Shown: piece by piece, positions 1 through 64,000 of the stretch
Numbering within the stretch: position 1 is the first letter of the stretch
How the letters are laid out: each line of letters begins with the position of its first letter
Source of the DNA: a virus
DNA length: 64,000 nt
Direction: 5' to 3' (one strand)
IMG/VR virus record: IMGVR_UViG_3300028284_000005
Location: 1 to 64,000 of that record
Notes under the pieces: model-generated
Told to the model about the DNA's origin: nothing
Database searches by the model: none
The model's input: the letters and a program-made list of their open reading frames with translations, nothing else
Translations under genes and position numbers: made by a program

Positions 1-1
1 A

Positions 2-724
2 AATGGTGCTAAAGGTGAAGATGGAAGCAAAGGTGAACAAGGTCCAGCAGGTGCTGGTCAAAAAGGTGAAGCAGGTGCTGGTCAAAAAGGTGAAGCTGGA
101 AGCAAAGGTGAACAAGGCCTAACAGGTGTTGGTCAAAAAGGTGAAACGGGTGCTGGTCAAAAAGGTGAAGCTGGTGTTGGTCAAAAAGGTGAAGCTGGAA
201 GCAAAGGTGAACAAGGCTTAACAGGTCCTCAAGGTCCAGCTGGAAATGGAGGAAATAATAATTCAAAAGGTGGTAGTGTATTATATCTTGCTAAGATAAA
301 ATATGACTCTTCTAATTTACCAAACTCAACTACGTTTACAGATCCTAATTCAACTGGTACATTTACAACTACAGGCACGAACACTACTATAGTTTCAGGT
401 TCGCAGGTTAAATTTGAATTTACTAATGAAGACTATCCTCCATTTAGTGTTGTAGTCTATGCATGGAGAGCAACTACTGATGAATATATTATAACGCATT
501 TAAATGGTGGTCCTTCAAATAGTGAATATAAAATCACAGGTTTTACATCAAGTGATGATGGAACAGGTGCTAGTCAATATGAAAATGACGTATTTGAAAA
601 TTTTTCAGACTATGATTTAATAATAGATCTTAACTCTGCAGCATTTGATGCTATTAAACAACAAGGCTTGGGATTAACTACTAAGTTTTCACATGCCTAT
701 GTACTATTTACATTTAACTCATAA
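2..724 (+). CDS. Collagen-like tail fibre or adhesin protein (5' end outside window)
   Basis: An open frame runs from the left edge to a TAA stop, giving 240 visible residues; the start lies upstream. Roughly the first 80 visible residues are Gly-X-Y triplets (repeated GQKGEAG and GSKGEQG units), the collagen-like signature that forms a trimeric stalk in phage fibres. About 150 non-repetitive, Ser/Thr/Asn-rich residues follow and probably form a globular tip. It is followed 12 bases later by another fibre gene. A second collagen-like fibre gene lies at 51600-53657. The fibre role is inferred from the collagen repeat and the neighbours; the receptor is unknown. Confidence 0.75.
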   Translation, partial: NGAKGEDGSKGEQGPAGAGQKGEAGAGQKGEAGSKGEQGLTGVGQKGETGAGQKGEAGVGQKGEAGSKGEQGLTGPQGPAGNGGNNNSKGGSVLYLAKIKYDSSNLPNSTTFTDPNSTGTFTTTGTNTTIVSGSQVKFEFTNEDYPPFSVVVYAWRATTDEYIITHLNGGPSNSEYKITGFTSSDDGTGASQYENDVFENFSDYDLIIDLNSAAFDAIKQQGLGLTTKFSHAYVLFTFNS

Positions 725-736
725 TATAAAATAAAT

Positions 737-2680
737 ATGGCTAAATACGATCCAACTCACCCTGCATTAAGTCTACAAGGCATAATTCAAGGAGCTCCTA
801 CTGGAATAGATAAATATTTATATAACGATGGTAGTGGTTTATATAATAAATTTATGTCATATGAAATGTTAATTACTGTACCTTCATCACAGGTGATATA
901 TGACGAATCTACTAGGCTTACAGGAGAATACACTGCAATAGATATTAAAGTTGGAGATTATATTACAACAACAGATGGTTTAATTATTTTAAGAATTAAA
1001 AGCATTGATGAAAAGGCAGACACTGCCATTAGATTAATAGGAGAAGATATTGATGGAATTACATATAGGCAAAATGGAACTAATATCCCATCAAATGGAG
1101 CCAGCCTTATTATATTTGAACTTAGTGAAAATGGACTACCTGTATTTGCAGGTTCTGCAGTTAATCAATTCGCGTCTGTATCTGCATTAAGTAGGGTTCA
1201 ATCTAGATTTACTATAGATGAAGACGATGAACGTTATAGATTTATACATACATCACCTGTTAATGTAAATATAGGAGACATTGTTAGTATAGACACATTA
1301 GGTAAAATTGTAAAACATGGAGGTATTGGATCTGCTGAAATACCAGTAGGCTCAGTCATTTCATTATCAAGTGGAAATACAATAGTTTATGTTAAGCCTT
1401 TTAATAAAATAATAGATAACTATCCAGATCCTACTATATTAACAGCATCCCCTGGGGATATTTATTACACAGATGTTAATAACCCTGGAAAAATAACCAC
1501 AACACCTACAAAAGGTTCAAAGGCTGTTTATCTTCATTTAAAAAATGCAATAGTAACTGAAGTTACTTCTTCGTCATCATCTACATTACCAGGCAATGGG
1601 GATATAGTAACTATAAATGAAATAACAGTGTTTGATGGACCAGGAGGACATACAGTAACTGATGTATATGCATTAGCTAATATGATAGATGCTTTATCTG
1701 CTTCAACTAATGTAAATGCAGTAGCTGAGGCTTCTTTAATATCTACTGAATCTTTACAAAATAATATAAACAGTTCAGTTGGAGATGTTCTTATGGTAAT
1801 AAGCACTAATAGCGGATCTTCTTTTACATATCCAGCTGCAAATTTTAGTGATGGTACAAATTCTGTTTCTATTACATTTAACCCATCTAATTATAATGTT
1901 TTTCCAATAAATTATTTAGGAAGTGTTGCACAATACAAGACACTTAGATCAGAAGAAATAGTTACAATATTAAATTCTGAATTTACTTCTAATAATCTTA
2001 ATCTAATAGCATCTACTATTAATGCCCCTAATGGTTCTCAAAACCCAGGTTTTTATAAAGGTCTTAAAATAGAAACTACAAATCCAAGTGCTAGTATTAT
2101 AATAACAAATAATAACCCTGATGCATTTGGAAGTGCAGTTGCAGGGGGAGCGTCGGCAACTGCTATTGAATTAAATACAGTTGGAGGAACAGACGCTTTC
2201 TTAAAACTAACTAGACCAGACGGTGGAGATATATTAATTACAGGTTCTCCAACTACAGGTGGATATATTAATACAAATAGACTTACATCATCATCGGCCG
2301 GAAGTGCTGCTGTTTTATTAATGATTGAAGGAAGTTCTGATGCAACTGCAAGTGAAGTTGGCGTTAATGTTGCTGAAGACCATGACATGTCACCACAAAC
2401 TACAACAGGTGATGGTGTTGCAACGGGACTTACTATAACACATACTCCCTTCTTAGGTTCTAAAGTTGAAGTTAGAGTTAATGGACTTGATGCTAATTTA
2501 GGAGATTCAACGAACTATCAAACAAAGAGTTGTTACTTTAGTAATGGATTTGTAGTTAGAGATTTTGAAGATATAGTCGCAGGAGATGAATTATACTGGA
2601 ACGGCACGCTGGTAGGATTTAATTTAGATGCAACAGATGACATAGATTTTGTTTATCAAACCTCTAGCGATAACGTTTAA
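737..2680 (+). CDS. Tail fibre / adhesin-like structural protein
   Basis: A 647-residue protein rich in Ser, Thr, Asn and Ile with no catalytic motif. The C-terminal 90 residues look like a phage fibre tip domain, with the segments VEVRVNGLDANLGD, CYFSNGF and GDELYWNGTLVGFNLD followed by DIDFVYQ. This pattern of a short VNG strand, a YFS turn and a GD-LYWNG-LDxxDxID ending recurs at the ends of tail fibre proteins. The gene sits between the collagen-like protein and the long coiled-coil fibre. The start follows an A/T-rich leader. Virion role is inferred; the exact place on the tail cannot be told. Confidence 0.65.
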   Translation: MAKYDPTHPALSLQGIIQGAPTGIDKYLYNDGSGLYNKFMSYEMLITVPSSQVIYDESTRLTGEYTAIDIKVGDYITTTDGLIILRIKSIDEKADTAIRLIGEDIDGITYRQNGTNIPSNGASLIIFELSENGLPVFAGSAVNQFASVSALSRVQSRFTIDEDDERYRFIHTSPVNVNIGDIVSIDTLGKIVKHGGIGSAEIPVGSVISLSSGNTIVYVKPFNKIIDNYPDPTILTASPGDIYYTDVNNPGKITTTPTKGSKAVYLHLKNAIVTEVTSSSSSTLPGNGDIVTINEITVFDGPGGHTVTDVYALANMIDALSASTNVNAVAEASLISTESLQNNINSSVGDVLMVISTNSGSSFTYPAANFSDGTNSVSITFNPSNYNVFPINYLGSVAQYKTLRSEEIVTILNSEFTSNNLNLIASTINAPNGSQNPGFYKGLKIETTNPSASIIITNNNPDAFGSAVAGGASATAIELNTVGGTDAFLKLTRPDGGDILITGSPTTGGYINTNRLTSSSAGSAAVLLMIEGSSDATASEVGVNVAEDHDMSPQTTTGDGVATGLTITHTPFLGSKVEVRVNGLDANLGDSTNYQTKSCYFSNGFVVRDFEDIVAGDELYWNGTLVGFNLDATDDIDFVYQTSSDNV

Positions 2681-3020
2681 TAATCTTATATTATTTTACT
2701 ATACTTTTATTGGAAAAAAAAGGCATAAAATTATCAAAAATGCCATCTTATTTGATATATACTTTATCAAAAATGAAATTAATACTTATTAAAAATTTAA
2801 TATAATAGTTGTATCTACGTAAAGTATTTATGGCTATTACTATGTTTAAAAGCAATGTCACATAACGTGACACATCCACATAACGTGGAAAAAATATAAA
2901 TGATTTATAATTTTAATATTTAGAGTAGGGACTAATTTTTAAAAACAATAATTAATATTAGGGAATTAATTATTATATAAATTTTAATTTATATTTTAAT
3001 TTAAAAATAAAAAAAAAAAT
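2681..3020. promoter_or_regulatory. 340-base gene-free leader of the long fibre gene
   Basis: No coding region is visible here. A weak inverted repeat GGCAT/ATGCC (2722-2744) lies just after the upstream gene but lacks a good T-run. GATATATAC, also found before the gene at 6915, occurs at 2754. Two hairpins sharing the loop ATAAC lie at 2856-2889. TATAAATG, one base off the T4 late promoter, is at 2895-2902. The last 25 bases before the start codon at 3021 are almost pure A/T. It is the longest non-coding stretch in the window and probably carries transcription and translation signals for the fibre gene; that is inference. Confidence 0.5.
2856..2889. repeat. Tandem hairpins with identical ATAAC loops
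   Basis: TGTCAC-ATAAC-GTGACA (2856-2872) is followed by TCCAC-ATAAC-GTGGA (2875-2889). Both contain the 11-mer CACATAACGTG, at 2859-2869 and 2877-2887, so the centres are 18 bases apart. The stems differ in sequence yet both remain paired, which suggests selection on the structure or on a dyad-symmetric binding site. It could be a protein operator, an RNA element or an mRNA stability element. Confidence 0.6.
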
Positions 3021-6000
3021 ATGAATTTAATACCCGCAAAAATGCTTAAATCATACAGAAACGGTGACTCTGATGTTGCTGTATCTGCTGATTGGGCAAA
3101 TTTATCTGCGTCTAAAGTTATTGACGCAAATACTATCGGTTTAAAGTTTAAACATGTAGAAGATGCATTATCTGTTGAAACTTCTAATAGAGCTGCTGCT
3201 GACGTTACACTACAAGGTAACATCGACGCTGAAGCTGCTACTAGATTAGCAAATGATAACACATTACAAGGTAACATTGATGCTGAAACTGCAAGAATTG
3301 ATGCAATTTTATCTGCATCCAATGCTGATACTGATACATTCGCTGAAGTAGTATCTTTAGTTAATGCTGTAGATCTTGAAAACGATAATGCTTTTGCTGC
3401 ACACGTTCTTTCTATGAACGGTGTTGTTTCACAAGAAATCGTTGATAGAGCTGCTGCTGATGTTGTATTACAAGGTAACATTGATGCTGAAGAAACTGCA
3501 AGAATTGCAGGTGACGACGCATTATCTGTTGCATTAAGTACTGAAGCTTCTGATAGAGCTGCTGCTGACGTTGCTGAAGCTTCTAATAGAGCTGCTGCTG
3601 ACGTTGTATTACAAGGTAACATTGATGCTGAAGAAGCTGCAAGAATTGCAGGTGACGATGCATTATCTGTTGCATTAAGCACTGAAGCATCTGATAGAGC
3701 TGCTGCTGACGTTGTATTACAAGGTAACATTGATGCTGAAGAAACTGCAAGAATTGCAGGTGACGACGCATTATCTGTTGCATTAAGCACTGAAGCATCT
3801 GATAGAGCTGCTGCTGACGTTGCTGAAGCTTCTAATAGAACTGCTGCTGATACATTATTACAGTCTAACCTTGACGCTGAAGAAGCTGCAAGAATAGCTG
3901 CTGATGGTGTTTTATCAACTGCAATTTCTACTGAAACTTCTAATAGAATCGCTGGTGACGCTAGTATGTCAAACGCTGTTTCTACTGAAGCTTCTACTAG
4001 ATTATCTGCTGATACATTATTACAGTCTAACCTTGACGCTGAAGAAGCTGCAAGAATAGCTGCTGATGGTGTTTTATCAACTAACTTAAGTACTGAAGCT
4101 TCTGATAGAGCTGCTGCTGACGTTGTATTACAAGGTAACATCGATGCTGAAGAAACTGCAAGAATTGCAGGTGACGATGCATTATCTGTTGCATTAAGCA
4201 CTGAAGCTTCTGATAGAGCTGCTGCTGACGTTACACTACAAGGTAACATCGACACTGAAGCTGCTACTAGATTAGCTAATGATAACACGTTACAAGGTAA
4301 CATCGATGCTGAAACTGCAAGAATCGACGCAATTTTATCTGCATCTGATGCTGATACTGACACGTTCGCTGAAGTAGTATCTTTAGTTAATGCTGTAGAT
4401 CTTGAAAACGATAATGCTTTTGCTGCACACGTTCTTTCTATGAATGGTGTTGTTTCACAAGAAATCGTTGATAGAGGAGCAGGTGACGATGCATTATCTG
4501 TTGCATTAAGCACTGAAGCATCTGATAGAGCTGCTGCTGACGTTGTATTACAAGGTAACATTGATACTGAAGAAGCTGCAAGAATTGCTGCTGTTTCAAC
4601 TGAAGCATCTACTAGATTATCTGCTGATAATTTATTACAGTCTAACCTTGACGCTGAAGAAGCTGCAAGAATAGCTGCTGATGGTGTTTTATCAACTGCG
4701 ATCGATACTGAAGCAACTGCAAGAGCAACTGCTGATACATCTTTATCAACTGCATTATCTACTGAAGCATCTAATAGAGCTGCTGCTGACGCTGCATTAT
4801 CTACTGATTTAAGTAGTGAAGCATCTGTTAGAGCATCTGAAGATTTAGCATTAAGTAATGCGATTTTAGCTGAAGCTTCTATTAGAGAAGCAGAGGATAT
4901 AGTTTTATCTACTGCAATTTCTAATGAGTCTTCTTTATTACAAGATAATATAGACGCTGAAGAATCTTCAAGAATATCTACAGACGCTGTTTTATCAACT
5001 GCAATTTCTCAAGAAGCAACTGATAGAGCTAATGCTGATGATATTTTATCAACTGCACTTTCTACAGAAGTTTCTAATAGAGTAGCTGCTGATACATTAT
5101 TACAGTCTAATCTTGATGCTGAAGAAGCTGCAAGAATTGCTGCTGATGGTGTTTTATCTACTGCAATTTCTACAGAAGTATCTGCAAGAATTTCAGGAGA
5201 TGAAGTTTTATCTACACAGATAAGTACTGAAGAAGCAAGAATTGATGCAATTTTATCTGCATCCAATGCTGATACTGATACATTCGCTGAAGTAGTATCT
5301 TTAGTTAATGCTGTAGATCTTGAAAACGATAATGCTTTTGCTGCACACGTTCTTTCTATGAATGGTGTTGTTTCACAAGAAATCGTTGATAGAGCTGCTG
5401 CTGACACTGTGTTACAAGGTAACATTGATGCTGAAGCTTCTACTAGATTATCTGCTGATACTTTATTACAGTCTAACCTTGATGCTGAAGAAGCTGCAAG
5501 AATAGCTGCTGATGGTGTATTATCTGCTGATGTTGTTTCAATTGATACTGCTATTGCTGCTGAAGCATCTGATAGATTAGCTGGTGATGTTTCACTAGGT
5601 GTTCTTCTTTCTACTGAAATCTCAGAGATGGAAGATTTAATCGATGATGAAGAAGCTAGAGCTACTGCAGCTGAAGCTTCAATCCAAGGTAATGTAGCTG
5701 CTGAAGCATCTACTAGATTAGTTAACGATAATACGTTACAATCTAACATTGATGCTGAAGAAGCTGCAAGAATTGCTGCTATTTCTGTTGAGGCTTCTAC
5801 AAGATCTGTTAACGATATAGCGTTACAGTCTAATATAGATGCTGAAGAAACTGCAAGAATTGCTGATATAGTTTCTGTTGACGCTTCTATGAGTACTGAA
5901 ACTGCTGCAAGAATCGCTGGTGATGCTACATTATCTCAATCAATTGCTGATTTAGATGGTGATTTTGTATCTGATTCTGATTTTGTTTCTGCAATTGGAG

Positions 6001-6227
6001 GATTCACATCTGGATCTATATTTAGTAATGATTTAAGTTCTTACGTTGGAACTGCATCTTTTTCATTAACGCTTCCTGCGAATGATGTATTAGTTGCTGG
6101 TACAATGATGGTGTTTATTAACGGTATTGAAATATACAATGCTGAAAGTAAATATTCAACTGGAATTACTTTACCATTTAATATAGAATCCGATGATTCT
6201 ATTAGTGTTAAATACATTAAAGAGTAA
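3021..6227 (+). CDS. Long repetitive coiled-coil tail fibre protein
   Basis: A 1068-residue protein built almost wholly of short alpha-helical repeats such as STEASDRAAAD, LQGNIDAEEAARIA and LLQSNLDAEEAARIAADG, with hydrophobic residues at heptad spacing and many Ala, Asp and Glu. This is typical of a trimeric coiled-coil shaft. A 51-residue block containing ADTDTFAEVVSLVNAVD and AAHVLSMNGVVSQEIVDR occurs three times almost unchanged. The last 100 residues are different: a beta-rich tip with MVFINGIEIYN and a closing SISVKYIKE. The start follows a long A-run. A strong terminator lies 24 bases after the stop. It is most likely a long tail fibre; the receptor is unknown. Confidence 0.75.
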   Translation: MNLIPAKMLKSYRNGDSDVAVSADWANLSASKVIDANTIGLKFKHVEDALSVETSNRAAADVTLQGNIDAEAATRLANDNTLQGNIDAETARIDAILSASNADTDTFAEVVSLVNAVDLENDNAFAAHVLSMNGVVSQEIVDRAAADVVLQGNIDAEETARIAGDDALSVALSTEASDRAAADVAEASNRAAADVVLQGNIDAEEAARIAGDDALSVALSTEASDRAAADVVLQGNIDAEETARIAGDDALSVALSTEASDRAAADVAEASNRTAADTLLQSNLDAEEAARIAADGVLSTAISTETSNRIAGDASMSNAVSTEASTRLSADTLLQSNLDAEEAARIAADGVLSTNLSTEASDRAAADVVLQGNIDAEETARIAGDDALSVALSTEASDRAAADVTLQGNIDTEAATRLANDNTLQGNIDAETARIDAILSASDADTDTFAEVVSLVNAVDLENDNAFAAHVLSMNGVVSQEIVDRGAGDDALSVALSTEASDRAAADVVLQGNIDTEEAARIAAVSTEASTRLSADNLLQSNLDAEEAARIAADGVLSTAIDTEATARATADTSLSTALSTEASNRAAADAALSTDLSSEASVRASEDLALSNAILAEASIREAEDIVLSTAISNESSLLQDNIDAEESSRISTDAVLSTAISQEATDRANADDILSTALSTEVSNRVAADTLLQSNLDAEEAARIAADGVLSTAISTEVSARISGDEVLSTQISTEEARIDAILSASNADTDTFAEVVSLVNAVDLENDNAFAAHVLSMNGVVSQEIVDRAAADTVLQGNIDAEASTRLSADTLLQSNLDAEEAARIAADGVLSADVVSIDTAIAAEASDRLAGDVSLGVLLSTEISEMEDLIDDEEARATAAEASIQGNVAAEASTRLVNDNTLQSNIDAEEAARIAAISVEASTRSVNDIALQSNIDAEETARIADIVSVDASMSTETAARIAGDATLSQSIADLDGDFVSDSDFVSAIGGFTSGSIFSNDLSSYVGTASFSLTLPANDVLVAGTMMVFINGIEIYNAESKYSTGITLPFNIESDDSISVKYIKE
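3297..5393 (+). repeat. Three near-identical 153-base repeats plus many shorter repeats inside the fibre gene
   Basis: Copies lie at 3297-3449, 4323-4475 and 5241-5393, each encoding the 51 residues that begin IDAILSAS and end EIVDR. Between them the 30-60 base units coding for DRAAADVVLQGNIDAEE and similar helices recur many times with few base differences. The near identity at DNA level suggests recent duplication or gene conversion within the gene, and allows copy-number change by recombination. Confidence 0.85.
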
Positions 6228-6250
6228 TCATATATTTTATATATGAAATT

Positions 6251-6273
6251 AGGGGACTTCGGTCCCCTTTTTT
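6251..6273 (+). terminator. Rho-independent terminator with UUCG loop
   Basis: AGGGGAC (6251-6257), TTCG loop (6258-6261), GTCCCCT (6262-6268), then a run of T to 6273. The stable UUCG tetraloop and T-tract make this a convincing terminator for the fibre transcript. It sits between the fibre gene and the convergent minus-strand gene, whose stop codon is at 6272-6274. Read from the other strand the hairpin lacks a T-run, so it should act mainly on + strand transcription. Confidence 0.92.
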
Positions 6274-6853
6274 ATTCACTTAAATTAGGGCTTTCATTAT
6301 CACCCATTACGCCCACAAACTTTTTTATAAAAACTGACTTTTCCTCATCTGTTTTTAAAATATATTTATAATACCATGCACTTGTTGCTTGAATCTCACC
6401 TAGTCTTTCTTCTATGGTTACACATGCTTCTTCTATTTCTTTAAAGTCTTCTTCAAATTCACTAACATCTATGTCTAGTTTTACAGCATTAGATATTAAT
6501 GTAGGTTGATCTCCTTTATCCCATGCTTCAATAGTAGAATCATATATTTCTTTAAGTTTTAGTTTTTCAGTGTCAGATAGGTCATCTATTTGTTTATCTG
6601 GATGGGTTTGAACTACTATTTTTCTAAATAGTTTTTTATATTCTTTTGACATTTCCACCTTTTCAGGAGTTTCTTCTTCTTCTGGCTCACTAATAACAGG
6701 TTCAGGTTCTTCTCCTCCATTCTTTTCCATCATTACTTCTCTCATGAATTCTCTACTAGCTTCGTCATGCATTTCATTTACATCTTCTAATTCTTTAATT
6801 AAAAAATCATATTTCCGGAGTATTCTACTAAATCTAATATTATTTGTCGCCAT
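6272..6853 (-). CDS. J-domain-like protein
   Basis: 193 residues, the only minus-strand gene in the window. Residues 70-115 resemble the core of a J domain: helix II EYKKLFRKIVVQT, then the HPD tripeptide (84-86) that stimulates DnaK ATPase in true J proteins, then a helix-III-like KLKLKEIYDSTIEAWDKGD. Helix I is poorly conserved, so it is a J-like rather than canonical domain. The N-terminal 65 residues are charged and helical with a Glu/Pro linker. No glycine-rich or client-binding domain is present. It could recruit host DnaK for fibre assembly; that is inference from the location. A classical DnaJ lies at 12609. Confidence 0.65.
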   Translation of the reverse strand: MATNNIRFSRILRKYDFLIKELEDVNEMHDEASREFMREVMMEKNGGEEPEPVISEPEEEETPEKVEMSKEYKKLFRKIVVQTHPDKQIDDLSDTEKLKLKEIYDSTIEAWDKGDQPTLISNAVKLDIDVSEFEEDFKEIEEACVTIEERLGEIQATSAWYYKYILKTDEEKSVFIKKFVGVMGDNESPNLSE

Positions 6854-6914
6854 CTGTTATATATTTATTAAGATATATACATTAATAGAATAAAGTAATT
6901 ACTTATAAAAAATA

Positions 6915-7637
6915 ATGAGTTGGATTAAGAAAAAACAAGTCCTTGGCTTAGACCATGATTTAGGATCTTTACAATTTAGCTCGATTCTCTTAAAAAGAAC
7001 AACGTCTTTTAGTGGGAATCCTGGTGAAAGTGAAGCCACTCTAGACAATCAAACTGCCACTAATGTAACTACAGTTAAAGTTAATGTAAAAGACTCATTA
7101 ATAGGTAATTCTTATTCTCAATTAGAAGATATTACAAATTTAAACGATTTAATAATAAGAAATCAAGAAACTGGAGATGTAGCAATATACTCCATTCAAT
7201 CAATAACTAGTGAAGTTAACTCTTCTTTCGAAGGTTACTTTATTCTAACAGTCCAACATTCTTTCGGATATGATAATACATTCACTTCTGGTGAATTAGT
7301 TTATTATTTTAGAGGAGTTACTTCATCTAGTATTATTGATTTAATCGATGACCAGTCAGCCACAATGGCAGCTAATAACGCTAATATAGCTGGTCAACTT
7401 ATTACAATGCAGCAGAATATAGATTCAAGTATATTTAAAAAATATGCAGAAAATATAGATTTTAATGTGCTTGCAAAAACAGTTTATCATAATTTAAACA
7501 GTAGTGACGTTATAATACATTTAGTCGATAGCAGTGGTAGAATGTATACTAATATTAGTGTAGATAATTACAATTCAAATAATGTTAGAATCACAGTTAA
7601 TGATTTAGACGTTTATCGAGTTATAATAATGAGCTAA
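6915..7637 (+). CDS. Tail fibre or baseplate-associated structural protein
   Basis: 240 residues, beta-rich, with a helical stretch at about 150-185 (QSATMAANNANIAGQLITMQ) that could form a trimeric coil. The C-terminal 50 residues (VYHNLNSSDVIIHLVDSSGR, then NNVRITVND and YRVIIMS) match a small beta-sandwich pattern often found at the ends of phage fibres and baseplate proteins: His-Asn-Leu, DVIIxLxDxxGR, an Asn-rich turn and a closing hydrophobic strand. Its stop overlaps the start of the glycosyltransferase gene, so the two are probably translated together. The start follows a GATATATAC element at 6872. Confidence 0.6.
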   Translation: MSWIKKKQVLGLDHDLGSLQFSSILLKRTTSFSGNPGESEATLDNQTATNVTTVKVNVKDSLIGNSYSQLEDITNLNDLIIRNQETGDVAIYSIQSITSEVNSSFEGYFILTVQHSFGYDNTFTSGELVYYFRGVTSSSIIDLIDDQSATMAANNANIAGQLITMQQNIDSSIFKKYAENIDFNVLAKTVYHNLNSSDVIIHLVDSSGRMYTNISVDNYNSNNVRITVNDLDVYRVIIMS

Positions 7638-8665
7638 TGAATGTATTAATTTATACAGGCTATCAAAAAGAACCATACAACTCAAACACTTTAAAGGAAA
7701 AAGGATTAGGAGGCACTGAACAGTGTTGTGTCTATCTTGCAAAATATCTTAAAAATTTTGGTTGGAATGTAACCGTAGGAGGTATGGTTATCGAGGATAC
7801 TGTTGATGGTATCCAATGGCTTACAACTCAAACAATTCATAAAACAATGTTTAATAAATTTGATGTTATCATTGGAGTTAGTTATATTCATTTTTTAAAA
7901 GAGTTTGAAAAGTATAATTGTAAGAAAATATTTTGGGCGCATAATACTGATTATTTTACATGGTGGAATGGAGAGGAATTAAATAATCATAAAGAACTTT
8001 TACATAGTCAAGATTTAAATAAAATAGTTTGCCTTACAAATTGGCATAAAAATCAATGGGCAAACAAATATAATATAAGCCATGATAAAATAAAAGTTAT
8101 TGGTAATGGAATAGAAACTGATAATTTTAAAAAACATATTAAAAAACAAAATGGTAAATTTATATGGAGCAGTGCACCTGAGAGAGGCTTATATGAATTA
8201 TTAAATAATTGGAAACATATAAAGGGTTTACTAGAACATGCTGAATTACACGTGTTCACACCCTCGTATTCAATAGAAGAGTTTAATAATATAAATCTAG
8301 ATTTAAAAGGTGTACATTTTAGAGGTAATGTAAATCCAACTGAATTACATAATGAAATGTTAAGTGCAGAGTATTGGTTATATTTAACAGACTATGAAGA
8401 GACATATTGTATTACAGCTTTAGAAATGCAAATGGCAGGTGTTTTTCCAATAACTACAAATGTTGCAGCACTAAATGAAACCGTAAATAGTGGTGTTATA
8501 TTAAATAAAGAAAACAAGTGGGATAATTTTTATAAAATAATAAACAATTTAAATAAGCCTCTCAAAGAAAAGGCAATTAATCAATGTAAAGATTTTGCTA
8601 AAAAACAAACATGGTTAATGAAATCATTTGATTGGAAAGAATTAATAAATAATTTAGATATATAA
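7637..8665 (+). CDS. Glycosyltransferase, GT4-like (GT-B fold)
   Basis: 342 residues. The N-terminal half has the GT-B opening MNVLIYTGY and a glycine loop LGGTEQ, as in sugar-nucleotide glycosyltransferases. The middle carries VIGNGIETDNF and the linker SSAPERGLYELL; the C-terminal half has HFRGNV and the ExxYCITALEMQMAG segment that matches the nucleotide-sugar-binding E-x7-E region of GT4 enzymes. It likely transfers a sugar to a phage or host acceptor. It starts within the stop of a tail protein gene and is followed 3 bases later by the ATP-grasp gene, which suggests virion decoration, but host surface or DNA glycosylation is equally possible. Donor and acceptor are unknown. Confidence 0.8.
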   Translation: MNVLIYTGYQKEPYNSNTLKEKGLGGTEQCCVYLAKYLKNFGWNVTVGGMVIEDTVDGIQWLTTQTIHKTMFNKFDVIIGVSYIHFLKEFEKYNCKKIFWAHNTDYFTWWNGEELNNHKELLHSQDLNKIVCLTNWHKNQWANKYNISHDKIKVIGNGIETDNFKKHIKKQNGKFIWSSAPERGLYELLNNWKHIKGLLEHAELHVFTPSYSIEEFNNINLDLKGVHFRGNVNPTELHNEMLSAEYWLYLTDYEETYCITALEMQMAGVFPITTNVAALNETVNSGVILNKENKWDNFYKIINNLNKPLKEKAINQCKDFAKKQTWLMKSFDWKELINNLDI

Positions 8666-8668
8666 CTT

Positions 8669-9697
8669 ATGCTTAAAACGTTTGAACAATTTATAGTTGA
8701 AAAATCTAATAAAGACTATTTTAAAAAGGTTAATTTTTTATTAGCTGGAGAAAAGATTGAAGGTCTTACTGGTACCAATAATAAAAGAATCTATGGTGAA
8801 ATAAATGACATTTGTTTAAATGAACTATTCAATACATATTACGCAAAGGGAGATTATGGAAAAGAATTAAACGTAGATCCAAAACTTCCAATTATATATT
8901 ATGGAGGTAATAAAAAACAATCTTTAGAATTTTTAGAAAAGTATAAAATCTCAGAAGATACAATGTATAATTTACCTAAACAAATGAAAGTTAGTGGTAG
9001 TAAATCTAAATTTTATAAAGAATTTGAAGATTGTGATTTTATATGTAAGACTGTTTATAAAAGAGAAGACGCAAAGGACTTACAATTTCCAGTAATTGCA
9101 AAGCCAGATGGAGAACACTCTGGACTAGGTATAGAAATATTTGATAAATATGAAGATTTAGAAAAAAGTAAAGGTGAATTTGCAAATTATTCAGAAGCAA
9201 AAGATCTTGATAAAGAATTCAGAGTACTATTAATGAATGATAAAATAGTTCTAGTCCATGAGAGAGTTTCAGCAGGTGAAAATGAAATTAGAGACAAAGA
9301 ATCAAATGAACAAACTGAATTTACATATGTTGACCAGGACATGTCTAAACTAGATTTTTTAGAAAAAGTAAATGGAATTTGTAAAACTATTAGAGAAAAG
9401 ATGAGGTTAGGCCTTTGGTCAATTGATTTAATGATTGATAAAGAAGGTAAATGTTGGGTTGCTGAAATAAATTCAGCTTCTGGCATGGCAGCTGATAAAA
9501 TGGCCAGAGTTTATGTTATGATATATGAAGACTTTTATGGTGAAAAATTACCACAAGAATTTAAAAATTATTTAAACGAAGAATATATTAAGCCTATTTA
9601 TAAAATTAATCTTAAAGAAAATGTAGCTCAAATTAAGAAATCTAAATGCTGCGTTAATTATCAAAACATCATAGACGGTAAAGAAACAATACTTTAA
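8669..9697 (+). CDS. ATP-grasp ligase with capsid-targeting-like N-terminus
   Basis: 342 residues. ATP-grasp hallmarks: FPVIAKPDGEHSGLGI (about 140-155; Lys145 and the glycine loop bind ATP), DKEFRVLLMNDKIVLVHERV (181-200), and GLWSIDLMIDKEGKCWVAEIN (248-268), supplying the Asp, Glu266 and Asn268 that bind Mg2+. Such enzymes form amide or thioester bonds through an acyl-phosphate. The first residues MLKTFEQFIVEK resemble the T4 capsid-targeting sequence, with a possible I-V-E cleavage site, so it may be packaged in the head. It is coupled to the glycosyltransferase upstream. The substrate cannot be told; amino-acid ligation to a peptide, RimK style, is one option. Confidence 0.82.
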   Translation: MLKTFEQFIVEKSNKDYFKKVNFLLAGEKIEGLTGTNNKRIYGEINDICLNELFNTYYAKGDYGKELNVDPKLPIIYYGGNKKQSLEFLEKYKISEDTMYNLPKQMKVSGSKSKFYKEFEDCDFICKTVYKREDAKDLQFPVIAKPDGEHSGLGIEIFDKYEDLEKSKGEFANYSEAKDLDKEFRVLLMNDKIVLVHERVSAGENEIRDKESNEQTEFTYVDQDMSKLDFLEKVNGICKTIREKMRLGLWSIDLMIDKEGKCWVAEINSASGMAADKMARVYVMIYEDFYGEKLPQEFKNYLNEEYIKPIYKINLKENVAQIKKSKCCVNYQNIIDGKETIL

Positions 9698-9715
9698 TAT
9701 TGCATATAATATTAT

Positions 9716-10453
9716 ATGTATAGTATATCAGAACTTAAGAAGACTCTCGTTTTAGATATTGAAACGACTAGTCATTATGAAAATTACGAAGATTTTTGTG
9801 CTAACCACCCAGGTGAAATGAAATTCTGGGCTAGAAAGGCAGCAGTATGTAGAAAAGATTTTGCTGAATTAGCAGATAAATCAGATGGTGAAATCTATAA
9901 GCAATATGCAGCAGTATATCCTGAATTTGGTAGAATAGTTTGTATCTCAATAGGTCAAGTTAAATTTGACGATGATGACAATCCAACATTTTTAAAGAAA
10001 TCATTCTATGGTTCTGATGAAAGAAAGAATGTTGAGGATTTTATAGAATTTATGAGAGCTGTGTTTAATAAAATACCAGATGTTAAAATTCTAGGTCATG
10101 ATATTAAAAGGTTTGATATGCCTTACATTCTTAAAAAATGTATGATAATGGGCATTAAAGTTCCAAGTAAATTTCATTTACATGATATGAAGCCATGGGA
10201 AAACTGTCTATTAGATACTATTGAAATTTGGAAATGTGGTAGTTGGGGTGCAGGAGTTTCACTAGAGCATTTAACATTTATGTTAGGAATTTCAAATCCT
10301 AAAGAAGCTGATGTATCTTCTAATGAAGATTATGGTGGAATTGCTAGAGCCTATTGGAATGGAATGATGGAAGAGTTAAAAGATTATTGTGAAGAGGATA
10401 TTAGAGCCACTATGAACGTTTTATTGAAATTTAGCCATCAACAAACTATTTAG
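9716..10453 (+). CDS. DEDD-family 3'-5' exonuclease (PolB exonuclease-related)
   Basis: 245 residues. Exo I LVLDIETTSHY (Asp14, Glu16), Exo II GHDIKRFDMPYI, and a C-terminal Exo III region LKDYCEEDIRATMNVLL are the three metal-binding motifs of RNase H-fold 3'-5' exonucleases. The overall layout resembles the stand-alone family of predicted exonucleases related to the PolB proofreading domain (Pfam DNA_pol_B_exo2). No polymerase domain is attached. It may edit or process DNA ends in phage replication, or trim RNA. The start is a few bases after an A/T-rich leader. Confidence 0.82.
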   Translation: MYSISELKKTLVLDIETTSHYENYEDFCANHPGEMKFWARKAAVCRKDFAELADKSDGEIYKQYAAVYPEFGRIVCISIGQVKFDDDDNPTFLKKSFYGSDERKNVEDFIEFMRAVFNKIPDVKILGHDIKRFDMPYILKKCMIMGIKVPSKFHLHDMKPWENCLLDTIEIWKCGSWGAGVSLEHLTFMLGISNPKEADVSSNEDYGGIARAYWNGMMEELKDYCEEDIRATMNVLLKFSHQQTI

Positions 10454-10468
10454 TTTGATATATAAAAT

Positions 10469-10909
10469 ATGTTAACATTTAAAGAATATAATTTATTAGA
10501 ATCATTAGACGATTCTAAACAACATGTTTATGTAATTAAAAAAAATGGAAAAGTAGCATATATCGGCATTGGTACAAAGGCTAGAACACATACTTCATTA
10601 TCTCAATTTAAAAAGAAAAACGGAGGAGATTGTAAAATCTCAATAGAAAGTTCTTATTCCACAAAAGAAGCTGCCCTTAAAAAAGAAGCTGAATTAATTA
10701 AAAAATATGGTATTAAAGCAGAAGGTGGGAAATTAGATAATGAAAAGTTTGGAAACACCCCTTCAGATTTTTTAAAGAAAAAACACAGCGATGGTCTTAA
10801 AGGTTCTAAGCAATCTAATAATCATAAACAAAATATTAGTAAATCTCTTAAAGGTACTCCAAAAACTACAGCACATGCTAAGGCAATTAGTGATGCGATG
10901 AAAGGTTGA
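10469..10909 (+). CDS. GIY-YIG nuclease-like protein with NUMOD3-like tail
   Basis: 146 residues. HVYVIKKNGKVAYIGIG (about 19-35) is the GIY-YIG strand pair, and EAALKKEAELIKKYG (about 70-84) fits the helix with the metal-binding Glu. The C-terminal 40 residues, SDGLKGSKQSNNHKQNISKS and KGTPKTTAHAKAISDAMKG, look like NUMOD3 DNA-binding repeats of homing endonucleases. It is shorter than typical homing endonucleases and ends directly after a repeat, so it may be truncated. The first 12 residues MLTFKEYNLLES resemble the capsid-targeting leader of other proteins here. It lies next to a broken hsp20 gene. GATATATAA sits only 3 bases before the start codon. Confidence 0.7.
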   Translation: MLTFKEYNLLESLDDSKQHVYVIKKNGKVAYIGIGTKARTHTSLSQFKKKNGGDCKISIESSYSTKEAALKKEAELIKKYGIKAEGGKLDNEKFGNTPSDFLKKKHSDGLKGSKQSNNHKQNISKSLKGTPKTTAHAKAISDAMKG

Positions 10910-10931
10910 CAACGACCTACTTACCTTAAAT

Positions 10932-11234
10932 ATGACAAATTCTGTCCTTCTATTTTCACATTTATGACAATATTACTAACACTGAAGAAATTACTAACTT
11001 AGAATTAGCCTTACCTGGTTTTTCTAAAAAAGATTTAAATATTGAGGTTGAAGGTAGAACTTTAACAATTTCTGCTGAGGTTAGTGAAGAAGATACTACT
11101 AAATATTATAAAACATTTAAAAAGTCTTATCTCTTACCAACTAATGCAGATACTGATAATATCTCAGCAAAGATGGTGAATGGACTATTGATTTTGGCAA
11201 TAAAGCTGAATCTAAATCTATTACAATTAAGTAA
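10932..11234 (+). pseudogene. Small heat-shock protein (Hsp20, alpha-crystallin domain) with two compensating frameshifts
   Basis: The body reads YDNITNTEEITNLELALPGF, then KKDLNIEVEGRTLTISAEV and AKMVNGLL, the conserved alpha-crystallin strands (A-x-LPGF-KKD, L-I-xAE, NGLL). It has no start codon in its own frame. An ATG at 10932 is in another frame that stops at 10967. Near 11195-11205 the frame must shift back to read KAESKSITIK and stop at 11234, in the same frame as the ATG. With both shifts restored the product would be about 100 residues. Either a decayed gene or two single-base sequencing errors would explain this. Cyanophage T4-like genomes often carry hsp20. A terminator follows. 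Confidence 0.72.
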
Positions 11235-11251
11235 ATTGTTAATAACTTTTG

Positions 11252-11290
11252 AAAAAAAGCGGCCTAGGATTTTCACGGGTCGCTTTTTTT
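11252..11290 (+). terminator. Rho-independent terminator
   Basis: AAAAAAAGCGGCC (11252-11264) pairs with GGTCGCTTTTTTT (11278-11290) around a 13-base loop, ending in seven T. This is a strong terminator for the transcript carrying the broken hsp20 gene. Confidence 0.9.
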
Positions 11291-11325
11291 GTTTATATTA
11301 GTATTATAATTAAAACTTAAAAAAA

Positions 11326-11496
11326 ATGGACACAGCTAGATATACAGTAAAATTATTTAAAGATGGTGAAATTATAGACTATCTAAATACAGACGACGAA
11401 GACTTAGCTCATACCACTTCATTCGAATTAATAGAAAAATATGGTAATGGTAATGTTTGGATATGTAATGTATTTGTTGAATGGATGGTAGGATAA
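11326..11496 (+). CDS. Small hypothetical protein
   Basis: 56 residues, beginning MDTARYTVKLFKDGEIIDYL and ending NVFVEWMVG. It follows the terminator at 11290 and an A-rich leader. It is acidic in the middle (NTDDEDLAH). It resembles short phage proteins made of one beta-hairpin and one helix, but no function is recognised. It is the first gene of the cluster that runs to the PhoH gene. Confidence 0.6.
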   Translation: MDTARYTVKLFKDGEIIDYLNTDDEDLAHTTSFELIEKYGNGNVWICNVFVEWMVG

Positions 11497-11506
11497 TAAA
11501 TAAAAT

Positions 11507-11740
11507 ATGAGAATAGATTATAAAATATTAAAAAAGATAGAAAAAGAATATGGGTCTGATGATTTTCAAGTAGGCCCATCGGATGAAGGAATGTTTGGGA
11601 GCATTATACTTAGATTTGGATATTGGGGAAGAGTTCCATTAGATTCTTTACAAAAAACAGTAGGAGACAGGTATACTGTTGAAGAAAGAGAGTATGAAGA
11701 CGAAGACACAGGGTGGCTATACCACTATATTTTAAAATAA
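11507..11740 (+). CDS. Hypothetical protein
   Basis: 77 residues, beginning MRIDYKILKKIEKEYGSDDF, with a mixed alpha/beta pattern and a C-terminal acidic segment EEREYEDEDTGWLYHYILK. No motif is recognised. It lies 10 bases after the preceding small gene, in the same A/T-rich leader style. Confidence 0.6.
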   Translation: MRIDYKILKKIEKEYGSDDFQVGPSDEGMFGSIILRFGYWGRVPLDSLQKTVGDRYTVEEREYEDEDTGWLYHYILK

Positions 11741-11759
11741 AAAGGATAAATATAATATT

Positions 11760-12113
11760 ATGAAAGATTATTTTGACAACGAGGATTATGATGATTTGTT
11801 TGATGATGAAAACAATAACCATAGAGGTAGTGAATCATTTGATAGCTTAGATGATTTTAATGAAGATGGCTTTAAGGATTTAATTGAAAAATTAAAAAGA
11901 GTTAGAGAAGAACAACTAATTATGGAAAACTATAACAACATTGTAAAAAAGGGAGTAGACGTTGAAGGTATTGCTGAATATGGTGAAGATAATTTAAATA
12001 GACTAAAACAAACTCTTGATATTATGATTGAGTTTTTTGAAGATAGAGAAGATTATGAAAAATGCCATGATGTTAAATTATTTTCAGATCAAATAAATAC
12101 TATTGAATTTTGA
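11760..12113 (+). CDS. Small acidic protein with UVR-like C-terminal motif
   Basis: 117 residues. The N-terminal third is strongly acidic (NEDYDDLFDDENN region). The C-terminal 35 residues, IMIEFFEDREDYEKCHDVKL followed by FSDQI, form a helical hairpin of the pattern FFExxExYEKCxxxKxxxDxI. This resembles the UVR motif of UvrB and UvrC, a protein-protein contact helix pair. The same motif ends the proteins at 13421 and 13943. Function is unknown; a shared partner for the three proteins is a reasonable guess. Its stop overlaps the TTG start of the next gene. Confidence 0.65.
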   Translation: MKDYFDNEDYDDLFDDENNNHRGSESFDSLDDFNEDGFKDLIEKLKRVREEQLIMENYNNIVKKGVDVEGIAEYGEDNLNRLKQTLDIMIEFFEDREDYEKCHDVKLFSDQINTIEF

Positions 12114-12394
12114 AATACGTAAAAACATATAAAGTATTTGAACATCAAGGGACTGGTGATGCAACAGGTGAAGATTCTAATTTATATAATATTAGAAACT
12201 TTAGAGGCACTATAAAAGACTTTGATAATTATTTTAAATCTAAAATAGGTGAAACAAATCCATATAAAGATAATATAAAGGTAGATGGGCCACAAATAGA
12301 TAGTCCACGTGAAGGAGAAAAGGATAATAGTTTGCCTTACCAGGATTTTCAAAACGGAAAGTCAGACCTAGTAAAAAACAAATATGGAAAATAA
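12110..12394 (+). CDS. Hypothetical protein, TTG start, possible capsid-targeting leader
   Basis: 94 residues from a TTG start that overlaps the previous stop. It begins MKYVKTYKVFEHQGTGD, whose KTYKVFE resembles T4 capsid-targeting sequences (KTYQEFxxE), though without an (L/I)xE cleavage site. The remainder is hydrophilic, Asp/Asn/Lys-rich and probably disordered. It overlaps the next gene by 11 bases. If the leader is real it may be an internal head protein; this is weak inference. Confidence 0.55.
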   Translation: MKYVKTYKVFEHQGTGDATGEDSNLYNIRNFRGTIKDFDNYFKSKIGETNPYKDNIKVDGPQIDSPREGEKDNSLPYQDFQNGKSDLVKNKYGK

Positions 12395-12605
12395 TAAACT
12401 TACACAAGATCTTTTAAAACAATTAAAGAGAATTGCAGATGCTCTTGAAAAAGGGAATGTATTAACTGAAGCACAAAATAAAAAATATGAAAAGTTTAAT
12501 AAGGTGCAAGAAAAGAAGGCAACTCTAGAATTAAAAGATATTCAAGAAAAAAGAAAAGTAGGCCAAGTTACTGAGATTATTAATAAGAAACTTGATCAAT
12601 CATAG
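12384..12605 (+). CDS. Small coiled-coil hypothetical protein
   Basis: 73 residues, nearly all predicted helix (KLTQDLLKQLKRIADALEKG and later QEKKATLELKDIQEKRK), rich in Lys, Glu and Gln. No family recognised. It overlaps the gene before it and ends 3 bases before dnaJ, so it probably shares the dnaJ transcript. Confidence 0.6.
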   Translation: MENNKLTQDLLKQLKRIADALEKGNVLTEAQNKKYEKFNKVQEKKATLELKDIQEKRKVGQVTEIINKKLDQS

Positions 12606-12608
12606 GAG

Positions 12609-13424
12609 ATGAACTACTACAACGTATTAGGCGTAGATAAAGGGGCATCTGATTCTGAAATAAAGAAAGCATACCGTAAAAAAGCAAAGGAGTATCATCC
12701 TGATAAAAACGGCGATCCAGAAAAGTTTAAGGAAGTTAGTGAAGCTTATGATGTTTTAGGAGATAAAACTAAGAAGCAAAACTATGATCAATTTGGAGAT
12801 CCTAAGGGAAGTCCATTTGGTGGAAGGAATCCTTTTGGAGGCAATGGTGGAAATCCCTTTGGTGGCAGTGGAGACTTTGCAGATATGTTTAATGACATAT
12901 TTGGAAATAGAAGACAGGCTAAGGGTCAAGACTTTAGGGTTAATATGACTTTTAATTTTAACGAAGCATTCCACGGTTGTCGTAAAGAATTTTCAGTAAA
13001 TGGACAAAGACTTGCTATGAATTTTAAACCTGGTTTATTTACTGGGCAAACATTTAGAATTAACGGTAAAGGAGGTGCTAACCCCTATAATCCTGATGGA
13101 CCTAGAGGGGATGTTATTATAAATGTAACAGTTATACAAGATTCTAGATTTGTGTTACAAGGGAGTGATATATGGACTGAATTAAATCTTGACTGGTGGG
13201 ACATAATGATAGGTTGTAAAAGAGAAGTTGAAACACCTGATGGCAAAGTTTTACTTAAAATTCCAGAAAACACATATCCTGGCAGGGTACTGAGGATAGT
13301 TGACAAAGGTTTCCCGATATATAATACAACAAACAGAGGAAGTTTGCTTTGTAGGATTAATGGTAAATGGCCAAAACTTACAGAGGAACAACTTGAATAT
13401 GTTAAAAAAATAAAAGTAAAATGA
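12609..13424 (+). CDS. dnaJ: DnaJ / CbpA-type J-domain co-chaperone
   Basis: 271 residues. The J domain (1-65) is canonical: NYYNVLGVDKGASDSEIKKA, then HPD at 30-32, then KFKEVSEAYDVLGD. A Gly/Phe-rich linker (about 68-95, repeated NPFGG) follows, then two beta-sandwich client-binding domains with FNEAFHGCRKEF and GDVIINVTVIQDSRF. The Cys4 zinc finger of type A DnaJ is missing, so it is type B like CbpA. It would deliver clients to host DnaK and stimulate its ATPase. It overlaps the next gene by 4 bases. PhoH, bS21 and a broken hsp20 are nearby. Confidence 0.93.
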   Translation: MNYYNVLGVDKGASDSEIKKAYRKKAKEYHPDKNGDPEKFKEVSEAYDVLGDKTKKQNYDQFGDPKGSPFGGRNPFGGNGGNPFGGSGDFADMFNDIFGNRRQAKGQDFRVNMTFNFNEAFHGCRKEFSVNGQRLAMNFKPGLFTGQTFRINGKGGANPYNPDGPRGDVIINVTVIQDSRFVLQGSDIWTELNLDWWDIMIGCKREVETPDGKVLLKIPENTYPGRVLRIVDKGFPIYNTTNRGSLLCRINGKWPKLTEEQLEYVKKIKVK

Positions 13425-13684
13425 TAGGCGAAAGTCCACTTGGTGAATTTAATGATTTTGAAATGTTTCTAAATATGTTAGTAACTAAACCAATTAATCC
13501 TGGTCACGTCTATGAAATGATTTATGATGCTTTAATAAAAGATACTTCATATGCAATATATGGAGGTTATCCAAAGGATTTAAAATTAAAAGCCTTAGAT
13601 TCTTTAATTAATTGGTTTGAATTAACTGAAGAATTTGAAAAATGTAAAGAAGTAAAAACTATAAAAGACAAGATATGCTCATAG
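13421..13684 (+). CDS. Small protein with UVR-like C-terminal motif
   Basis: 87 residues, ATGA-coupled to dnaJ. The C-terminal part ALDSLINWFELTEEFEKCKE followed by VKTIKDKI has the same helix pair as the proteins at 11760 and 13943 (LIxxFExxEEFEKCxxxxxxKDxI). The N-terminal half is unrelated to those two. No enzymatic motif. It overlaps the bS21 gene by 10 bases, so translation of the two is coupled. Confidence 0.65.
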   Translation: MIGESPLGEFNDFEMFLNMLVTKPINPGHVYEMIYDALIKDTSYAIYGGYPKDLKLKALDSLINWFELTEEFEKCKEVKTIKDKICS

Positions 13685-13866
13685 TAAATGTAAAGAAAGA
13701 TATAGAAAAGGCGTTAAAGCAATATAAGCGTAAAGTTATTAAGACTAAGCAATCTAGAAAACTTAATGCAAAACGATACCACACCAAAAAATCAGTACTC
13801 CGTAGAGAGGAAGTCAAAAATGCCCAATATATTGAGAGAATGTATGGCAACAAAAATAATGACTAA
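13675..13866 (+). CDS. rpsU: Ribosomal protein bS21 homologue, Bacteroidota type
   Basis: 63 residues, very basic. MLIVNVKKDIEKALKQYKRK and the later KTKQSRKLNAKRYHTKKSV plus RREEVKNAQYI follow the bS21 layout: a short beta start, an Ile-xx-Ala-Leu-xx-Tyr-Lys-Arg-Lys helix, an R-x-R/K-x-(F/Y) turn and a final helix. The MLI opening, KRYKRK-KT spacing, KKSV step and AQYI ending look closer to bS21 of Bacteroidota than to the E. coli protein. bS21 sits by the 3' end of 16S rRNA and affects mRNA binding; phage-encoded copies are known. It likely replaces or competes with host bS21. It overlaps the upstream gene by 10 bases. Confidence 0.82.
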   Translation: MLIVNVKKDIEKALKQYKRKVIKTKQSRKLNAKRYHTKKSVLRREEVKNAQYIERMYGNKNND

Positions 13867-13920
13867 TAATATAATCTATTTTTTTTATTAAACAAGGCCG
13901 CTGAGGAAAGGTAGTTGGAA

Positions 13921-13931
13921 TATATAAATAA
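13921..13931 (+). promoter_or_regulatory. Candidate T4-type late promoter
   Basis: TATATAAATAA contains TATAAATA at 13923-13930, identical to the T4 late promoter -10 consensus. It lies 12 bases before the start at 13943, in a gap with no gene (13867-13942). T4 late promoters need only this -10 element with the phage sigma factor gp55. No gp55 homologue is in the window, so this rests on sequence and position. Confidence 0.5.
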
Positions 13932-13942
13932 AAGTAAGTAAA

Positions 13943-14209
13943 ATGGCAATGGAAGGATATTTATCCAGTGAGGATCACGACAAATTAATGGAAGAATCAT
14001 ACGAACTGTTAAGTAAAAATCACACTAAATCAGTTAATAGATTCATTGTATATAAAGAAGGAAGCCAAAGTGTTGAGGTACCTCATGGTATTGGTCAACG
14101 TTCTAAATATATCGACTTGCTTATTAAGCACTTTGAAGAAAAAGAAGAATATGAAAAATGTACAAATCTTCAAGAGCTTAAAGAACTTGTTATAATGGCA
14201 GGTGACTAA
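13943..14209 (+). CDS. Small protein with UVR-like C-terminal motif
   Basis: 88 residues. It ends YIDLLIKHFEEKEEYEKCTN then LQELKELV, the third and cleanest copy of the helix pair seen at 11760 and 13421. The N-terminal part (MAMEGYLSSEDHDKLMEESY) is helical and acidic; a central FIVYKEGSQSVEVPHG is beta-like. It precedes phoH by 14 bases and follows a candidate late promoter. Function unknown. Confidence 0.65.
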   Translation: MAMEGYLSSEDHDKLMEESYELLSKNHTKSVNRFIVYKEGSQSVEVPHGIGQRSKYIDLLIKHFEEKEEYEKCTNLQELKELVIMAGD

Positions 14210-14223
14210 AAATAATACAATAA

Positions 14224-14925
14224 ATGAGTAAAGGCCAAAAATCTAAAAGTGGAATTAACATTAGTACACTTCTTAAAGATTGTGTAAAAAGAGTTCAACT
14301 TAGGCAATCACAGCAACAATATGTAAGAACTGTAGATGAAAATAAAATAATATTTTGCCATGGCCCTGCCGGAACCTCAAAAACCTTTACAGCATGTTAT
14401 ATCGGACTTAAGATGCTTAGTGAAAAGCAAATTAAGAGAATTGTACTTTGTAGACCAATGGTTGAAAGTAGCGAAAAACTTGGATTTTTACCAGGTGTAT
14501 TAGAAGAAAAGATCTCACCATATTTAAAATCATATAAATCTAATATTGAAAAAATAATAGGTAAAGAAGCAACAAGTGAATTGTTTGAAAAAAATATTAT
14601 TACATTTGAGCCACTTGCATATATGAGAGGTGATACTTATGATGACGCATTAATGATTCTCGATGAGGCACAAAATGCTGAAATGAAAAGTTTAATGTTA
14701 TTTGTAACAAGAATGGGTAAATCAAGTAAATCAATTGTTGCAGGTGATATTAATCAATATGACATTCAAAGAAACAAAGTCAGTATGCCTAAGTTTTATG
14801 AAATAATTAAAACAACTAAAGGAGTGGGCCAACATATATTTACAGAAAAAGATATTGTAAGAGCCAAGATACTTATTGAAATCGTTAAAAAGTATGATGC
14901 TTGGAAAGATAACGAAGGTAGGTAG
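14224..14925 (+). CDS. phoH: PhoH-like P-loop ATPase
   Basis: 233 residues, the length of the core PhoH domain. Walker A CHGPAGTSKT (about 45-54), followed by VLCRPMVESSEKLGFLPG (the conserved RP-V-GE-LGFLPG motif of PhoH), then EPLAYMRGDTYDD, Walker B ALMILDEAQN, and GDINQYDI. PhoH proteins are ATPases related to superfamily 1 helicases, common in marine T4-like phages; RNA remodelling has been proposed and the role in infection is unsettled. It lies between the UVR-motif gene and RNase HII. Confidence 0.95.
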   Translation: MSKGQKSKSGINISTLLKDCVKRVQLRQSQQQYVRTVDENKIIFCHGPAGTSKTFTACYIGLKMLSEKQIKRIVLCRPMVESSEKLGFLPGVLEEKISPYLKSYKSNIEKIIGKEATSELFEKNIITFEPLAYMRGDTYDDALMILDEAQNAEMKSLMLFVTRMGKSSKSIVAGDINQYDIQRNKVSMPKFYEIIKTTKGVGQHIFTEKDIVRAKILIEIVKKYDAWKDNEGR

Positions 14926-14966
14926 CTCATAATAAACCTTTTTCATTTTTTTTATATAATTAATAT

Positions 14967-15599
14967 ATGAAAAAAGCAAAACACATTATTTTAAAATCTT
15001 ACATGAACGAAAACCTCATTGAGGTAGGATTAGATGAAGCAGGAAGAGGAGCATTGGCTGGACCAGTCGTGGTTGCAGGTGTTATAATGCCAAAAGGATT
15101 TACACATCCTTTAATTAAAGATTCTAAATTATTAAATGAAGGTGAAAGAAGAGAAGCAAGAGCATTGGTGTTAGATAATGCAATTTCATATTCAATTAAA
15201 GCCATTGATGTAGATTATATTGAAAAAACAAATATTTTAAAGGCTACATTATTTGGAATGAAAGAATGTTTAGATGGAATTAAAATGAAAGGAGATCAAT
15301 TTGATTTTATTCTTGTAGATGGAGATCAATTCCATGGTTGGAATGGACTTCCATTTGAAACAGTAGTTGGAGGTGATAATAAATACACATCTATTGCTGC
15401 AGCTTCTATACTTGCAAAAACAAGTAGAGATTTAATTATGAAAAAATTAAACGAAGGCCATGAACAATATGGTTGGAATTCCAATAAAGGTTATGGAACT
15501 AGTGCACATCGAAATGCAATTAAACAGGATGGAGCAACTGAACATCACAGAATGAGTTTCATAAATCACATGTTAACCTCAACTGTGAGTTTATTTTGA
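14967..15599 (+). CDS. rnhB: Ribonuclease HII
   Basis: 210 residues. GLDEAGRGALAGPVVVAG (21-38) carries the catalytic Asp23-Glu24 and the GRG motif that reads ribonucleotide-DNA junctions; FILVDGDQ supplies Asp118; AAASILAKTSRD is the conserved fourth motif. The length is typical. RNase HII cuts RNA in RNA-DNA hybrids, including single ribonucleotides, and could remove primers or misinserted ribonucleotides. T4 itself uses a different RNase H (a 5' nuclease), so this is a different solution. Its stop overlaps the TTG start of the next gene. Confidence 0.95.
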   Translation: MKKAKHIILKSYMNENLIEVGLDEAGRGALAGPVVVAGVIMPKGFTHPLIKDSKLLNEGERREARALVLDNAISYSIKAIDVDYIEKTNILKATLFGMKECLDGIKMKGDQFDFILVDGDQFHGWNGLPFETVVGGDNKYTSIAAASILAKTSRDLIMKKLNEGHEQYGWNSNKGYGTSAHRNAIKQDGATEHHRMSFINHMLTSTVSLF

Positions 15600-15943
15600 A
15601 AAACCTGCTAATAGGCATAGGGCTTTACACAGTATCTCAAACACTGGTTTGGTTTCAATCAAATGGTCAATTTCTATGGCCTTTCTTTAAAAAAAATACA
15701 TGGCTTATTGCACTACTAGGAAGTGGTGTAGGTTATATGTTTATTGTAGGAACTAAATATATTGCTGAACACTATGATGGTCAAATTTGGCCTGGTAGAT
15801 TTATAGGATTTTCTATTGGGATGGTAACATATTCTATATTTACGTATTTTCTTATGGGAGAAGGCATGAATCTTAAAACTACTATTTGTTTAATGCTATC
15901 CTTTTGCATAATATTAATTCAACTTTTTTGGAAAATAAGTTAA
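15596..15943 (+). CDS. Small integral membrane protein (four segments)
   Basis: 115 residues from a TTG start overlapping the rnhB stop (TTGA). Four hydrophobic segments are visible: LLIGIGLYTVSQTLVWF, WLIALLGSGVGYMFIVGT, FIGFSIGMVTYSIFTYFL and TICLMLSFCIILIQLFW. No signal cleavage site. It is likely an inner-membrane protein of unknown role. Four segments are more than the one to three usual for holins. Confidence 0.65.
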   Translation: MKNLLIGIGLYTVSQTLVWFQSNGQFLWPFFKKNTWLIALLGSGVGYMFIVGTKYIAEHYDGQIWPGRFIGFSIGMVTYSIFTYFLMGEGMNLKTTICLMLSFCIILIQLFWKIS

Positions 15944-15987
15944 CTAGGATTTTTTTATGTCATTGGAAATAGTTATATTTATATAAA

Positions 15988-16104
15988 ATGAAAGAATATA
16001 AAAAAAGAAGTAGTAAGAAATCAAGAAACGCAATGCGACTTTCAGTAATCAATTCAATAGCTATTGTATTATTATTTGTTGCATTTTTAATACTAAGACA
16101 ATGA
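15988..16104 (+). CDS. Tiny membrane protein
   Basis: 38 residues: a basic N-terminus (MKEYKKRSSKKSRNAMR) followed by one hydrophobic helix (LSVINSIAIVLLFVAFLIL). The strong positive charge before the helix suggests the N-terminus stays in the cytoplasm. Its stop overlaps the next start as ATGA. Function unknown. Confidence 0.55.
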   Translation: MKEYKKRSSKKSRNAMRLSVINSIAIVLLFVAFLILRQ

Positions 16105-16283
16105 AAAAAGAGAAATGTTATTTAATACAAAAGACTATTTTAGAAAAGGGAATTACAGTTTATATTAATGATAGCCTAGGTGAAACTGTGGAATTTACAC
16201 AACATAGTGAGGCAATAAAGTTTTGTAAAATATTAAACTCAAATTCTGATAATAATTGTAAATATGAAATAGAAGAAATATGA
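16101..16283 (+). CDS. Hypothetical protein
   Basis: 60 residues, beginning MKKEKCYLIQKTILEKGITV, with a beta-beta-helix pattern (VYINDSLGETVEF then HSEAIKFCKILNS). No family recognised. It starts within the stop of the tiny membrane protein and ends within the start of the next gene, so the three are translationally coupled. Confidence 0.6.
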   Translation: MKKEKCYLIQKTILEKGITVYINDSLGETVEFTQHSEAIKFCKILNSNSDNNCKYEIEEI

Positions 16284-16510
16284 TAAATGAAAAACCTGAA
16301 GTTATAGTCGTTTGGAGAAAAAACGAAAGAGCAACAAAAAGATATATGACAGTTTTTAAAGACATTAAAGTAGATGATGTTTTAGAAGAAAAAAGAAAAC
16401 CATTGTTGGATAATAGTTATACAATGGATGAAGTCGGAATTGGCTCTTCATTTATAGATACTTGGCAACATAAATATAAAATTAATAAATATAACATAGT
16501 AAAAAAATAA
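16280..16510 (+). CDS. Hypothetical protein
   Basis: 76 residues. Begins MINEKPEVIVVWRKNERATK, basic overall. No recognisable motif. ATGA-coupled to the gene before it. Confidence 0.58.
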   Translation: MINEKPEVIVVWRKNERATKRYMTVFKDIKVDDVLEEKRKPLLDNSYTMDEVGIGSSFIDTWQHKYKINKYNIVKK

Positions 16511-16516
16511 AAGAGT

Positions 16517-16837
16517 ATGCACCCAATAGACCTTAATTATATTAGTCACGAAACAAGACATCTTAATGAAATGGAAGTCAGAGTAAGCGACTTAAAAGAA
16601 AATAAAATAAAATATGTAAAAGAGCTTGAAAAAAGATTCAGGAGAAACTGTAATTTAGAAGAAGCTCAACGTAGATTAAAGGATCATCTTGATAGAAATC
16701 CTAAAGGAGAAGAAATGAAAAAGCTAAAAGCAATGGATTCTACATTGCGACATGTTATTAAGCAAATGAATATTAGAAAAGAAAAACTAGAAAAATTCCA
16801 CAATGAAAAAAAGGGAGAAGGAAGTTCAGATTCTTAA
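16517..16837 (+). CDS. Coiled-coil hypothetical protein
   Basis: 106 residues, almost entirely charged helix (HLNEMEVRVSDLKENKIKYV and LEEAQRRLKDHLDRNPKGEE). No catalytic motif. Overlaps the next gene by 35 bases, the longest overlap in this region. Confidence 0.58.
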   Translation: MHPIDLNYISHETRHLNEMEVRVSDLKENKIKYVKELEKRFRRNCNLEEAQRRLKDHLDRNPKGEEMKKLKAMDSTLRHVIKQMNIRKEKLEKFHNEKKGEGSSDS

Positions 16838-17036
16838 TGACCTCTTAAATGAATTACAGTTTATAAAAAAGGTAATTCAAAGTTGCAAAACAGGTCAACA
16901 ATTAGAAATATCAATTGATTGGATGAATCGATGGAAGCACAATCGCAAGAAATGGATCGAATCTAAAGGAATGCCATATTTATTAAAAGAGTTTGAAAGT
17001 ATTGAATTCTTTAAAGAATTAAACAATTTACAATAA
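16803..17036 (+). CDS. Hypothetical protein
   Basis: 77 residues beginning MKKREKEVQILNDLLNELQF, helical, with a basic Trp-rich middle (WMNRWKHNRKKWIESKG). Later in-frame starts are possible, which would remove the overlap with the upstream gene. No family recognised. Confidence 0.55.
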   Translation: MKKREKEVQILNDLLNELQFIKKVIQSCKTGQQLEISIDWMNRWKHNRKKWIESKGMPYLLKEFESIEFFKELNNLQ

Positions 17037-17052
17037 TTTTATATAATATTAG

Positions 17053-17277
17053 ATGTTACAAGCAATTTCAATATACCTGCTAATCGGAATCTTAATTAAT
17101 GTATTAGTTGATTTAATGTACGACTGGATGGGTAATAATAAAATAGACTATAATTTAGTAGACACTAACATGTCCAATGAAAAATGGAATAATTTTACAA
17201 AGATCGTCGTTACTCTATTATGGCCAATATGCATTGTTTACGTGGCAATACAAATTTTTAACGAATATACAAAATGA
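17053..17277 (+). CDS. Small membrane protein (two segments)
   Basis: 74 residues with two hydrophobic segments, AISIYLLIGILINVLVDLMY near the start and IVVTLLWPICIVYVAIQIF near the end, separated by a polar stretch. It overlaps the UV endonuclease gene by 4 bases (ATGA). No recognised family. Confidence 0.6.
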   Translation: MLQAISIYLLIGILINVLVDLMYDWMGNNKIDYNLVDTNMSNEKWNNFTKIVVTLLWPICIVYVAIQIFNEYTK

Positions 17278-18224
17278 CAAATTACGGATACTGTTGTATT
17301 AACAAAACACTTGCCGAACAAGGTATTAAAGTCGGTAGAAAAATGATTAAAAAAACCTTTACTGAAAGAGGTATTGAATATGCAGGTCAACTTGCACTCT
17401 TAAATGTAAATGACATGTGTAAAATTATTAAATGGAATAATGAAAATGGCATTAAACTTTATCGCATGTCTTCAAGTATGTTTCCATGGTCTACTGAATA
17501 TGCACTAAAGGATCTTCCTACATATAATAGAATTAAAGTATTATTACAAGGCGCTGGTAGTCTAGCAATGGAAGGTGGTCAAAGACTTACATTCCATCCT
17601 GGTCATTTTTGCGTATTGGCTAGCATGACTCCTAAGGTAGTATCTTCTGCGATACATGAATTAAATCAACATGGCGAAATCATGGACCTCATGGGTCTCC
17701 CAAGAAATCCTAACGCACCTATCAATATACATGTCAATACAACAATGGGTGGCAAGAAAGAAAGTATGGAAAGGTTCTGTAAAATATTTAAAACACTAGA
17801 TGAAAGTGTAAGATGTAGACTTGTTGTAGAAAATGATGACAAGAAAGCACAATACAGTGTAAAAGATTTGAAAGAAGGAATTTCAGATGTGATTGGCTGT
17901 CCAGTTATGTTTGATTATCACCATCATTGGTGTTATGCAGATCCAATGCCAGTCAAAGAAGCATTTGAACTTGCAAGATCAACATGGCCAAAAGGAACTA
18001 AACAATGTACACACTATAGTTCATGTAAACAAATACATGAAGATAGTTCAGTTATGAATAGAGCACATGCTGATTATATTTATGAAACTATTCCAACATT
18101 TGGTTATGATGTAGACGTGGAATTGGAAGCTAAGGCTAAAGAACTTGCATTAATTAAATACTTAGAAGATCTAGCCCATAAAAAATTTTATAAGACTCAA
18201 ACTGGTCAAACATTAGTTGTTTAA
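17274..18224 (+). CDS. uvdE: UV-damage endonuclease (UvdE family)
   Basis: 316 residues, close to the bacterial UvdE length. The TIM-barrel signature is present: NYGYCCINKTL at the start, KLYRMSSSMFPW (61-72), LTFHPGHFCVL (105-115), IHVNTTMGGKKESMERF (152-168), LVVENDD (183-189) and MFDYHHHW (212-219). The His, Asp and Glu residues of these motifs bind the metal cluster. UvdE nicks DNA 5' of UV photoproducts and other lesions, an alternative to UvrABC. T4 uses DenV for this job, so UvdE may play the same part in a sunlit marine phage. Confidence 0.93.
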   Translation: MTNYGYCCINKTLAEQGIKVGRKMIKKTFTERGIEYAGQLALLNVNDMCKIIKWNNENGIKLYRMSSSMFPWSTEYALKDLPTYNRIKVLLQGAGSLAMEGGQRLTFHPGHFCVLASMTPKVVSSAIHELNQHGEIMDLMGLPRNPNAPINIHVNTTMGGKKESMERFCKIFKTLDESVRCRLVVENDDKKAQYSVKDLKEGISDVIGCPVMFDYHHHWCYADPMPVKEAFELARSTWPKGTKQCTHYSSCKQIHEDSSVMNRAHADYIYETIPTFGYDVDVELEAKAKELALIKYLEDLAHKKFYKTQTGQTLVV

Positions 18225-18242
18225 AATAATTAATATATTATA

Positions 18243-18256
18243 ATGATATATAATTA
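18243..18256 (+). promoter_or_regulatory. Candidate phage promoter (GATATATAA type)
   Basis: ATGATATATAATTA lies in the gap after uvdE and 24 bases before the start at 18280. It shares GATATATAA with the sequences before 23884, 32231, 45746, 58205 and 62614. Confidence 0.4.
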
Positions 18257-18279
18257 ATAACAAAAAAAACTATTTTAAA

Positions 18280-18786
18280 ATGAATACTGACCAAATTTTA
18301 TCATTCGAAGAGTTTTCAACAAAAGGTACTGATACTGTAACTGCTGAAGCTCCAACTGTTGATACTGATGTCACGGACACTGAAACAACAAATCCAGAAG
18401 CGGAAGCTACAGAAGAATCTAAAGAAGTAGATACTGAACCTATGACAGTTGCTGAAATGTACAAGAATATTAAAGAAGCTTGTAAGAATGAAGCAATGGC
18501 TTATGAAGCTGATGATTATAAAGAACATACAAAAGACACATACATGACTGAAATGGCTACACTTGCTGCTGAAACTGCATGTAATGTTATTCAAGAAATG
18601 TATGAAAAAGAAGATTGTACAAAGGAACAATATGAAGCTGCATGTAATTCTATAAAAGAAGCTTATGCTAAAAAATGTAACGAAGCTTGTGAAGCATATG
18701 GTACTTCTGAAAATGAAAGACCTGAATCTGAGAACGAACCAGTTCAAGGACCAGAAAATTCAATAATTTCTAAAGAAGAAAAATAA
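18280..18786 (+). CDS. Acidic helical hypothetical protein
   Basis: 168 residues. N-terminus MNTDQILSFEEFSTKGTD, then about 40 residues of Thr/Glu/Asp-rich low complexity, a helical centre with several Cys (KEACKNEAMAYEADDYKEH; CNEACEAYG) and an acidic tail. The SFEEF start weakly recalls capsid-targeting leaders, as does SFATF in the protein at 62614. No family recognised. It has its own upstream promoter-like element and a strong terminator after the following gene. Confidence 0.6.
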   Translation: MNTDQILSFEEFSTKGTDTVTAEAPTVDTDVTDTETTNPEAEATEESKEVDTEPMTVAEMYKNIKEACKNEAMAYEADDYKEHTKDTYMTEMATLAAETACNVIQEMYEKEDCTKEQYEAACNSIKEAYAKKCNEACEAYGTSENERPESENEPVQGPENSIISKEEK

Positions 18787-18792
18787 ACTATA

Positions 18793-18975
18793 ATGAATAA
18801 GATAAAGGAAATCGTAAATGCGTCTTGGTTTAAAGCCGCAATTGCAGGAGGAATAGCAACCCTATTACTATTCCAAGGAGATAAATTCTACGCTGGCATT
18901 GCTTATGGTATTGCCATTAGAGAATTCTTATTAGGACTTAAAGTTGAAGGCGGGACTCAACAACTTAATTCTTAA
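18793..18975 (+). CDS. Small membrane protein
   Basis: 60 residues with a hydrophobic core (WFKAAIAGGIATLLLFQGD and YAGIAYGIAIREFLLGL). One or two membrane segments rich in Gly and Ala. Size and glycine-rich helix would fit a holin-like protein, but there is no lysis gene next to it. Last gene before the terminator at 19007. Confidence 0.55.
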   Translation: MNKIKEIVNASWFKAAIAGGIATLLLFQGDKFYAGIAYGIAIREFLLGLKVEGGTQQLNS

Positions 18976-19006
18976 TAAATTTATTAACAATTTAAAAACT
19001 TTAATC

Positions 19007-19040
19007 AAGCCATCTATATAATAATAAAGATGGCTTTTTT
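19007..19040 (+). terminator. Rho-independent terminator
   Basis: AAGCCATCT (19007-19015) pairs perfectly with AGATGGCTT (19028-19036) across a 12-base A/T loop, followed by T to 19040. It ends the transcript of the acidic and small membrane protein genes. Confidence 0.9.
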
Positions 19041-19058
19041 AATACAAACTAAACAGAC

Positions 19059-19493
19059 ATGCCAAAGACACCAATAGAATATACATATATGCAAGTTGCT
19101 TATCAATTTGCTAAATTAAGCTATGCTGAAAGAAGGCAAGTTGGATGTATTCTCGTTAAGAATGAACAAGTAATAAGTTTTGGCTATAATGGAACGCCAA
19201 GAGGATTTGATAACACTTGTGAATTAGATAACACTACTAAACCTGAAGTGTTACATGCAGAATCTAATGCTATTACTAAAGTTGCCCAATCTACGATGGG
19301 AAGCGGCGGGGCGGAACTCTACACTACAACAGCCCCCTGTTTTAGTTGTTCAAAAATAATTATTCAATCTGGTATATCAAGAGTATATTATTCAGAAACA
19401 TATAGGGATATGTCAGGTATAGAACTATTAGAACAAGCCAATATAGAAGTAATAAGAATAGAACCAATACACATGAATGGATCAAGTAAATAA
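19059..19493 (+). CDS. Deoxycytidylate (dCMP) deaminase
   Basis: 144 residues. HAESN (66-70) supplies a zinc ligand and the catalytic Glu68; PCFSC (93-97) gives the two Cys ligands. FGYNGTPRGFDN (41-52) matches the substrate loop of dCMP deaminases, which convert dCMP to dUMP for thymidylate synthesis, as T4 gene cd does. The coding region around 19300 is noticeably richer in G and C than its surroundings. It overlaps the helicase gene by 17 bases. Confidence 0.9.
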   Translation: MPKTPIEYTYMQVAYQFAKLSYAERRQVGCILVKNEQVISFGYNGTPRGFDNTCELDNTTKPEVLHAESNAITKVAQSTMGSGGAELYTTTAPCFSCSKIIIQSGISRVYYSETYRDMSGIELLEQANIEVIRIEPIHMNGSSK

Positions 19494-21297
19494 GATAATA
19501 GAACAAGCACTACAGGAAAAAACTTTTGGTAAAGACTTTAAGTTTAGACAATATCAACGTGAAACAATCACAGCAATCGTTAATCAATATATAGAAGACC
19601 CTGAGTCTACAATAGTTATAGATGCTCCAACAGGTACTGGTAAATCAATTATTGCAATGTGGTCCTCATACATCCTCAAAGAACTTGGCAATCAAGGCTA
19701 CATAGTAACATCGGATAAAACACTACAAGAACAATACGAATATGACTTCTCACAGTATAATACAGGATGGCCCTCAATTCAAGGCATTGACAACTACAAC
19801 TGTGAAGTGAATGGCCTGCCGTTTAGCCTAGGTGAATGTAAGATGAGAGGCTACTCTTATGGCCAAGCCGAAAGACTACAATGTGCCAGAATGTGCGACT
19901 ATTTAAACACTCGTAAAAAGGCGATCGATGCACCAGTTACCCTTGTAAATTATAGTTTCTGGTTAATACAACAAAATTATGTTAATTATAGAATGGCTGT
20001 AAGACAAATGGAGAAAGAAGGACATAATACCCTTATTAATGATGTGTCCTCGGAACGATATGATGAAATACTAGAGTCATATGATAATTTTTTTCCTTTT
20101 AAAAAACGGGACTTTGTTTTCTTTGATGAAGCACATAAGATAGATGAAATTGTTCAACAACATTTTTCTCCTTCTTTGAAAAAATTTTCCCTTTTTAAAA
20201 CAGGCGCTTTGATTGACTTCATGATGGCTGAAGGAGTTAGAGTCCCAGCAGTTTCTAAAAGTTTTATAGGAGATCTAATGGATGAAATTCTAATAGAAGA
20301 AAATAAGGAAAAACTTCTCATTAAACTAGCGAAAGTAAAAGGATTTTTATGGAGCATTTTAAAAGGTAGAGCAGAATTAAATCAGCGAGCAAAACAAAAG
20401 TTTGGAATTGATGTAAATTCAAGTCTTCCAAAGAAATGGCAATGGGCATTTTCACAGCTTGACGGACTTAAAGATACTCATTGTAAAATTGAAGACTATT
20501 TAGAAATTATAGAAACTACAGGCATTGAGTCTATGGTTTTTAATCAAAACCTACATGATGGTGAAATTAAATTAATGTGTTTGAGTGAGGCACATCTAAT
20601 TAAAAAGCATTTACACAAAAGAGCAGGCTTTAAAGTATTTATGTCAGCAACTATCGGAGAACCTAAAACTTATATGAAAGTAATGGGAATAGACAATGCT
20701 AAATTTATCAGACTATCTAATGGATTTACATATGAAAAATCTCCAATTGTATTTGTTGATAGATGGAAGATGTCAATGCAACATAAACATAAAAGTTTAC
20801 CTGAAGCTATTAAGATGTTAGATCAAATTTTAGAGAAACATAAAGGGCACAGAGGACTTATTCACACGGGAAGTTATGAATTTAGTCAATATATTAAAGG
20901 ACACACCTCAAACATTAGAAGGATTATTGAGTATAATAAGAGTAGTGAAAAGAAAGAAGCATTGGTTAAATTTAAGAATACAATGAATGGAGTTATTATG
21001 GGTCCATCAATTCTTGAAGGTTTAGATTTTAAAGATGACACTTGTAGGTTTCAAATATTTTTTAAAGTACCCTATCCTTCATTAGGAGATCCATTAACAA
21101 GTGCTAAAATAAAGAAATCACCAGGTTGGTATGATTGGAAAACTGGAATAACAATCCAACAAGGCGCAGGTAGAAGTATTAGAAACAAAGAAGATTGGGC
21201 AGTTACATATATATTAGATGCCTGCTTTGGAAATCTGATAAATAAACTAGAATACTTTCCAGATAATTTTAAACAAAGAATTAAGACAATAAAATGA
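19477..21297 (+). CDS. DinG/XPD-type superfamily 2 helicase with Fe-S cysteines
   Basis: 606 residues. FRQYQRETI (Q-like region), Walker A IDAPTGTGKS (48-57), DEAH (217-220), MSATIGEP, and motif VI QGAGRSIRNKEDW near the C-terminus. Between motifs Ia and II lie four cysteines (Cys109, Cys121, Cys136, Cys140) at the place where XPD and DinG hold a 4Fe-4S cluster. Such enzymes unwind 5' to 3', handling R-loops, forks or damaged DNA. T4 Dda and gp41 belong to other families. Stop and start overlap with both neighbours (17 and 4 bases). Confidence 0.88.
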   Translation: MDQVNKIIEQALQEKTFGKDFKFRQYQRETITAIVNQYIEDPESTIVIDAPTGTGKSIIAMWSSYILKELGNQGYIVTSDKTLQEQYEYDFSQYNTGWPSIQGIDNYNCEVNGLPFSLGECKMRGYSYGQAERLQCARMCDYLNTRKKAIDAPVTLVNYSFWLIQQNYVNYRMAVRQMEKEGHNTLINDVSSERYDEILESYDNFFPFKKRDFVFFDEAHKIDEIVQQHFSPSLKKFSLFKTGALIDFMMAEGVRVPAVSKSFIGDLMDEILIEENKEKLLIKLAKVKGFLWSILKGRAELNQRAKQKFGIDVNSSLPKKWQWAFSQLDGLKDTHCKIEDYLEIIETTGIESMVFNQNLHDGEIKLMCLSEAHLIKKHLHKRAGFKVFMSATIGEPKTYMKVMGIDNAKFIRLSNGFTYEKSPIVFVDRWKMSMQHKHKSLPEAIKMLDQILEKHKGHRGLIHTGSYEFSQYIKGHTSNIRRIIEYNKSSEKKEALVKFKNTMNGVIMGPSILEGLDFKDDTCRFQIFFKVPYPSLGDPLTSAKIKKSPGWYDWKTGITIQQGAGRSIRNKEDWAVTYILDACFGNLINKLEYFPDNFKQRIKTIK

Positions 21298-21482
21298 CGT
21301 ATATAAGAACAATCCTACCAGAACCAGATGTATTAAGAAAAATGATAGCAGAACAAGGAGAAGTTACTATTTTTAAAAGATATAAAAAATATGACACTCT
21401 ACAGGGTTCAGCGGAAAGTACTAAAATCATTAATGAAATACTATACAAACATTATAATAAAAAGAAACCTATAAAACAGTAG
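21294..21482 (+). CDS. Small hypothetical protein
   Basis: 62 residues, ATGA-coupled to the helicase. Begins MTYIRTILPEPDVLRKMIAE; the end is basic (HYNKKKPIKQ). No motif recognised; it may partner the helicase. Confidence 0.55.
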   Translation: MTYIRTILPEPDVLRKMIAEQGEVTIFKRYKKYDTLQGSAESTKIINEILYKHYNKKKPIKQ

Positions 21483-21509
21483 GTAGGTTGCTATTAAACT
21501 TAAACTTCT

Positions 21510-22124
21510 ATGTCACTTTTTCGTAAACTTTTTAGGAAAGGTAAATATAATATTAAAAATAAAATTATGTCAGAAGAAAAGACTGCCAATATTTATGTAT
21601 GGCAAAAATCTGAAAGAATAGGTAAAATAGTAGTTGAAAAAGAAACTAAAGACGGTTGGTTATACTTTACAGATGGAAGTAGAATTAACCCTAAATTAGC
21701 GGGTGAATATCTAAGTCAAGCAGTATCAATGGAAGATGCTGAAGGTATTGCAAAAATATTAAGCCCAGTTGCTGGAGTTTCTCAAGCGGGTACAGAAAAA
21801 GGACCAGGTGTTATGATGCATGAAACTGAACCTAAAAAACCAACTGAAATAATTACAGAGACTAAAGGCTTGGATACTAATGTTGAAAATGATATTGTAG
21901 TTGGTATTTTAGAAAAGCTCAGTAAAAAAAATAAAACTAATTTTGATATTAGCATAGGTGTTAATATACCAGGAAAGACTATTTTTAAAGCTTTACAAAT
22001 GGATATGGAAGAAGAAGAATTAAAAGAAGGTCTAGTGAAGCTTGTAAAAAAACAGATAAATAATTTAGAACAAAAATTAAACAAAGAAGTAGAAACTTTT
22101 ATTCAAACACAATACTATGAATAG
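21510..22124 (+). CDS. Hypothetical protein
   Basis: 204 residues from the first ATG. An internal ATG at 21567 follows an A-rich leader-like stretch and may be the true start, giving 185 residues that begin MSEEKTANIYVWQKSERIG. After a beta-rich N-terminal region (WLYFTDGSRINPKLAGEYLS) there is a Pro/Thr linker and then a helical C-terminal domain (LVKLVKKQINNLEQKLNKEV). No family recognised. It overlaps the next gene by 8 bases. Confidence 0.6.
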   Translation: MSLFRKLFRKGKYNIKNKIMSEEKTANIYVWQKSERIGKIVVEKETKDGWLYFTDGSRINPKLAGEYLSQAVSMEDAEGIAKILSPVAGVSQAGTEKGPGVMMHETEPKKPTEIITETKGLDTNVENDIVVGILEKLSKKNKTNFDISIGVNIPGKTIFKALQMDMEEEELKEGLVKLVKKQINNLEQKLNKEVETFIQTQYYE

Positions 22125-22485
22125 ACAAGAAAGAAGAAGAGCATACAAATCTATGGGAATTCTTAAAAACAAGAGTTCAAGATCTTATTTAGACCCTGTA
22201 AGAATCGCAATTTCTAAACAACTTAGCGGAGAAGGAAAGGCAAAACACAGGTCAATGATTGAAGAAATTGAAAGAAAACATTCAGAAAATTTAGAACACA
22301 AATATGCTGAATATAAAAAACAACTATGGGCAGATGGATGGAGAGGAAAGGAAATAACACTTTTACTTGAAGTATGGTCTATTAAAGCGGTAAAAGATAA
22401 AAAAAATTATCAAGAGGATAAAAGGAAATGTAAAAACCTTAATAAGAAGGCTAAAAATATTAGAGTAAAGCGTCTTAAAAAATAA
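22117..22485 (+). CDS. Basic hypothetical protein
   Basis: 122 residues, rich in Lys and Arg throughout (MNRQERRRAYKSMGILKNKS; NKKAKNIRVKRLKK at the end) and mostly helical. The charge suggests nucleic-acid binding, but no family is recognised. Confidence 0.58.
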   Translation: MNRQERRRAYKSMGILKNKSSRSYLDPVRIAISKQLSGEGKAKHRSMIEEIERKHSENLEHKYAEYKKQLWADGWRGKEITLLLEVWSIKAVKDKKNYQEDKRKCKNLNKKAKNIRVKRLKK

Positions 22486-22487
22486 AA

Positions 22488-22826
22488 ATGGTTACAGTAC
22501 TTATTGACATAGCTGATAATGGCGTAGTTAAAATACTTCAAGATGATAATTATAATGGAGGAGGTGAATTATACTCTAATAAAGTTGTATATGTATTTGA
22601 TGAAGATCCTGATTATGAAAATAGAATTAATTTCTTAAAAGATCTTTGTTTAGACATTGGTTTATCTTGTGGAAATATAGAAGATAATAAAAGGCTTAAT
22701 ATTAACCTCTATAAAAAACCAAAGGAAATGTCGCTTATGACAAAGAAGGAGTTAGAAACTCAGATAATGGCAGCAGCTAGACTTGTGGAGAAGTATAAAA
22801 AAGAACTTAAAAAATATGAATCTTAA
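22488..22826 (+). CDS. Hypothetical protein
   Basis: 112 residues. N-terminal beta region MVTVLIDIADNGVVKILQDD, a central acidic segment, and a C-terminal helix ELETQIMAAARLVEKYKKEL. No motif recognised. The next gene starts inside its last four codons. Confidence 0.57.
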   Translation: MVTVLIDIADNGVVKILQDDNYNGGGELYSNKVVYVFDEDPDYENRINFLKDLCLDIGLSCGNIEDNKRLNINLYKKPKEMSLMTKKELETQIMAAARLVEKYKKELKKYES

Positions 22827-23265
22827 GGTAGAATGTATATGGTGTAAAACTAAAACTGATTTTAATAGATTTGCAAGAGAAACTAAAAAATCAGAAGAAT
22901 ATGACAAGTTTAAAAATCAAATAATTTCTTATAATGAAATTGGTGATAGACTTTCTAAGAGTGATCCTTATGGAAATACTCCATCTGAAACTTTAGTTGC
23001 TTTACATATACAAAAATTAATACGGAATCTTGTTAATAAAAACAGGAGAGTAGAAGAAGAGGTTGAAGAAGATCAAACTGCAAAAGTTACATATCTTCTT
23101 AAAAACTTAAATCAAGAAAATGTACTAAATTTTAAAAACTTTATTAATGAAATAGCAGACGGTGTAGAGTTTGAATTAGTAGTTATTAATAGAGAAGATA
23201 AATTAGATCCTAAAGTATTGAGTAAATTCGATAGCGTTAGAATTGTAGATAATGATAAGACATAA
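22816..23265 (+). CDS. Hypothetical protein
   Basis: 149 residues from the ATG at 22816 (MNLKVECIWCKTKTDFNRFA). A further in-frame ATG at 22783 would lengthen the overlap with the gene before, so the inner start is preferred. CxWC near the N-terminus is a lone Cys pair, too little for a zinc finger. The rest is helical. No family recognised. It overlaps the next gene by 14 bases. Confidence 0.57.
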   Translation: MNLKVECIWCKTKTDFNRFARETKKSEEYDKFKNQIISYNEIGDRLSKSDPYGNTPSETLVALHIQKLIRNLVNKNRRVEEEVEEDQTAKVTYLLKNLNQENVLNFKNFINEIADGVEFELVVINREDKLDPKVLSKFDSVRIVDNDKT

Positions 23266-23845
23266 GATATTTTCAAAAGGTGAAAGAATCCATGCTCTAA
23301 TACATTCAACAACAAATCCAAATATTTTATTTCCAGTTAGAGGCACGATTTATGATACTAAATTTGATGAGTACAATCCTCAATATCAAATTAAAGTAGA
23401 TAAAATGTATGATGATATTGCATTCTTAAAGCGATATTTATTTAAAGGCCGAACTATCCGAAACTTTGATGGTAAAGATAGCAGATGGAAATTTACAAGA
23501 ACAAGTTATAAAACAACAGATGAGTTTGTACAAAAAGTTTTTAATGGTGATAATTGGGAAGGCTACTTAATTGTAGTTGATAGTGTTTATTGCTGTAGAA
23601 CAAGAAAAGAACAAATTGACTTCTTTAATAAGATACAAACATTTATGATACAAAAGAATCTGAGAGAGCTATTCGAGATGACTAGAAGGAAAGAATACAG
23701 ATATGGCAGATTTTATTATCATACTAAAGATATGTTCAAGAGAGCACTTAAAAAGTTCTTTGGTGAACGATCACCTCAATCAGATAAATGGTGGAATGAT
23801 TTTCTTGCATCCACTGACATTAGAGATTTGGACAAACACGTCTAA
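23252..23845 (+). CDS. Hypothetical protein preceding the tail module
   Basis: 197 residues, basic and aromatic-rich, with MIRHKIFSKGERIHALIHST at the start and RRKEYRYGRFYYHTKDMFKR near the end. No catalytic motif or known family is recognised. It is the last gene before the promoter-like element at 23853 and the start of the tail and baseplate module. Confidence 0.57.
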   Translation: MIRHKIFSKGERIHALIHSTTNPNILFPVRGTIYDTKFDEYNPQYQIKVDKMYDDIAFLKRYLFKGRTIRNFDGKDSRWKFTRTSYKTTDEFVQKVFNGDNWEGYLIVVDSVYCCRTRKEQIDFFNKIQTFMIQKNLRELFEMTRRKEYRYGRFYYHTKDMFKRALKKFFGERSPQSDKWWNDFLASTDIRDLDKHV

Positions 23846-23852
23846 ACTTTAA

Positions 23853-23868
23853 GTGATATATAAATAAA
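23853..23868 (+). promoter_or_regulatory. Candidate T4-type late promoter of the tail module
   Basis: GTGATATATAAATAAA contains TATAAATA at 23859-23866, identical to the T4 late consensus. It ends 17 bases before the ATG at 23884. The same 16 bases occur at 32201-32216 with identical spacing to the next start codon. Confidence 0.62.
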
Positions 23869-23883
23869 AATACACAATACTAC

Positions 23884-25581
23884 ATGGGTTTAAAGGCAGC
23901 AATTAATGCTACTACGGAGGGTGCCAAATATGTTTATAAGAAAACTACAGGATTTGGAGAATTCATTTATGATAATATAGAAGCAGGGATTGAAGAGACT
24001 AGGGATAAACCTATATCAGGTGCAAAGAACAATCCTAAAACCCCAGCTCCTCCTACTACAAATAGACCTGGTGTAATTGAAACTGAATTAACTCAACAGT
24101 CGGGTGGAGCATATACTAAAGAAGCTCAATCTGCTAAATATAAATTAGATAGAGGTAAAACTGCAACTGAAGGAAAAGCTCCTAGAAGTAGTGTTAATAA
24201 CTGGAGTTTATTAAAATATAAAGGCGCTCCTCTTGATGGGGGATATGATTTTAAATCATATAAAGAATTAAAAAGAAATGCAACTATTGGAGCTGCTCTT
24301 AATCCAACTGCAAAAACTATTATAGAAGAATGTAGTAAAGTACAAAAGGCAGACGGATATCAATATAAAATGGCAGACTTTATTTTTTGTGAACATTATG
24401 GTAAAATACCAAATAATCATTTACTTACCTTAAGAAGATTTGCATTTCCAGTAGAAGATAATATTATTTCTCCAAAGGCTTTTGACGCAGATGGAAAAGC
24501 CTATGAGTCTACTCAGCCTGCACTTGCAACTGCAGTAACATGGATGAGTCCTACTATTGGTAATACATTAAATGAAATATTAAAATTTAGCGTAGGTTAT
24601 AATTGGAAAGAGGCAAAGGCTGAATTACAAGAAATTAATAGTAAAAGTAGAGATAAAGGCATGTTAGGTAGTGCATTAGATAGTTTTCCAATGAGTCAAA
24701 ATATTCAAGGTGGTTTAAAAGGGGAAAGCGCAAGTTCAACTTATAGGAGAAAACAACAAGGTGAAAACTGGGATCCTATTAAACAAACATATCCTAACCA
24801 TTCTTTAGTACCATTAAATATAATAGACTCTGTACAAATTAGAGAAAAAGGCTTAAAATGGTCTCAAGAATTTAGTTTAACTTTTAAGTTTGATATGAAA
24901 GGTATTCCTAATACTAGTCCTAAAGTTGCAATGTTAGATGTATTAGCTAATATGCTAGTATTAACTTCTAATCAAGCTCCTTTTTGGGGAGGTGCAGTTA
25001 GATATACAGGAGGTGGTAAAAAAGGAAAGCCACTTGGAGATCTTAAAAAATTACAATCAGGAGATTTAAAAGGATTTTTTGGTAGTATTGTAAAAGATTT
25101 AAGTAAAAGTATAACAGGCGGCATTAAAGATCTTTTAAAAGGTGGTGATAGTAGTATATTAAATAATGTTATTGGAGGTGGGGCTATGAAATTATTAGGT
25201 GGCCCACAAGGTGCTCAAATTGCATCTGCGCTTTTAACTGGTGAAGCAACTGGACAATGGCATTTAACAATTGGAAATCCACTTAACCCTATTGCGGTTA
25301 TTGGTAATTTAGCAATGACAGATGCTGACTTTGAATTAATGGGTCCTCTAGGTTATGAAGACTTTCCTACTAAATTAAAGGTTACAATTAAACTTCAACC
25401 TGGCAGACCAAGAGGTAAGGATGATATTGAATCAATGTTTAATGCAGGTAAAGGTAGATTATATGTTGCAGAAGAAGGATTAATCGATGTAAATAAATCA
25501 TATGACGTTGATGCTTATGGTAAACAAAATGGTAAGCCAAACATGCTTAATAAAAAGATTGGAAAATTTGCTAACGGATAA
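23884..25581 (+). CDS. Tail/baseplate structural protein, possibly a tail-tube cap (gp54/gp48-like)
   Basis: 565 residues. First gene of the tail module. The middle has NHSLVPLNIIDSVQIREKGL and WSQEFSLTFKFDMKG, strands like those of tail-tube-fold proteins, then TSPKVAMLDVLANMLVLTS. The C-terminal third is Gly/Lys-rich. It stands directly before the LysM-like gp53 and gp27-like genes, where T4-like genomes keep the tube-baseplate junction proteins, so a gp54 or gp48 role is plausible. That is position plus weak resemblance. Its stop overlaps the next start. Confidence 0.5.
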   Translation: MGLKAAINATTEGAKYVYKKTTGFGEFIYDNIEAGIEETRDKPISGAKNNPKTPAPPTTNRPGVIETELTQQSGGAYTKEAQSAKYKLDRGKTATEGKAPRSSVNNWSLLKYKGAPLDGGYDFKSYKELKRNATIGAALNPTAKTIIEECSKVQKADGYQYKMADFIFCEHYGKIPNNHLLTLRRFAFPVEDNIISPKAFDADGKAYESTQPALATAVTWMSPTIGNTLNEILKFSVGYNWKEAKAELQEINSKSRDKGMLGSALDSFPMSQNIQGGLKGESASSTYRRKQQGENWDPIKQTYPNHSLVPLNIIDSVQIREKGLKWSQEFSLTFKFDMKGIPNTSPKVAMLDVLANMLVLTSNQAPFWGGAVRYTGGGKKGKPLGDLKKLQSGDLKGFFGSIVKDLSKSITGGIKDLLKGGDSSILNNVIGGGAMKLLGGPQGAQIASALLTGEATGQWHLTIGNPLNPIAVIGNLAMTDADFELMGPLGYEDFPTKLKVTIKLQPGRPRGKDDIESMFNAGKGRLYVAEEGLIDVNKSYDVDAYGKQNGKPNMLNKKIGKFANG

Positions 25582-26609
25582 TGGAATTTAAAAGTTTAAT
25601 AGATAAAATAGTTGAAGGAGGTAGGTTGCTGTTAACTCAACCGACAATGTTGTTTAGAAATAGAGAAGATATTGGCCTTATTACCACACATGAAGTAAAG
25701 AGAGATGAGGAGGGTAGAATAGATCTTATTGCTTCTGACTATTATGGAGATACTTCTAAAGTCGATTATATTTTAAAATTTAATGGAATATCAGATCCTT
25801 TTTCAATAGTAGAAGGAGACTTAATAAAAATACCAGTAGATGGTGTAAAGACATTTAATTTAGAAAGGCCAGGTAAAACTACTTCTAATATAGTTAGACA
25901 AGAATTTATAGACTCAAAGAGACTTACTAAAAAGGATAAAAAGAGAATTGACTTTTTGAAAAAGAAATATAAAATTAAAGAAGTTCTTCCTCCAAATGTT
26001 TTAAAAACAGGATTTGCTCCTTCAGAATTTAAAGAAGATGGATCAACTGTAATGGGTATGGGTTCACAAACTCCTGAAACTACATTTAAGCCAGGTAAAA
26101 CTGGTAAAACTTCTGAAGAATCATTTAAAGCTGCTTCTAAAAAAGCAAAAGATGCTCAATTAGCAAGTAAGGCTGAAAAATTAAAATCAAACGTAGTACT
26201 AAAATCAATTTCAGGTAGAGATCCAAAGGAATTAACAGATAGAGAAATTGCCGTGTTAGCAAGACAAGGAATTAGTGTTGCTGATTTAATTGAATTACAA
26301 AAAGGAGGAGATGCTACTGGTATTGAAAGAACATTTGATGTAGACACCAAATCTGATAAATCATATAAAACTGAAGTAGTCGGAGGTGGTAAAATGTCAA
26401 CACAAAAGTCTGAGGTTTATGATAGAAATAAAAAGACTACAACTACTACTAAAACAATTGTTAGACCTGATGGCTCTTCAGAAACTACACAAACTGTTAC
26501 TTTTTCAAAATCTAATGACGAAAGCAACTCCATCAATTTAGATCAATCTACCCCTAACCCTTCTGGAAATTCATCTTTAAGATCTTCTGATGCTGGAGAG
26601 AGTAACTAA
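25581..26609 (+). CDS. Baseplate wedge protein with gp53/LysM-like domain
   Basis: 342 residues. Residues 45-92 (RIDLIASDYYGDTSKVDYIL, then FNGISDPFSIVEGDLIKIP) follow the LysM-like pattern found in T4 gp53 and other tail proteins: DLIAxxYYGD, hydrophobic strand, NxIxDPF, GDxIxIP. The C-terminal half is low-complexity, Lys/Ser/Thr-rich and probably disordered, longer than T4 gp53. It lies between the putative tube cap and gp27, consistent with a baseplate role. Confidence 0.65.
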   Translation: MEFKSLIDKIVEGGRLLLTQPTMLFRNREDIGLITTHEVKRDEEGRIDLIASDYYGDTSKVDYILKFNGISDPFSIVEGDLIKIPVDGVKTFNLERPGKTTSNIVRQEFIDSKRLTKKDKKRIDFLKKKYKIKEVLPPNVLKTGFAPSEFKEDGSTVMGMGSQTPETTFKPGKTGKTSEESFKAASKKAKDAQLASKAEKLKSNVVLKSISGRDPKELTDREIAVLARQGISVADLIELQKGGDATGIERTFDVDTKSDKSYKTEVVGGGKMSTQKSEVYDRNKKTTTTTKTIVRPDGSSETTQTVTFSKSNDESNSINLDQSTPNPSGNSSLRSSDAGESN

Positions 26610-26631
26610 ATTAATTTAGATACATACTATA

Positions 26632-28149
26632 ATGGATTTAGACAATAATATATTACAGGTCGTTGAACCTAGTATTAGAGCCACTGAGGTTAAATTCGGA
26701 ACAGCCGATGAAGATAAAGGTGCTGATAAAAGAACAAAATCAGTTGGTGTTAATCAGCCTTATGTTATAATAAACGGTTATGAATTTAAAGGTTCTGATA
26801 TTTTATATTGTAAATTAAGCGTAAATGGTTTTTATCCTAAATTAACATTATCCCTATCAGACTCTAGAATGGCATTTGACGTTGGTACATATCCTAGAGA
26901 TGGAGACAATATTACATTATTAATTAATTCAAAAAATCAAGATACTTTTAAAAGTATTCATATGGATTTTGATATTACATCAGTTAGTTCTCCATCAACT
27001 CCTAGTGGATTTGCAGGAGATACTGCTAGAGATTATAATTTTCAAGGAGTTTGTAAAATACCCGGTTTATTTGCAGAAGATTGTAAATCTTATGGTGAAG
27101 GTACAAGTTTAGAACATATTGAAAAGGTGGCAACTGAATTAAAATTAGGTTTAGCAACTAATATTGACGTCACTGATGATTTACAAAATAGAATTCAGCC
27201 ATATAGTACTAAATTTGATTTTATTAAAGATGTTGTAAATTATTCATATGTTGGTGAAGAGTGTTTTCAAACTTTCTACATAGATCAATATTATAATTTA
27301 AATTTTGTTGAGTTAAATAAAGTTTTTAATTCTAAAAGATTAAGCGGAGATGATATGCAAAATAGTATTACGTCTTATGCTAATTCAATTGAAGTAGATA
27401 GAACTTCAGAAAATTCAGATAATATTGAAACTAAAGTAATGTTAACAAATCATTTAGCAGCTGATAAAACTGGAAATAAAATATGGGCATATAATCTTAA
27501 AAATAATTCAAGTAGAATTTCATTATCAAATGGCTATAAAAGAATTTTACAAATGTGGGATAATTTAGAAGAAGCAAGTAGCCCTGAATATGGGGATAGT
27601 AGACTTATTGAATTTGACATTGAGGCGTTTAGTACAAAGAAGGAAAACCTACTTGACATGGAAGAGCCTTTAAAGGGTAGAAAAGATGAAGATTTTTATG
27701 AGTCACAAACTAAACATAAATGGGTTGGTAGAATGCAAGACTATTCTTTAGATGGCAATGTACATTTAAATCATAAATACTCAGTCTTAAATAATTACCA
27801 AAATATAAAGGAATTAGAAAAGATGGTATTAGTCGTAGACTTAGAAACATTTAATCCAGGCTTATATAGAAATCAAATGGTGCCAGTTATTATATACAAT
27901 GTAGAAGATAATAAAGTGCAAATGTCAAGAGATAATGATGCATTGTTAAAAGAAAAAGGAGTTAAGCCTGAAAATAAGTCATTTGATTTTGAAGATGATG
28001 GTGAAAGTGATATGACATTAGACGATTTTACGTCTGGTCATTATGTGATTGGAGGAATAGAATATATATATGAAACAGGAAATCCTACAATTAGACAAAG
28101 ATTAACTTTGTTAAGGAGAGAATGGCCTGTTAGAGCAAACTCTTTATAA
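26632..28149 (+). CDS. Baseplate hub protein, gp27-like
   Basis: 505 residues. The order of features fits the gp27/GpD hub fold: an N-terminal beta-barrel (YVIINGYEFKGSDILYCKLS; FYPKLTLSLSD), a middle region with a GTSLEHIEKVATELKLGLAT segment as in T6SS VgrG and gp27 proteins, a second barrel with NFVELNKVF, and a C-terminal barrel with KMVLVVDLETFNPGLYRNQM and HYVIGGIEYIYE. Hub trimers join the tail tube to the gp5 spike. The gp5-like gene follows two genes downstream, as expected. Confidence 0.75.
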   Translation: MDLDNNILQVVEPSIRATEVKFGTADEDKGADKRTKSVGVNQPYVIINGYEFKGSDILYCKLSVNGFYPKLTLSLSDSRMAFDVGTYPRDGDNITLLINSKNQDTFKSIHMDFDITSVSSPSTPSGFAGDTARDYNFQGVCKIPGLFAEDCKSYGEGTSLEHIEKVATELKLGLATNIDVTDDLQNRIQPYSTKFDFIKDVVNYSYVGEECFQTFYIDQYYNLNFVELNKVFNSKRLSGDDMQNSITSYANSIEVDRTSENSDNIETKVMLTNHLAADKTGNKIWAYNLKNNSSRISLSNGYKRILQMWDNLEEASSPEYGDSRLIEFDIEAFSTKKENLLDMEEPLKGRKDEDFYESQTKHKWVGRMQDYSLDGNVHLNHKYSVLNNYQNIKELEKMVLVVDLETFNPGLYRNQMVPVIIYNVEDNKVQMSRDNDALLKEKGVKPENKSFDFEDDGESDMTLDDFTSGHYVIGGIEYIYETGNPTIRQRLTLLRREWPVRANSL

Positions 28150-28150
28150 T

Positions 28151-29503
28151 ATGAAAAATAGCAACGGATACTCTTCAACTGAATTTAAAAAAGGTACATA
28201 TAGGCAATACCCATACAGTGACCCTACCTATCTTAGTTTTCTTTTATTATTTTCATGGGATGATAAAAAGTCACCACTATTTAATGGAGAAGCGGTTGCA
28301 TTTTTAAGAGATGTATATAAAGATGAGATTAGAGCTCAAAAATTAGAAAAGTTTACAAAGTACTTTAAGAAGATTAATACAGAAATGCCATGGATGTGGC
28401 AAAGTCTTGCAGGTTTAGAATCTGCATTTGCATATAATAACTTAGAAGACCCATATTGGGGAGGAGATGATAGTGCATTTGAAATAGGATGTTTAGAAAC
28501 TATTGATTTATCTATAGGTGGAATTATGAGTTTATATAGAGATGTTGCATATGATTTTAATAGATGGGTTGAAGTTTTACCACATAACTTAAGAGAATTT
28601 ACAATGTATGTAACGGTTAGCGAAATTAGAAATATTAGGCGAACTGTTCCTGATAGTAGTAAAAAACCATGGAGTGATGCTAAGAGTGAGGAGAGAGAAT
28701 ACATTCCTGTAAATCAAGATATAACGGCTGATTCTAAACCACATTTTATGTTTAAATTTACAAGCTGTTATTTTGATCTAAGTAGTGGAACTGGTATATT
28801 TGGAGAATATAGTAATACTGAATATGCTGAGGCTAAAAATAAAATTAAAATTAAGTGGAAATCTGTTAAAGAATATAATAGTCATTTTTTAAATGGATTT
28901 GACAATAATGCAAGTAATAATAATAATTTAGGAGGTATTAATGTTGGTGAACTAGGAAGTGGAACATCTAGATTAGATAAAGTTAAAGCATTTGGTGAAA
29001 ACCTAAAAGATGCATTTCAACAAACAAAGGATGGCACTTTAAAGGATAATATTAAAGAAAATGTTTCAGCTAAATTAGATGGAATAAAGCCAAGTGTAGA
29101 TGGCATTAAATCATTTGCTAGCCAAGCTGCTGGGAATTTTCTAGAAGATGCATTAGCAGATGCAGAGGCATCTGCACAAGGAAAATTACAAGATACATTA
29201 GCAGATGCTATTTTAGGAAATGTATATGGAGTAAATACTCTATCAAATGTACAAGATGCTTTAAATGCAGGTAGCTTGAATGGAGTTAGAAATTTAATTA
29301 ATAAAGAAACATTATCAAATGATAGTGGAGAAGAAGCTCCATTAGCTCCAAGTAATTTATATCCTGAAAGTTCACCTGAAAAGGCATTATCTTCAGATAG
29401 CGTATATCCTGAAGGTTCTACTGAAACCCCATTATCTTCAGAAAATGTTTTTCCAAATATTGATCCTGAAAAAGACGCTAACTTAGGTAATATTAATAAT
29501 TAA
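28151..29503 (+). CDS. Tail tube-related baseplate protein (gp48-like candidate)
   Basis: 450 residues. The N-terminal half includes YPYSDPTYLSFLLLFSWDD, then PWMWQSLAGLESAF, then HFMFKFTSCYFDLSSGTGIF followed by EYSNTEYAEAKNKIKIKWKS, a strand pattern like tail-tube proteins (short beta-Cys-FDLSSG, acidic loop, alternating basic and hydrophobic strand). The C-terminal half is a helix- and Ala-rich extension with repeats of NLYPESSPEKALSSD type. It sits between gp27 and gp5 homologues. A tube-initiating role is inferred; the identity with gp48 is not proven. Confidence 0.5.
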   Translation: MKNSNGYSSTEFKKGTYRQYPYSDPTYLSFLLLFSWDDKKSPLFNGEAVAFLRDVYKDEIRAQKLEKFTKYFKKINTEMPWMWQSLAGLESAFAYNNLEDPYWGGDDSAFEIGCLETIDLSIGGIMSLYRDVAYDFNRWVEVLPHNLREFTMYVTVSEIRNIRRTVPDSSKKPWSDAKSEEREYIPVNQDITADSKPHFMFKFTSCYFDLSSGTGIFGEYSNTEYAEAKNKIKIKWKSVKEYNSHFLNGFDNNASNNNNLGGINVGELGSGTSRLDKVKAFGENLKDAFQQTKDGTLKDNIKENVSAKLDGIKPSVDGIKSFASQAAGNFLEDALADAEASAQGKLQDTLADAILGNVYGVNTLSNVQDALNAGSLNGVRNLINKETLSNDSGEEAPLAPSNLYPESSPEKALSSDSVYPEGSTETPLSSENVFPNIDPEKDANLGNINN

Positions 29504-29649
29504 TGGACGCAGAAACTAGACTTAAAATAATAAACTTTGCTAGAAGAATTGTATGTGGTGAAGTAATGACATCTCCGGAAGATTTACAATTTTATTTAAA
29601 TTATAGGGTAGAAATAGAAGAAGTACTCAAAACATGGTCAGAAGATTAA
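29503..29649 (+). CDS. Tiny hypothetical protein
   Basis: 48 residues, MDAETRLKIINFARRIVCGE to VEIEEVLKTWSED, helical. Starts in the stop of the preceding gene (TAATG), so translation is coupled, and ends 15 bases before the gp5-like gene. No family recognised; it could be an assembly factor. Confidence 0.55.
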   Translation: MDAETRLKIINFARRIVCGEVMTSPEDLQFYLNYRVEIEEVLKTWSED

Positions 29650-29664
29650 AGTAATATATAATAT

Positions 29665-30384
29665 ATGAAAGCGGAAGAACTTTTTGCAGATAATTTGAGA
29701 GATACTCATTGGCTTGGAAAGGTGGTAGATAATGTTGATCCTAATTTAGAAGGTAGGTTACGTATAATGGTATATGGAAAGTTTGACAAGGTTCCAACTG
29801 AAGATATTCCATGGGCTACTAGAGGGAATCAATATATCACAGGTGCATATTCAACACCACGAATTGGAGATATTGTTTCTGTTAGATTTGACAATGGAGA
29901 TATTTACCATCCTGAATATTTTTTTACAATAGACAGTGAACATAAAGACAAATATAAAGAAGAAGTTCTAGAAGGCTTAGGAGAATCGGAGGCAATTAAA
30001 TCACATTCATTATTGTTTGATACTAACAATAAGGTTAGAGTTTATTATCATCCTGAAAATGGATTAGTAATAACATTAGGTGACGGTGTACAAGCTAAAC
30101 CTTTTATGCAAATAAAAAATGATGGTGAAATTAATTTAATAACAGAGGCTAATAACATTTTAGTAGAAACTGATCAAATCGTAGAAATTAAATGTGATAG
30201 AGCCTATGTCAATAGTCCTAATATTGAATTAGGAGAAACTGCACTTGAACAAGTAATTAAAGGAAATACTTTTCAAGCATTATTTAATACACATACACAC
30301 ACTGGAAATTTAGGACTACCTACAACTCCTCCTTTAGTTCCACTAACAGGAACCGAATTAAGTCAAGTAACTAAAACACAATAA
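29665..30384 (+). CDS. Baseplate spike protein, gp5-like without lysozyme domain
   Basis: 239 residues. The N-terminal OB fold is clear: WLGKVVDNVDPNLEGRLRIM, then VPTEDIPWATRGNQYITGAY, then IGDIVSVRFDNGDIYHPEYFF, the layout of T4 gp5 and phage GpV proteins. The C-terminal half has short strands (VYYHPENGLVITLGDGV; GEINLITEANNILVE; VEIKCDRAYVNSPNIELGE) of a needle-like beta-helix and ends with HTHTGNLGLPTTPP, a spike tip signature. T4 gp5 (575 residues) has a lysozyme domain between these parts; it is absent here, so peptidoglycan cutting must be done elsewhere. Confidence 0.85.
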   Translation: MKAEELFADNLRDTHWLGKVVDNVDPNLEGRLRIMVYGKFDKVPTEDIPWATRGNQYITGAYSTPRIGDIVSVRFDNGDIYHPEYFFTIDSEHKDKYKEEVLEGLGESEAIKSHSLLFDTNNKVRVYYHPENGLVITLGDGVQAKPFMQIKNDGEINLITEANNILVETDQIVEIKCDRAYVNSPNIELGETALEQVIKGNTFQALFNTHTHTGNLGLPTTPPLVPLTGTELSQVTKTQ

Positions 30385-30385
30385 A

Positions 30386-30925
30386 ATGGCATTATCAGAT
30401 TTAGATTTAGAAATAAAATTAAGGGCTTTAATTAAATTAAAGGAGAAGGATTTACAAGACAGACTTGAAGGCGGAGACTTAGCAAATGTAAGAAGAGACG
30501 ACTTTACAACAACTGATTATAAAGATGAAGAGCTTGTTACACCACCTGGTGGAATTTATAATGCCCAAAAGAATTTAGAGGAATGGATGAAAGCAAACAG
30601 GCCGGCCCCTGGAGAAGATGTAGATAAAATTAAAAAGAAAATGTGGAGACAATTTTCTAAAGAAATGGCTAGTGAAATTTCTAAAAATATGGTAGATTGG
30701 TTAAATAAAGATATTGTGCCTGGGCTAGCAAGTGAAATTAATAATCAAATAAAAACATTAGATATTAAGTTGACTGTTCCTCCTGGAATGATATATTGTG
30801 GACCGTATCCTAATGCTGCTCCAATTATATTACAAGGTGGAGCCGGAATTCCAGATCCTCCTCCTGAAGATGTAGATCCACCTGTTATAGATACTACATT
30901 AACGGTAGATTTTAAAATAACATGA
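30386..30925 (+). CDS. Hypothetical tail-module protein
   Basis: 179 residues, helical N-terminal part (ALSDLDLEIKLRALIKLKEK) and a Pro-rich C-terminus (LTVPPGMIYCGPYPNAAPII; DPPPEDVDPPV). Directly follows the gp5-like gene. It could be a spike or hub assembly partner, but no family is recognised. Confidence 0.57.
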   Translation: MALSDLDLEIKLRALIKLKEKDLQDRLEGGDLANVRRDDFTTTDYKDEELVTPPGGIYNAQKNLEEWMKANRPAPGEDVDKIKKKMWRQFSKEMASEISKNMVDWLNKDIVPGLASEINNQIKTLDIKLTVPPGMIYCGPYPNAAPIILQGGAGIPDPPPEDVDPPVIDTTLTVDFKIT

Positions 30926-30940
30926 TAAAATAATTTAACA

Positions 30941-30952
30941 GATATATAAATC
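30941..30952 (+). promoter_or_regulatory. Candidate phage promoter before the S1-domain gene
   Basis: GATATATAAATC has TATAAATC at 30945-30952, one base off the T4 late consensus TATAAATA. It lies 29 bases before the start codon at 30982, in a 56-base gap. Confidence 0.45.
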
Positions 30953-30981
30953 ATAAGTTTTAACCTTTAAAAAATAAAAAA

Positions 30982-32181
30982 ATGATAGAAAAACAGAATG
31001 CTGACTTTTTTGATAAAGATGGCAATTTCGACTGGGATGGATATGAGTCAACATGTCCAAAAGTTTTAAGAACCCCAAACCCACACATAAAAGTAGTAAA
31101 CGATAAGCATAAAGTATATAGTAGAGAGCCATACGCTCAGGAAATGTATAATAAGCTTATAGGTCACATTGAAGAAAATGACACAATTACACATATAAAA
31201 TATGGAAATGCATATGATGGTAAAGTCTTTGGAATTTCCGATATGACTGCAAGTGTTGACATTGGATATAGACAATTAGTTTATGTTAATTTAGAAAAAG
31301 AAGATGATGAATTCAAAGGCATGCAACCTGGTGATGAGGTTAGTGTTATTATTACATCATTAATGGAAAATGATAGCCAACCTATAATGGGAAGTGTTAG
31401 TGAAGGCACTAAGCAAGCTACTTTCCAAGAAATGCTAAATGCTATCGAAGAACAAGATACTGCATGGGTTGGTAAAGTTAATAGAATGTTATCTTCAGCT
31501 GGATATATGATTAATGTTAAAGGCATTGATTGTTTTATGCCAGGCAGCCTTGCAGGTATTAATAAATTACATGATTTTGAAAGCATAGTTGGTCAAGAAA
31601 TTTATGTAGTACCGGTTAGTTTTTCTAAAGAAAGAAAAATAATGGTAGTTTCTCATAGAGCGTATCTTAAGACATTAATTCCTGATGCTATTGAAACCTT
31701 AAAAGAAACTGCAGGCGAATATATTACGGGAAGTGTTACAGGTTCTGCTAAATATGGGGTTTTCTGTGAATTCTCACAATGTTTAACTGGTATGATTCAT
31801 GTTAATGATTTAGATGGTGACACATTGACTAGACACAAAAATAGGGAAATTGAACCAGGTGAAGAGATTAAGTTTAAAGTAAAGGATATTGTATCTGACA
31901 CTAAAATAACACTGACTCAAAGAGATGATGTTGAATTAAATCCATGGTTAGAAATTAATAAGAAATACAAAGTACCTTCTACTGTTAAAGCTACTATAAA
32001 AACTTGTAAAGAATACGGCTTATTCGTAGAATTAGAAGAAGGTGTAGTTGGATTAGTACATGTTAGTGAAATCGGTAAAGATAGCATTAATAAATATAGT
32101 CCAAAACAAGAAATAAGTGTCTTAATTACTAAAATAGAAGAAGATACTAAGAAGATATTCTTAAAATTGCCTAAGGAATAA
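30982..32181 (+). CDS. Protein of four S1 domains, ribosomal protein bS1-like
   Basis: 399 residues containing four S1 RNA-binding folds at about 76-137, 160-225, 246-314 and 332-397. Domains 3 and 4 are the clearest: GSVTGSAKYGVFCEFSQCLT then GMIHVNDLDGD, and VKATIKTCKEYGLFVELEEG then VVGLVHVSEIGKDSI, each ending in IxLTQR or IFLKL. Bacterial bS1 has six repeats, four of them RNA-binding. The protein has no nuclease or PNPase domain, so it is most like bS1. It would bind mRNA and could carry transcripts to host ribosomes, or act in phage RNA handling. It sits in the tail module with its own promoter-like element. Confidence 0.8.
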   Translation: MIEKQNADFFDKDGNFDWDGYESTCPKVLRTPNPHIKVVNDKHKVYSREPYAQEMYNKLIGHIEENDTITHIKYGNAYDGKVFGISDMTASVDIGYRQLVYVNLEKEDDEFKGMQPGDEVSVIITSLMENDSQPIMGSVSEGTKQATFQEMLNAIEEQDTAWVGKVNRMLSSAGYMINVKGIDCFMPGSLAGINKLHDFESIVGQEIYVVPVSFSKERKIMVVSHRAYLKTLIPDAIETLKETAGEYITGSVTGSAKYGVFCEFSQCLTGMIHVNDLDGDTLTRHKNREIEPGEEIKFKVKDIVSDTKITLTQRDDVELNPWLEINKKYKVPSTVKATIKTCKEYGLFVELEEGVVGLVHVSEIGKDSINKYSPKQEISVLITKIEEDTKKIFLKLPKE

Positions 32182-32200
32182 TTTAGGTAATAAATAAATG

Positions 32201-32216
32201 TGATATATAAATAAAT
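32201..32216 (+). promoter_or_regulatory. Candidate T4-type late promoter of the baseplate wedge genes
   Basis: GTGATATATAAATAAA (TATAAATA at 32206-32213), the same 16 bases as at 23853-23868, with the same 17-base distance from TATAAATA to the ATG at 32231. Confidence 0.62.
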
Positions 32217-32230
32217 TTATTTTATATTGC

Positions 32231-33544
32231 ATGCTAACATATCAAATTACAAAACATAAAAGTAAAGAAGATATTTTACAAGATTCTCTTGTCGGAATAG
32301 AGTTTGAATTTTATTCCGATAAGAGTCTTGAAGATACTCAAAAGGAGCTTGCTCAATTATTAGGTAAAAAGATTAGGCTAGAGGATAAAGCACATAGTGA
32401 CTTTGTGCCAACTGATAAAGAATTTAAAATTGAGCCTGACATGAGTGGTGGTAAAGGTTTGATGGAGCTTGTTACTGGTCCAACACCCTACTCAGTTGCA
32501 AGAAATATAATAATTAAAACACTAGGCTGGATTCAAGAAAATGGATATACTACTGAAAAAAGTTCAATTCACCTAAATTTAAGCTTTGATCCTAAAAAAA
32601 CTGGTAAAAGTAACCTTATTTCTAAAATGGATTCTCTTAAATTTATTCTAGGATTTAATGAAAATGAAGTTTATAAATTATTTCCAAATAGAAAAGATAG
32701 CGTATATGCAAAGTCTGTAAAATGGATAACTCCTAAAATTGATTATAATTATTTTGAAGGACAAAACATTAATTCACATGTGTTTCATTTTGCAACTGAA
32801 AAATATTATGGAGTTAACTTTGAAAAACTACAACAAGGTTATTTAGAATTTAGATATATTGGTGGTAAAGACTATGAAAAGAAAACTACTAATATTTTAT
32901 ACTTATTAGATCGTTTCCTATTACAACTTTGGTCAATTGCTCATCAAGCTAAGTATACTGATTTAAATTATATTGAACTTAAAAAAATTCTTAATAAAAA
33001 CCATAAGTTTACTGAAATATTAAAAGATTGGAGAAGGTTAAAAGACTATTATCCTGAAATTAATCTCTATGTTGATTTAAAAAATAATGAAAAAATAATA
33101 GATATGTATTGGCCGAAAATATTAATGGAGGTTGTTCGGTTAATTAGTCATGGTGGATTAAAAGAAGGAGATATTAATTATGATAGTGATATTAGTAGAG
33201 TACAGTTAAATGGTGGTAAATTGCCATTTTGTTTTGGTTTAAGTAATTATGATTTTATTGACTGTGAGATTGCAGGTTCTATAAGTTTTTGTGATATTTT
33301 TAGAAGTCAAGTTAGTAATGCAAATATGATAAGATGTAACTTATATCAAGGTACATCGGTTGAAGGTAGTAAAGTAGAATCATGTTATGTTAACCAAACA
33401 TGTGAAGTTAAAAATAGTTATGTGTTTCAGTGGGATTCTGTATTTAAAGGTAAAATGATTGGTGGAATATTTAGACATGGTCAAATAGGTAGAGAGGCAG
33501 AGTTCGATGGCACTGAAATAATAACAAGTAAAAAAATTAATTAA
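32231..33544 (+). CDS. Amidoligase-like enzyme fused to a beta-helix
   Basis: 437 residues. The N-terminal 240 residues match the amidoligase pattern (Pfam Amidoligase_2, glutamine-synthetase-like COOH-NH2 ligase fold): VGIEFEFYSD (21-30, metal-binding acidic pair), KIEPDMSGGKGLMELVTGP (66-84), SSIHLNLSFD (111-120, His) and LEFRYIGGKDY with an Arg (about 205). A helical section follows. The C-terminal 100 residues are pentapeptide-like repeats (YDFIDCEIAGSISFC; NANMIRCNLYQGTSVEGSKV) that should form a right-handed beta-helix. Such enzymes join amines to carboxylates using ATP. The enzyme lies in the baseplate operon; the substrate is unknown. Confidence 0.72.
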   Translation: MLTYQITKHKSKEDILQDSLVGIEFEFYSDKSLEDTQKELAQLLGKKIRLEDKAHSDFVPTDKEFKIEPDMSGGKGLMELVTGPTPYSVARNIIIKTLGWIQENGYTTEKSSIHLNLSFDPKKTGKSNLISKMDSLKFILGFNENEVYKLFPNRKDSVYAKSVKWITPKIDYNYFEGQNINSHVFHFATEKYYGVNFEKLQQGYLEFRYIGGKDYEKKTTNILYLLDRFLLQLWSIAHQAKYTDLNYIELKKILNKNHKFTEILKDWRRLKDYYPEINLYVDLKNNEKIIDMYWPKILMEVVRLISHGGLKEGDINYDSDISRVQLNGGKLPFCFGLSNYDFIDCEIAGSISFCDIFRSQVSNANMIRCNLYQGTSVEGSKVESCYVNQTCEVKNSYVFQWDSVFKGKMIGGIFRHGQIGREAEFDGTEIITSKKIN

Positions 33545-33545
33545 A

Positions 33546-34391
33546 ATGAGCGATATTAGAAGCGGCGATAATATAGATTTAAGTCAAGGTAGAGACTATG
33601 GCACTGATTGTTTAACTGAATTCTTAAATGAAATTGGTTCGGAAATAACAGGAGCATGTATGGTACCTCTTAATTTGCCACAAGCTGAAATAATAAACAT
33701 TATAAAAAGAGCAGTAAAATGGTTCAGAAAAAATTATGAATATAGTCTTAGAGAAAACTATTTCCATGTACCTAATGGAGTTTTTGATAGTCAAAGTTTT
33801 AAGACTACAAGAACTTTAAACTTTCCTAAAGAAGATGCAACATCAGGGGCAGGCGAAGTATTTTCAATATATGGAGTATATGACCTTGCATCTGGTTGGA
33901 ACACTGGTGGTGGTGGTTTAGATTTAAGATTTAGTAGTGGTGCAGATTTTAATATTGAAAAAATGTTTTTTAGCAATTCGTTTGCTGGAACAGGAGCTGC
34001 TGAATCCGCAGAAGAACTTCAATATTATGTAATTAATCAAAGTTATTTTGATATGGCTCGTCAAATCTTAGAGAACCCTTTAAGTTTTCACTATTCACAA
34101 TTAACCGGTCAACTTAAATTTATGGGTGATACTCCTAAGGGAGATGTGATAATTGAATGTTATGAAAGTATAGAAAACTGTGCGCTATACAATGATGAGG
34201 TATTTTTTAGATATGTTTCTGCTAAGGTAAAGCAGGCGGTTGGTGCTAAATTAGGAGTCTTTAAATTCTCTTTACCAGGCGGGGTTGAAATAGACTATGA
34301 CGGTATTAAAGGTATGGGTGATGAGGAAATGGAAAGAGTACTTGAAGAAATTAAAGGAGACGAAGGTGTCGATTGGATGTTTCACTCATAA
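33546..34391 (+). CDS. Virion structural protein, neck- or adaptor-like
   Basis: 281 residues, acidic. An N-terminal helical region (LPQAEIINIIKRAVKWFRKN; YEYSLRENYFHVPNG) is followed by a beta-rich part with a Gly/Ser-rich loop, then a helix (EELQYYVINQSYFDMARQIL) and the end strand KGDVIIECYESIEN. The opening helix pattern LPxxxIxxIIxxAxxWFxxNYE recurs in head-tail or neck proteins of some large phages. Position before gp25 and gp6 favours a virion role. Not securely assigned. Confidence 0.5.
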   Translation: MSDIRSGDNIDLSQGRDYGTDCLTEFLNEIGSEITGACMVPLNLPQAEIINIIKRAVKWFRKNYEYSLRENYFHVPNGVFDSQSFKTTRTLNFPKEDATSGAGEVFSIYGVYDLASGWNTGGGGLDLRFSSGADFNIEKMFFSNSFAGTGAAESAEELQYYVINQSYFDMARQILENPLSFHYSQLTGQLKFMGDTPKGDVIIECYESIENCALYNDEVFFRYVSAKVKQAVGAKLGVFKFSLPGGVEIDYDGIKGMGDEEMERVLEEIKGDEGVDWMFHS

Positions 34392-34410
34392 AAAAATGGA
34401 TAAATAATAA

Positions 34411-34764
34411 ATGGAACTGTATATTAAGACACCTGAAGATCCAAACTTTGACCTAAAGGGAGTAGACATTGATAGTGAGTTAGGACAATTACTTACTCAA
34501 ATTGAGACTATTCTTTTTACGAATAAAGGTGAAGTTTTAAATGATCGTAATTTTGGTGCAAGTTTAGAAACTTTAATATATGACTTTCATTTTAACGAAT
34601 TTGAAATAAAAAGAACAGTTAATGAACAACTTGAAATATATTGTCCATTAGCTGAAAAATACAACGTTGAAGTAGATGTTACTTTTACCAGAGGAGAAGT
34701 AAGAGATATTGCTCAAATAAACGTTATTGTCGATACACAATATATGGTCGGCGTAAGGATATAA
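34411..34764 (+). CDS. Baseplate wedge protein gp25-like
   Basis: 117 residues, the typical gp25 length. DLKGVDIDSELGQLLTQIET then ILFTNKGEVLNDRNFGASLE and a final ADIxxQINVIVDTQYMVGVRI-like strand (DIAQINVIVDTQYMVGV) are the GPW/gp25 family layout, with the conserved Glu-Arg (LNDRNFGA) region. gp25 joins gp6 and gp53 in the wedge core and starts sheath assembly. The gp6-like gene follows 15 bases later, the same order as in many T4-like phages. Confidence 0.88.
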   Translation: MELYIKTPEDPNFDLKGVDIDSELGQLLTQIETILFTNKGEVLNDRNFGASLETLIYDFHFNEFEIKRTVNEQLEIYCPLAEKYNVEVDVTFTRGEVRDIAQINVIVDTQYMVGVRI

Positions 34765-34779
34765 TATTAGAAAAAAGAA

Positions 34780-36633
34780 ATGGCAGACTTAAATTTTTTA
34801 GATAAAGCAAGGATAACAGCTACTGAAATAGTTCAAGATACAAGAACATACTTGACTAGAACTTATAAAAATGCCGGTAATTATTTTACAAATTCATCAC
34901 CATTTTCACAGATATTAAATGTAATGGCTGAAATGAATGAGATGCTCATGTTCTATATAGAGGATGCAACTGTCGAACAAAATATTTATACAGCTCAGCA
35001 ACCTGAATCTATTAGAGGTTTAGCAAGACTCACAGGGCATGATGCTACAAGAGGTTTTGCAGCAACCGGTGAAATACGTTTTAGATGGAAAGCAGGTGCA
35101 GGTGATGATGTTGCTGGTAGTAATTTAATTATTAGTCCAAATACTAAAATACAATATGATAACAATGGTTTAACTTATTTTTTAAGAACAGATAAAGATG
35201 AGTTTTTATTACCAAAAAGTAGCAGTAATTGGGTTAGGGCAAGCATTATTCAAGGAGAGGTTGAAAATCAAACTCAAACAGGTACTGGTGAAAGTATGCA
35301 AAGTTTTAATATTCAAACAAATGGAGCAACTGATCATAGTTTAGTTAAAATATCAGTAAATGGTGAACAATGGACTAAATTTAATTCATTATATGAAATG
35401 CTAGCAACTGATAAAGGTTATTTAGTAAAAACTGGAATTAGTGGTGGTATTGATGTTTATTTTGGAACAGGTAATTTTGGCATTGTGCCTCCTAGCGGAT
35501 CTACTATTGAAATAGAGTATGTTAAATGTCAAGGAGCTGAAGGTAATTTAAATCAGGCAGGTGACCTTACATTTAAATGGGTTGATGAGGGTAAAGATAG
35601 TACGGGTGAAACACATGATTTAAACGAACTATTAGATGTTGAAACAAGTACTACACCTTTTATGGGAGCAGATTCTGAAAATACTGAATTTACAAAGTTA
35701 ATGGCTCCATTGGCAAGTAAAAGTTTTGTACTTGCAAATCCAGACGCTTATGAATATTTTTTAAGTAGATATGCACAATTTAGTTATTTAGATGCATACA
35801 ATACTACCAACGATGGATATTTAGACGATGATAACGTTATTTATATTTTTGCAATTCCTGATTTAGAAAAGAGATTGTTAAAAGGTACAGATTATTTTTC
35901 AGTTGATGAAAGCGAGTTTTTCTTTGGTAAAGATGAAACAGATAGAATGCTTGGCGTAATTGAAGACAGTGGTCAACAAATGGTTACAAGTGAAGCAATC
36001 TTTGTACAACCCGAAGCTGTTAAATATAGAATGGACGTTTCAATTAGATGGTTTGAAGGATTTAAGCAACAAGATATTTTTAATGACATTAGAGCGGCTA
36101 TCTCAAATTATCTAATAAAAATTGTACGTAGAGACAAACTGCCTAAGAGTGATATTATTGCAATTATAGAAGGTATTGAAGGTGTAGATGCAGTAAATGT
36201 ACAATTTGTATCAAGTATTGAAGAGCAAGCAAGAAAAGATGGATATTATACTTATAATCAAGTTACTGTAACGCCGTCAACTCCAGAATTAGAAGGAGCA
36301 GATGGAGATCAAAAGAGACTAGTATTTTTTAAGAGAACTGAAGAAACTAAGAAAGTAATATTAGACAACCCTGAATTATTAGTACCAGTAACTGGCGAAC
36401 AGGCAATAAAAGATTGGTATAATAAAATAGGACTTGATAAATATGGAGATATTATTTTAGATAAGCAAGAGGTTGCAATATTTAGAGGCGGATGGGAAGA
36501 TAGAGATGGAGAACTAGTAAAAGATGAGCCAACAATTGGAGAAATGGCTTCATTATCAGTTTACTTCGATAACCCTCCAGTGCCAAGAACAATTTATACA
36601 AGAGTTCAGGCAGGAAATAGAAGATCTAACTAA
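34780..36633 (+). CDS. Baseplate wedge protein gp6-like (baseplate J family)
   Basis: 617 residues, close to T4 gp6. The N-terminal helix (FLDKARITATEIVQDTRTYL) then SSPFSQILNVMAEMNEMLMF and TAQQPESIRGLARLTGHDATRG match the gp6/GpJ start with its Asn/Asp and ARLTG motif. The middle has beta-strands, and the C-terminal domain has DVSIRWFEGFKQQDIFNDIR and PKSDIIAIIEGIEGVDAVNV, the dimer domain typical of baseplate J proteins. gp6 dimers form the inner ring around the hub. Confidence 0.87.
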   Translation: MADLNFLDKARITATEIVQDTRTYLTRTYKNAGNYFTNSSPFSQILNVMAEMNEMLMFYIEDATVEQNIYTAQQPESIRGLARLTGHDATRGFAATGEIRFRWKAGAGDDVAGSNLIISPNTKIQYDNNGLTYFLRTDKDEFLLPKSSSNWVRASIIQGEVENQTQTGTGESMQSFNIQTNGATDHSLVKISVNGEQWTKFNSLYEMLATDKGYLVKTGISGGIDVYFGTGNFGIVPPSGSTIEIEYVKCQGAEGNLNQAGDLTFKWVDEGKDSTGETHDLNELLDVETSTTPFMGADSENTEFTKLMAPLASKSFVLANPDAYEYFLSRYAQFSYLDAYNTTNDGYLDDDNVIYIFAIPDLEKRLLKGTDYFSVDESEFFFGKDETDRMLGVIEDSGQQMVTSEAIFVQPEAVKYRMDVSIRWFEGFKQQDIFNDIRAAISNYLIKIVRRDKLPKSDIIAIIEGIEGVDAVNVQFVSSIEEQARKDGYYTYNQVTVTPSTPELEGADGDQKRLVFFKRTEETKKVILDNPELLVPVTGEQAIKDWYNKIGLDKYGDIILDKQEVAIFRGGWEDRDGELVKDEPTIGEMASLSVYFDNPPVPRTIYTRVQAGNRRSN

Positions 36634-36902
36634 TGGGACTATACGATGATTTATATAAATATAAGAGAGTAAAGCTTTATGATGTTAGAAAAAACATTAA
36701 AAATAAAAAGAAGCACCTAGGTTATAATTATGAAAACTCCTTAATTTTTAATTTTATTTCTAGACATGTTTGGAGAAATGACAGAGTATATGATTTTTTA
36801 GGTTTTTGTACAGATTATTATTATAACACTATTAAACAAATACGTGTAATGAAAAATTGGAAAAATTTCACTGCAAAAAAAGACGATAAAACAATACGAT
36901 GA
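36633..36902 (+). CDS. Small basic hypothetical protein
   Basis: 89 residues. It starts in the gp6 stop (TAATG) and overlaps the next gene by 4 bases. Rich in Tyr, Lys and Asn (YDDLYKYKRVKLYDVRKNIK; FCTDYYYNTIKQIRVMKNWK). No family recognised; the coupling suggests a wedge component. Confidence 0.57.
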   Translation: MGLYDDLYKYKRVKLYDVRKNIKNKKKHLGYNYENSLIFNFISRHVWRNDRVYDFLGFCTDYYYNTIKQIRVMKNWKNFTAKKDDKTIR

Positions 36903-39646
36903 GTAAATATTCTGGTTTAAGATTTTTTAATGGAGTTGAGAATGAATTAAATCTCAAATATGATAGTATTACTGAGAAATGGGACGGTACGGTTTATCTA
37001 TCAGAGGTGTCAACTGGTCTCTATGAAACATTTAATTTGTTTATGGTTGAGGAATTGGTAGATAGTAATGGTCTAGTAGTGTATGGCACTCCAATATCGA
37101 ATGACTCAAATGGTAGTAATTTTAAATTTAGCTGGAAGGATGATGTTTATTCAAGTCAAGATCTATTTATATATGGTACAAGATTAGAAGACAATACTAT
37201 TAAAGTGCAAACCTTAGATAGTCTAACAATTCAAGTATTAGATCACACCAATGTAGTTTCTGTTATTAATGGGATTAAAACAGTTTCTACATATACTAAT
37301 AATGCATTACAAACAAACATTGCCCTATCTTCTGAAAGCGAAAGTAGACATGAAAGAGTTTTAATTATAACAGATGATTTTGATGGACATATTGTTGCTG
37401 AAATTAAAGTATATGGAGAAACCGTTGGAGAAGATGAGAGATTAAAGGACTTATTACAAAATATGGGTGCTACCCTTGATGATGGTGATTTTATAATTTT
37501 TAAAGAGCATGATATTAATGAGATGGGAATCGACTGGAGGCTCATGAATCAAAAAAGAAGAGAGCTACTTTTAGAATTACATAATATTAAACCATTCATT
37601 GGAACTTATAAAGCTGTATTAAATGCAATTGATTTTTTTGGCTACAATAATATTACACTTAAAGAATATTGGCTAAATATAAATCAAGATAGTGATAGCT
37701 TTGGAAAACTAAAGGCGGTGTCAGTTCCAGATAAAAATGCAGGATTTAGTTATAAGAAAAGAAAGCAATTTAATTTGCCTTCTACTACAATGAAGAAAAC
37801 AAGTCGTTTTTCTTTAGTCTATAAATTAAATGAACCCAATGGATCATTTGATTATTGGGATATTCCTACAGTTGATGAGGTATTTGATTTTACTCCGGAA
37901 GAAATTTTAATAAAATTATACGGTCTTAAGAATAAACTACAAAAAGAATACCTTCCACTTCAAGCAAAAATTGTAGATATTGTAGGTGAAGGAAGTTATT
38001 TTGATCAAAAGAATTTAAACGTTTGGAATAATCAACAACCGATTGTTTCATTCAATGAAGGTAAAGATGTTGAATTTAAGGTTTATCCAGAAGGTAAACA
38101 ACTTTATATTGAAGACTATGCACTTGTATCTAATAATGATATTTTAATAGACAATGTAAATTTTGAACCTATTTCACTAGATGGCTTCGGAAATCTTAAC
38201 GAAACTGAATATGAAACTTTATTATCAGATTTTGAAACATTTTACAATAACTATTATATAAATAAAAAGGAAACTTTTAACAATGACACGGATGGAGAGC
38301 ACTCAATTCCTGTAGGCTGTCCAATAATCTTAGAATGTACTTCACTTCCACAAGAATGGGAATTTGCAAACTTTACATGGTTTGATGCATTAGATTCAAC
38401 AGTTACTTGGGATAACTGGTGGAAGCAACATGTTTATGAGTTAGAATGGGTAGTTACTGGACCTAAAGGATATTCACAAAGTTTTAGAGGTAGTATTGGT
38501 TACTATGAGACAGATGGTACATTCCATCCTGGATATTTAAGGTTTCCGATGATTGTACCCTTTGAAGGAGACTATAGCGTAGAGCTAAGAATGTATGACC
38601 TTCAAGGAATTATGAGTTTTAGAAAAGAGTCAGACTTCTTTAACGTTAAGGTAAAGCCACTTGAAATATATGGAATTTACCAATGGAAAGAAGATAACAG
38701 ATGGAAAGATTGGAAAACTGATTGGAATAAAACAGGAGGTTATTGGAACCTACCTACTGAAAATTTACAAAAAGTTGAAGATAGTTTTCAATCTTTATAT
38801 TTAACAATGGATAGAGCTAATTATGTACATGATGAAAGTCAAGGTAAAATATTTAGTACTGTTAAAAGATATGTAGATAGAGATCCTGTTAATTTAACAG
38901 GTTATGGTGAAACTACCGGACCTTATGTTTGGAATGAAATGGATCCAGTTAGATGGGTGGATGGAAAATATAATTGGTGGGATGCCACTAGAATCGGTGC
39001 TGATTTGACGGCAAGTTTTAAAATAAACGCAATTCAACAAGGTAGCGTTTTAACTATTACACATAAAAACCCTACTACGAATTTAATTGAAACAGGAACT
39101 CACACTTTAATTGCAACAACTCCTACTAATAACTCAGATCTTTTAGGTTGGCAAGCAGTGGCTAATGAATTGAATACATCTACTGATTCTATTATTAGTA
39201 AGTTTAATTATAACCCAGTATTTGAAGATACTAATGACGATGGTACTAATGATATATTTAAATTTTTAATATGTGTAGGAAAAGATTATTCTTATAAATA
39301 TGATTTTGAAGATGTGACAATAACTAATGGAACTGTTTATGGCAAAATAAACTATGTTAGATATAACCCAACATTCGATACTGTAAGAATTATTAACGGG
39401 AGTGCAGAGGTAGAAAGATCAACACATGTTACATTTGCATTAGATAAAACACAAATGCCAGGTATTAAAAACCCAGTTTGGAAAATATATAAAAATAGTA
39501 GCCAAGAAGAACATGATATATATTATGATAATATGTGGTTAACATATATCTTTAAAGAGCCCGGTTCGTATAGAATTTCGGCTGAAATAAAAGATACAAA
39601 TGGTAACAGGAATGAAACCATTAGAAACATGATAATTGTAAAATAA
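36899..39646 (+). CDS. Baseplate wedge protein gp7-like
   Basis: 915 residues (T4 gp7 is 1032). The segment IGIDWRLMNQKRRELLLELH-like region (NEMGIDWRLMNQKRRELLLE) followed by IKPFIGTYKAVLNAIDFFGY and NITLKEYWLN is the conserved gp7 core of a helix, PFIG(S/T)YK and FFGYxD/NxxLKEYW. The rest is beta-rich, with Trp-rich stretches (WFDALDSTVTWDNWWKQH) and Ig-like end strands. gp7 spans the wedge from the inner ring to the periphery. Order gp25, gp6, gp7 fits T4. Confidence 0.78.
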   Translation: MSKYSGLRFFNGVENELNLKYDSITEKWDGTVYLSEVSTGLYETFNLFMVEELVDSNGLVVYGTPISNDSNGSNFKFSWKDDVYSSQDLFIYGTRLEDNTIKVQTLDSLTIQVLDHTNVVSVINGIKTVSTYTNNALQTNIALSSESESRHERVLIITDDFDGHIVAEIKVYGETVGEDERLKDLLQNMGATLDDGDFIIFKEHDINEMGIDWRLMNQKRRELLLELHNIKPFIGTYKAVLNAIDFFGYNNITLKEYWLNINQDSDSFGKLKAVSVPDKNAGFSYKKRKQFNLPSTTMKKTSRFSLVYKLNEPNGSFDYWDIPTVDEVFDFTPEEILIKLYGLKNKLQKEYLPLQAKIVDIVGEGSYFDQKNLNVWNNQQPIVSFNEGKDVEFKVYPEGKQLYIEDYALVSNNDILIDNVNFEPISLDGFGNLNETEYETLLSDFETFYNNYYINKKETFNNDTDGEHSIPVGCPIILECTSLPQEWEFANFTWFDALDSTVTWDNWWKQHVYELEWVVTGPKGYSQSFRGSIGYYETDGTFHPGYLRFPMIVPFEGDYSVELRMYDLQGIMSFRKESDFFNVKVKPLEIYGIYQWKEDNRWKDWKTDWNKTGGYWNLPTENLQKVEDSFQSLYLTMDRANYVHDESQGKIFSTVKRYVDRDPVNLTGYGETTGPYVWNEMDPVRWVDGKYNWWDATRIGADLTASFKINAIQQGSVLTITHKNPTTNLIETGTHTLIATTPTNNSDLLGWQAVANELNTSTDSIISKFNYNPVFEDTNDDGTNDIFKFLICVGKDYSYKYDFEDVTITNGTVYGKINYVRYNPTFDTVRIINGSAEVERSTHVTFALDKTQMPGIKNPVWKIYKNSSQEEHDIYYDNMWLTYIFKEPGSYRISAEIKDTNGNRNETIRNMIIVK

Positions 39647-39661
39647 AAAAATAAAATAAAA

Positions 39662-40210
39662 ATGGCGGTTACAGAAATTTTAGGAACAGATTCGCTTTCA
39701 TCATCAAGAATTACACTTAATGATAACTTTACTCTAATTGAAGACGAAATAACAAGTTTAAAGGGGTATTTAGATCCAACAGCTTTAACTCTATCAGGGG
39801 TTACAATATCAACTAGTCAAATTACAGTAGATGGAGGAACAGCAATAAATGCTAGTTCAGCTACATTTGGAGTTGCAACTACTCTTAGTAATGAAGTTAA
39901 TATTAGTGCAGGTATCACAAAGGATGGAATTAATGGAACATCTTCAGCAGGACTTACATCACTTCCTGTTAACCTTTTTAGTTCTACTTATTTTGTAGAT
40001 ACAGCAAGTGGAGCGACTCCGCTAGTTTTATCAGCAAGTACAGTAGTTGGAAAAGAAATTACATTAATTGCAACAACTGCAGGTGATATTGAAGCTACTA
40101 ACGTTGCAGGTGCAACTAGTATTGCGATAATACAAAACGGAACACTTACTCTAAGATCAGATGGTACATCATGGTATATCATTGGTTCTTATGGAACAAC
40201 AATTGCGTAA
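39662..40210 (+). CDS. Small fibre-like baseplate protein
   Basis: 182 residues. The start SSSRITLNDNFTLIEDEITS is a helix of the kind seen before fibre shafts (seen in many baseplate-bound short fibres as LNxNFxLIxxEI). The rest is low-complexity beta sequence (TLSGVTISTSQITVDGGTAI), and the end LRSDGTSWYIIGSYGTTIA is a fibre tip signature. It lies between wedge genes, so probably a trimeric accessory on the baseplate. Confidence 0.6.
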   Translation: MAVTEILGTDSLSSSRITLNDNFTLIEDEITSLKGYLDPTALTLSGVTISTSQITVDGGTAINASSATFGVATTLSNEVNISAGITKDGINGTSSAGLTSLPVNLFSSTYFVDTASGATPLVLSASTVVGKEITLIATTAGDIEATNVAGATSIAIIQNGTLTLRSDGTSWYIIGSYGTTIA

Positions 40211-40227
40211 AAAAATTATAAGAATAA

Positions 40228-42156
40228 ATGGCTACACCATTAGTTAGAATACCTCAAATTCAAGGAGGAACAATATACGCTTTTGCAAGTGGGACTAGAG
40301 ATTTGACAAGAGCTTTCAATAACCCAGATATTAAATTTGAGTTTAGTAAATATGCTCTTTTAGATATTCCTAATTTTGAAACAGCAGTTGCTGGTAAAAA
40401 TACAATGGACTTTACAAATATGTTAGATTATTCTGGTCTACCATATACCTTAAAGGGAGATGCTGGCCATGATTTTGCTAACACTTTTCAAAACTATGCA
40501 CTTAACTTAGAAGAAGAGCTTTTACAAGACGATGATTTTGATAGCACGTTATATGGTTCAGATGCAGAAAAAATATTTTTTAAATGGCTAGAAGCTGCAG
40601 GTGCAGTTAGATTTAAAACTGCAGATTCTAATGACGCCATTGGTGGTGGGTTTTCAATAGAAGAATCAAACGCTTCTGGTACTGGAACGGACTATGATAG
40701 AGTTGTTAAGTATTTAGGAAGTATTGATGTAAATAATGATATTCAATATAAAGGTAATGCATACCACGAGGTGTATATTAATGTTCCCTCGGGTGTTGGA
40801 TATACTCCAACAGTATTATTTAACAATTCTCTTTATAATGCCTCTGGTAATAAGGTTTATACAGAAGCAGAAATTAGCGGCAGAGGTGGTCAAACACACC
40901 CTGATCCTAATATGGATCTAGAAACTTTAGTAGATATTGCTGGAATAACACCTTATTATGATATAGATGCTAATACTGCTTCTAATTTTGGAATTGATTG
41001 GAGCGTTACAAATTATAGTGCAATTGCAAATAATTCAGATCTTAATACTTTACAAGATTATGCTAAACAAGGCGGAGACTTTAGGTTTAATGCAGTTCTT
41101 GTTTATTATGATCTATATAGTGAGTCGATATCTTCTAATAGAGAAACTAATTTATACGGTATATTAATATTAGATAATCCTCAAGATAATCCTAGTGCAG
41201 CGAACAGTTCTTACATTCCTGAACTTATTAAATATAAGCCAAATGAAATTACTGGATTAAATGGAAATGCATTCGGCCTTAAGTTAAATATTAAATTTAA
41301 TTCATCTCTTGATAATGTTGGTGTTGAAGTTAATATTAATGACTTTACTACATTCTCAATGGATTTATTTATGGATACGACGAGTGCGTTAGAGAATGCT
41401 GCTAAATTATTATCAGATGCAAACTCAAGATATACAAGGATTGCAAATAGAGTAGATGAATTAGAAAACTTAGTAATGTCAATGGATTCAAGTACTGAAA
41501 TGCTAAGCAGAATAAGTTCATTAGAAACAGATTTTCAAAATGCAAGCGCAAACCTTGCAGATAGTGATAGTTTATTAGATTTAATTACAAGTGCGAATAG
41601 CAGAATTAATCAACTTATTGATGGTACTATTCCATCTGAGGTGCAATATAATGTTGATGTTTTATTTAATGGGCCTGGGATTATTGTTGACAAAACAGTT
41701 CCAAACAAGATTAAAATTAAAAACGATTTAAAAAAGTATGTATTTGGGAAGCCGTTTTTATGGAATGAAAGTACGTTAACCGTTTATAATGAAATCACAG
41801 ATGCAAATCAATATGATCCTGCGAATGCAACTAGTTATGGTATATGGACAAGACTTAAAGAATTTTCAAATCAACTTAGACTTGTAGATAAGACTACTGC
41901 CCAGAAGGCTGATAATAATATTAATATATACATAGATGACAAACTTATAAATTGGAAAGATGGCCAAAGTTATAAGATTGTTTTTGAAAACTTAAATTTA
42001 AACGGTAACAACATTAACGTTTATACTAATTGGAAAGCTGGATATGATAAACTAATTGGAAGTATATCAAATGTACAGGTTGGAAACAATCCATATTTCG
42101 AAATAGTTTGTATAAATGCTGCAATGTTTGAATTTGAAATAGATGTTATAAGATAA
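40228..42156 (+). CDS. Baseplate/tail structural protein, unassigned
   Basis: 642 residues. N-terminal MATPLVRIPQIQGGTIYAFA, a helical and acidic segment, then beta-rich regions, a coiled-coil section (ENAAKLLSDANSRYTRIANR; VDELENLVMSMDSSTEMLSR; ISSLETDFQNASANLADSDS) at about 380-460, and a C-terminal beta domain. The coil suggests a trimer joining two globular parts. Position after gp7 matches T4 gp8 or gp9-gp10, but no clear sequence match is seen. Confidence 0.55.
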   Translation: MATPLVRIPQIQGGTIYAFASGTRDLTRAFNNPDIKFEFSKYALLDIPNFETAVAGKNTMDFTNMLDYSGLPYTLKGDAGHDFANTFQNYALNLEEELLQDDDFDSTLYGSDAEKIFFKWLEAAGAVRFKTADSNDAIGGGFSIEESNASGTGTDYDRVVKYLGSIDVNNDIQYKGNAYHEVYINVPSGVGYTPTVLFNNSLYNASGNKVYTEAEISGRGGQTHPDPNMDLETLVDIAGITPYYDIDANTASNFGIDWSVTNYSAIANNSDLNTLQDYAKQGGDFRFNAVLVYYDLYSESISSNRETNLYGILILDNPQDNPSAANSSYIPELIKYKPNEITGLNGNAFGLKLNIKFNSSLDNVGVEVNINDFTTFSMDLFMDTTSALENAAKLLSDANSRYTRIANRVDELENLVMSMDSSTEMLSRISSLETDFQNASANLADSDSLLDLITSANSRINQLIDGTIPSEVQYNVDVLFNGPGIIVDKTVPNKIKIKNDLKKYVFGKPFLWNESTLTVYNEITDANQYDPANATSYGIWTRLKEFSNQLRLVDKTTAQKADNNINIYIDDKLINWKDGQSYKIVFENLNLNGNNINVYTNWKAGYDKLIGSISNVQVGNNPYFEIVCINAAMFEFEIDVIR

Positions 42157-42159
42157 TAG

Positions 42160-45100
42160 ATGGATACACAAAACTCATTTTCAGGAATAATTAAGCAGTT
42201 CACACAAATGAATGCCAATGCGTTAGAAACTTTTGAACGTATTAACGAGGCAATGACTAGTGAAAAGGATGCTATTACGGTTTCAGTAGACTTATTCGGT
42301 ACGCCGGATGATGATGGTGTAACTACAATTAAAACCTATCAAATACCTTCATTTGGATTTATTGATAGAGAAATAAAAAGATTAGAAAATAATATTAAGG
42401 CACTTAGTGGAGTTGGTACAGCAGATGCAACTGTTCAAATGCCAGACGGCAGCTTTAAAAAAATTATTGCAAGAAAACTTAAAACTCCAGCAAATGATTT
42501 AACTTCAATTGCATTACCTACACAGTTCGTAACTACAGATAATGACTTTTTTGAAGATTATTTAAATCCATTATTAACTGTTAAATTTGATGTTAGTAAT
42601 CAAATTGCAGTAGATACTGAAAGAGTTTTAGTAAAAAGATATATTTTTCAAGCAAATGATGAATTTGCTGCAGTCTATTTTGATGACACTTATAATAATG
42701 TAGATGAAATTAATTATCAAACATTTGTAGAAGACTTAATAAGTAGTGGGGCAAATGCAACAATTGATGAACAGGTTAGAGACCTTCCTTTTAAATCAAC
42801 TCAATATTATGGTGATTTTGATATGTTAGCGGTTGAAAATGCAGAAAGAGAATTCGTCGTTGATGGAACCCCTGTTATAAAAACAGTTAAACTATATGCG
42901 TTAAATAAATTAACATATACTGATGGAGATAAATCTTTAAATGATACTGAATTTTTATCAGTTGGTGATGAGCTACTTGTAAATAGCGGCAACAACAATA
43001 CGAGGTATAGAATTGAAAATGTATATAACGGTACTAGTCAACTTGAACTAAGATTAATTGAAGGTTTTGACAGTATTAAAATTGGAACTAGTCAACTTAG
43101 AATTTATAAATCTTTAGAAAACAAAGTAGATCTAAGCATTAATGTAGGATTTGATGAGAGACAAGTTGTATTCTTTAAAGCAATTGATCCTGATTCTAAA
43201 ATCATTGCAGAAAACTGGTCACCTGGTGTTGGTTTTTATTCTAATGATTTAACAATTGAGAACGAAGCTGGAGGAACTCAAACATTATCTGCTTTCTATA
43301 GAGATAGTGTTTCTGACTTTGGTCAATTTATTAAAGCACTAAAAGAAGATTTTATTCCACCTGCAAACGTTGGTATTATACCAGATCCAGTTGAATTAAA
43401 TGTAGATAATTTTCAAGTCGTACAGGTTAATACTCATTTAACTGAGAACGATGCATTAGATAATATTAAAAAATTAAACACTGACAAAATAACGGTTAGT
43501 GAAAATTTAAAAAAATTAGACGATACTATTTCTAGTAAGAGAAGTGAAATTGCCACTAAGAAATATAGTTCACAAATACAAAAAAGTAAAGATAAAAATA
43601 CTCTTAATTCTCTTATTGAAAAAAGAAGTAGCGAGGCTAAGTTATATTCTTCAGTTGTTAATCAAATCCAAAGTATTAGTACAGATCAGAATGTAAAAGA
43701 TATTAAGCCTAAATTTAGAGTTAGAGGATTTTGGAAAGTGCCAATGGCAAAGACAAATGCTGACACTCTTCCACAAGAAATAGTTAAATTTAAAATTCAA
43801 TATAGATATGTTTCTGCAAGTGGCAAAACAAGCAACATTGAACAGATACCATTTACACAAGATAATAAAACATCAACTGCAAGTTTTTCAAATTGGAATC
43901 AATTAGACACTCCAACTAGAAAGAGACAAAGAGATGTAATTACTGGTAAATACGCTTGGATAACTGAAAACGTTGAAGATGGGCAAGAGGTTAATTTTAA
44001 TCAATTAGATCTTTCCATTAACCTTGGTGAAAATGTTGAAATTAGAATGAAAGCAATTTCAGAAGCTGGTTACCCTGCTAATCCAATAGAATCTGACTGG
44101 AGTGAACCTATATTAATTGAATTCCCTGAAGGATTATTAGATACATCTGATGTAATTAATCTCGTTGAGGAAAATAGTAAAGAAACAACTTATGTAAAAC
44201 TGGTTGAGGAATTAGATTCTAAAGGAGTCTATACACACATTGCTGATAGTTTTATTGCAAATGAAAAATATTTTACACACGGTGCAGGTAATATAGCCTC
44301 TGGTTTTTTATCTTCTGAACAGGCTCCAATTAGTTTATTAGATAAATTAATAGATTTACAAAAAGAAATAGACGGCCTTAAAGAACAATTAGAAAACGCA
44401 GAAGGTGAGTTATTGGCAACTATAGTAGATGAGGAAGGTAGAACAACTCAGGTTGAGGCAAACACTACTACTAAATTATTTGCAGGATATTATGTAGATG
44501 AGGTAGCTGACTTAAATATTAAGAAAGGAACAATTGTAACTAAGACTTTTAAATTGTTATTAGAAAATAGTAAAGCAACTGACTTAGAATTAGCTGCAAG
44601 AATAATAGGAAATAGAAATGATGCAGTTTATCCATCTTCTTCCTCGGGAGACGAGGTTACTTTTGAAATGGGTACACATGACTATAGCGCAGGTGCACCT
44701 ACTCTTGCTTCAAGAATTGAAAACGATACATACTATACAGTTGAAGGAAAATATGATTTAGTTCCTATACAGTATCAAAATATGAACGCAATAGAAGCCG
44801 CTGCTGAAATATTTAATACAAGGGCACCTAATCAATCTGCACAGCGTAAAGGTCAATTTATATATAGTAGGTATATGGATGTAACTGGAGAAAACCCACT
44901 ATACTCTATACTACCCTTAGATTATTTAACGGGCGAAGACACTAGCTTAACTAATACTATTCAAAGATTTGAGTATTTTGGTAAGGCAGCTACTGGAACT
45001 GATGGAACTTCTAATTTTGATTTTATATGGAAAGGAGTTGATGATGAGGTTATTGAACTGGCAACGTTGACAAGTGGAGACTATGATGATAGTCTATATG

Positions 45101-45702
45101 TACATGTTGATCATCCTATTGTATTTACAGGTACAACATATCAAGCGGGTTGGAATAACATTGCAAAGTTTGCAACTATTTCAACTGATGATAATTATTC
45201 TAATTTGCAAACCCCTTATAGATACGAAAGTAGCGTTGATAGAGGTTTAAAAATGTCATTTAGTGACAATGATCAATTTCTTTTAGGAGGTAGATCTTGT
45301 GGGGCATATTTATTCATGTCTCCTGCTAGAATAGGAAGCTTAGAGGTAGACGGAGACAATAAATTTGGTAAAAGAACAATTGGGAAAGTAGATGCAAAAC
45401 AGGTTAATTCTAACGTTGCAAAATCTCCAAACATTACAATTGATGTGGTTTTTCAATATAGAATGACTGATTATTTTGGGGTTACACAAACTGGAGGTGT
45501 TGATACGTCAACTGGTAGAATAGGTGGTAAAAATACTAATCCTATTTCTAATTTAACATATTCAAAAACAATAGGTTTAGATATATTTGACTCTAATGAA
45601 AATCAATTTTCTTTTGATTTAGAAGTTTTTGCAAAATATAAGCCACAGGGATATAATCTAAATAACACTAAGACGGTTACTCTTACTAAAGCAGTAAACT
45701 AA
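42160..45702 (+). CDS. Large tail/baseplate protein with coiled coil and Fn3-like region
   Basis: 1180 residues. Residues 1-85 are helical. A coiled-coil stretch at about 420-510 (LKKLDDTISSKRSEIATKKY and SLIEKRSSEAKLYSSVVNQI) is followed by beta-sandwich strands (KFKIQYRYVSASGKTSNIEQ) and ENVEIRMKAISEAGYPANPI then ESDWSEPILIEFPEG, which look like a fibronectin type III or related Ig-like domain. A further coil (DLQKEIDGLKEQLENAEGEL) follows, then a long beta-rich end. It probably is a peripheral baseplate or fibre-attachment protein; T4 gp10 is a functional analogue at best. Confidence 0.58.
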   Translation: MDTQNSFSGIIKQFTQMNANALETFERINEAMTSEKDAITVSVDLFGTPDDDGVTTIKTYQIPSFGFIDREIKRLENNIKALSGVGTADATVQMPDGSFKKIIARKLKTPANDLTSIALPTQFVTTDNDFFEDYLNPLLTVKFDVSNQIAVDTERVLVKRYIFQANDEFAAVYFDDTYNNVDEINYQTFVEDLISSGANATIDEQVRDLPFKSTQYYGDFDMLAVENAEREFVVDGTPVIKTVKLYALNKLTYTDGDKSLNDTEFLSVGDELLVNSGNNNTRYRIENVYNGTSQLELRLIEGFDSIKIGTSQLRIYKSLENKVDLSINVGFDERQVVFFKAIDPDSKIIAENWSPGVGFYSNDLTIENEAGGTQTLSAFYRDSVSDFGQFIKALKEDFIPPANVGIIPDPVELNVDNFQVVQVNTHLTENDALDNIKKLNTDKITVSENLKKLDDTISSKRSEIATKKYSSQIQKSKDKNTLNSLIEKRSSEAKLYSSVVNQIQSISTDQNVKDIKPKFRVRGFWKVPMAKTNADTLPQEIVKFKIQYRYVSASGKTSNIEQIPFTQDNKTSTASFSNWNQLDTPTRKRQRDVITGKYAWITENVEDGQEVNFNQLDLSINLGENVEIRMKAISEAGYPANPIESDWSEPILIEFPEGLLDTSDVINLVEENSKETTYVKLVEELDSKGVYTHIADSFIANEKYFTHGAGNIASGFLSSEQAPISLLDKLIDLQKEIDGLKEQLENAEGELLATIVDEEGRTTQVEANTTTKLFAGYYVDEVADLNIKKGTIVTKTFKLLLENSKATDLELAARIIGNRNDAVYPSSSSGDEVTFEMGTHDYSAGAPTLASRIENDTYYTVEGKYDLVPIQYQNMNAIEAAAEIFNTRAPNQSAQRKGQFIYSRYMDVTGENPLYSILPLDYLTGEDTSLTNTIQRFEYFGKAATGTDGTSNFDFIWKGVDDEVIELATLTSGDYDDSLYVHVDHPIVFTGTTYQAGWNNIAKFATISTDDNYSNLQTPYRYESSVDRGLKMSFSDNDQFLLGGRSCGAYLFMSPARIGSLEVDGDNKFGKRTIGKVDAKQVNSNVAKSPNITIDVVFQYRMTDYFGVTQTGGVDTSTGRIGGKNTNPISNLTYSKTIGLDIFDSNENQFSFDLEVFAKYKPQGYNLNNTKTVTLTKAVN

Positions 45703-45706
45703 TAGA

Positions 45707-45717
45707 GATATATAATC
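45707..45717 (+). promoter_or_regulatory. Candidate phage promoter before the TSP3 protein
   Basis: GATATATAATC in a 43-base gap, 28 bases before the ATG at 45746. Shares GATATATAA with the other candidate promoters here but has AATC, not AAATA, after it. Confidence 0.42.
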
Positions 45718-45745
45718 TTAAGTAATATAAAAATAAGATACACAT

Positions 45746-48700
45746 ATGTTTGCAGGTGGCAATGATTCTCAAGATCCAGTAGGTGGTAATGATTCTCAAG
45801 ATCCAGTAGGTGGTAATGACGGTGGTAATGGCGGTAAGCCTATTGATACTGATAAGGACGGGATAGATAATTCAGTTGATACAGATGACGACAACGACGG
45901 GGTTGATGATGTTAATGATGCGTTTCCTTTAGATTCTAATGAAACCACTGACACTGATGGAGACGGAACCGGAGACAATACTGACTTAGATGATGATAAT
46001 GATAGAGTTGTCGATACAAACGATGCGTTTCCTTTAGATCCTACTGAAACTATAGATACTGATGGAGACGGAACTGGAGACAATGCTGACTTAGATGATG
46101 ATAATGATGGGGTTGATGATGTTAACGATGCGTTTCCTTTAGATCCTACTGAAACCACTGACACTGATGGAGACGGAACTGGAGACAATACTGACTTAGA
46201 TGATGATAATGATGGGGTTGATGATGTTAATGATGCATTCCCTTTAGATCCTACGGAAACCACTGACACTGATGGAGACGGAACTGGAGACAATACTGAC
46301 TTAGATGATGACAACGACGGGGTTGATGATGCTAATGATGTGTTTCCTTTAGATCCTACTGAAACTATAGATACTGATGGAGACGGAACTGGAGACAATA
46401 CTGACTTAGATGATGACAACGATGGGGTTGATGATGCTAATGATGCATTCCCTTTAGATCCTACTGAAACACTGGATAGTGATGGCGATGGGGTTGGTGA
46501 TAATTTAGACTCTGATTCAGATAATGATGGGGTTGATGATGCTAATGATGCGTTTCCTTTAGATCCTACTGAAACTATTGACACTGATGGAGACAAAACT
46601 GGTGACAATGCAGACTTAGATGATGATAATGATGGGGTTGATGATGTAAATGATGCATTTCCTTTAGACCATACTGAAACTACAGACACTGATGGAGATG
46701 GTATCGGTGACAATGCAGATCCTGACACAGACGGTGATGGATTTATAGATAAAGTATTAAGAACTTTAAATTCAAATCCATATGAAGGATTAATTCCTTT
46801 TAAAATTAGAACTAATATTGAAAGCAATTCACGTGATAATGTGGCTAAGCCCTTACTTAGAACAAATCCTAAAGTATCAACTAATATAAAATTAATAGTA
46901 GATGGCTCTAAAATGTATTTAGAAAGTTTTAATGCCACAGATCAACTGGCTGCCTCTAATTATAAAAAACATCTAGTTAAAGAAACTGGATCCTATGCAT
47001 ATGATGTTGCTAAATTTTGGAATAAAAATTCCACACCTAATGAGTTAATTTATAAGGTTAAAAGAGAATATTCTGATTTTTCTGTTCTAGATAGTTATGA
47101 TAAACAATTTGAAGAAACTTATAATTATGGAACTACTATAAATTATAATAAGCTATATGATAATCAATTTAATATGCTTGCGCCAATTTGGCTTGACAGG
47201 AACCTACCTACTAAGTTTGTAATTTATAGAGTAAAAGATCCTATAAACACAGAGTCTTATTCTAATTCCGAAAATTTAAATAGAATTAACGAAATGTTAA
47301 AAAATTCTACTTTAATTAAAACATTTGATTTATCTGAAAACTCTTCAGTTGGAAAATATATTAGAAACTATGTAAATGATAGCAGCTTTCCAGATTCTCC
47401 ATTAACTGTTTCATTTAATAAAGATGAACAAACTTTTTATAATGGTATAGATTTAGAAAAAGGTGGATTTACAAGTAAAGGTGAATTTCAATATAAAGAC
47501 ATTGTTAAGACTGACAAGCCTATAATAGAATATAATAGTTTAATAACTGATGGGTTTGCTAGAAATAATATAGCTTGCGCAAATTTAATTAATCTTGAAT
47601 TTTTATTCGATGATGATGAAGCCAGTGAATTTTCTATAAATAGATATTTTGGTATTTATGTGGACGAACATCCTCTAGGAAGTGGAATAGTAGAATCTAT
47701 AAAAAAAGATGTTTTTAAGTTAAACATTGACACAGTTTCTAGTGAGTTAGATACTGAGGGAGAAGGGTTAATTGAAAATTATAAAATTCCATATTATAGA
47801 TTTTATAAAGATATGCCAATGATAGGTTGGGTAAAGAGCTTTTCTAATTATCATAATATTAAAAATGGGGTTTATTGGAATATTAAAAATAATGAAATAA
47901 AGGTTGATACTAATAATGAGGATTCTGCATCTTTTTTAGGTATTAAAAAAACAGATAATAATATAACTGCTTTTGAAAATTTAGAAGGTGATGGAGACTA
48001 TATAAAATTAAAAATAATATCTAATCCTATAAGTGGAGATAGTTTTAAGTTATTAAATCTAAAAAAACAAAAATTTTCTATTGAAGTTATAGATAATCAA
48101 CCTGGTACTATTACAATACAGGATAATTTAGGTAATAATTATACTAGAAATGCAGGACCTACTATTTATGATACTTTATTAGAGTTATTAAGTAATTGGC
48201 CAACCACTGGAACTAATACTTTTAAAAAATATGAGCCTACTCTAATTAAAGTAAGAAATGTTTGGAAAATAGAATTAATTGAAAAGGAATATAATTTTGA
48301 AGAAAATCACAGTTTTACAAGTCTTAATAATAATTCTATTTTAAATATAAAAACGACGTACACTCCTATTAGTGTAGTTAAAAATACATTTTTAGCAAGT
48401 AATCAAATTAGTAAAGGTAGATTTGAAGATAACTATTTTTCAAATCAAGGAACATTAAACAATGTAGCAAACTCTATCAGTAATTTAATTAATAATAATA
48501 ATTTATTTAATTCGATTGTTTTTGAAAATGAAATTTTAATATCTTCTAAATTAAAAGGGTATAATAAATATTTAAGTGTATTTATAAAAGAACTATCTTC
48601 CTCTAATTTTATAGAAATTAATAATGATGCGTCTACTCAAAACATTTCTTCTAATTTTTTATTAGGGCATGAAATTTTTTACCTAACAGGTGGAAGTAAT

Positions 48701-51598
48701 CCTAATTTTTCAATCTATATTAATGAAGATGATTTTGATAATATAGATATTGGGGATTATTTATTAGATAGTACTAATAATTTTAATAAAATATTGGATA
48801 TTGTAGATGATTCTAGAGAATTAGATTCTGAATTTAAAAGAATAATACTTAAAAATAAAAATACTGGATTAGAAGGAGTTTTAAATGTTTATAGAGATTT
48901 TAAAATTGAATGGGGAATGTTTAGTGCATACGATATTCATGACATGGATTTTGATTTTTATGATGAAGATAATTCTAATTTAAAGGAATTAGAATTAGAG
49001 GATGAAATAATATATCCATTTTCAAAAGCAAGTTCTGAACCAATTGGACCAGGAGGAGAACCGCCTTTGGATGCTTATTCCGATGTAACTAAATTAACAG
49101 AAATATCTGCTACTTATTTTTCTAATTTAATAAACATATTAGAAGATGAAAATAGCTTACCTGAAGGAAGCACTATGACTAAAATATATAGTGAATTTGA
49201 AAGACTACAAGAAAATAACACTACTGATTTTGCTACAATATCAAGAATAGTTCCCTATATTAATAAATGGGCATTAAAGAACACGGTAAACGTCAGAGAA
49301 AATCCTTATTACTTAAATGTTAATGAATCCTTTGGTGAAACTAATTTTTCACCAAATTTAGAAAGTGAAGATAGAGATGAAACTAAAATGACACATGAAT
49401 GGTTTTATATTGATGAATACCCAACATATGTTACATATTCTGACGTTGACAATGTATTTAGTTATATTAAGCCTTCTCCCAATATTGAATTTAATTTAGA
49501 TCATTTTAAAGATGTTAACTTTGATTATTTTAAAACATATTTTACAGGGACTGGTGCAATGGTAGGTTCTCAAAATACTGCTGCTAAAACTTCATTTGGA
49601 AAATCTAGAACTTTTAAAAAGTATACTATAATTGAAGATGGAAATACATCAGCGTTTGCATCAACTATATTTAAAGGTCTTAGATTCATACCTAAAACTA
49701 GAAAAAAAATAGAAAATTCTATTACTAAAGAATTTGTTAAAAATTCACAATTCAATGGATATAAATTTTCAACTGTTTTAAAAACCACGTTTAACACTGG
49801 AATATCTAATAAGTTAAATGTTAAAGTTATTGAAAATAAAAGGTTTAAGTTTATAGTTTTAATTTTAGATTTAAATCTATCGGATGATAATTTTTCATTT
49901 TTAAATAGAAAACTATTATATGAATTAGATCATAAACTAGAAGATATTTACAACTATTCTGATAGCAAGATATCGGGAGCATTAGATTTAAGTTCTGTTA
50001 ATTTATCAAGCGGGCAAAGTACAATTATAAATGGGGTAAACCACAGTGATGGAAGTTCACCTGCCTTTACTTCTCAAATACTAAAAGATCCAGTTACTAG
50101 TGCATATGGTATTTTAGAATTAAACATAGGTGGAATTACATATGAATTAAGAGTTAATAATGTAATAAATGATTTTAAAATTTCAGTTACAGGGGAAATG
50201 ACAGTAAATGGAGTTCCTCAGCCTACTCAGTTTTACACATTAAATCAATATAAAGGTGCTGAATATACTTATAAAGGTGGAGGTATATTTGCACATGATG
50301 AAACATTAAAACTATTATCTGCTAATAATATAGTTAATTTACTAAATAAAACCAATTCAGCAGAATATTTGACCATAAATGAAGATGGAAGTTCTATTGA
50401 AAATACATTTTCGTTAGAAGTACAAGACGGCGTTGAAATAGTTAAAACATCTAACCTATACCCGGAAGTGGATTTTAATAAACCTAAAGCATTTGGTCTA
50501 ACAAATGAGTCTATAGGTTATAATATAGAATCTAGAAATGAATATTTTGCATTTTTAACTAGACATAATGGTAAATATACAATAAATACAAATCCTATTG
50601 TTACATTTAGTGAACCCTTTTCTATGCATAAAATTGAACCTGATGAAGGATATACATGGGCAGATGCCTATAATACGCCAGTAGGAACTGTTTATAACTA
50701 TGATTTAACAAACTCTAATGAAAATAAATTAGCAATTGCACTTTATAGAAAGTTAAATGGATTAGGTGTATTATTTAATGTAGGTGAAGTTAAAAGCATT
50801 AATCATGATTTACAGTGGGGAGTTATTAAAAACATGTTTTTTCATAAGGTAAATGATATTGATACTAACGGTGTAATTAAACTTTCAGAATCAGACGATC
50901 TTTTACCTAAATACAATTTAATAAACGAAATAGCGATTGATAAAAAAGATAAAAACATGTTCATGTCAAGATGGGAAGACAATTACTATATTAGATCAAC
51001 CAGTGGAGGTGGAATACAATATATCCCTGGAACTAAAAACATAGTTGAAGAAAAAAGCTTTATGAGTTCGAGTGCAATTAAATTAAGTAAAACATATGAT
51101 ATTTATAACTTTACTGTAAATAAATATGAAAATTTAGAAATATTAAATGAAATTAAATTATTAGGAACTTCTAAACATGATATAAACTATACTGAAAATG
51201 ACAAAGAGGTTATAATTGATTTTTACATGAGGGAAAGCGTAGTAAAAGAACTTGGAAATTTAGGTTTAAACTATACTATGAATAGATTAGTAAACGTTGA
51301 AGATAGTTTTGGTAGAATAGACACCTTAGAAGATGATATTAGTGGATATATTGTTGAAAATATAATTCCAATATTTTCAATAGGAACTATTAGATTAGGG
51401 GTTTACGAATCTAAAAAAATAACTACAGAAATTGAAACAATAAGTATTTTATCTGATTTGACTTCAAATGATTATGTTATTGATAATAATTTTACTTATA
51501 AATTAGACCCTGTAAATCCTCTTAATTTTAGATTAATATATAATAAAAGAATAGGTTACTCTTATAAGATTAGACCTTTAATAAAAATAAAGTCATAA
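45746..51598 (+). CDS. Giant tail/baseplate protein with N-terminal TSP3 calcium-binding repeats
   Basis: 1950 residues, the largest protein here. After a short repeat (GGNDSQDPVGGNDSQDPVGG) come eight full copies and one partial copy of a 35-residue unit (DTDGDGTGDN, DLDDDNDGVDD, NDAFPLDPTET), the thrombospondin type 3 form in which Asp-rich loops bind calcium. They cover about residues 34-335. The remaining 1600 residues are Asn/Lys/Ile-rich and beta-like, with phrases such as WLDRNLPTKFVIYRVKD found in baseplate and adhesin proteins. It lies between the wedge genes and a collagen-like fibre. The role is probably host contact or a calcium-stiffened arm. Confidence 0.68.
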   Translation: MFAGGNDSQDPVGGNDSQDPVGGNDGGNGGKPIDTDKDGIDNSVDTDDDNDGVDDVNDAFPLDSNETTDTDGDGTGDNTDLDDDNDRVVDTNDAFPLDPTETIDTDGDGTGDNADLDDDNDGVDDVNDAFPLDPTETTDTDGDGTGDNTDLDDDNDGVDDVNDAFPLDPTETTDTDGDGTGDNTDLDDDNDGVDDANDVFPLDPTETIDTDGDGTGDNTDLDDDNDGVDDANDAFPLDPTETLDSDGDGVGDNLDSDSDNDGVDDANDAFPLDPTETIDTDGDKTGDNADLDDDNDGVDDVNDAFPLDHTETTDTDGDGIGDNADPDTDGDGFIDKVLRTLNSNPYEGLIPFKIRTNIESNSRDNVAKPLLRTNPKVSTNIKLIVDGSKMYLESFNATDQLAASNYKKHLVKETGSYAYDVAKFWNKNSTPNELIYKVKREYSDFSVLDSYDKQFEETYNYGTTINYNKLYDNQFNMLAPIWLDRNLPTKFVIYRVKDPINTESYSNSENLNRINEMLKNSTLIKTFDLSENSSVGKYIRNYVNDSSFPDSPLTVSFNKDEQTFYNGIDLEKGGFTSKGEFQYKDIVKTDKPIIEYNSLITDGFARNNIACANLINLEFLFDDDEASEFSINRYFGIYVDEHPLGSGIVESIKKDVFKLNIDTVSSELDTEGEGLIENYKIPYYRFYKDMPMIGWVKSFSNYHNIKNGVYWNIKNNEIKVDTNNEDSASFLGIKKTDNNITAFENLEGDGDYIKLKIISNPISGDSFKLLNLKKQKFSIEVIDNQPGTITIQDNLGNNYTRNAGPTIYDTLLELLSNWPTTGTNTFKKYEPTLIKVRNVWKIELIEKEYNFEENHSFTSLNNNSILNIKTTYTPISVVKNTFLASNQISKGRFEDNYFSNQGTLNNVANSISNLINNNNLFNSIVFENEILISSKLKGYNKYLSVFIKELSSSNFIEINNDASTQNISSNFLLGHEIFYLTGGSNPNFSIYINEDDFDNIDIGDYLLDSTNNFNKILDIVDDSRELDSEFKRIILKNKNTGLEGVLNVYRDFKIEWGMFSAYDIHDMDFDFYDEDNSNLKELELEDEIIYPFSKASSEPIGPGGEPPLDAYSDVTKLTEISATYFSNLINILEDENSLPEGSTMTKIYSEFERLQENNTTDFATISRIVPYINKWALKNTVNVRENPYYLNVNESFGETNFSPNLESEDRDETKMTHEWFYIDEYPTYVTYSDVDNVFSYIKPSPNIEFNLDHFKDVNFDYFKTYFTGTGAMVGSQNTAAKTSFGKSRTFKKYTIIEDGNTSAFASTIFKGLRFIPKTRKKIENSITKEFVKNSQFNGYKFSTVLKTTFNTGISNKLNVKVIENKRFKFIVLILDLNLSDDNFSFLNRKLLYELDHKLEDIYNYSDSKISGALDLSSVNLSSGQSTIINGVNHSDGSSPAFTSQILKDPVTSAYGILELNIGGITYELRVNNVINDFKISVTGEMTVNGVPQPTQFYTLNQYKGAEYTYKGGGIFAHDETLKLLSANNIVNLLNKTNSAEYLTINEDGSSIENTFSLEVQDGVEIVKTSNLYPEVDFNKPKAFGLTNESIGYNIESRNEYFAFLTRHNGKYTINTNPIVTFSEPFSMHKIEPDEGYTWADAYNTPVGTVYNYDLTNSNENKLAIALYRKLNGLGVLFNVGEVKSINHDLQWGVIKNMFFHKVNDIDTNGVIKLSESDDLLPKYNLINEIAIDKKDKNMFMSRWEDNYYIRSTSGGGIQYIPGTKNIVEEKSFMSSSAIKLSKTYDIYNFTVNKYENLEILNEIKLLGTSKHDINYTENDKEVIIDFYMRESVVKELGNLGLNYTMNRLVNVEDSFGRIDTLEDDISGYIVENIIPIFSIGTIRLGVYESKKITTEIETISILSDLTSNDYVIDNNFTYKLDPVNPLNFRLIYNKRIGYSYKIRPLIKIKS
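45845..46758 (+). repeat. Tandem 105-base repeats encoding TSP3 units
   Basis: Eight complete units and one partial unit of about 105 bases each. Some neighbours differ at only a few bases (units 3 to 6 in particular), and the differences are mainly silent or swap Val/Ala and Thr/Ile. The unit order suggests unequal crossing-over within the array. The region is richer in G and C than the rest of the gene because of its Asp and Gly codons. Confidence 0.85.
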
Positions 51599-51599
51599 C

Positions 51600-53657
51600 A
51601 TGGCAATAAATATAAAAGAATTATTCAACGCTGACTCAGATAACATCAAGGTTGAAAAGACAAATTACAACTTTGATCAAGTTTTAGCAAATGGTGGAGG
51701 GCCAATTGGTCCTAAAGGAGTTCAAGGAACTACTGGTAATACAGGCCAAAAAGGAGATATAGGTGATAAAGGTGATATAGGTGATAAAGGAAGTAAAGGA
51801 GAACAAGGTGCTTCTTTAAATATATGGGATAAAGATACTACGGCTATAGGTTCTCTTCCTATAGAATTATTAAGACCTTTTAATAATCCTGGACCTAATG
51901 AACTTGCTTCTAGGATTATTTTAGGAGATGATACTGTTAATTCAGCTACTCCTTCATTTACACCTAGTGCTTTATTAAGTTTATTCTTAAGAGCAGATGA
52001 TGCACCTAATCAATTAGAATTTAAACTAGAAGATGTTAATGCTGCATTATATAATATGAGAAGTGATTATGTAAGTGGAATTGGAACTACTTTAAAAATA
52101 GTAGGTAGTGCCGCCGCTGTTCAAGGGGAAACTGTTAATATGACAATAAATCCTGGAAATAATATTACACTATTAGGTTCTACCTTAGATTTAAATGCAA
52201 GTGGAGCTATTCAAATATCTTCTAGTGGATCAAATATTATATTAGAAGGAAATAATGGAGTGACGATCGATGGCCAGGATGGAGACGTATTAATTGACAA
52301 CACTACAGGAGATGGTGACATTACTATATCTTCTAATGAGGATTTTAATTTAAACTCTTCTGCGATTAACATGACAGCAAATGGAGGTGGAGACAATATA
52401 GATATTGCTATTACAGCAAATGATGGAGAAGTTAATATTAAGGCTTTAAATAGTAATGATGTTTTAATTGGAAATGCAGCTGGTACGGATTCTATTTATT
52501 TGGCAGCGAATAGCTTAATAAGATTAAATACTAATACAGAGGTTGAGATTAATACTCCATTAATTGACATGAACGCTACTGACAACGTTACCATAAACGC
52601 TAACACTGGCTCCACAACTATTAGTTCATTTAATGAAAATAATATTAATACCACTAATACTGGATCAAGTAATATTTTAAATGCTCCACTTATTGGAGGG
52701 TCTAATGATTTAAGAATTGCAAATAGTAGTAAATTTAAAACTGAATCTTCTTTAAATACTTCAGATAATACTGTATTTTTTAGTGATTTAAATGGAGATC
52801 ATATAGGAGGTGATAATTTTATATTAGATCCTAATGATGTTACATCAGGTGATGGTATAAGATTTAAAGAAGGGGGAATAAGAACATATCCTCAAAACCC
52901 ACAAGTAGGAGATGGTGGAACGCTGGCTGCCCCTAACAATGGTTCAGATGATGAATATAGAACATTAAGTGATTATTTTTATAAAAATAGTATTAGTTTA
53001 GATAACAGCGGTGTTTATCAAAGGTTTGATACTACAGGTACTAGTATTGATGATTGGTTATATACTAATGCTACATATACTACACTAGATTCATCTACTT
53101 CTCAAACAGGTGGCTCTTCAAAAAGTCAATTTGGATATGTAAAAAATGGTCATTTAATAAATGCGTTTGGATCTATACAGGTTACTCGTGGAGGAGTTCA
53201 GTCTTGGTCATTTGACAGTGATTCTAGTAGGTATACAATTGCAATAGACCTAGACTCAGGTGATGAGTTTCCTTATATAAATGATCTTAATAGACCTATA
53301 CATGTTAATGTTACTACGTTTGGATATAATTATAGTATCTCAGGAGTTGGAAGTGGTCATGGTACTTTTTTTAATGGATCGGGAAGTGCTACAACTAATC
53401 TTAATGGACCTGCTCACTATACAAACGGTGGTGATTTAGTTTTATTTAAAGGAGTAATTAGGCCAGGTGAAAATAAAATACTATTATTAACAGAGATACA
53501 AAACCAAGGAGACGCTACTTCTAGTAATGGAAATCATAACGATGTATATACTACTGGACTACCTCCTACTTTTTTTGCAACTCTTCCTGCGATGTTTTTA
53601 TTTAATTTTTCAATGCCAGTTAGATGGAATAGTTATAATCAATTAAATAAAGTATAG
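51600..53657 (+). CDS. Collagen-like tail fibre protein
   Basis: 685 residues. Residues 1-30 (MAINIKELFNADSDNIKVEK) probably attach to the baseplate. Residues 34-70 are Gly-X-Y triplets (GPIGPKG, GQKGDIGDKG, GSKGEQG), a short collagen-like stalk. Next comes a long region of beta strands with Asn/Gly/Ser turns (NINGATIxxxSS-type repeats such as TLDLNASGAIQISSSGSNII and VTINANTGSTTISSF), like a right-handed beta-helix shaft. The final 200 residues form a globular tip with Gly-rich loops. It starts 2 bases after the giant protein. Likely a receptor-binding fibre. Confidence 0.7.
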   Translation: MAINIKELFNADSDNIKVEKTNYNFDQVLANGGGPIGPKGVQGTTGNTGQKGDIGDKGDIGDKGSKGEQGASLNIWDKDTTAIGSLPIELLRPFNNPGPNELASRIILGDDTVNSATPSFTPSALLSLFLRADDAPNQLEFKLEDVNAALYNMRSDYVSGIGTTLKIVGSAAAVQGETVNMTINPGNNITLLGSTLDLNASGAIQISSSGSNIILEGNNGVTIDGQDGDVLIDNTTGDGDITISSNEDFNLNSSAINMTANGGGDNIDIAITANDGEVNIKALNSNDVLIGNAAGTDSIYLAANSLIRLNTNTEVEINTPLIDMNATDNVTINANTGSTTISSFNENNINTTNTGSSNILNAPLIGGSNDLRIANSSKFKTESSLNTSDNTVFFSDLNGDHIGGDNFILDPNDVTSGDGIRFKEGGIRTYPQNPQVGDGGTLAAPNNGSDDEYRTLSDYFYKNSISLDNSGVYQRFDTTGTSIDDWLYTNATYTTLDSSTSQTGGSSKSQFGYVKNGHLINAFGSIQVTRGGVQSWSFDSDSSRYTIAIDLDSGDEFPYINDLNRPIHVNVTTFGYNYSISGVGSGHGTFFNGSGSATTNLNGPAHYTNGGDLVLFKGVIRPGENKILLLTEIQNQGDATSSNGNHNDVYTTGLPPTFFATLPAMFLFNFSMPVRWNSYNQLNKV

Positions 53658-53694
53658 GTACAGGCGGTTAATTATAAATTATAAAAAATATTAA

Positions 53695-54492
53695 ATGTTT
53701 AAAAGTTTAGAAATAAAGCCAATTCATTTTATAGTAACTATTTTATTGCTTATTATTTTATTAATGCATCAATGTAATAGGACTTCTAAGATAAAGGCTA
53801 TTAATAAAGGCTTAGAGGTTAAAGTAGAAAGAGCGGGACAAAATATAATTGCAAGTCAAGATAGTATAAAATATTATAAAAATGAAAATGACTTCTTAGT
53901 TAGTGAAATTACAGCATATGTGTTTACTGCAGAAGAATTAACAAATGATGCTAATGACTTATATGCAAAATACGAAGATGCACTAGGAGATATTAAAAAA
54001 CTTAAAAAGGTAAATCAATTGCTAAGTGCAGAAATTAACATTAAAGAAGTTGATACAGTTTACGCTTTTATAGAAAGTGATTCAGTTTTATATTTTAATG
54101 ATTCTACTGATTATGGAGATGGCAATTGGAGAAAATGGAATAGTAAGATTAGTCTGTTCGAAAAGGATAATAAATTAACAGGAGCATTGAATAGTTTTAG
54201 TTATGAACAAGTAATTAAATTATACTCAAGCATCGAGGAAGTTGAAGGAATTAAAAAAATTAATATTGCTACAAAATACCCTGGCTTAACATTTAATAGC
54301 ATTGAAGGAATTAGTCTCATTGAAGATGAGATAAATAAAGCAAAGGAAGAATATAAAAGTAGAGTTAAATTAGGTTTAGGCGTTGGCTATGGTTTAACCT
54401 TTACAAAAGACAATAGAGTTTATCATGGACCTCAACTTGGTTTATTTTTAACATATACTCCAAAGTTGTTCAATTTTAAAAGAGATAAATAA
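53695..54492 (+). CDS. Membrane-anchored coiled-coil protein, possible inner-membrane spanin
   Basis: 265 residues. An N-terminal anchor (FIVTILLLIILLMHQC, about 12-27), then a periplasmic-type coil (KAINKGLEVKVERAGQNIIA; ELTNDANDLYAKYEDALGDI; KKLKKVNQLLSAEI), and a C-terminal beta part with GLGVGYGLTFTKDNRVYHGP and QLGLFLTYTP. Anchored coiled-coil proteins like this are found in phages of Bacteroidota, where they are often annotated as spanin-like or tail-associated. A spanin or host-surface role is possible; evidence is only the layout. Confidence 0.5.
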   Translation: MFKSLEIKPIHFIVTILLLIILLMHQCNRTSKIKAINKGLEVKVERAGQNIIASQDSIKYYKNENDFLVSEITAYVFTAEELTNDANDLYAKYEDALGDIKKLKKVNQLLSAEINIKEVDTVYAFIESDSVLYFNDSTDYGDGNWRKWNSKISLFEKDNKLTGALNSFSYEQVIKLYSSIEEVEGIKKINIATKYPGLTFNSIEGISLIEDEINKAKEEYKSRVKLGLGVGYGLTFTKDNRVYHGPQLGLFLTYTPKLFNFKRDK

Positions 54493-54495
54493 ATT

Positions 54496-56487
54496 ATGGC
54501 AGAAAGTTCAAGATATTACAAAATAGATAATGATATACTTTTAGAGTTTATCTATCACGATCAAGGTGACACTACACCCTATGAGGTAGATGTTGATGAC
54601 AATGGTAGTGAGATAAAAGTATTAGACACTGTCCAAGGAGATTCAACTCAAACTAGACATTTAATAAATGAACTAGGTAGTGACGTTGTGAATTTCGATG
54701 TCACTGAAGACGGTGCATATATTGCAATTGAAAATTTTGCAGCAAGAACCTTATTATTAGAAATTGGTAAAACATATAAGTTTGATCTTAGCACCCTATC
54801 AGTTCCTGGTGATTTTGCAATTACTGGAACTAACAATGGACCTGGGCTAGTAGGAACTATTTTTGAATATATCCCTGCAAATACTGGAAATTATACATAC
54901 TCTCTAACTAATTTCATTGGTGGAAAGGTTACAATTGGCAATACTGCAAATCCACTGTTTGCCACGCCTGATGAGGAAACAGGGAATAGTATCGTAACAG
55001 GTTCTGGCAGCATTGGCAGATACATGGGCGTAAATGTAAATGAAAACAAATATGCTTTATTAGATAATAATAATATTTTTATAAATAGCATTGAGTGGAA
55101 TGGATCTAATTCTGCAGATTTATTAGCAAGTCAAACAGCTGCGACTGCTGCTATTACTAAAGTAAAATATGATAAAGTTAGACTACATTTAAGAAGTGGC
55201 TTTAGTTTTGCTGCAAGAGGATATGAAGGTTTCTTATTTGAAATAACAACTGATAGAACTTCTGAAGTAAAAAACTTTTTAACACAGATCGTTTACTTAA
55301 ATACATCTAGTTTTGAAATAAAAAATCCTAGACCTTTTATTTTAAGTGAAACATTATATAGTAGTTTTATTGAAGTTAAATTACCTACGCTAATTAATCA
55401 ATTTAGTGATTTTGAAAATTTCTTCTATGATAATGGTTCAGGGATTAGTGATTTAGATCCTACTTCTAATTTTAGTGCATCGTTAAAGTTAATTGATAGA
55501 GTTGAAGATACTGCTGGAATTGATTATTTCTATACAGGTGAAGAGACAAACTTTTTAATATCTAGGGAAGATGAATTTCAAGATTTTACAGTAGTTGTTG
55601 AGGAAGCAAATGATGGGGATTATTTTTCAATATATGGTGAAAAGGATGGAAGTGCTGCTGATTTTGAAAGTTATATTATAAATAGAATCGCAACGAGTTC
55701 AGATGACATTAGTGTTATTTATGATATTACAGTAAATGAATTAATAGGAACTAGTTTCATAGAAACATATGCTACAACTTTAACACAAACTCAGGATTTT
55801 GAAGAGCACACTGAATTTAGACCTATTATTAAAAATGCAAATACTGCAATCAGTTTTTTAATAGATGTCACTATGAGAATTTATAATCAAACTGATAATA
55901 CTCAAATTGTAAAAAGAGCTAGTTTAATCTATAATAATCCTGCTAAATATGGTAAAAGATTATTAAAGGTAAATATAGCTTCTACTGCTAATTTAACTAG
56001 AGTTTATAATACTCTTCCAAATTTACAAGCTACTAGAAATGTTGCACAAGTTATTAATTCAAGTTTGCCTAAAGCTCAGGTTAAATATGCGCCCGCATTT
56101 ATTGAAAGATTAAATATTATAGTAAATGTCGGTAACGTTACAATAGATGATGGCCAAATTAGTTCTATTAATAATGACAATGGTTTAGAAATATCTCCAT
56201 TTGATATGTATGTTAAATTTAATATTTCTAAAATTGAAGGTGGAGAAAGAAAAACAATTTCATTTACTAATTTAAAAAATGTTAGATTAAATTTTAGCAA
56301 TGGAATTTATTTTAATAACATTACATCTTTTAAAGAGGTTGATATGTCAAATGGTGAAGTTCTTTTTAAAATAGATAAAGCTAACTCAGTTAAATTACAA
56401 GGTTTAAGTAATAAAACATACTATATTTCAATAGATAGTGGTAGTAATGAAACTATGGTATTTAAAGGAGATTATAACGCTATATGA
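54496..56487 (+). CDS. Virion structural protein, unassigned
   Basis: 663 residues, beta-rich with few Cys. It starts MAESSRYYKIDNDILLEFIY, and later has YDKVRLHLRSGFSFAARGYE and GFLFEITTDRTSEV, then VKYAPAFIERLNIIVNVGNV and PFDMYVKFNISKIEGGERKT. No known family is recognised. It is ATGA-coupled to the tail-tube-like gene, so a tail component is likely. Confidence 0.55.
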   Translation: MAESSRYYKIDNDILLEFIYHDQGDTTPYEVDVDDNGSEIKVLDTVQGDSTQTRHLINELGSDVVNFDVTEDGAYIAIENFAARTLLLEIGKTYKFDLSTLSVPGDFAITGTNNGPGLVGTIFEYIPANTGNYTYSLTNFIGGKVTIGNTANPLFATPDEETGNSIVTGSGSIGRYMGVNVNENKYALLDNNNIFINSIEWNGSNSADLLASQTAATAAITKVKYDKVRLHLRSGFSFAARGYEGFLFEITTDRTSEVKNFLTQIVYLNTSSFEIKNPRPFILSETLYSSFIEVKLPTLINQFSDFENFFYDNGSGISDLDPTSNFSASLKLIDRVEDTAGIDYFYTGEETNFLISREDEFQDFTVVVEEANDGDYFSIYGEKDGSAADFESYIINRIATSSDDISVIYDITVNELIGTSFIETYATTLTQTQDFEEHTEFRPIIKNANTAISFLIDVTMRIYNQTDNTQIVKRASLIYNNPAKYGKRLLKVNIASTANLTRVYNTLPNLQATRNVAQVINSSLPKAQVKYAPAFIERLNIIVNVGNVTIDDGQISSINNDNGLEISPFDMYVKFNISKIEGGERKTISFTNLKNVRLNFSNGIYFNNITSFKEVDMSNGEVLFKIDKANSVKLQGLSNKTYYISIDSGSNETMVFKGDYNAI

Positions 56488-57035
56488 TTTTAAATAGTAA
56501 AAATAATTCATTTGATTTTAGGTTTCCTAAGCATTTTGTTCCAGAAGAAGTTGCAAAAAAATATAAGGCTTATCTAAATAAAATACCAGGGACTCTTTTT
56601 GAGGAGCCTATAGATTTTATTAATTATGGTATTCAGGCTATTAATTTACCAGGTATAACCTATGATCCAATAACTCAGCAAGATAACGATGGAACCGTTC
56701 GTTATTTTAGAGGAAAGGTGCCTATTCAAAATACAATCACTAGACAGTTTAATGTAACTATGCAATTAATGGATGGTTATATTAATTATTGGATGATGAC
56801 AGATATTTTATTATATTATTATGCATCTACAACTAAGCAAAAATATTTAGAAGATCTAAAAATTAGAATATTAGATCAGGAAGGTTTAGGGGTTGCAAGT
56901 ATTACTTTTGAAAAACCAATAATGCATCAAATTAGTGAGTTAAATTTAAATATGGCAGAAAATGTTGCTGAATTTAATACATTTGAATTAAACTTCTCAT
57001 ATAACAAATTTAATATTAAAATAGACGTAGATTAA
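56484..57035 (+). CDS. Tail tube-fold protein
   Basis: 183 residues, the size of a T4 gp19-type tube subunit. GIQAINLPGITYDPITQQDN, RQFNVTMQLMDGYINYWMMT then DILLYYYAST and LRILDQEG-like LKIRILDQEGLGVASITFEK, ending ELNFSYNKFNIKIDVD, follow the tail tube barrel: an early strand, a loop, the FxVTMxLxDG strand, a helix and the closing NTFELNFSYNxF strand. No sheath gene is next to it, so it may be a baseplate tube ring rather than the main tube. Confidence 0.65.
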   Translation: MILNSKNNSFDFRFPKHFVPEEVAKKYKAYLNKIPGTLFEEPIDFINYGIQAINLPGITYDPITQQDNDGTVRYFRGKVPIQNTITRQFNVTMQLMDGYINYWMMTDILLYYYASTTKQKYLEDLKIRILDQEGLGVASITFEKPIMHQISELNLNMAENVAEFNTFELNFSYNKFNIKIDVD

Positions 57036-57051
57036 AATTGATATATAATTT

Positions 57052-57420
57052 ATGAAAACATTTATAGAATATTTAGAGGAAAGTAAAGTTACTTCCGATG
57101 AAATGAATCTTTTAACAGAGGGTCTTCAACAAGAATGGACTCCTGAATTAGAAGAAAAGGTAGATCAAGCAGTTGATTCTTTTTTAAACGAATACAGAGA
57201 TGAAGATGGAAATCTAGATATTAATAGGTTTAATAACGAAATGACAAGTGAAGGTCTTTTAGGTTCCATTGTAGGTGGTCTTGCTGGATTTGCTTTAGGA
57301 AAATCTATTGGAAAAATGGTAGCTAAAGTATTAGGTGTTCAAAAAGGTATTTTATATGATTTATTAACTTCAAGACTTGTTGGAACTGCAATCGGAGCTT
57401 CAATTGGTAAAAGGTTTTAA
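57052..57420 (+). CDS. Glycine-zipper protein with capsid-targeting-like leader
   Basis: 122 residues. Starts MKTFIEYLEESKVTSDEMNL, very close to the T4 capsid-targeting sequence MKTYQEFIAE, with L-E-E and L-T-E sites (residues 8-10 and 17-19 approximately) like the (L/I)xE sites of the gp21 prohead protease. The C-terminal half has a glycine zipper (LLGSIVGGLAGFALGKSIGK and GTAIGASIGKRF), a membrane-inserting motif. It could be an internal head protein injected with the DNA or a membrane-active factor. GATATATAAT lies 3 bases before the start. Confidence 0.62.
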   Translation: MKTFIEYLEESKVTSDEMNLLTEGLQQEWTPELEEKVDQAVDSFLNEYRDEDGNLDINRFNNEMTSEGLLGSIVGGLAGFALGKSIGKMVAKVLGVQKGILYDLLTSRLVGTAIGASIGKRF

Positions 57421-57421
57421 T

Positions 57422-58078
57422 ATGAATTTTATCACAATTGATTTTTCTTTAAACTCTCCTGGTATTTGTTTATTTAATGACAATACTAATCAATATCATT
57501 TTATTTCTTATTTAAAAAGATCAGGTACAAAAAAGGCTATTAAGACACAGGAAGACTTAGCTCTAATGGAGGGTGTTACTCTTGTTTTTCAACCGGATTG
57601 GGAAACACATGTTGATTATTCTAGTATTGAACTTGCTAAGATTAAACGTTATGATATTATGTCAAATGATATTATCGAACTAATTACAAAACATATAGAT
57701 AAAGAAGACTCTTTTAAGATAGCTTTTGAAGGAGTATCTTACGGTAGTTCTGCTGGGACTAATAATATTATTGATATGGCAGCTGCGGCATCTATTCTTA
57801 AGATTAAACTTCTCAAATACTTTAAGCCTGAAGATATTTTAACAATAGCTCCTTCAACAATTAAAAAACATGCAGGTAAAGGTAACATGAATAAGCTTGC
57901 TTTATGGGATGTCTTTATAAATAATTCTACTGGTGAAAAATTTCTCGAGGAGACAAAATTCTGGAAGTTCGCTAAAACCGTTGAATTCGGTAAATCTATC
58001 CCAAAGCCCTTTGATGACCTTGTAGACGCTTTCTACTTAAACTCCTTAATGAGAACCTTAGAACCTAATCTTCCCTGA
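57422..58078 (+). CDS. RuvC-like Holliday junction endonuclease
   Basis: 218 residues. RNase H-fold with the RuvC catalytic set: ITIDFSLNSPG (Asp7), FKIAFEGVSYGSS (Glu103), and KPFDDLVDAFYL (Asp199, Asp202) at the end. The length fits phage RuvC-like resolvases. It would resolve branched DNA before packaging, doing the job T4 gives to endonuclease VII. A further in-frame ATG at 57377 would overlap the previous gene; the ATG at 57422 fits better because Asp7 then takes its normal place. Confidence 0.83.
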   Translation: MNFITIDFSLNSPGICLFNDNTNQYHFISYLKRSGTKKAIKTQEDLALMEGVTLVFQPDWETHVDYSSIELAKIKRYDIMSNDIIELITKHIDKEDSFKIAFEGVSYGSSAGTNNIIDMAAAASILKIKLLKYFKPEDILTIAPSTIKKHAGKGNMNKLALWDVFINNSTGEKFLEETKFWKFAKTVEFGKSIPKPFDDLVDAFYLNSLMRTLEPNLP

Positions 58079-58204
58079 GGCTTAAATACTTAAGTTATAT
58101 AGCCCGTTCTCTCTTTTGTTTCAGAAAATATAAAAAAAAATGAAAAAAAGTTTTTTAGCCTATTTAGTTGAAACTATTTCAATTAAAGATATATAATATT
58201 GTAT
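58079..58204 (+). promoter_or_regulatory. Leader region with candidate phage promoter before the gp32 genes
   Basis: 126 bases without a gene after the RuvC-like gene. GATATATAATA at 58188-58198 is the GATATATAA element. An inverted repeat GGCT/AGCC around 58079-58105 is weak and without T-run. The rest is A/T-rich. Confidence 0.42.
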
Positions 58205-58336
58205 ATGGAAAACGATAAACTAAGTTCATATTTGAACACTAATTATCGGACCCTGTCTGAAGCAAACATAGGTGCAATAGCACAAACTAAGTCGGTTAGA
58301 CGCGCAAACAAGGTTCATATTATGAAACTATTTTAA
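58205..58336 (+). CDS. Tiny basic hypothetical protein
   Basis: 43 residues, MENDKLSSYLNTNYRTLSEA then NIGAIAQTKSVRRANKVHIM, ending KLF. Starts 6 bases after a promoter-like element. Could be a real short gene or an attenuator-like leader for gp32. Codon usage looks like its neighbours. No family recognised. Confidence 0.45.
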   Translation: MENDKLSSYLNTNYRTLSEANIGAIAQTKSVRRANKVHIMKLF

Positions 58337-58358
58337 AGTTGTCTATATATTATTATAA

Positions 58359-58420
58359 GTTTAAAGTATAAACGGTAAATTAAATTAAAGTAAATTAAAG
58401 ATTAAAAGTAAATTAAAGTT
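58359..58420 (+). promoter_or_regulatory. Candidate translational operator of gp32
   Basis: A hairpin GTTTA-AAGTA-TAAAC (58359-58373) precedes A/T-rich repeats: TAAATTAAATTAAAG, AGTAAATTAAAG at 58389-58400, and again at 58407-58418, ending two bases before the ATG. In T4 the gene 32 mRNA carries a 5' pseudoknot followed by unstructured UUAAA-type repeats bound by gp32 itself to repress translation. The match in layout and base composition is good; the pseudoknot is not proven. Confidence 0.6.
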
Positions 58421-59338
58421 ATGGAAGATTTTAACATTTTTAGTATTGGTGTCGAAGACATCAACACACATGAACAAGAGGCAAGTACAACTGGAAACAT
58501 AATGTATAAGCCTTCTGCCGATGACGGCAAAGACGGAACGTATAAAGCATTAATTAGATTCGTTCCTAATATTGAAAACCCAAGAAATTCATTAATTAAA
58601 AAATATGTAAACTGGTTAACAGGACCAAACGGCGAGTCTAAGTTAGTTGATTCTCCAAGTACAATAGGAGAAAGCTGTCCAGTTTCTGATGCATTTTTTA
58701 GATTAAGAAAATCAGAAAGCGCAGTTGATAGAAAAGCGTCTGATAAATTAAAAAGAAGAGAATCTTATGTTGCTCTTGTAAAGGTAATAAAAGATCCTCA
58801 ACAACCAGATTTAGAAGGTACTTATAAAGTATTTAAATTCGGTTACAAAATCAAAGAAAAAATTGATGCGGAATTAAAGCCTAATTTTGGTGAGCCAACT
58901 CAAGTATTTGATTTATTTGAAGGTAAAAACTTTGAGTTAGTAATTACAAGACAAAATGATTATAATAATTACGATACTTCTAAATTCTCATCTTCAACGT
59001 CTGCTGTTACAATTAATGGTAAAGCAGCAGAAAGAACTAAAGAAGATATGGATGCTATTAAAACTGAATTAGAAAACGCTCCATCATTAAAAGCTTTTGA
59101 ATATAAAGCATGGGATGAAGAAACAAGAAATTTCGTAAATAGTGTAATTAAAATGTATTTAAATCCTGGAAACGCAATGGATTCAATTACAAATGCATTT
59201 GAAACTAAAACTACACCAGCTACTGTTGCTACAGAAACGGCTACTAAGGATCCAGTTAAATTAACTGAAGATAAAAAAGAAGCTACTCCAGCAGGCGGTG
59301 ATGATTTAGAATCTTTTTTGAATGATCTCGAACTCTAA
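58421..59338 (+). CDS. Single-strand DNA-binding protein gp32-like
   Basis: 305 residues (T4 gp32 is 301). SYVALVKVIKDPQQPDLEGT followed by YKVFKFGYKIKEKI and later NDYNNYDTSKFSSS match the T4 gp32 core ([27 protein letters not shown]). The C-terminus is acidic and ends DDLESFLNDLEL, the arm that recruits partners. T4 gp32 holds zinc with one His and three Cys; here SCPVSDAFF has only one Cys, so the zinc site seems lost. It binds exposed strands in replication and recombination and likely controls its own translation. The primase start overlaps its end. Confidence 0.9.
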   Translation: MEDFNIFSIGVEDINTHEQEASTTGNIMYKPSADDGKDGTYKALIRFVPNIENPRNSLIKKYVNWLTGPNGESKLVDSPSTIGESCPVSDAFFRLRKSESAVDRKASDKLKRRESYVALVKVIKDPQQPDLEGTYKVFKFGYKIKEKIDAELKPNFGEPTQVFDLFEGKNFELVITRQNDYNNYDTSKFSSSTSAVTINGKAAERTKEDMDAIKTELENAPSLKAFEYKAWDEETRNFVNSVIKMYLNPGNAMDSITNAFETKTTPATVATETATKDPVKLTEDKKEATPAGGDDLESFLNDLEL

Positions 59339-60404
59339 TACAGAATTAACATTAGAATTAAAGGAAAAGATTAAAGTACTAGTAAAAGAAGTAGTAGTCA
59401 AATCTCATTCTAGCCACTCTAAACACATGATAAAGGATATGTCAGATAGATTAAATCTGGCATGTCCCTATTGTGGTGATTCAAGCAGAGATGATTCTGC
59501 AAAAAGAGGTAATTTATTCTGGAGCACATTACAGTATCATTGTTTTAATTGTGAATATCACACAAACGTCTATTATTTTTTAAAAGATTTCGGTATTCAA
59601 ATGCCAGATAAAATGGATGCTATAACGTTGATTGACTATGTTAAAAGTAGAAAAAATACAATAGACACCTCTGAAAAGTTTACACCATTTGTATATGAAA
59701 AAATATTAGAACTATCAATAAGCGTAGAAGACTTTTCAAAAGCAACCGGTGCAAAGCCAATTCAAATTGGAGATTGGATATGGTTTAAATTAAAAGAAAG
59801 ACTCCTACATAAAAAATTAGATAGCTTTTTATTTAATCCTAAAGATAAAAGGCTTTGGATATTAAACAAATCAATTGACGATAAAATAATAGGTGCACAA
59901 TGTAGAAGAATGCAAGGAAAAGGTTCAAGATATTTAACTTATGATTTGAGTAAAATACATGAAGCCTTATTAAATAAGCCATTTGAAATGGATGAAGAAA
60001 CTCGCCAACAATTTAATAACGTATCTACATTGTTTGGAGCATTACGTGTAAATTTCCAAAACCCAGTTACAATATTCGAAGGTCCATTAGATGCAATGTT
60101 TATGAGAAACTCAATTGCACTATGTACAGTTGGAAGAGACACTACTAAATTAGACTATATTGATAGTAGTCGATATATGTTAGATAATGATGAAGCCGGC
60201 CTTAAAAAATCCATTGAAAAACTTAAATCAGGTAAAAAGGTATTTATGTGGACTAAATATCTAAAGGATAAAAAAATGGATAAATATACTATAAAAGATT
60301 TAAACGACCTTGTAAAGGTTTGTTATAATGAAAAAATAAAAATATCTCTGTCAGAGTTAGATGATTATTTTACTAACGATAAACTTGATATGAGATATGT
60401 TTGA
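59322..60404 (+). CDS. DNA primase gp61-like
   Basis: 360 residues (T4 gp61 is 342). Zinc finger CPYCGDSSRDD...CFNC near 46-75 (CPYC and CFNCEYH). The Toprim catalytic part has VTIFEGPLDAMFM (Glu) and YMLDNDEAGLKKSI (DxD), followed by a basic end. No helicase domain, so it must work with a separate helicase, as gp61 works with gp41. It overlaps both gp32 (17 bases) and the next gene (8 bases). Confidence 0.88.
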   Translation: MISNSNTELTLELKEKIKVLVKEVVVKSHSSHSKHMIKDMSDRLNLACPYCGDSSRDDSAKRGNLFWSTLQYHCFNCEYHTNVYYFLKDFGIQMPDKMDAITLIDYVKSRKNTIDTSEKFTPFVYEKILELSISVEDFSKATGAKPIQIGDWIWFKLKERLLHKKLDSFLFNPKDKRLWILNKSIDDKIIGAQCRRMQGKGSRYLTYDLSKIHEALLNKPFEMDEETRQQFNNVSTLFGALRVNFQNPVTIFEGPLDAMFMRNSIALCTVGRDTTKLDYIDSSRYMLDNDEAGLKKSIEKLKSGKKVFMWTKYLKDKKMDKYTIKDLNDLVKVCYNEKIKISLSELDDYFTNDKLDMRYV

Positions 60405-60603
60405 TATAGATATGGATGAGGAATTAGACAAGTTTTATAGAGATAAAAACAGGTTTAAAAATTTAAAGAAAATGTTAGATTTTAAATTTAACAAAGAAGA
60501 TTTTGAAGGTAAAGGTATTAAGATGAGTCAGCCTAAATTTAAAAAGAAATTGACTACATCGACGTTTATAAAAAGTAAAAGTAATAAGAAAGGACTATTT
60601 TAA
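60397..60603 (+). CDS. Small basic hypothetical protein
   Basis: 68 residues. The start DIDMDEELDKFYRDKNRFKN is acidic, the rest is Lys-rich (QPKFKKKLTTSTFIKSKSNK). It lies between primase and UvsY and shares a base with the next start. No family recognised; could be a small replication factor. Confidence 0.57.
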   Translation: MFDIDMDEELDKFYRDKNRFKNLKKMLDFKFNKEDFEGKGIKMSQPKFKKKLTTSTFIKSKSNKKGLF

Positions 60604-61046
60604 TGGAACAACAAAAAGACACAAAGGCAAGTAAGATATTAAAGTTAGATGAAAAACTAGGAGTACAGAGAGATAGATGGACTAAAAAGATAACTGCACT
60701 TGCACATGGTATTAAGACATTAAGTGGAATGGAAATTGTTATCGGTGATATTTTACATACAAGACAATTAATGGTAGAACAGTTAATGTATGTACAGCTT
60801 AAAACAAAAGAGCAGAAAAAACAAGTTGACATTAAATGGAAAGAAACTTGGATAAGATATTACAACTATGATTATAAATTAACTGATAAAATAAAAGCAC
60901 AATTTTTAGAAGCTGAATTAGCAGATGATAAAATGATTTTATCTCAGTTAGAAAATCAAGTTGAATTTTATAGAGAATCAATAAAGACTCTCGATAATAT
61001 GGGATTTGCAGTACGTAATAGACTTGCAATTAAAGATCTCGTTTAA
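60603..61046 (+). CDS. uvsY: UvsY-like recombination mediator
   Basis: 147 residues (T4 UvsY is 137), helical. The end LENQVEFYRESIKTLDNMGF then AVRNRLAIKDLV fits the T4 end (ILLDFCSGALDAIKSRGFAI, KHIQDM): a helix with aromatic residue, 'GFA(V/I)' and a basic turn. WKETWIRYYNYDYKLTDKIK corresponds to the region before. UvsY loads the UvsX recombinase on gp32-coated DNA. Direct position before the uvsW-like gene matches the T4 uvsW-uvsY neighbourhood, which supports the call. Confidence 0.75.
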   Translation: MEQQKDTKASKILKLDEKLGVQRDRWTKKITALAHGIKTLSGMEIVIGDILHTRQLMVEQLMYVQLKTKEQKKQVDIKWKETWIRYYNYDYKLTDKIKAQFLEAELADDKMILSQLENQVEFYRESIKTLDNMGFAVRNRLAIKDLV

Positions 61047-61062
61047 AAATTATGTTGAATGA

Positions 61063-62562
61063 ATGGAGCTTACTCTCACAGAGAATAAACAATATTTAAG
61101 AGTTGATGAAGCATCTGAGCTTGAACTTGAACAACTAAACATATCACTAACTAAAAGAATCGACAGCTGGAGATTTAATCCTCTAGTAAAAAAAGGAATA
61201 TGGGATGGGTACATTTCATATTTTAAAGATAATAAGTGGATTCCGGCAGGTTTATGGAGATATGTTTATAATGTTTGTAAAGAATATAGATTTGAACTTA
61301 ATATCAATGGCGTTAAAGAGCTGTTTGATAAGAATGTTACAGCATCTTATTTTGAGAAGTGGGCTTTGGCCTTCTTTGAAGGTTCAGAGATAACTCCTAG
61401 GGACTATCAAATAGAAGCTGCGTATAATATCCTTAAGTTTAGAAAGTGTCTTAGTGAACTTGCTACGTCTGCAGGAAAGACATTAATTAGTTTCCTTACG
61501 GTTGCTTATTTATTAGAACAAGAAAAGGCAAAGAAGATTTTATTCATTGTACCTAACGTTTCATTGGTTGTTCAAGCAACTGAGGATTTTTCAGACTATA
61601 ATTATGCAAATAGAGTCAACATAAAAATTCAACAAATATTTAGTGGTAAAAAGATTAGAGATGGTAGGAATGTAGTGATAGGTACATATCAATCTCTCGT
61701 TAAAAAGAAGCAAGAATATTTTGATCAGTTCGATGCTGTTATAATTGATGAGTGTCATAAAATGAAAAGCCAATCTATTAAAACGATCTTACAGAAATGT
61801 GTAAATGCAGAATATAGATATGGTCTTTCAGGTACAATTCCTAAAGAAGGCACATTAGATCGTTTAACATTAATGGCATATACAGGTCCACTAATTAGTG
61901 AGGTGAGTGCTAGTTTCTTACAACAAGAGGGGTATATAGCAAATTGTAAGGTTAAAGTAATTGAAATGGATTATGCACCTGAAAGTACTAAGAATGCCTT
62001 TACAGAAATGGCCCAAAACAGATATGAAAACAAGGACTTATTTCAATTAGAACAAAACTACATAATTAATTCAGAGCCAAGATTAAATTTTATATGTAAG
62101 GTTATTGGTAAAATACCAAGAAACAGTCTTGTACTTTTTCATAGGATTGAACATGGAAAAAAGGTTTATGAAAAACTTAGACAAGAAAGTAATAAAGCAG
62201 TCTATTATGTAGATGGCGGCACAGATAAAGATATTAGAGAAGAGTATAAAAAGAAAATGGAAGCAGGTGATGAGGTTGCAATTGTTGCAAGTTATGGTAC
62301 ATTCTCTACAGGTATATCAATTAAAAAAATTCACAACATTTTCTTTACAGAAAGCTTTAAGTCTGAGGTTATAATTAGACAGTCAATTGGTAGAGGATTA
62401 AGACAACATCACTCTAAAAGCAGCGTTCTTATTATAGACTTTGTAGATGATCTGGCCACTACAGAATGGAGTAATTATTTAATGAAACACTCTAAAGCAA
62501 GACAATCAATATACAAAGAACAACAGTTTGAGTACAGCGTAAAGAAATTTCAATTTGAGTGA
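61063..62562 (+). CDS. uvsW: UvsW-like recombination helicase
   Basis: 499 residues (T4 UvsW is about 500). N-terminal domain (1-110) with FNPLVKKGIWDGYISYF as in UvsW, then Walker A ATSAGKT (134-140), DECH (229-232), YGLSGTIPKEG, and motif VI IGRGLRQHH (about 443-451). UvsW branches and regresses forks and dissolves R-loops, turning off origin-driven replication late in infection. It follows uvsY and ends before a promoter-like element. Confidence 0.93.
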   Translation: MELTLTENKQYLRVDEASELELEQLNISLTKRIDSWRFNPLVKKGIWDGYISYFKDNKWIPAGLWRYVYNVCKEYRFELNINGVKELFDKNVTASYFEKWALAFFEGSEITPRDYQIEAAYNILKFRKCLSELATSAGKTLISFLTVAYLLEQEKAKKILFIVPNVSLVVQATEDFSDYNYANRVNIKIQQIFSGKKIRDGRNVVIGTYQSLVKKKQEYFDQFDAVIIDECHKMKSQSIKTILQKCVNAEYRYGLSGTIPKEGTLDRLTLMAYTGPLISEVSASFLQQEGYIANCKVKVIEMDYAPESTKNAFTEMAQNRYENKDLFQLEQNYIINSEPRLNFICKVIGKIPRNSLVLFHRIEHGKKVYEKLRQESNKAVYYVDGGTDKDIREEYKKKMEAGDEVAIVASYGTFSTGISIKKIHNIFFTESFKSEVIIRQSIGRGLRQHHSKSSVLIIDFVDDLATTEWSNYLMKHSKARQSIYKEQQFEYSVKKFQFE

Positions 62563-62570
62563 TATTTAAG

Positions 62571-62583
62571 GTGATATATAATT
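62571..62583 (+). promoter_or_regulatory. Candidate phage promoter (GATATATAA type)
   Basis: GTGATATATAATT in the 51-base gap after uvsW, 30 bases before the ATG at 62614. It shares GTGATATATAA with the elements before 23884 and 32231. Confidence 0.45.
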
Positions 62584-62613
62584 ATAATATAGTAATAAAA
62601 AAACATAATAAAA

Positions 62614-63117
62614 ATGGAAACAAAAATTCAATCATTTGCTACGTTTTCTGAAACTAGAAAAGCAGCAATAGACACTAAGATAAAAGAAGAAGCATCTACA
62701 AAGAGAACAACTGAGTCTCAGAGATTTACTGATCTATTAGCTGAATATGAAGTAACTACTGTTGCTGAAATAGCTGAAGAACAAAGAACTGAGTTTTTTG
62801 CTAAATTAGTTGGTGAAATTAAAAACCTTGAAACTGAAGGTAATGCATTCGGCGCAGCTGTTAAAAAAGCAAAAGAAGAAGGTGAAAAAGAATTCAAAGT
62901 AGATGGAGAAACTTATAAAGTTGAAGAATCTAAAGTTGAAGAAGCTGAAGTTAAATCTGATGAAGATTTTATGGAAATGGTTATGACAATGTATAAAGAA
63001 GCATTCGGTGATGATTTTGATGAAACTAAAGCAACAGAAGCAGGAGAAGGAATGTTAAAGAAAGCTGACGGGGATTATGGCGCTGCTGTAGGAATGTTAC
63101 AATCATCTTTAGGATAA
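62614..63117 (+). CDS. Acidic helical hypothetical protein
   Basis: 167 residues, strongly acidic and helical (TKIKEEASTKRTTESQRFTD, VAEIAEEQRTEFFAKLVGEI, ESKVEEAEVKSDEDFMEMVM), ending with KKADGDYGAAVGMLQSSLG. The start METKIQSFATFSETRK weakly resembles the leader type found in other proteins here. The size and charge recall prohead core proteins, but no match is recognised. Confidence 0.6.
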   Translation: METKIQSFATFSETRKAAIDTKIKEEASTKRTTESQRFTDLLAEYEVTTVAEIAEEQRTEFFAKLVGEIKNLETEGNAFGAAVKKAKEEGEKEFKVDGETYKVEESKVEEAEVKSDEDFMEMVMTMYKEAFGDDFDETKATEAGEGMLKKADGDYGAAVGMLQSSLG

Positions 63118-63132
63118 AAATAAAACATAGAC

Positions 63133-64000
63133 ATGTTATTAACTTACGAACAATTTCTAGTCGAAAAGGCTCAGATAGTAGAGGGTAATTTGATTTTAGA
63201 AGGAGGAGCTGCAGGCCACATGCCTCACCCCTTTGATTATAATGATTTAACTTTCCAAGATTTTAAAACTATTGTTACAAATTCATTACAAGGTGAAATA
63301 CATTTTGAAGAAGGTCCTACTGAAAAAACAGATGGTCAAAACTTCTTTGTTACAGTAAAGGATGGTCAAGTTCTTTTCTCAAGAAATAAAGGGCAACTAA
63401 TGGCACCTGTATCTTTAGATGGGGTTATTAAAATGTTTACGGGCCATGCATCAAAGTTAGTTGAAGATACTTTTATCTATGCTGCAACAGATTTAGAAGC
63501 TGCATTATTAAGTTTAAGCGATCATCATGAATTTAAGAATGGTCAAAACTTTCTTAATATGGAGTTAATTTATTCTAAGAACCCTAACGTGATTAATTAT
63601 GACAGAGATGTTATTCAATTTCACGGAATGGCAGAAACTGATGGCAAAGGTAATATAGTTAATATGTCACAACAGACAGGTGCAAAACTTGCAAGACTTC
63701 TTAAAGGTATAGAGGCAGATGTACAAAAGACATTTACAATTATTCCTCCACAAATATTAAAACTTCAAAAAAACTTAGATTTTGAAAAAAGACAAAGTTA
63801 TTATCATAGTAAATTAAATGACTTAAGAGATGAGTTTAATTTATCAGACGGTGACGAAGTTAAAATGTATCATGAAGCATGGTGGAGAAGAGAAATTGAA
63901 AAAGATTTTGCAGATATTTCAAGTGATTTAAAGGAAGGTTTATTTTTAAGATGGGCATACAATGACAAGCAAACTATGAATATGGTTGCTATGAAAAAGA
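63133..64000 (+). CDS. RNA-ligase-like nucleotidyltransferase with capsid-targeting-like leader (3' end outside window)
   Basis: 289 residues visible, open at the right edge. Motif I EKTDGQNFFVTV (Lys at about residue 61) with LFSRNKG after it, and NMELIYSKNP as a motif III-like strand, are those of the DNA/RNA ligase superfamily; AGHMPHPFDYNDLTFQDFK before it is typical of a marine-phage RNA-ligase-like family. It starts MLLTYEQFLVEKAQIVEGN, a close match to the T4 capsid-targeting sequence, with three successive (L/I)xE sites (L-V-E, I-V-E, I-L-E). It may be a head-packaged repair enzyme for RNA or DNA. Confidence 0.75.
   Translation, partial: MLLTYEQFLVEKAQIVEGNLILEGGAAGHMPHPFDYNDLTFQDFKTIVTNSLQGEIHFEEGPTEKTDGQNFFVTVKDGQVLFSRNKGQLMAPVSLDGVIKMFTGHASKLVEDTFIYAATDLEAALLSLSDHHEFKNGQNFLNMELIYSKNPNVINYDRDVIQFHGMAETDGKGNIVNMSQQTGAKLARLLKGIEADVQKTFTIIPPQILKLQKNLDFEKRQSYYHSKLNDLRDEFNLSDGDEVKMYHEAWWRREIEKDFADISSDLKEGLFLRWAYNDKQTMNMVAMKK

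Follow-up and report, generated by a model that had tools for sequence, protein, structure and literature searches.

The virus of IMG/VR record IMGVR_UViG_3300028284_000005 codes for a shortened version of ribosomal protein bS1 which, judging from its conserved residues and its neighbouring genes, can be read with fair confidence as a late, ribosome-docking, four-domain substitute for bS1 working beside a phage bS21 at the mRNA exit channel. Viruses equipped with both proteins probably refit the host ribosome at the place where messages dock. The window analysed here has 64,000 nucleotides and represents nearly all of the 65,751-base record. The S1 gene occupies exactly positions 30982-32181 (+ strand), starts with ATG and codes for a 399 amino acids-long bS1-like protein with four S1 (OB) domains and no nuclease, as given in the preliminary description and confirmed by Pfam, a PDB search, an AF2 model and Foldseek. 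The Pfam S1 family (PF00575) matches the protein at 1.1e-25 in three significant stretches while no nuclease or other catalytic family was found in the Pfam search; tandem S1 domains free of a catalytic domain are what is expected of a bS1. The gene is under purifying selection (dN/dS 0.09-0.15). No S1 family was obtained for the protein from PHROGs and an Rfam scan of the locus gave no match.

The domain plan is the one of bS1 cut from six domains to D1-D4, a proposal that PDB alignment and domain-profile comparison both support. Residues 75-396 align with residues 18-343 of E. coli bS1, corresponding to D1-D4 (phmmer against PDB, E=6e-37). The AF2 model (pLDDT 80, pTM 0.52) has four OB barrels and its top Foldseek match is bS1 in a 30S mRNA-delivery complex (3e-26). 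The best domain-profile pairs (hhalign probability) join domain 1 (residues 72-140; 31195-31401) to D1 of bS1 (97%), domain 2 (residues 158-228; 31453-31665) to D2 (98.5%) and domain 4 (residues 331-397; 31972-32172) to D4 (99.4%), so that the bS1-specific D1 and D2 are present in the right order. Domain 3 (residues 246-316; 31717-31929) is collinear with D3 yet its profile is nearer to D4/D5, showing that it has diverged. Both domain 3 and domain 4 are of the RNA-binding type: Y258 and F261 in the former and Y345, F348 and H360 in the latter are invariant in a 20-sequence alignment, and H273 of domain 3 is nearly so. In E. coli bS1 D5-D6 are dispensable and D1-D3 are enough for 30S binding and mRNA melting (PMC3858243), so a protein limited to D1-D4 can still function as bS1. 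The S1 of phage Lak-C1 has just three S1 domains (D1-D3), which is the minimal working S1 of E. coli.

Docking of E. coli bS1 on uS2 is mediated by its N-terminal Phe5/Phe9 and by Lys43, which is inserted in the uS2 Zn pocket (PMC10123108). The phage protein carries a candidate counterpart of each element. The first is the motif GNFDWDGYE (residues 14-22; 31021-31047), conserved in phage S1s, whose F16 and W18 do not vary across the 20-sequence alignment although some members are only ~41% identical to the window S1. Each of the 49 distinct full-length phage S1s has F-(x)-W (35 F[DEN]W, 11 FMW and 3 FW). Among the fetched bacterial sequences, F-[DN]-W (ENFDWDAFE, ANFNWHNFQ, DDFDWSVDR) occurs in one clade of Bacteroidota bS1s including Bacteroides, Parabacteroides and Dysgonomonas, which we take to be the class Bacteroidia in view of these named members. 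It is absent from the other fetched Bacteroidota bS1s and from two gammaproteobacterial bS1s. A structure entry of a Flavobacterium-type bS1 (9zcd) is available. The second element is R97 (codon 31270-31272), invariant in the 20-sequence alignment down to ~41% identity and falling in the Lys43 column of the joint alignment; this column holds K in the S1s of Mahaphage-type phages and of the 462-kb phage and lacks a basic residue in Lak-C1. The linker (residues 23-71; 31048-31194) features a phage-specific segment, K-V-[FY]-[SC]-x-E-x-Y-A-Q-E-x-Y, common to Lak megaphage S1. At the sequence level, an anchor motif combined with a basic residue at the Lys43 position is what is expected of bS1. F-(x)-W and R97 would bind uS2 in Bacteroidia, and we infer from this that the phage S1 binds the ribosome.

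The same docking elements are compatible with a different outcome of binding, in which the short phage S1 displaces host bS1 from uS2 and, being devoid of D5-D6, penalizes the bS1-dependent host messages while simple phage leaders are spared. Such a host shut-off would suit the short, A-rich phage leaders, the weak structure of the S1 leader (folding z=+1.0 versus shuffles) and the fact that some mRNAs depend on bS1 more than others (PMC9976891, PMC3858243). However, the dispensability of D5-D6 in E. coli means that truncation alone need not inactivate the protein, and the RNA-binding residues of D3-D4 are conserved; we consider shut-off unlikely. We are similarly doubtful of a role away from the ribosome, where the protein would protect, unfold or route late phage mRNA, or act as partner of an RNase as host S1 does with T4 RegB. 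S1 domains recur in many RNA decay proteins and chaperones and the activation of RegB by host S1 is a subject of PMC9409239, but the phage protein has no nuclease part and an off-ribosome function would not be expected to preserve F-(x)-W and R97 on the uS2 side, which are conserved. A ribosome-docked bS1 substitute remains the preferred reading.

The position of the S1 gene in the tail/baseplate module was confirmed. In all 26 syntenic relatives with enough flank (upstream, homologues of the baseplate genes 29665 or 30386 where the contig extends that far) S1 stands between baseplate genes on one side and 32231 followed by 33546 on the other; its neighbours in these loci are baseplate-hub and head-tail/wedge genes, and this gene order is conserved down to 40% identity. 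The gene directly after S1 (32231-33544, + strand) follows it in every syntenic relative and adjoins S1 also in the 462-kb phage LR756500. The model of its product (pLDDT 88) has a glutamine-synthetase/amidoligase-like fold, with glutamine synthetases as the nearest fold (3e-5), and a C-terminal beta-helix; the protein is probably an amidoligase. The fixed location of S1 among these genes would fit a protein of the virion or tail that might enter the cell along with the DNA to act early, and packaging was raised for phage bS21 by Chen et al. (PMC9723584). Yet the S1 gene of Lak-C1 lies at 402 kb and the homologous baseplate gene at 243 kb (356 kb versus 200 kb in Lak-A2), a distance indicating that S1 is not structurally tied to the tail, and the best structural matches are ribosome-bound S1. 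A virion function is accordingly held to be improbable.

The promoter-like element GATATATAA precedes the S1 gene (30941-30949, + strand). The window has 11 copies of it where 2.8 are expected; every copy is on the coding strand and 10 sit 12-41 nt before a start codon. TATATAA is present upstream of S1 in 43 of 49 relatives and a GATATATAC-type variant in the remaining six. Since GATATATAA also precedes several other operons it is not special to S1, and it looks like a general phage promoter. The late-module location of S1 behind a promoter-like element is thus borne out by synteny and by the overrepresentation of GATATATAA, and late timing of S1 is suggested by the location of the gene. The S1 leader features additionally a box of its own, AACCTTTAAAAA (30962-30973, + strand). 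The window-derived pattern AAC-N0-3-TTAAA is found in 38 of 49 S1 leaders and in 25 of 780 other leaders, a count that is not an independent test because the box was first spotted by eye. Relatives of one sub-clade (L033-L043, L049) have an altered form of the box, and the host rpsA leaders that were inspected have none. It is a possible autoregulation site of S1. A structured autoregulatory leader is unsupported, as folding is no better than that of shuffled sequences.

Related S1 loci in IMG/VR number 50 (40-92% identity) and belong to a clade of mid-size, mostly marine viruses; annotated phage records add the S1s of Lak megaphages and of 462-735 kb phages. Structural relatives in BFVD are named "30S ribosomal protein S1" and originate from uncultured marine phages. 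In an unrooted tree built without Gram-positive bS1s, all 26 phage S1s group together (100/100) outside the 46 bacterial bS1s, which speaks against the bS1 reading; the branch leading to them is long, with a long-branch warning, and precludes placing their origin. A bait bS1 served only to fetch the bacterial sequences, and every comparison was made with fetched sequences. A GTDB scan with phage S1 patterns identified no bacterial relative and hence gives no hint of a host donor in recent times. Capture of host genes by phages is known to occur, but a recent neutral capture of host rpsA is contradicted by the deep separate clade, by a dN/dS of ~0.1 and by a gene order conserved to 40% identity, and can practically be dismissed. 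Two INPHARED records were left out as host chromosome: "Acinetobacter phage MD-2021a" (L069, CAKLQH020000011), with the cmk-rpsA-ihfB order of Acinetobacter, and the human faecal "Bacteriophage sp." (L068, MT835643), with a six-domain Bacteroidota bS1. A Pseudoflavonifractor-labelled MAG (L102, JAMPAQ010000001) has a Bacteroidales-type rpsA with 89% identity to the bait and is mislabelled or contaminated. The source virus is a myovirus whose baseplate relatives are mostly found in Bacteroidota phages (Lak phages of Prevotella and phages of Tenacibaculum, Chryseobacterium and Flavobacterium), with a few from Sphingomonas and Pseudomonas phages. Bacteroidia are its likely hosts, the F-x-W motif, the bS21 aromatic residue and the absence of Shine-Dalgarno (SD) sequences (see below) being in agreement.

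The bS21 gene (13675-13866, + strand) is preceded by a leader without SD and codes for a 63 amino acids-long protein (pI 10.4) matching PF01165 with 33.9 bits, above the Pfam cut-off of 27. Its Y52 stands at the position of F. johnsoniae Tyr54, a correspondence established via the conserved A-x-Y segment rather than by aligning the F. johnsoniae sequence. An aromatic residue occupies this position in 37 of 37 distinct phage bS21s (33 Y, 3 F and 1 H), as expected of bS21 of the Bacteroidia type. The pairing of S1 with a phage bS21, put forward in the preliminary description, is supported by the informative records in both directions. Reading from S1, bS21 is found 16.4-24.2 kb upstream in 11 of the 12 S1 records that reach that far (window included), and these 11 span five S1 lineages with 43-92% identity; the exception, L050, is the sole informative member of its sub-clade. 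Reading from bS21, S1 lies 19-33 kb downstream on the same strand in 25 of 31 close relatives, many of them near-copies, the 31 being those that show S1 or extend at least 29 kb downstream; six lack S1 (L233, L245, L249, L252, L259, L284). Outside the clade both genes were found in four of the six huge or Lak phages tested, and S1 alone in Lak-A2, Lak-B5, Lak-C1 and the 462-kb phage; W01 is a further S1 phage without bS21. The cultured relatives PTm1 and MaF61 have neither gene. The survey for S1 phages regularly lacking bS21 thus favours the pair within the clade and goes against it in L050 and in the distant Lak and 462-kb phages: co-occurrence across lineages, as expected from genes of a take-over pair, holds inside the clade and is not universal beyond it. 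The existence of S1 phages without bS21 and of bS21 phages without S1 implies that the two are not obligate partners. The association is strong, yet most of it is inherited, and within a single clade common ancestry may be all that lies behind it.

Parts of the preliminary description had to be revised. The site shared by bS1 and bS21, given there as the one where mRNA enters, is the mRNA exit channel/platform (PMC10123108). The idea that phage S1 favours SD-free leaders also finds no support. The window genes show no SD enrichment (4 of 63, versus 2.3±1.3 when shuffled), but Bacteroidia ribosomes do not use SDs (PMC9976891): the likely hosts are SD-independent already and their own leaders are mostly SD-free, so missing SDs cannot separate phage from host mRNA. 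Specificity through SD-less leaders was for this reason rejected. Leaders of phage bS21 genes lack an SD in 71 of 75 cases (window 13675-13866 and L210-L284). In many Flavobacteriales rpsU has an extended SD used for autoregulation (PMC9976891), and the SD-less phage gene would escape this host control by bS21-lacking ribosomes.

In the mechanism that we propose, the N-terminal aromatic motif and the Arg at the Lys43 position, the two features expected to seat bS1 on uS2, would anchor a phage S1 that keeps D1, D2 and D4, has a diverged third domain and has dropped D5-D6. Its D3-D4 would capture A/U-rich messages of the phage and pass them on to the 30S, and the phage bS21, with the aromatic residue that keeps the anti-SD away, would complete a virally refitted mRNA platform. 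Viral bS21 enters ribosomes (PMC6375957), and bS1 is loosely bound, its addition doubling initiation on SD-less mRNA with F. johnsoniae ribosomes (PMC9976891). Any preference for phage messages would reside not in the missing SD but in another feature, candidates being the leader sequence, the abundance of late mRNA or a loss of host bS1/bS21 supply. More tentatively, S1 and bS21 might be an exchangeable two-protein cassette rebuilding the whole Bacteroidia mRNA-exit platform late in infection, with S1 self-controlled via its leader box, a virus-made specialised ribosome in SD-blind bacteria.

Such a take-over system had been called undescribed, but ribosome redirection was already proposed in 2020 by Al-Shayeb et al. 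for huge phages carrying rpS1 and rpS21, in which rpS1 phages rarely have SDs (PMC7162821). The >634-kb phages of that study, with predicted Bacteroidetes hosts, have the same S1 family (33-38% identity), and bS21 is found in all four tested, whereas the clade described here is mid-size and mostly marine and keeps S1 at a fixed place in the tail module, with a syntenic bS21. The host phylum, being SD-independent, is a likely confounder of the published correlation of phage rpS1 with the lack of SDs, which may reflect this phylum and not a mechanism. The bS21-carrying Bacteroidetes myoviruses of Chen et al. 2022 (PMC9723584) share the aromatic, ASD-blocking bS21 residue, the host group and the late/structural association; a term search of that account finds no mention of S1. 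Relative to the six-domain bS1 of Bacteroidia, the phage protein has the D1-D4 order and the F-x-W N-terminal motif but no D5-D6, a longer linker with the phage-only segment, R at the Lys43 position and a separate clade. The four-domain bS1s of Firmicutes and Actinobacteria (PMC6705787) resemble it in domain number and length (~390 amino acids) but not in its Bacteroidia-type N-terminal motif. Cyanophage PhiMa05 also encodes a bS1, among several ribosomal proteins, in another host group; that bS1 is reportedly derived from Vampirovibrio-like hosts, and the six ribosomal proteins of the phage do not include bS21 (PMC13157829). New here are the definition of a phage S1 family extending from mid-size marine phages to megaphages, its D1-D4 assignment and conserved docking features, together with the fixed S1-bS21 synteny and the S1-specific leader box. 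Among viral ribosomal proteins phage bS21 is the commonest, and there is no settled view of its purpose. With an S1 partner that conserves the uS2-docking features, mRNA selection at the exit channel of bacteria without SD pairing can be cast in a concrete model open to testing.

Several other genes of the window deserve mention. Close to bS21 are encoded a DnaJ with a C-terminal domain (12609-13424), a PhoH-like ATPase (14224-14925), an RNase HII-like protein (14967-15599) and a UvdE endonuclease (17274-18224). An ATP-grasp ligase (8669-9697) matches the PHROG "ribosomal protein S6 glutaminyl transferase" (2e-9), Pfam placing it nearer to D-Ala-D-Ala ligase (6e-6). Should it prove RimK-like, it would bear on bS6, which forms one wall of the anti-SD pocket.
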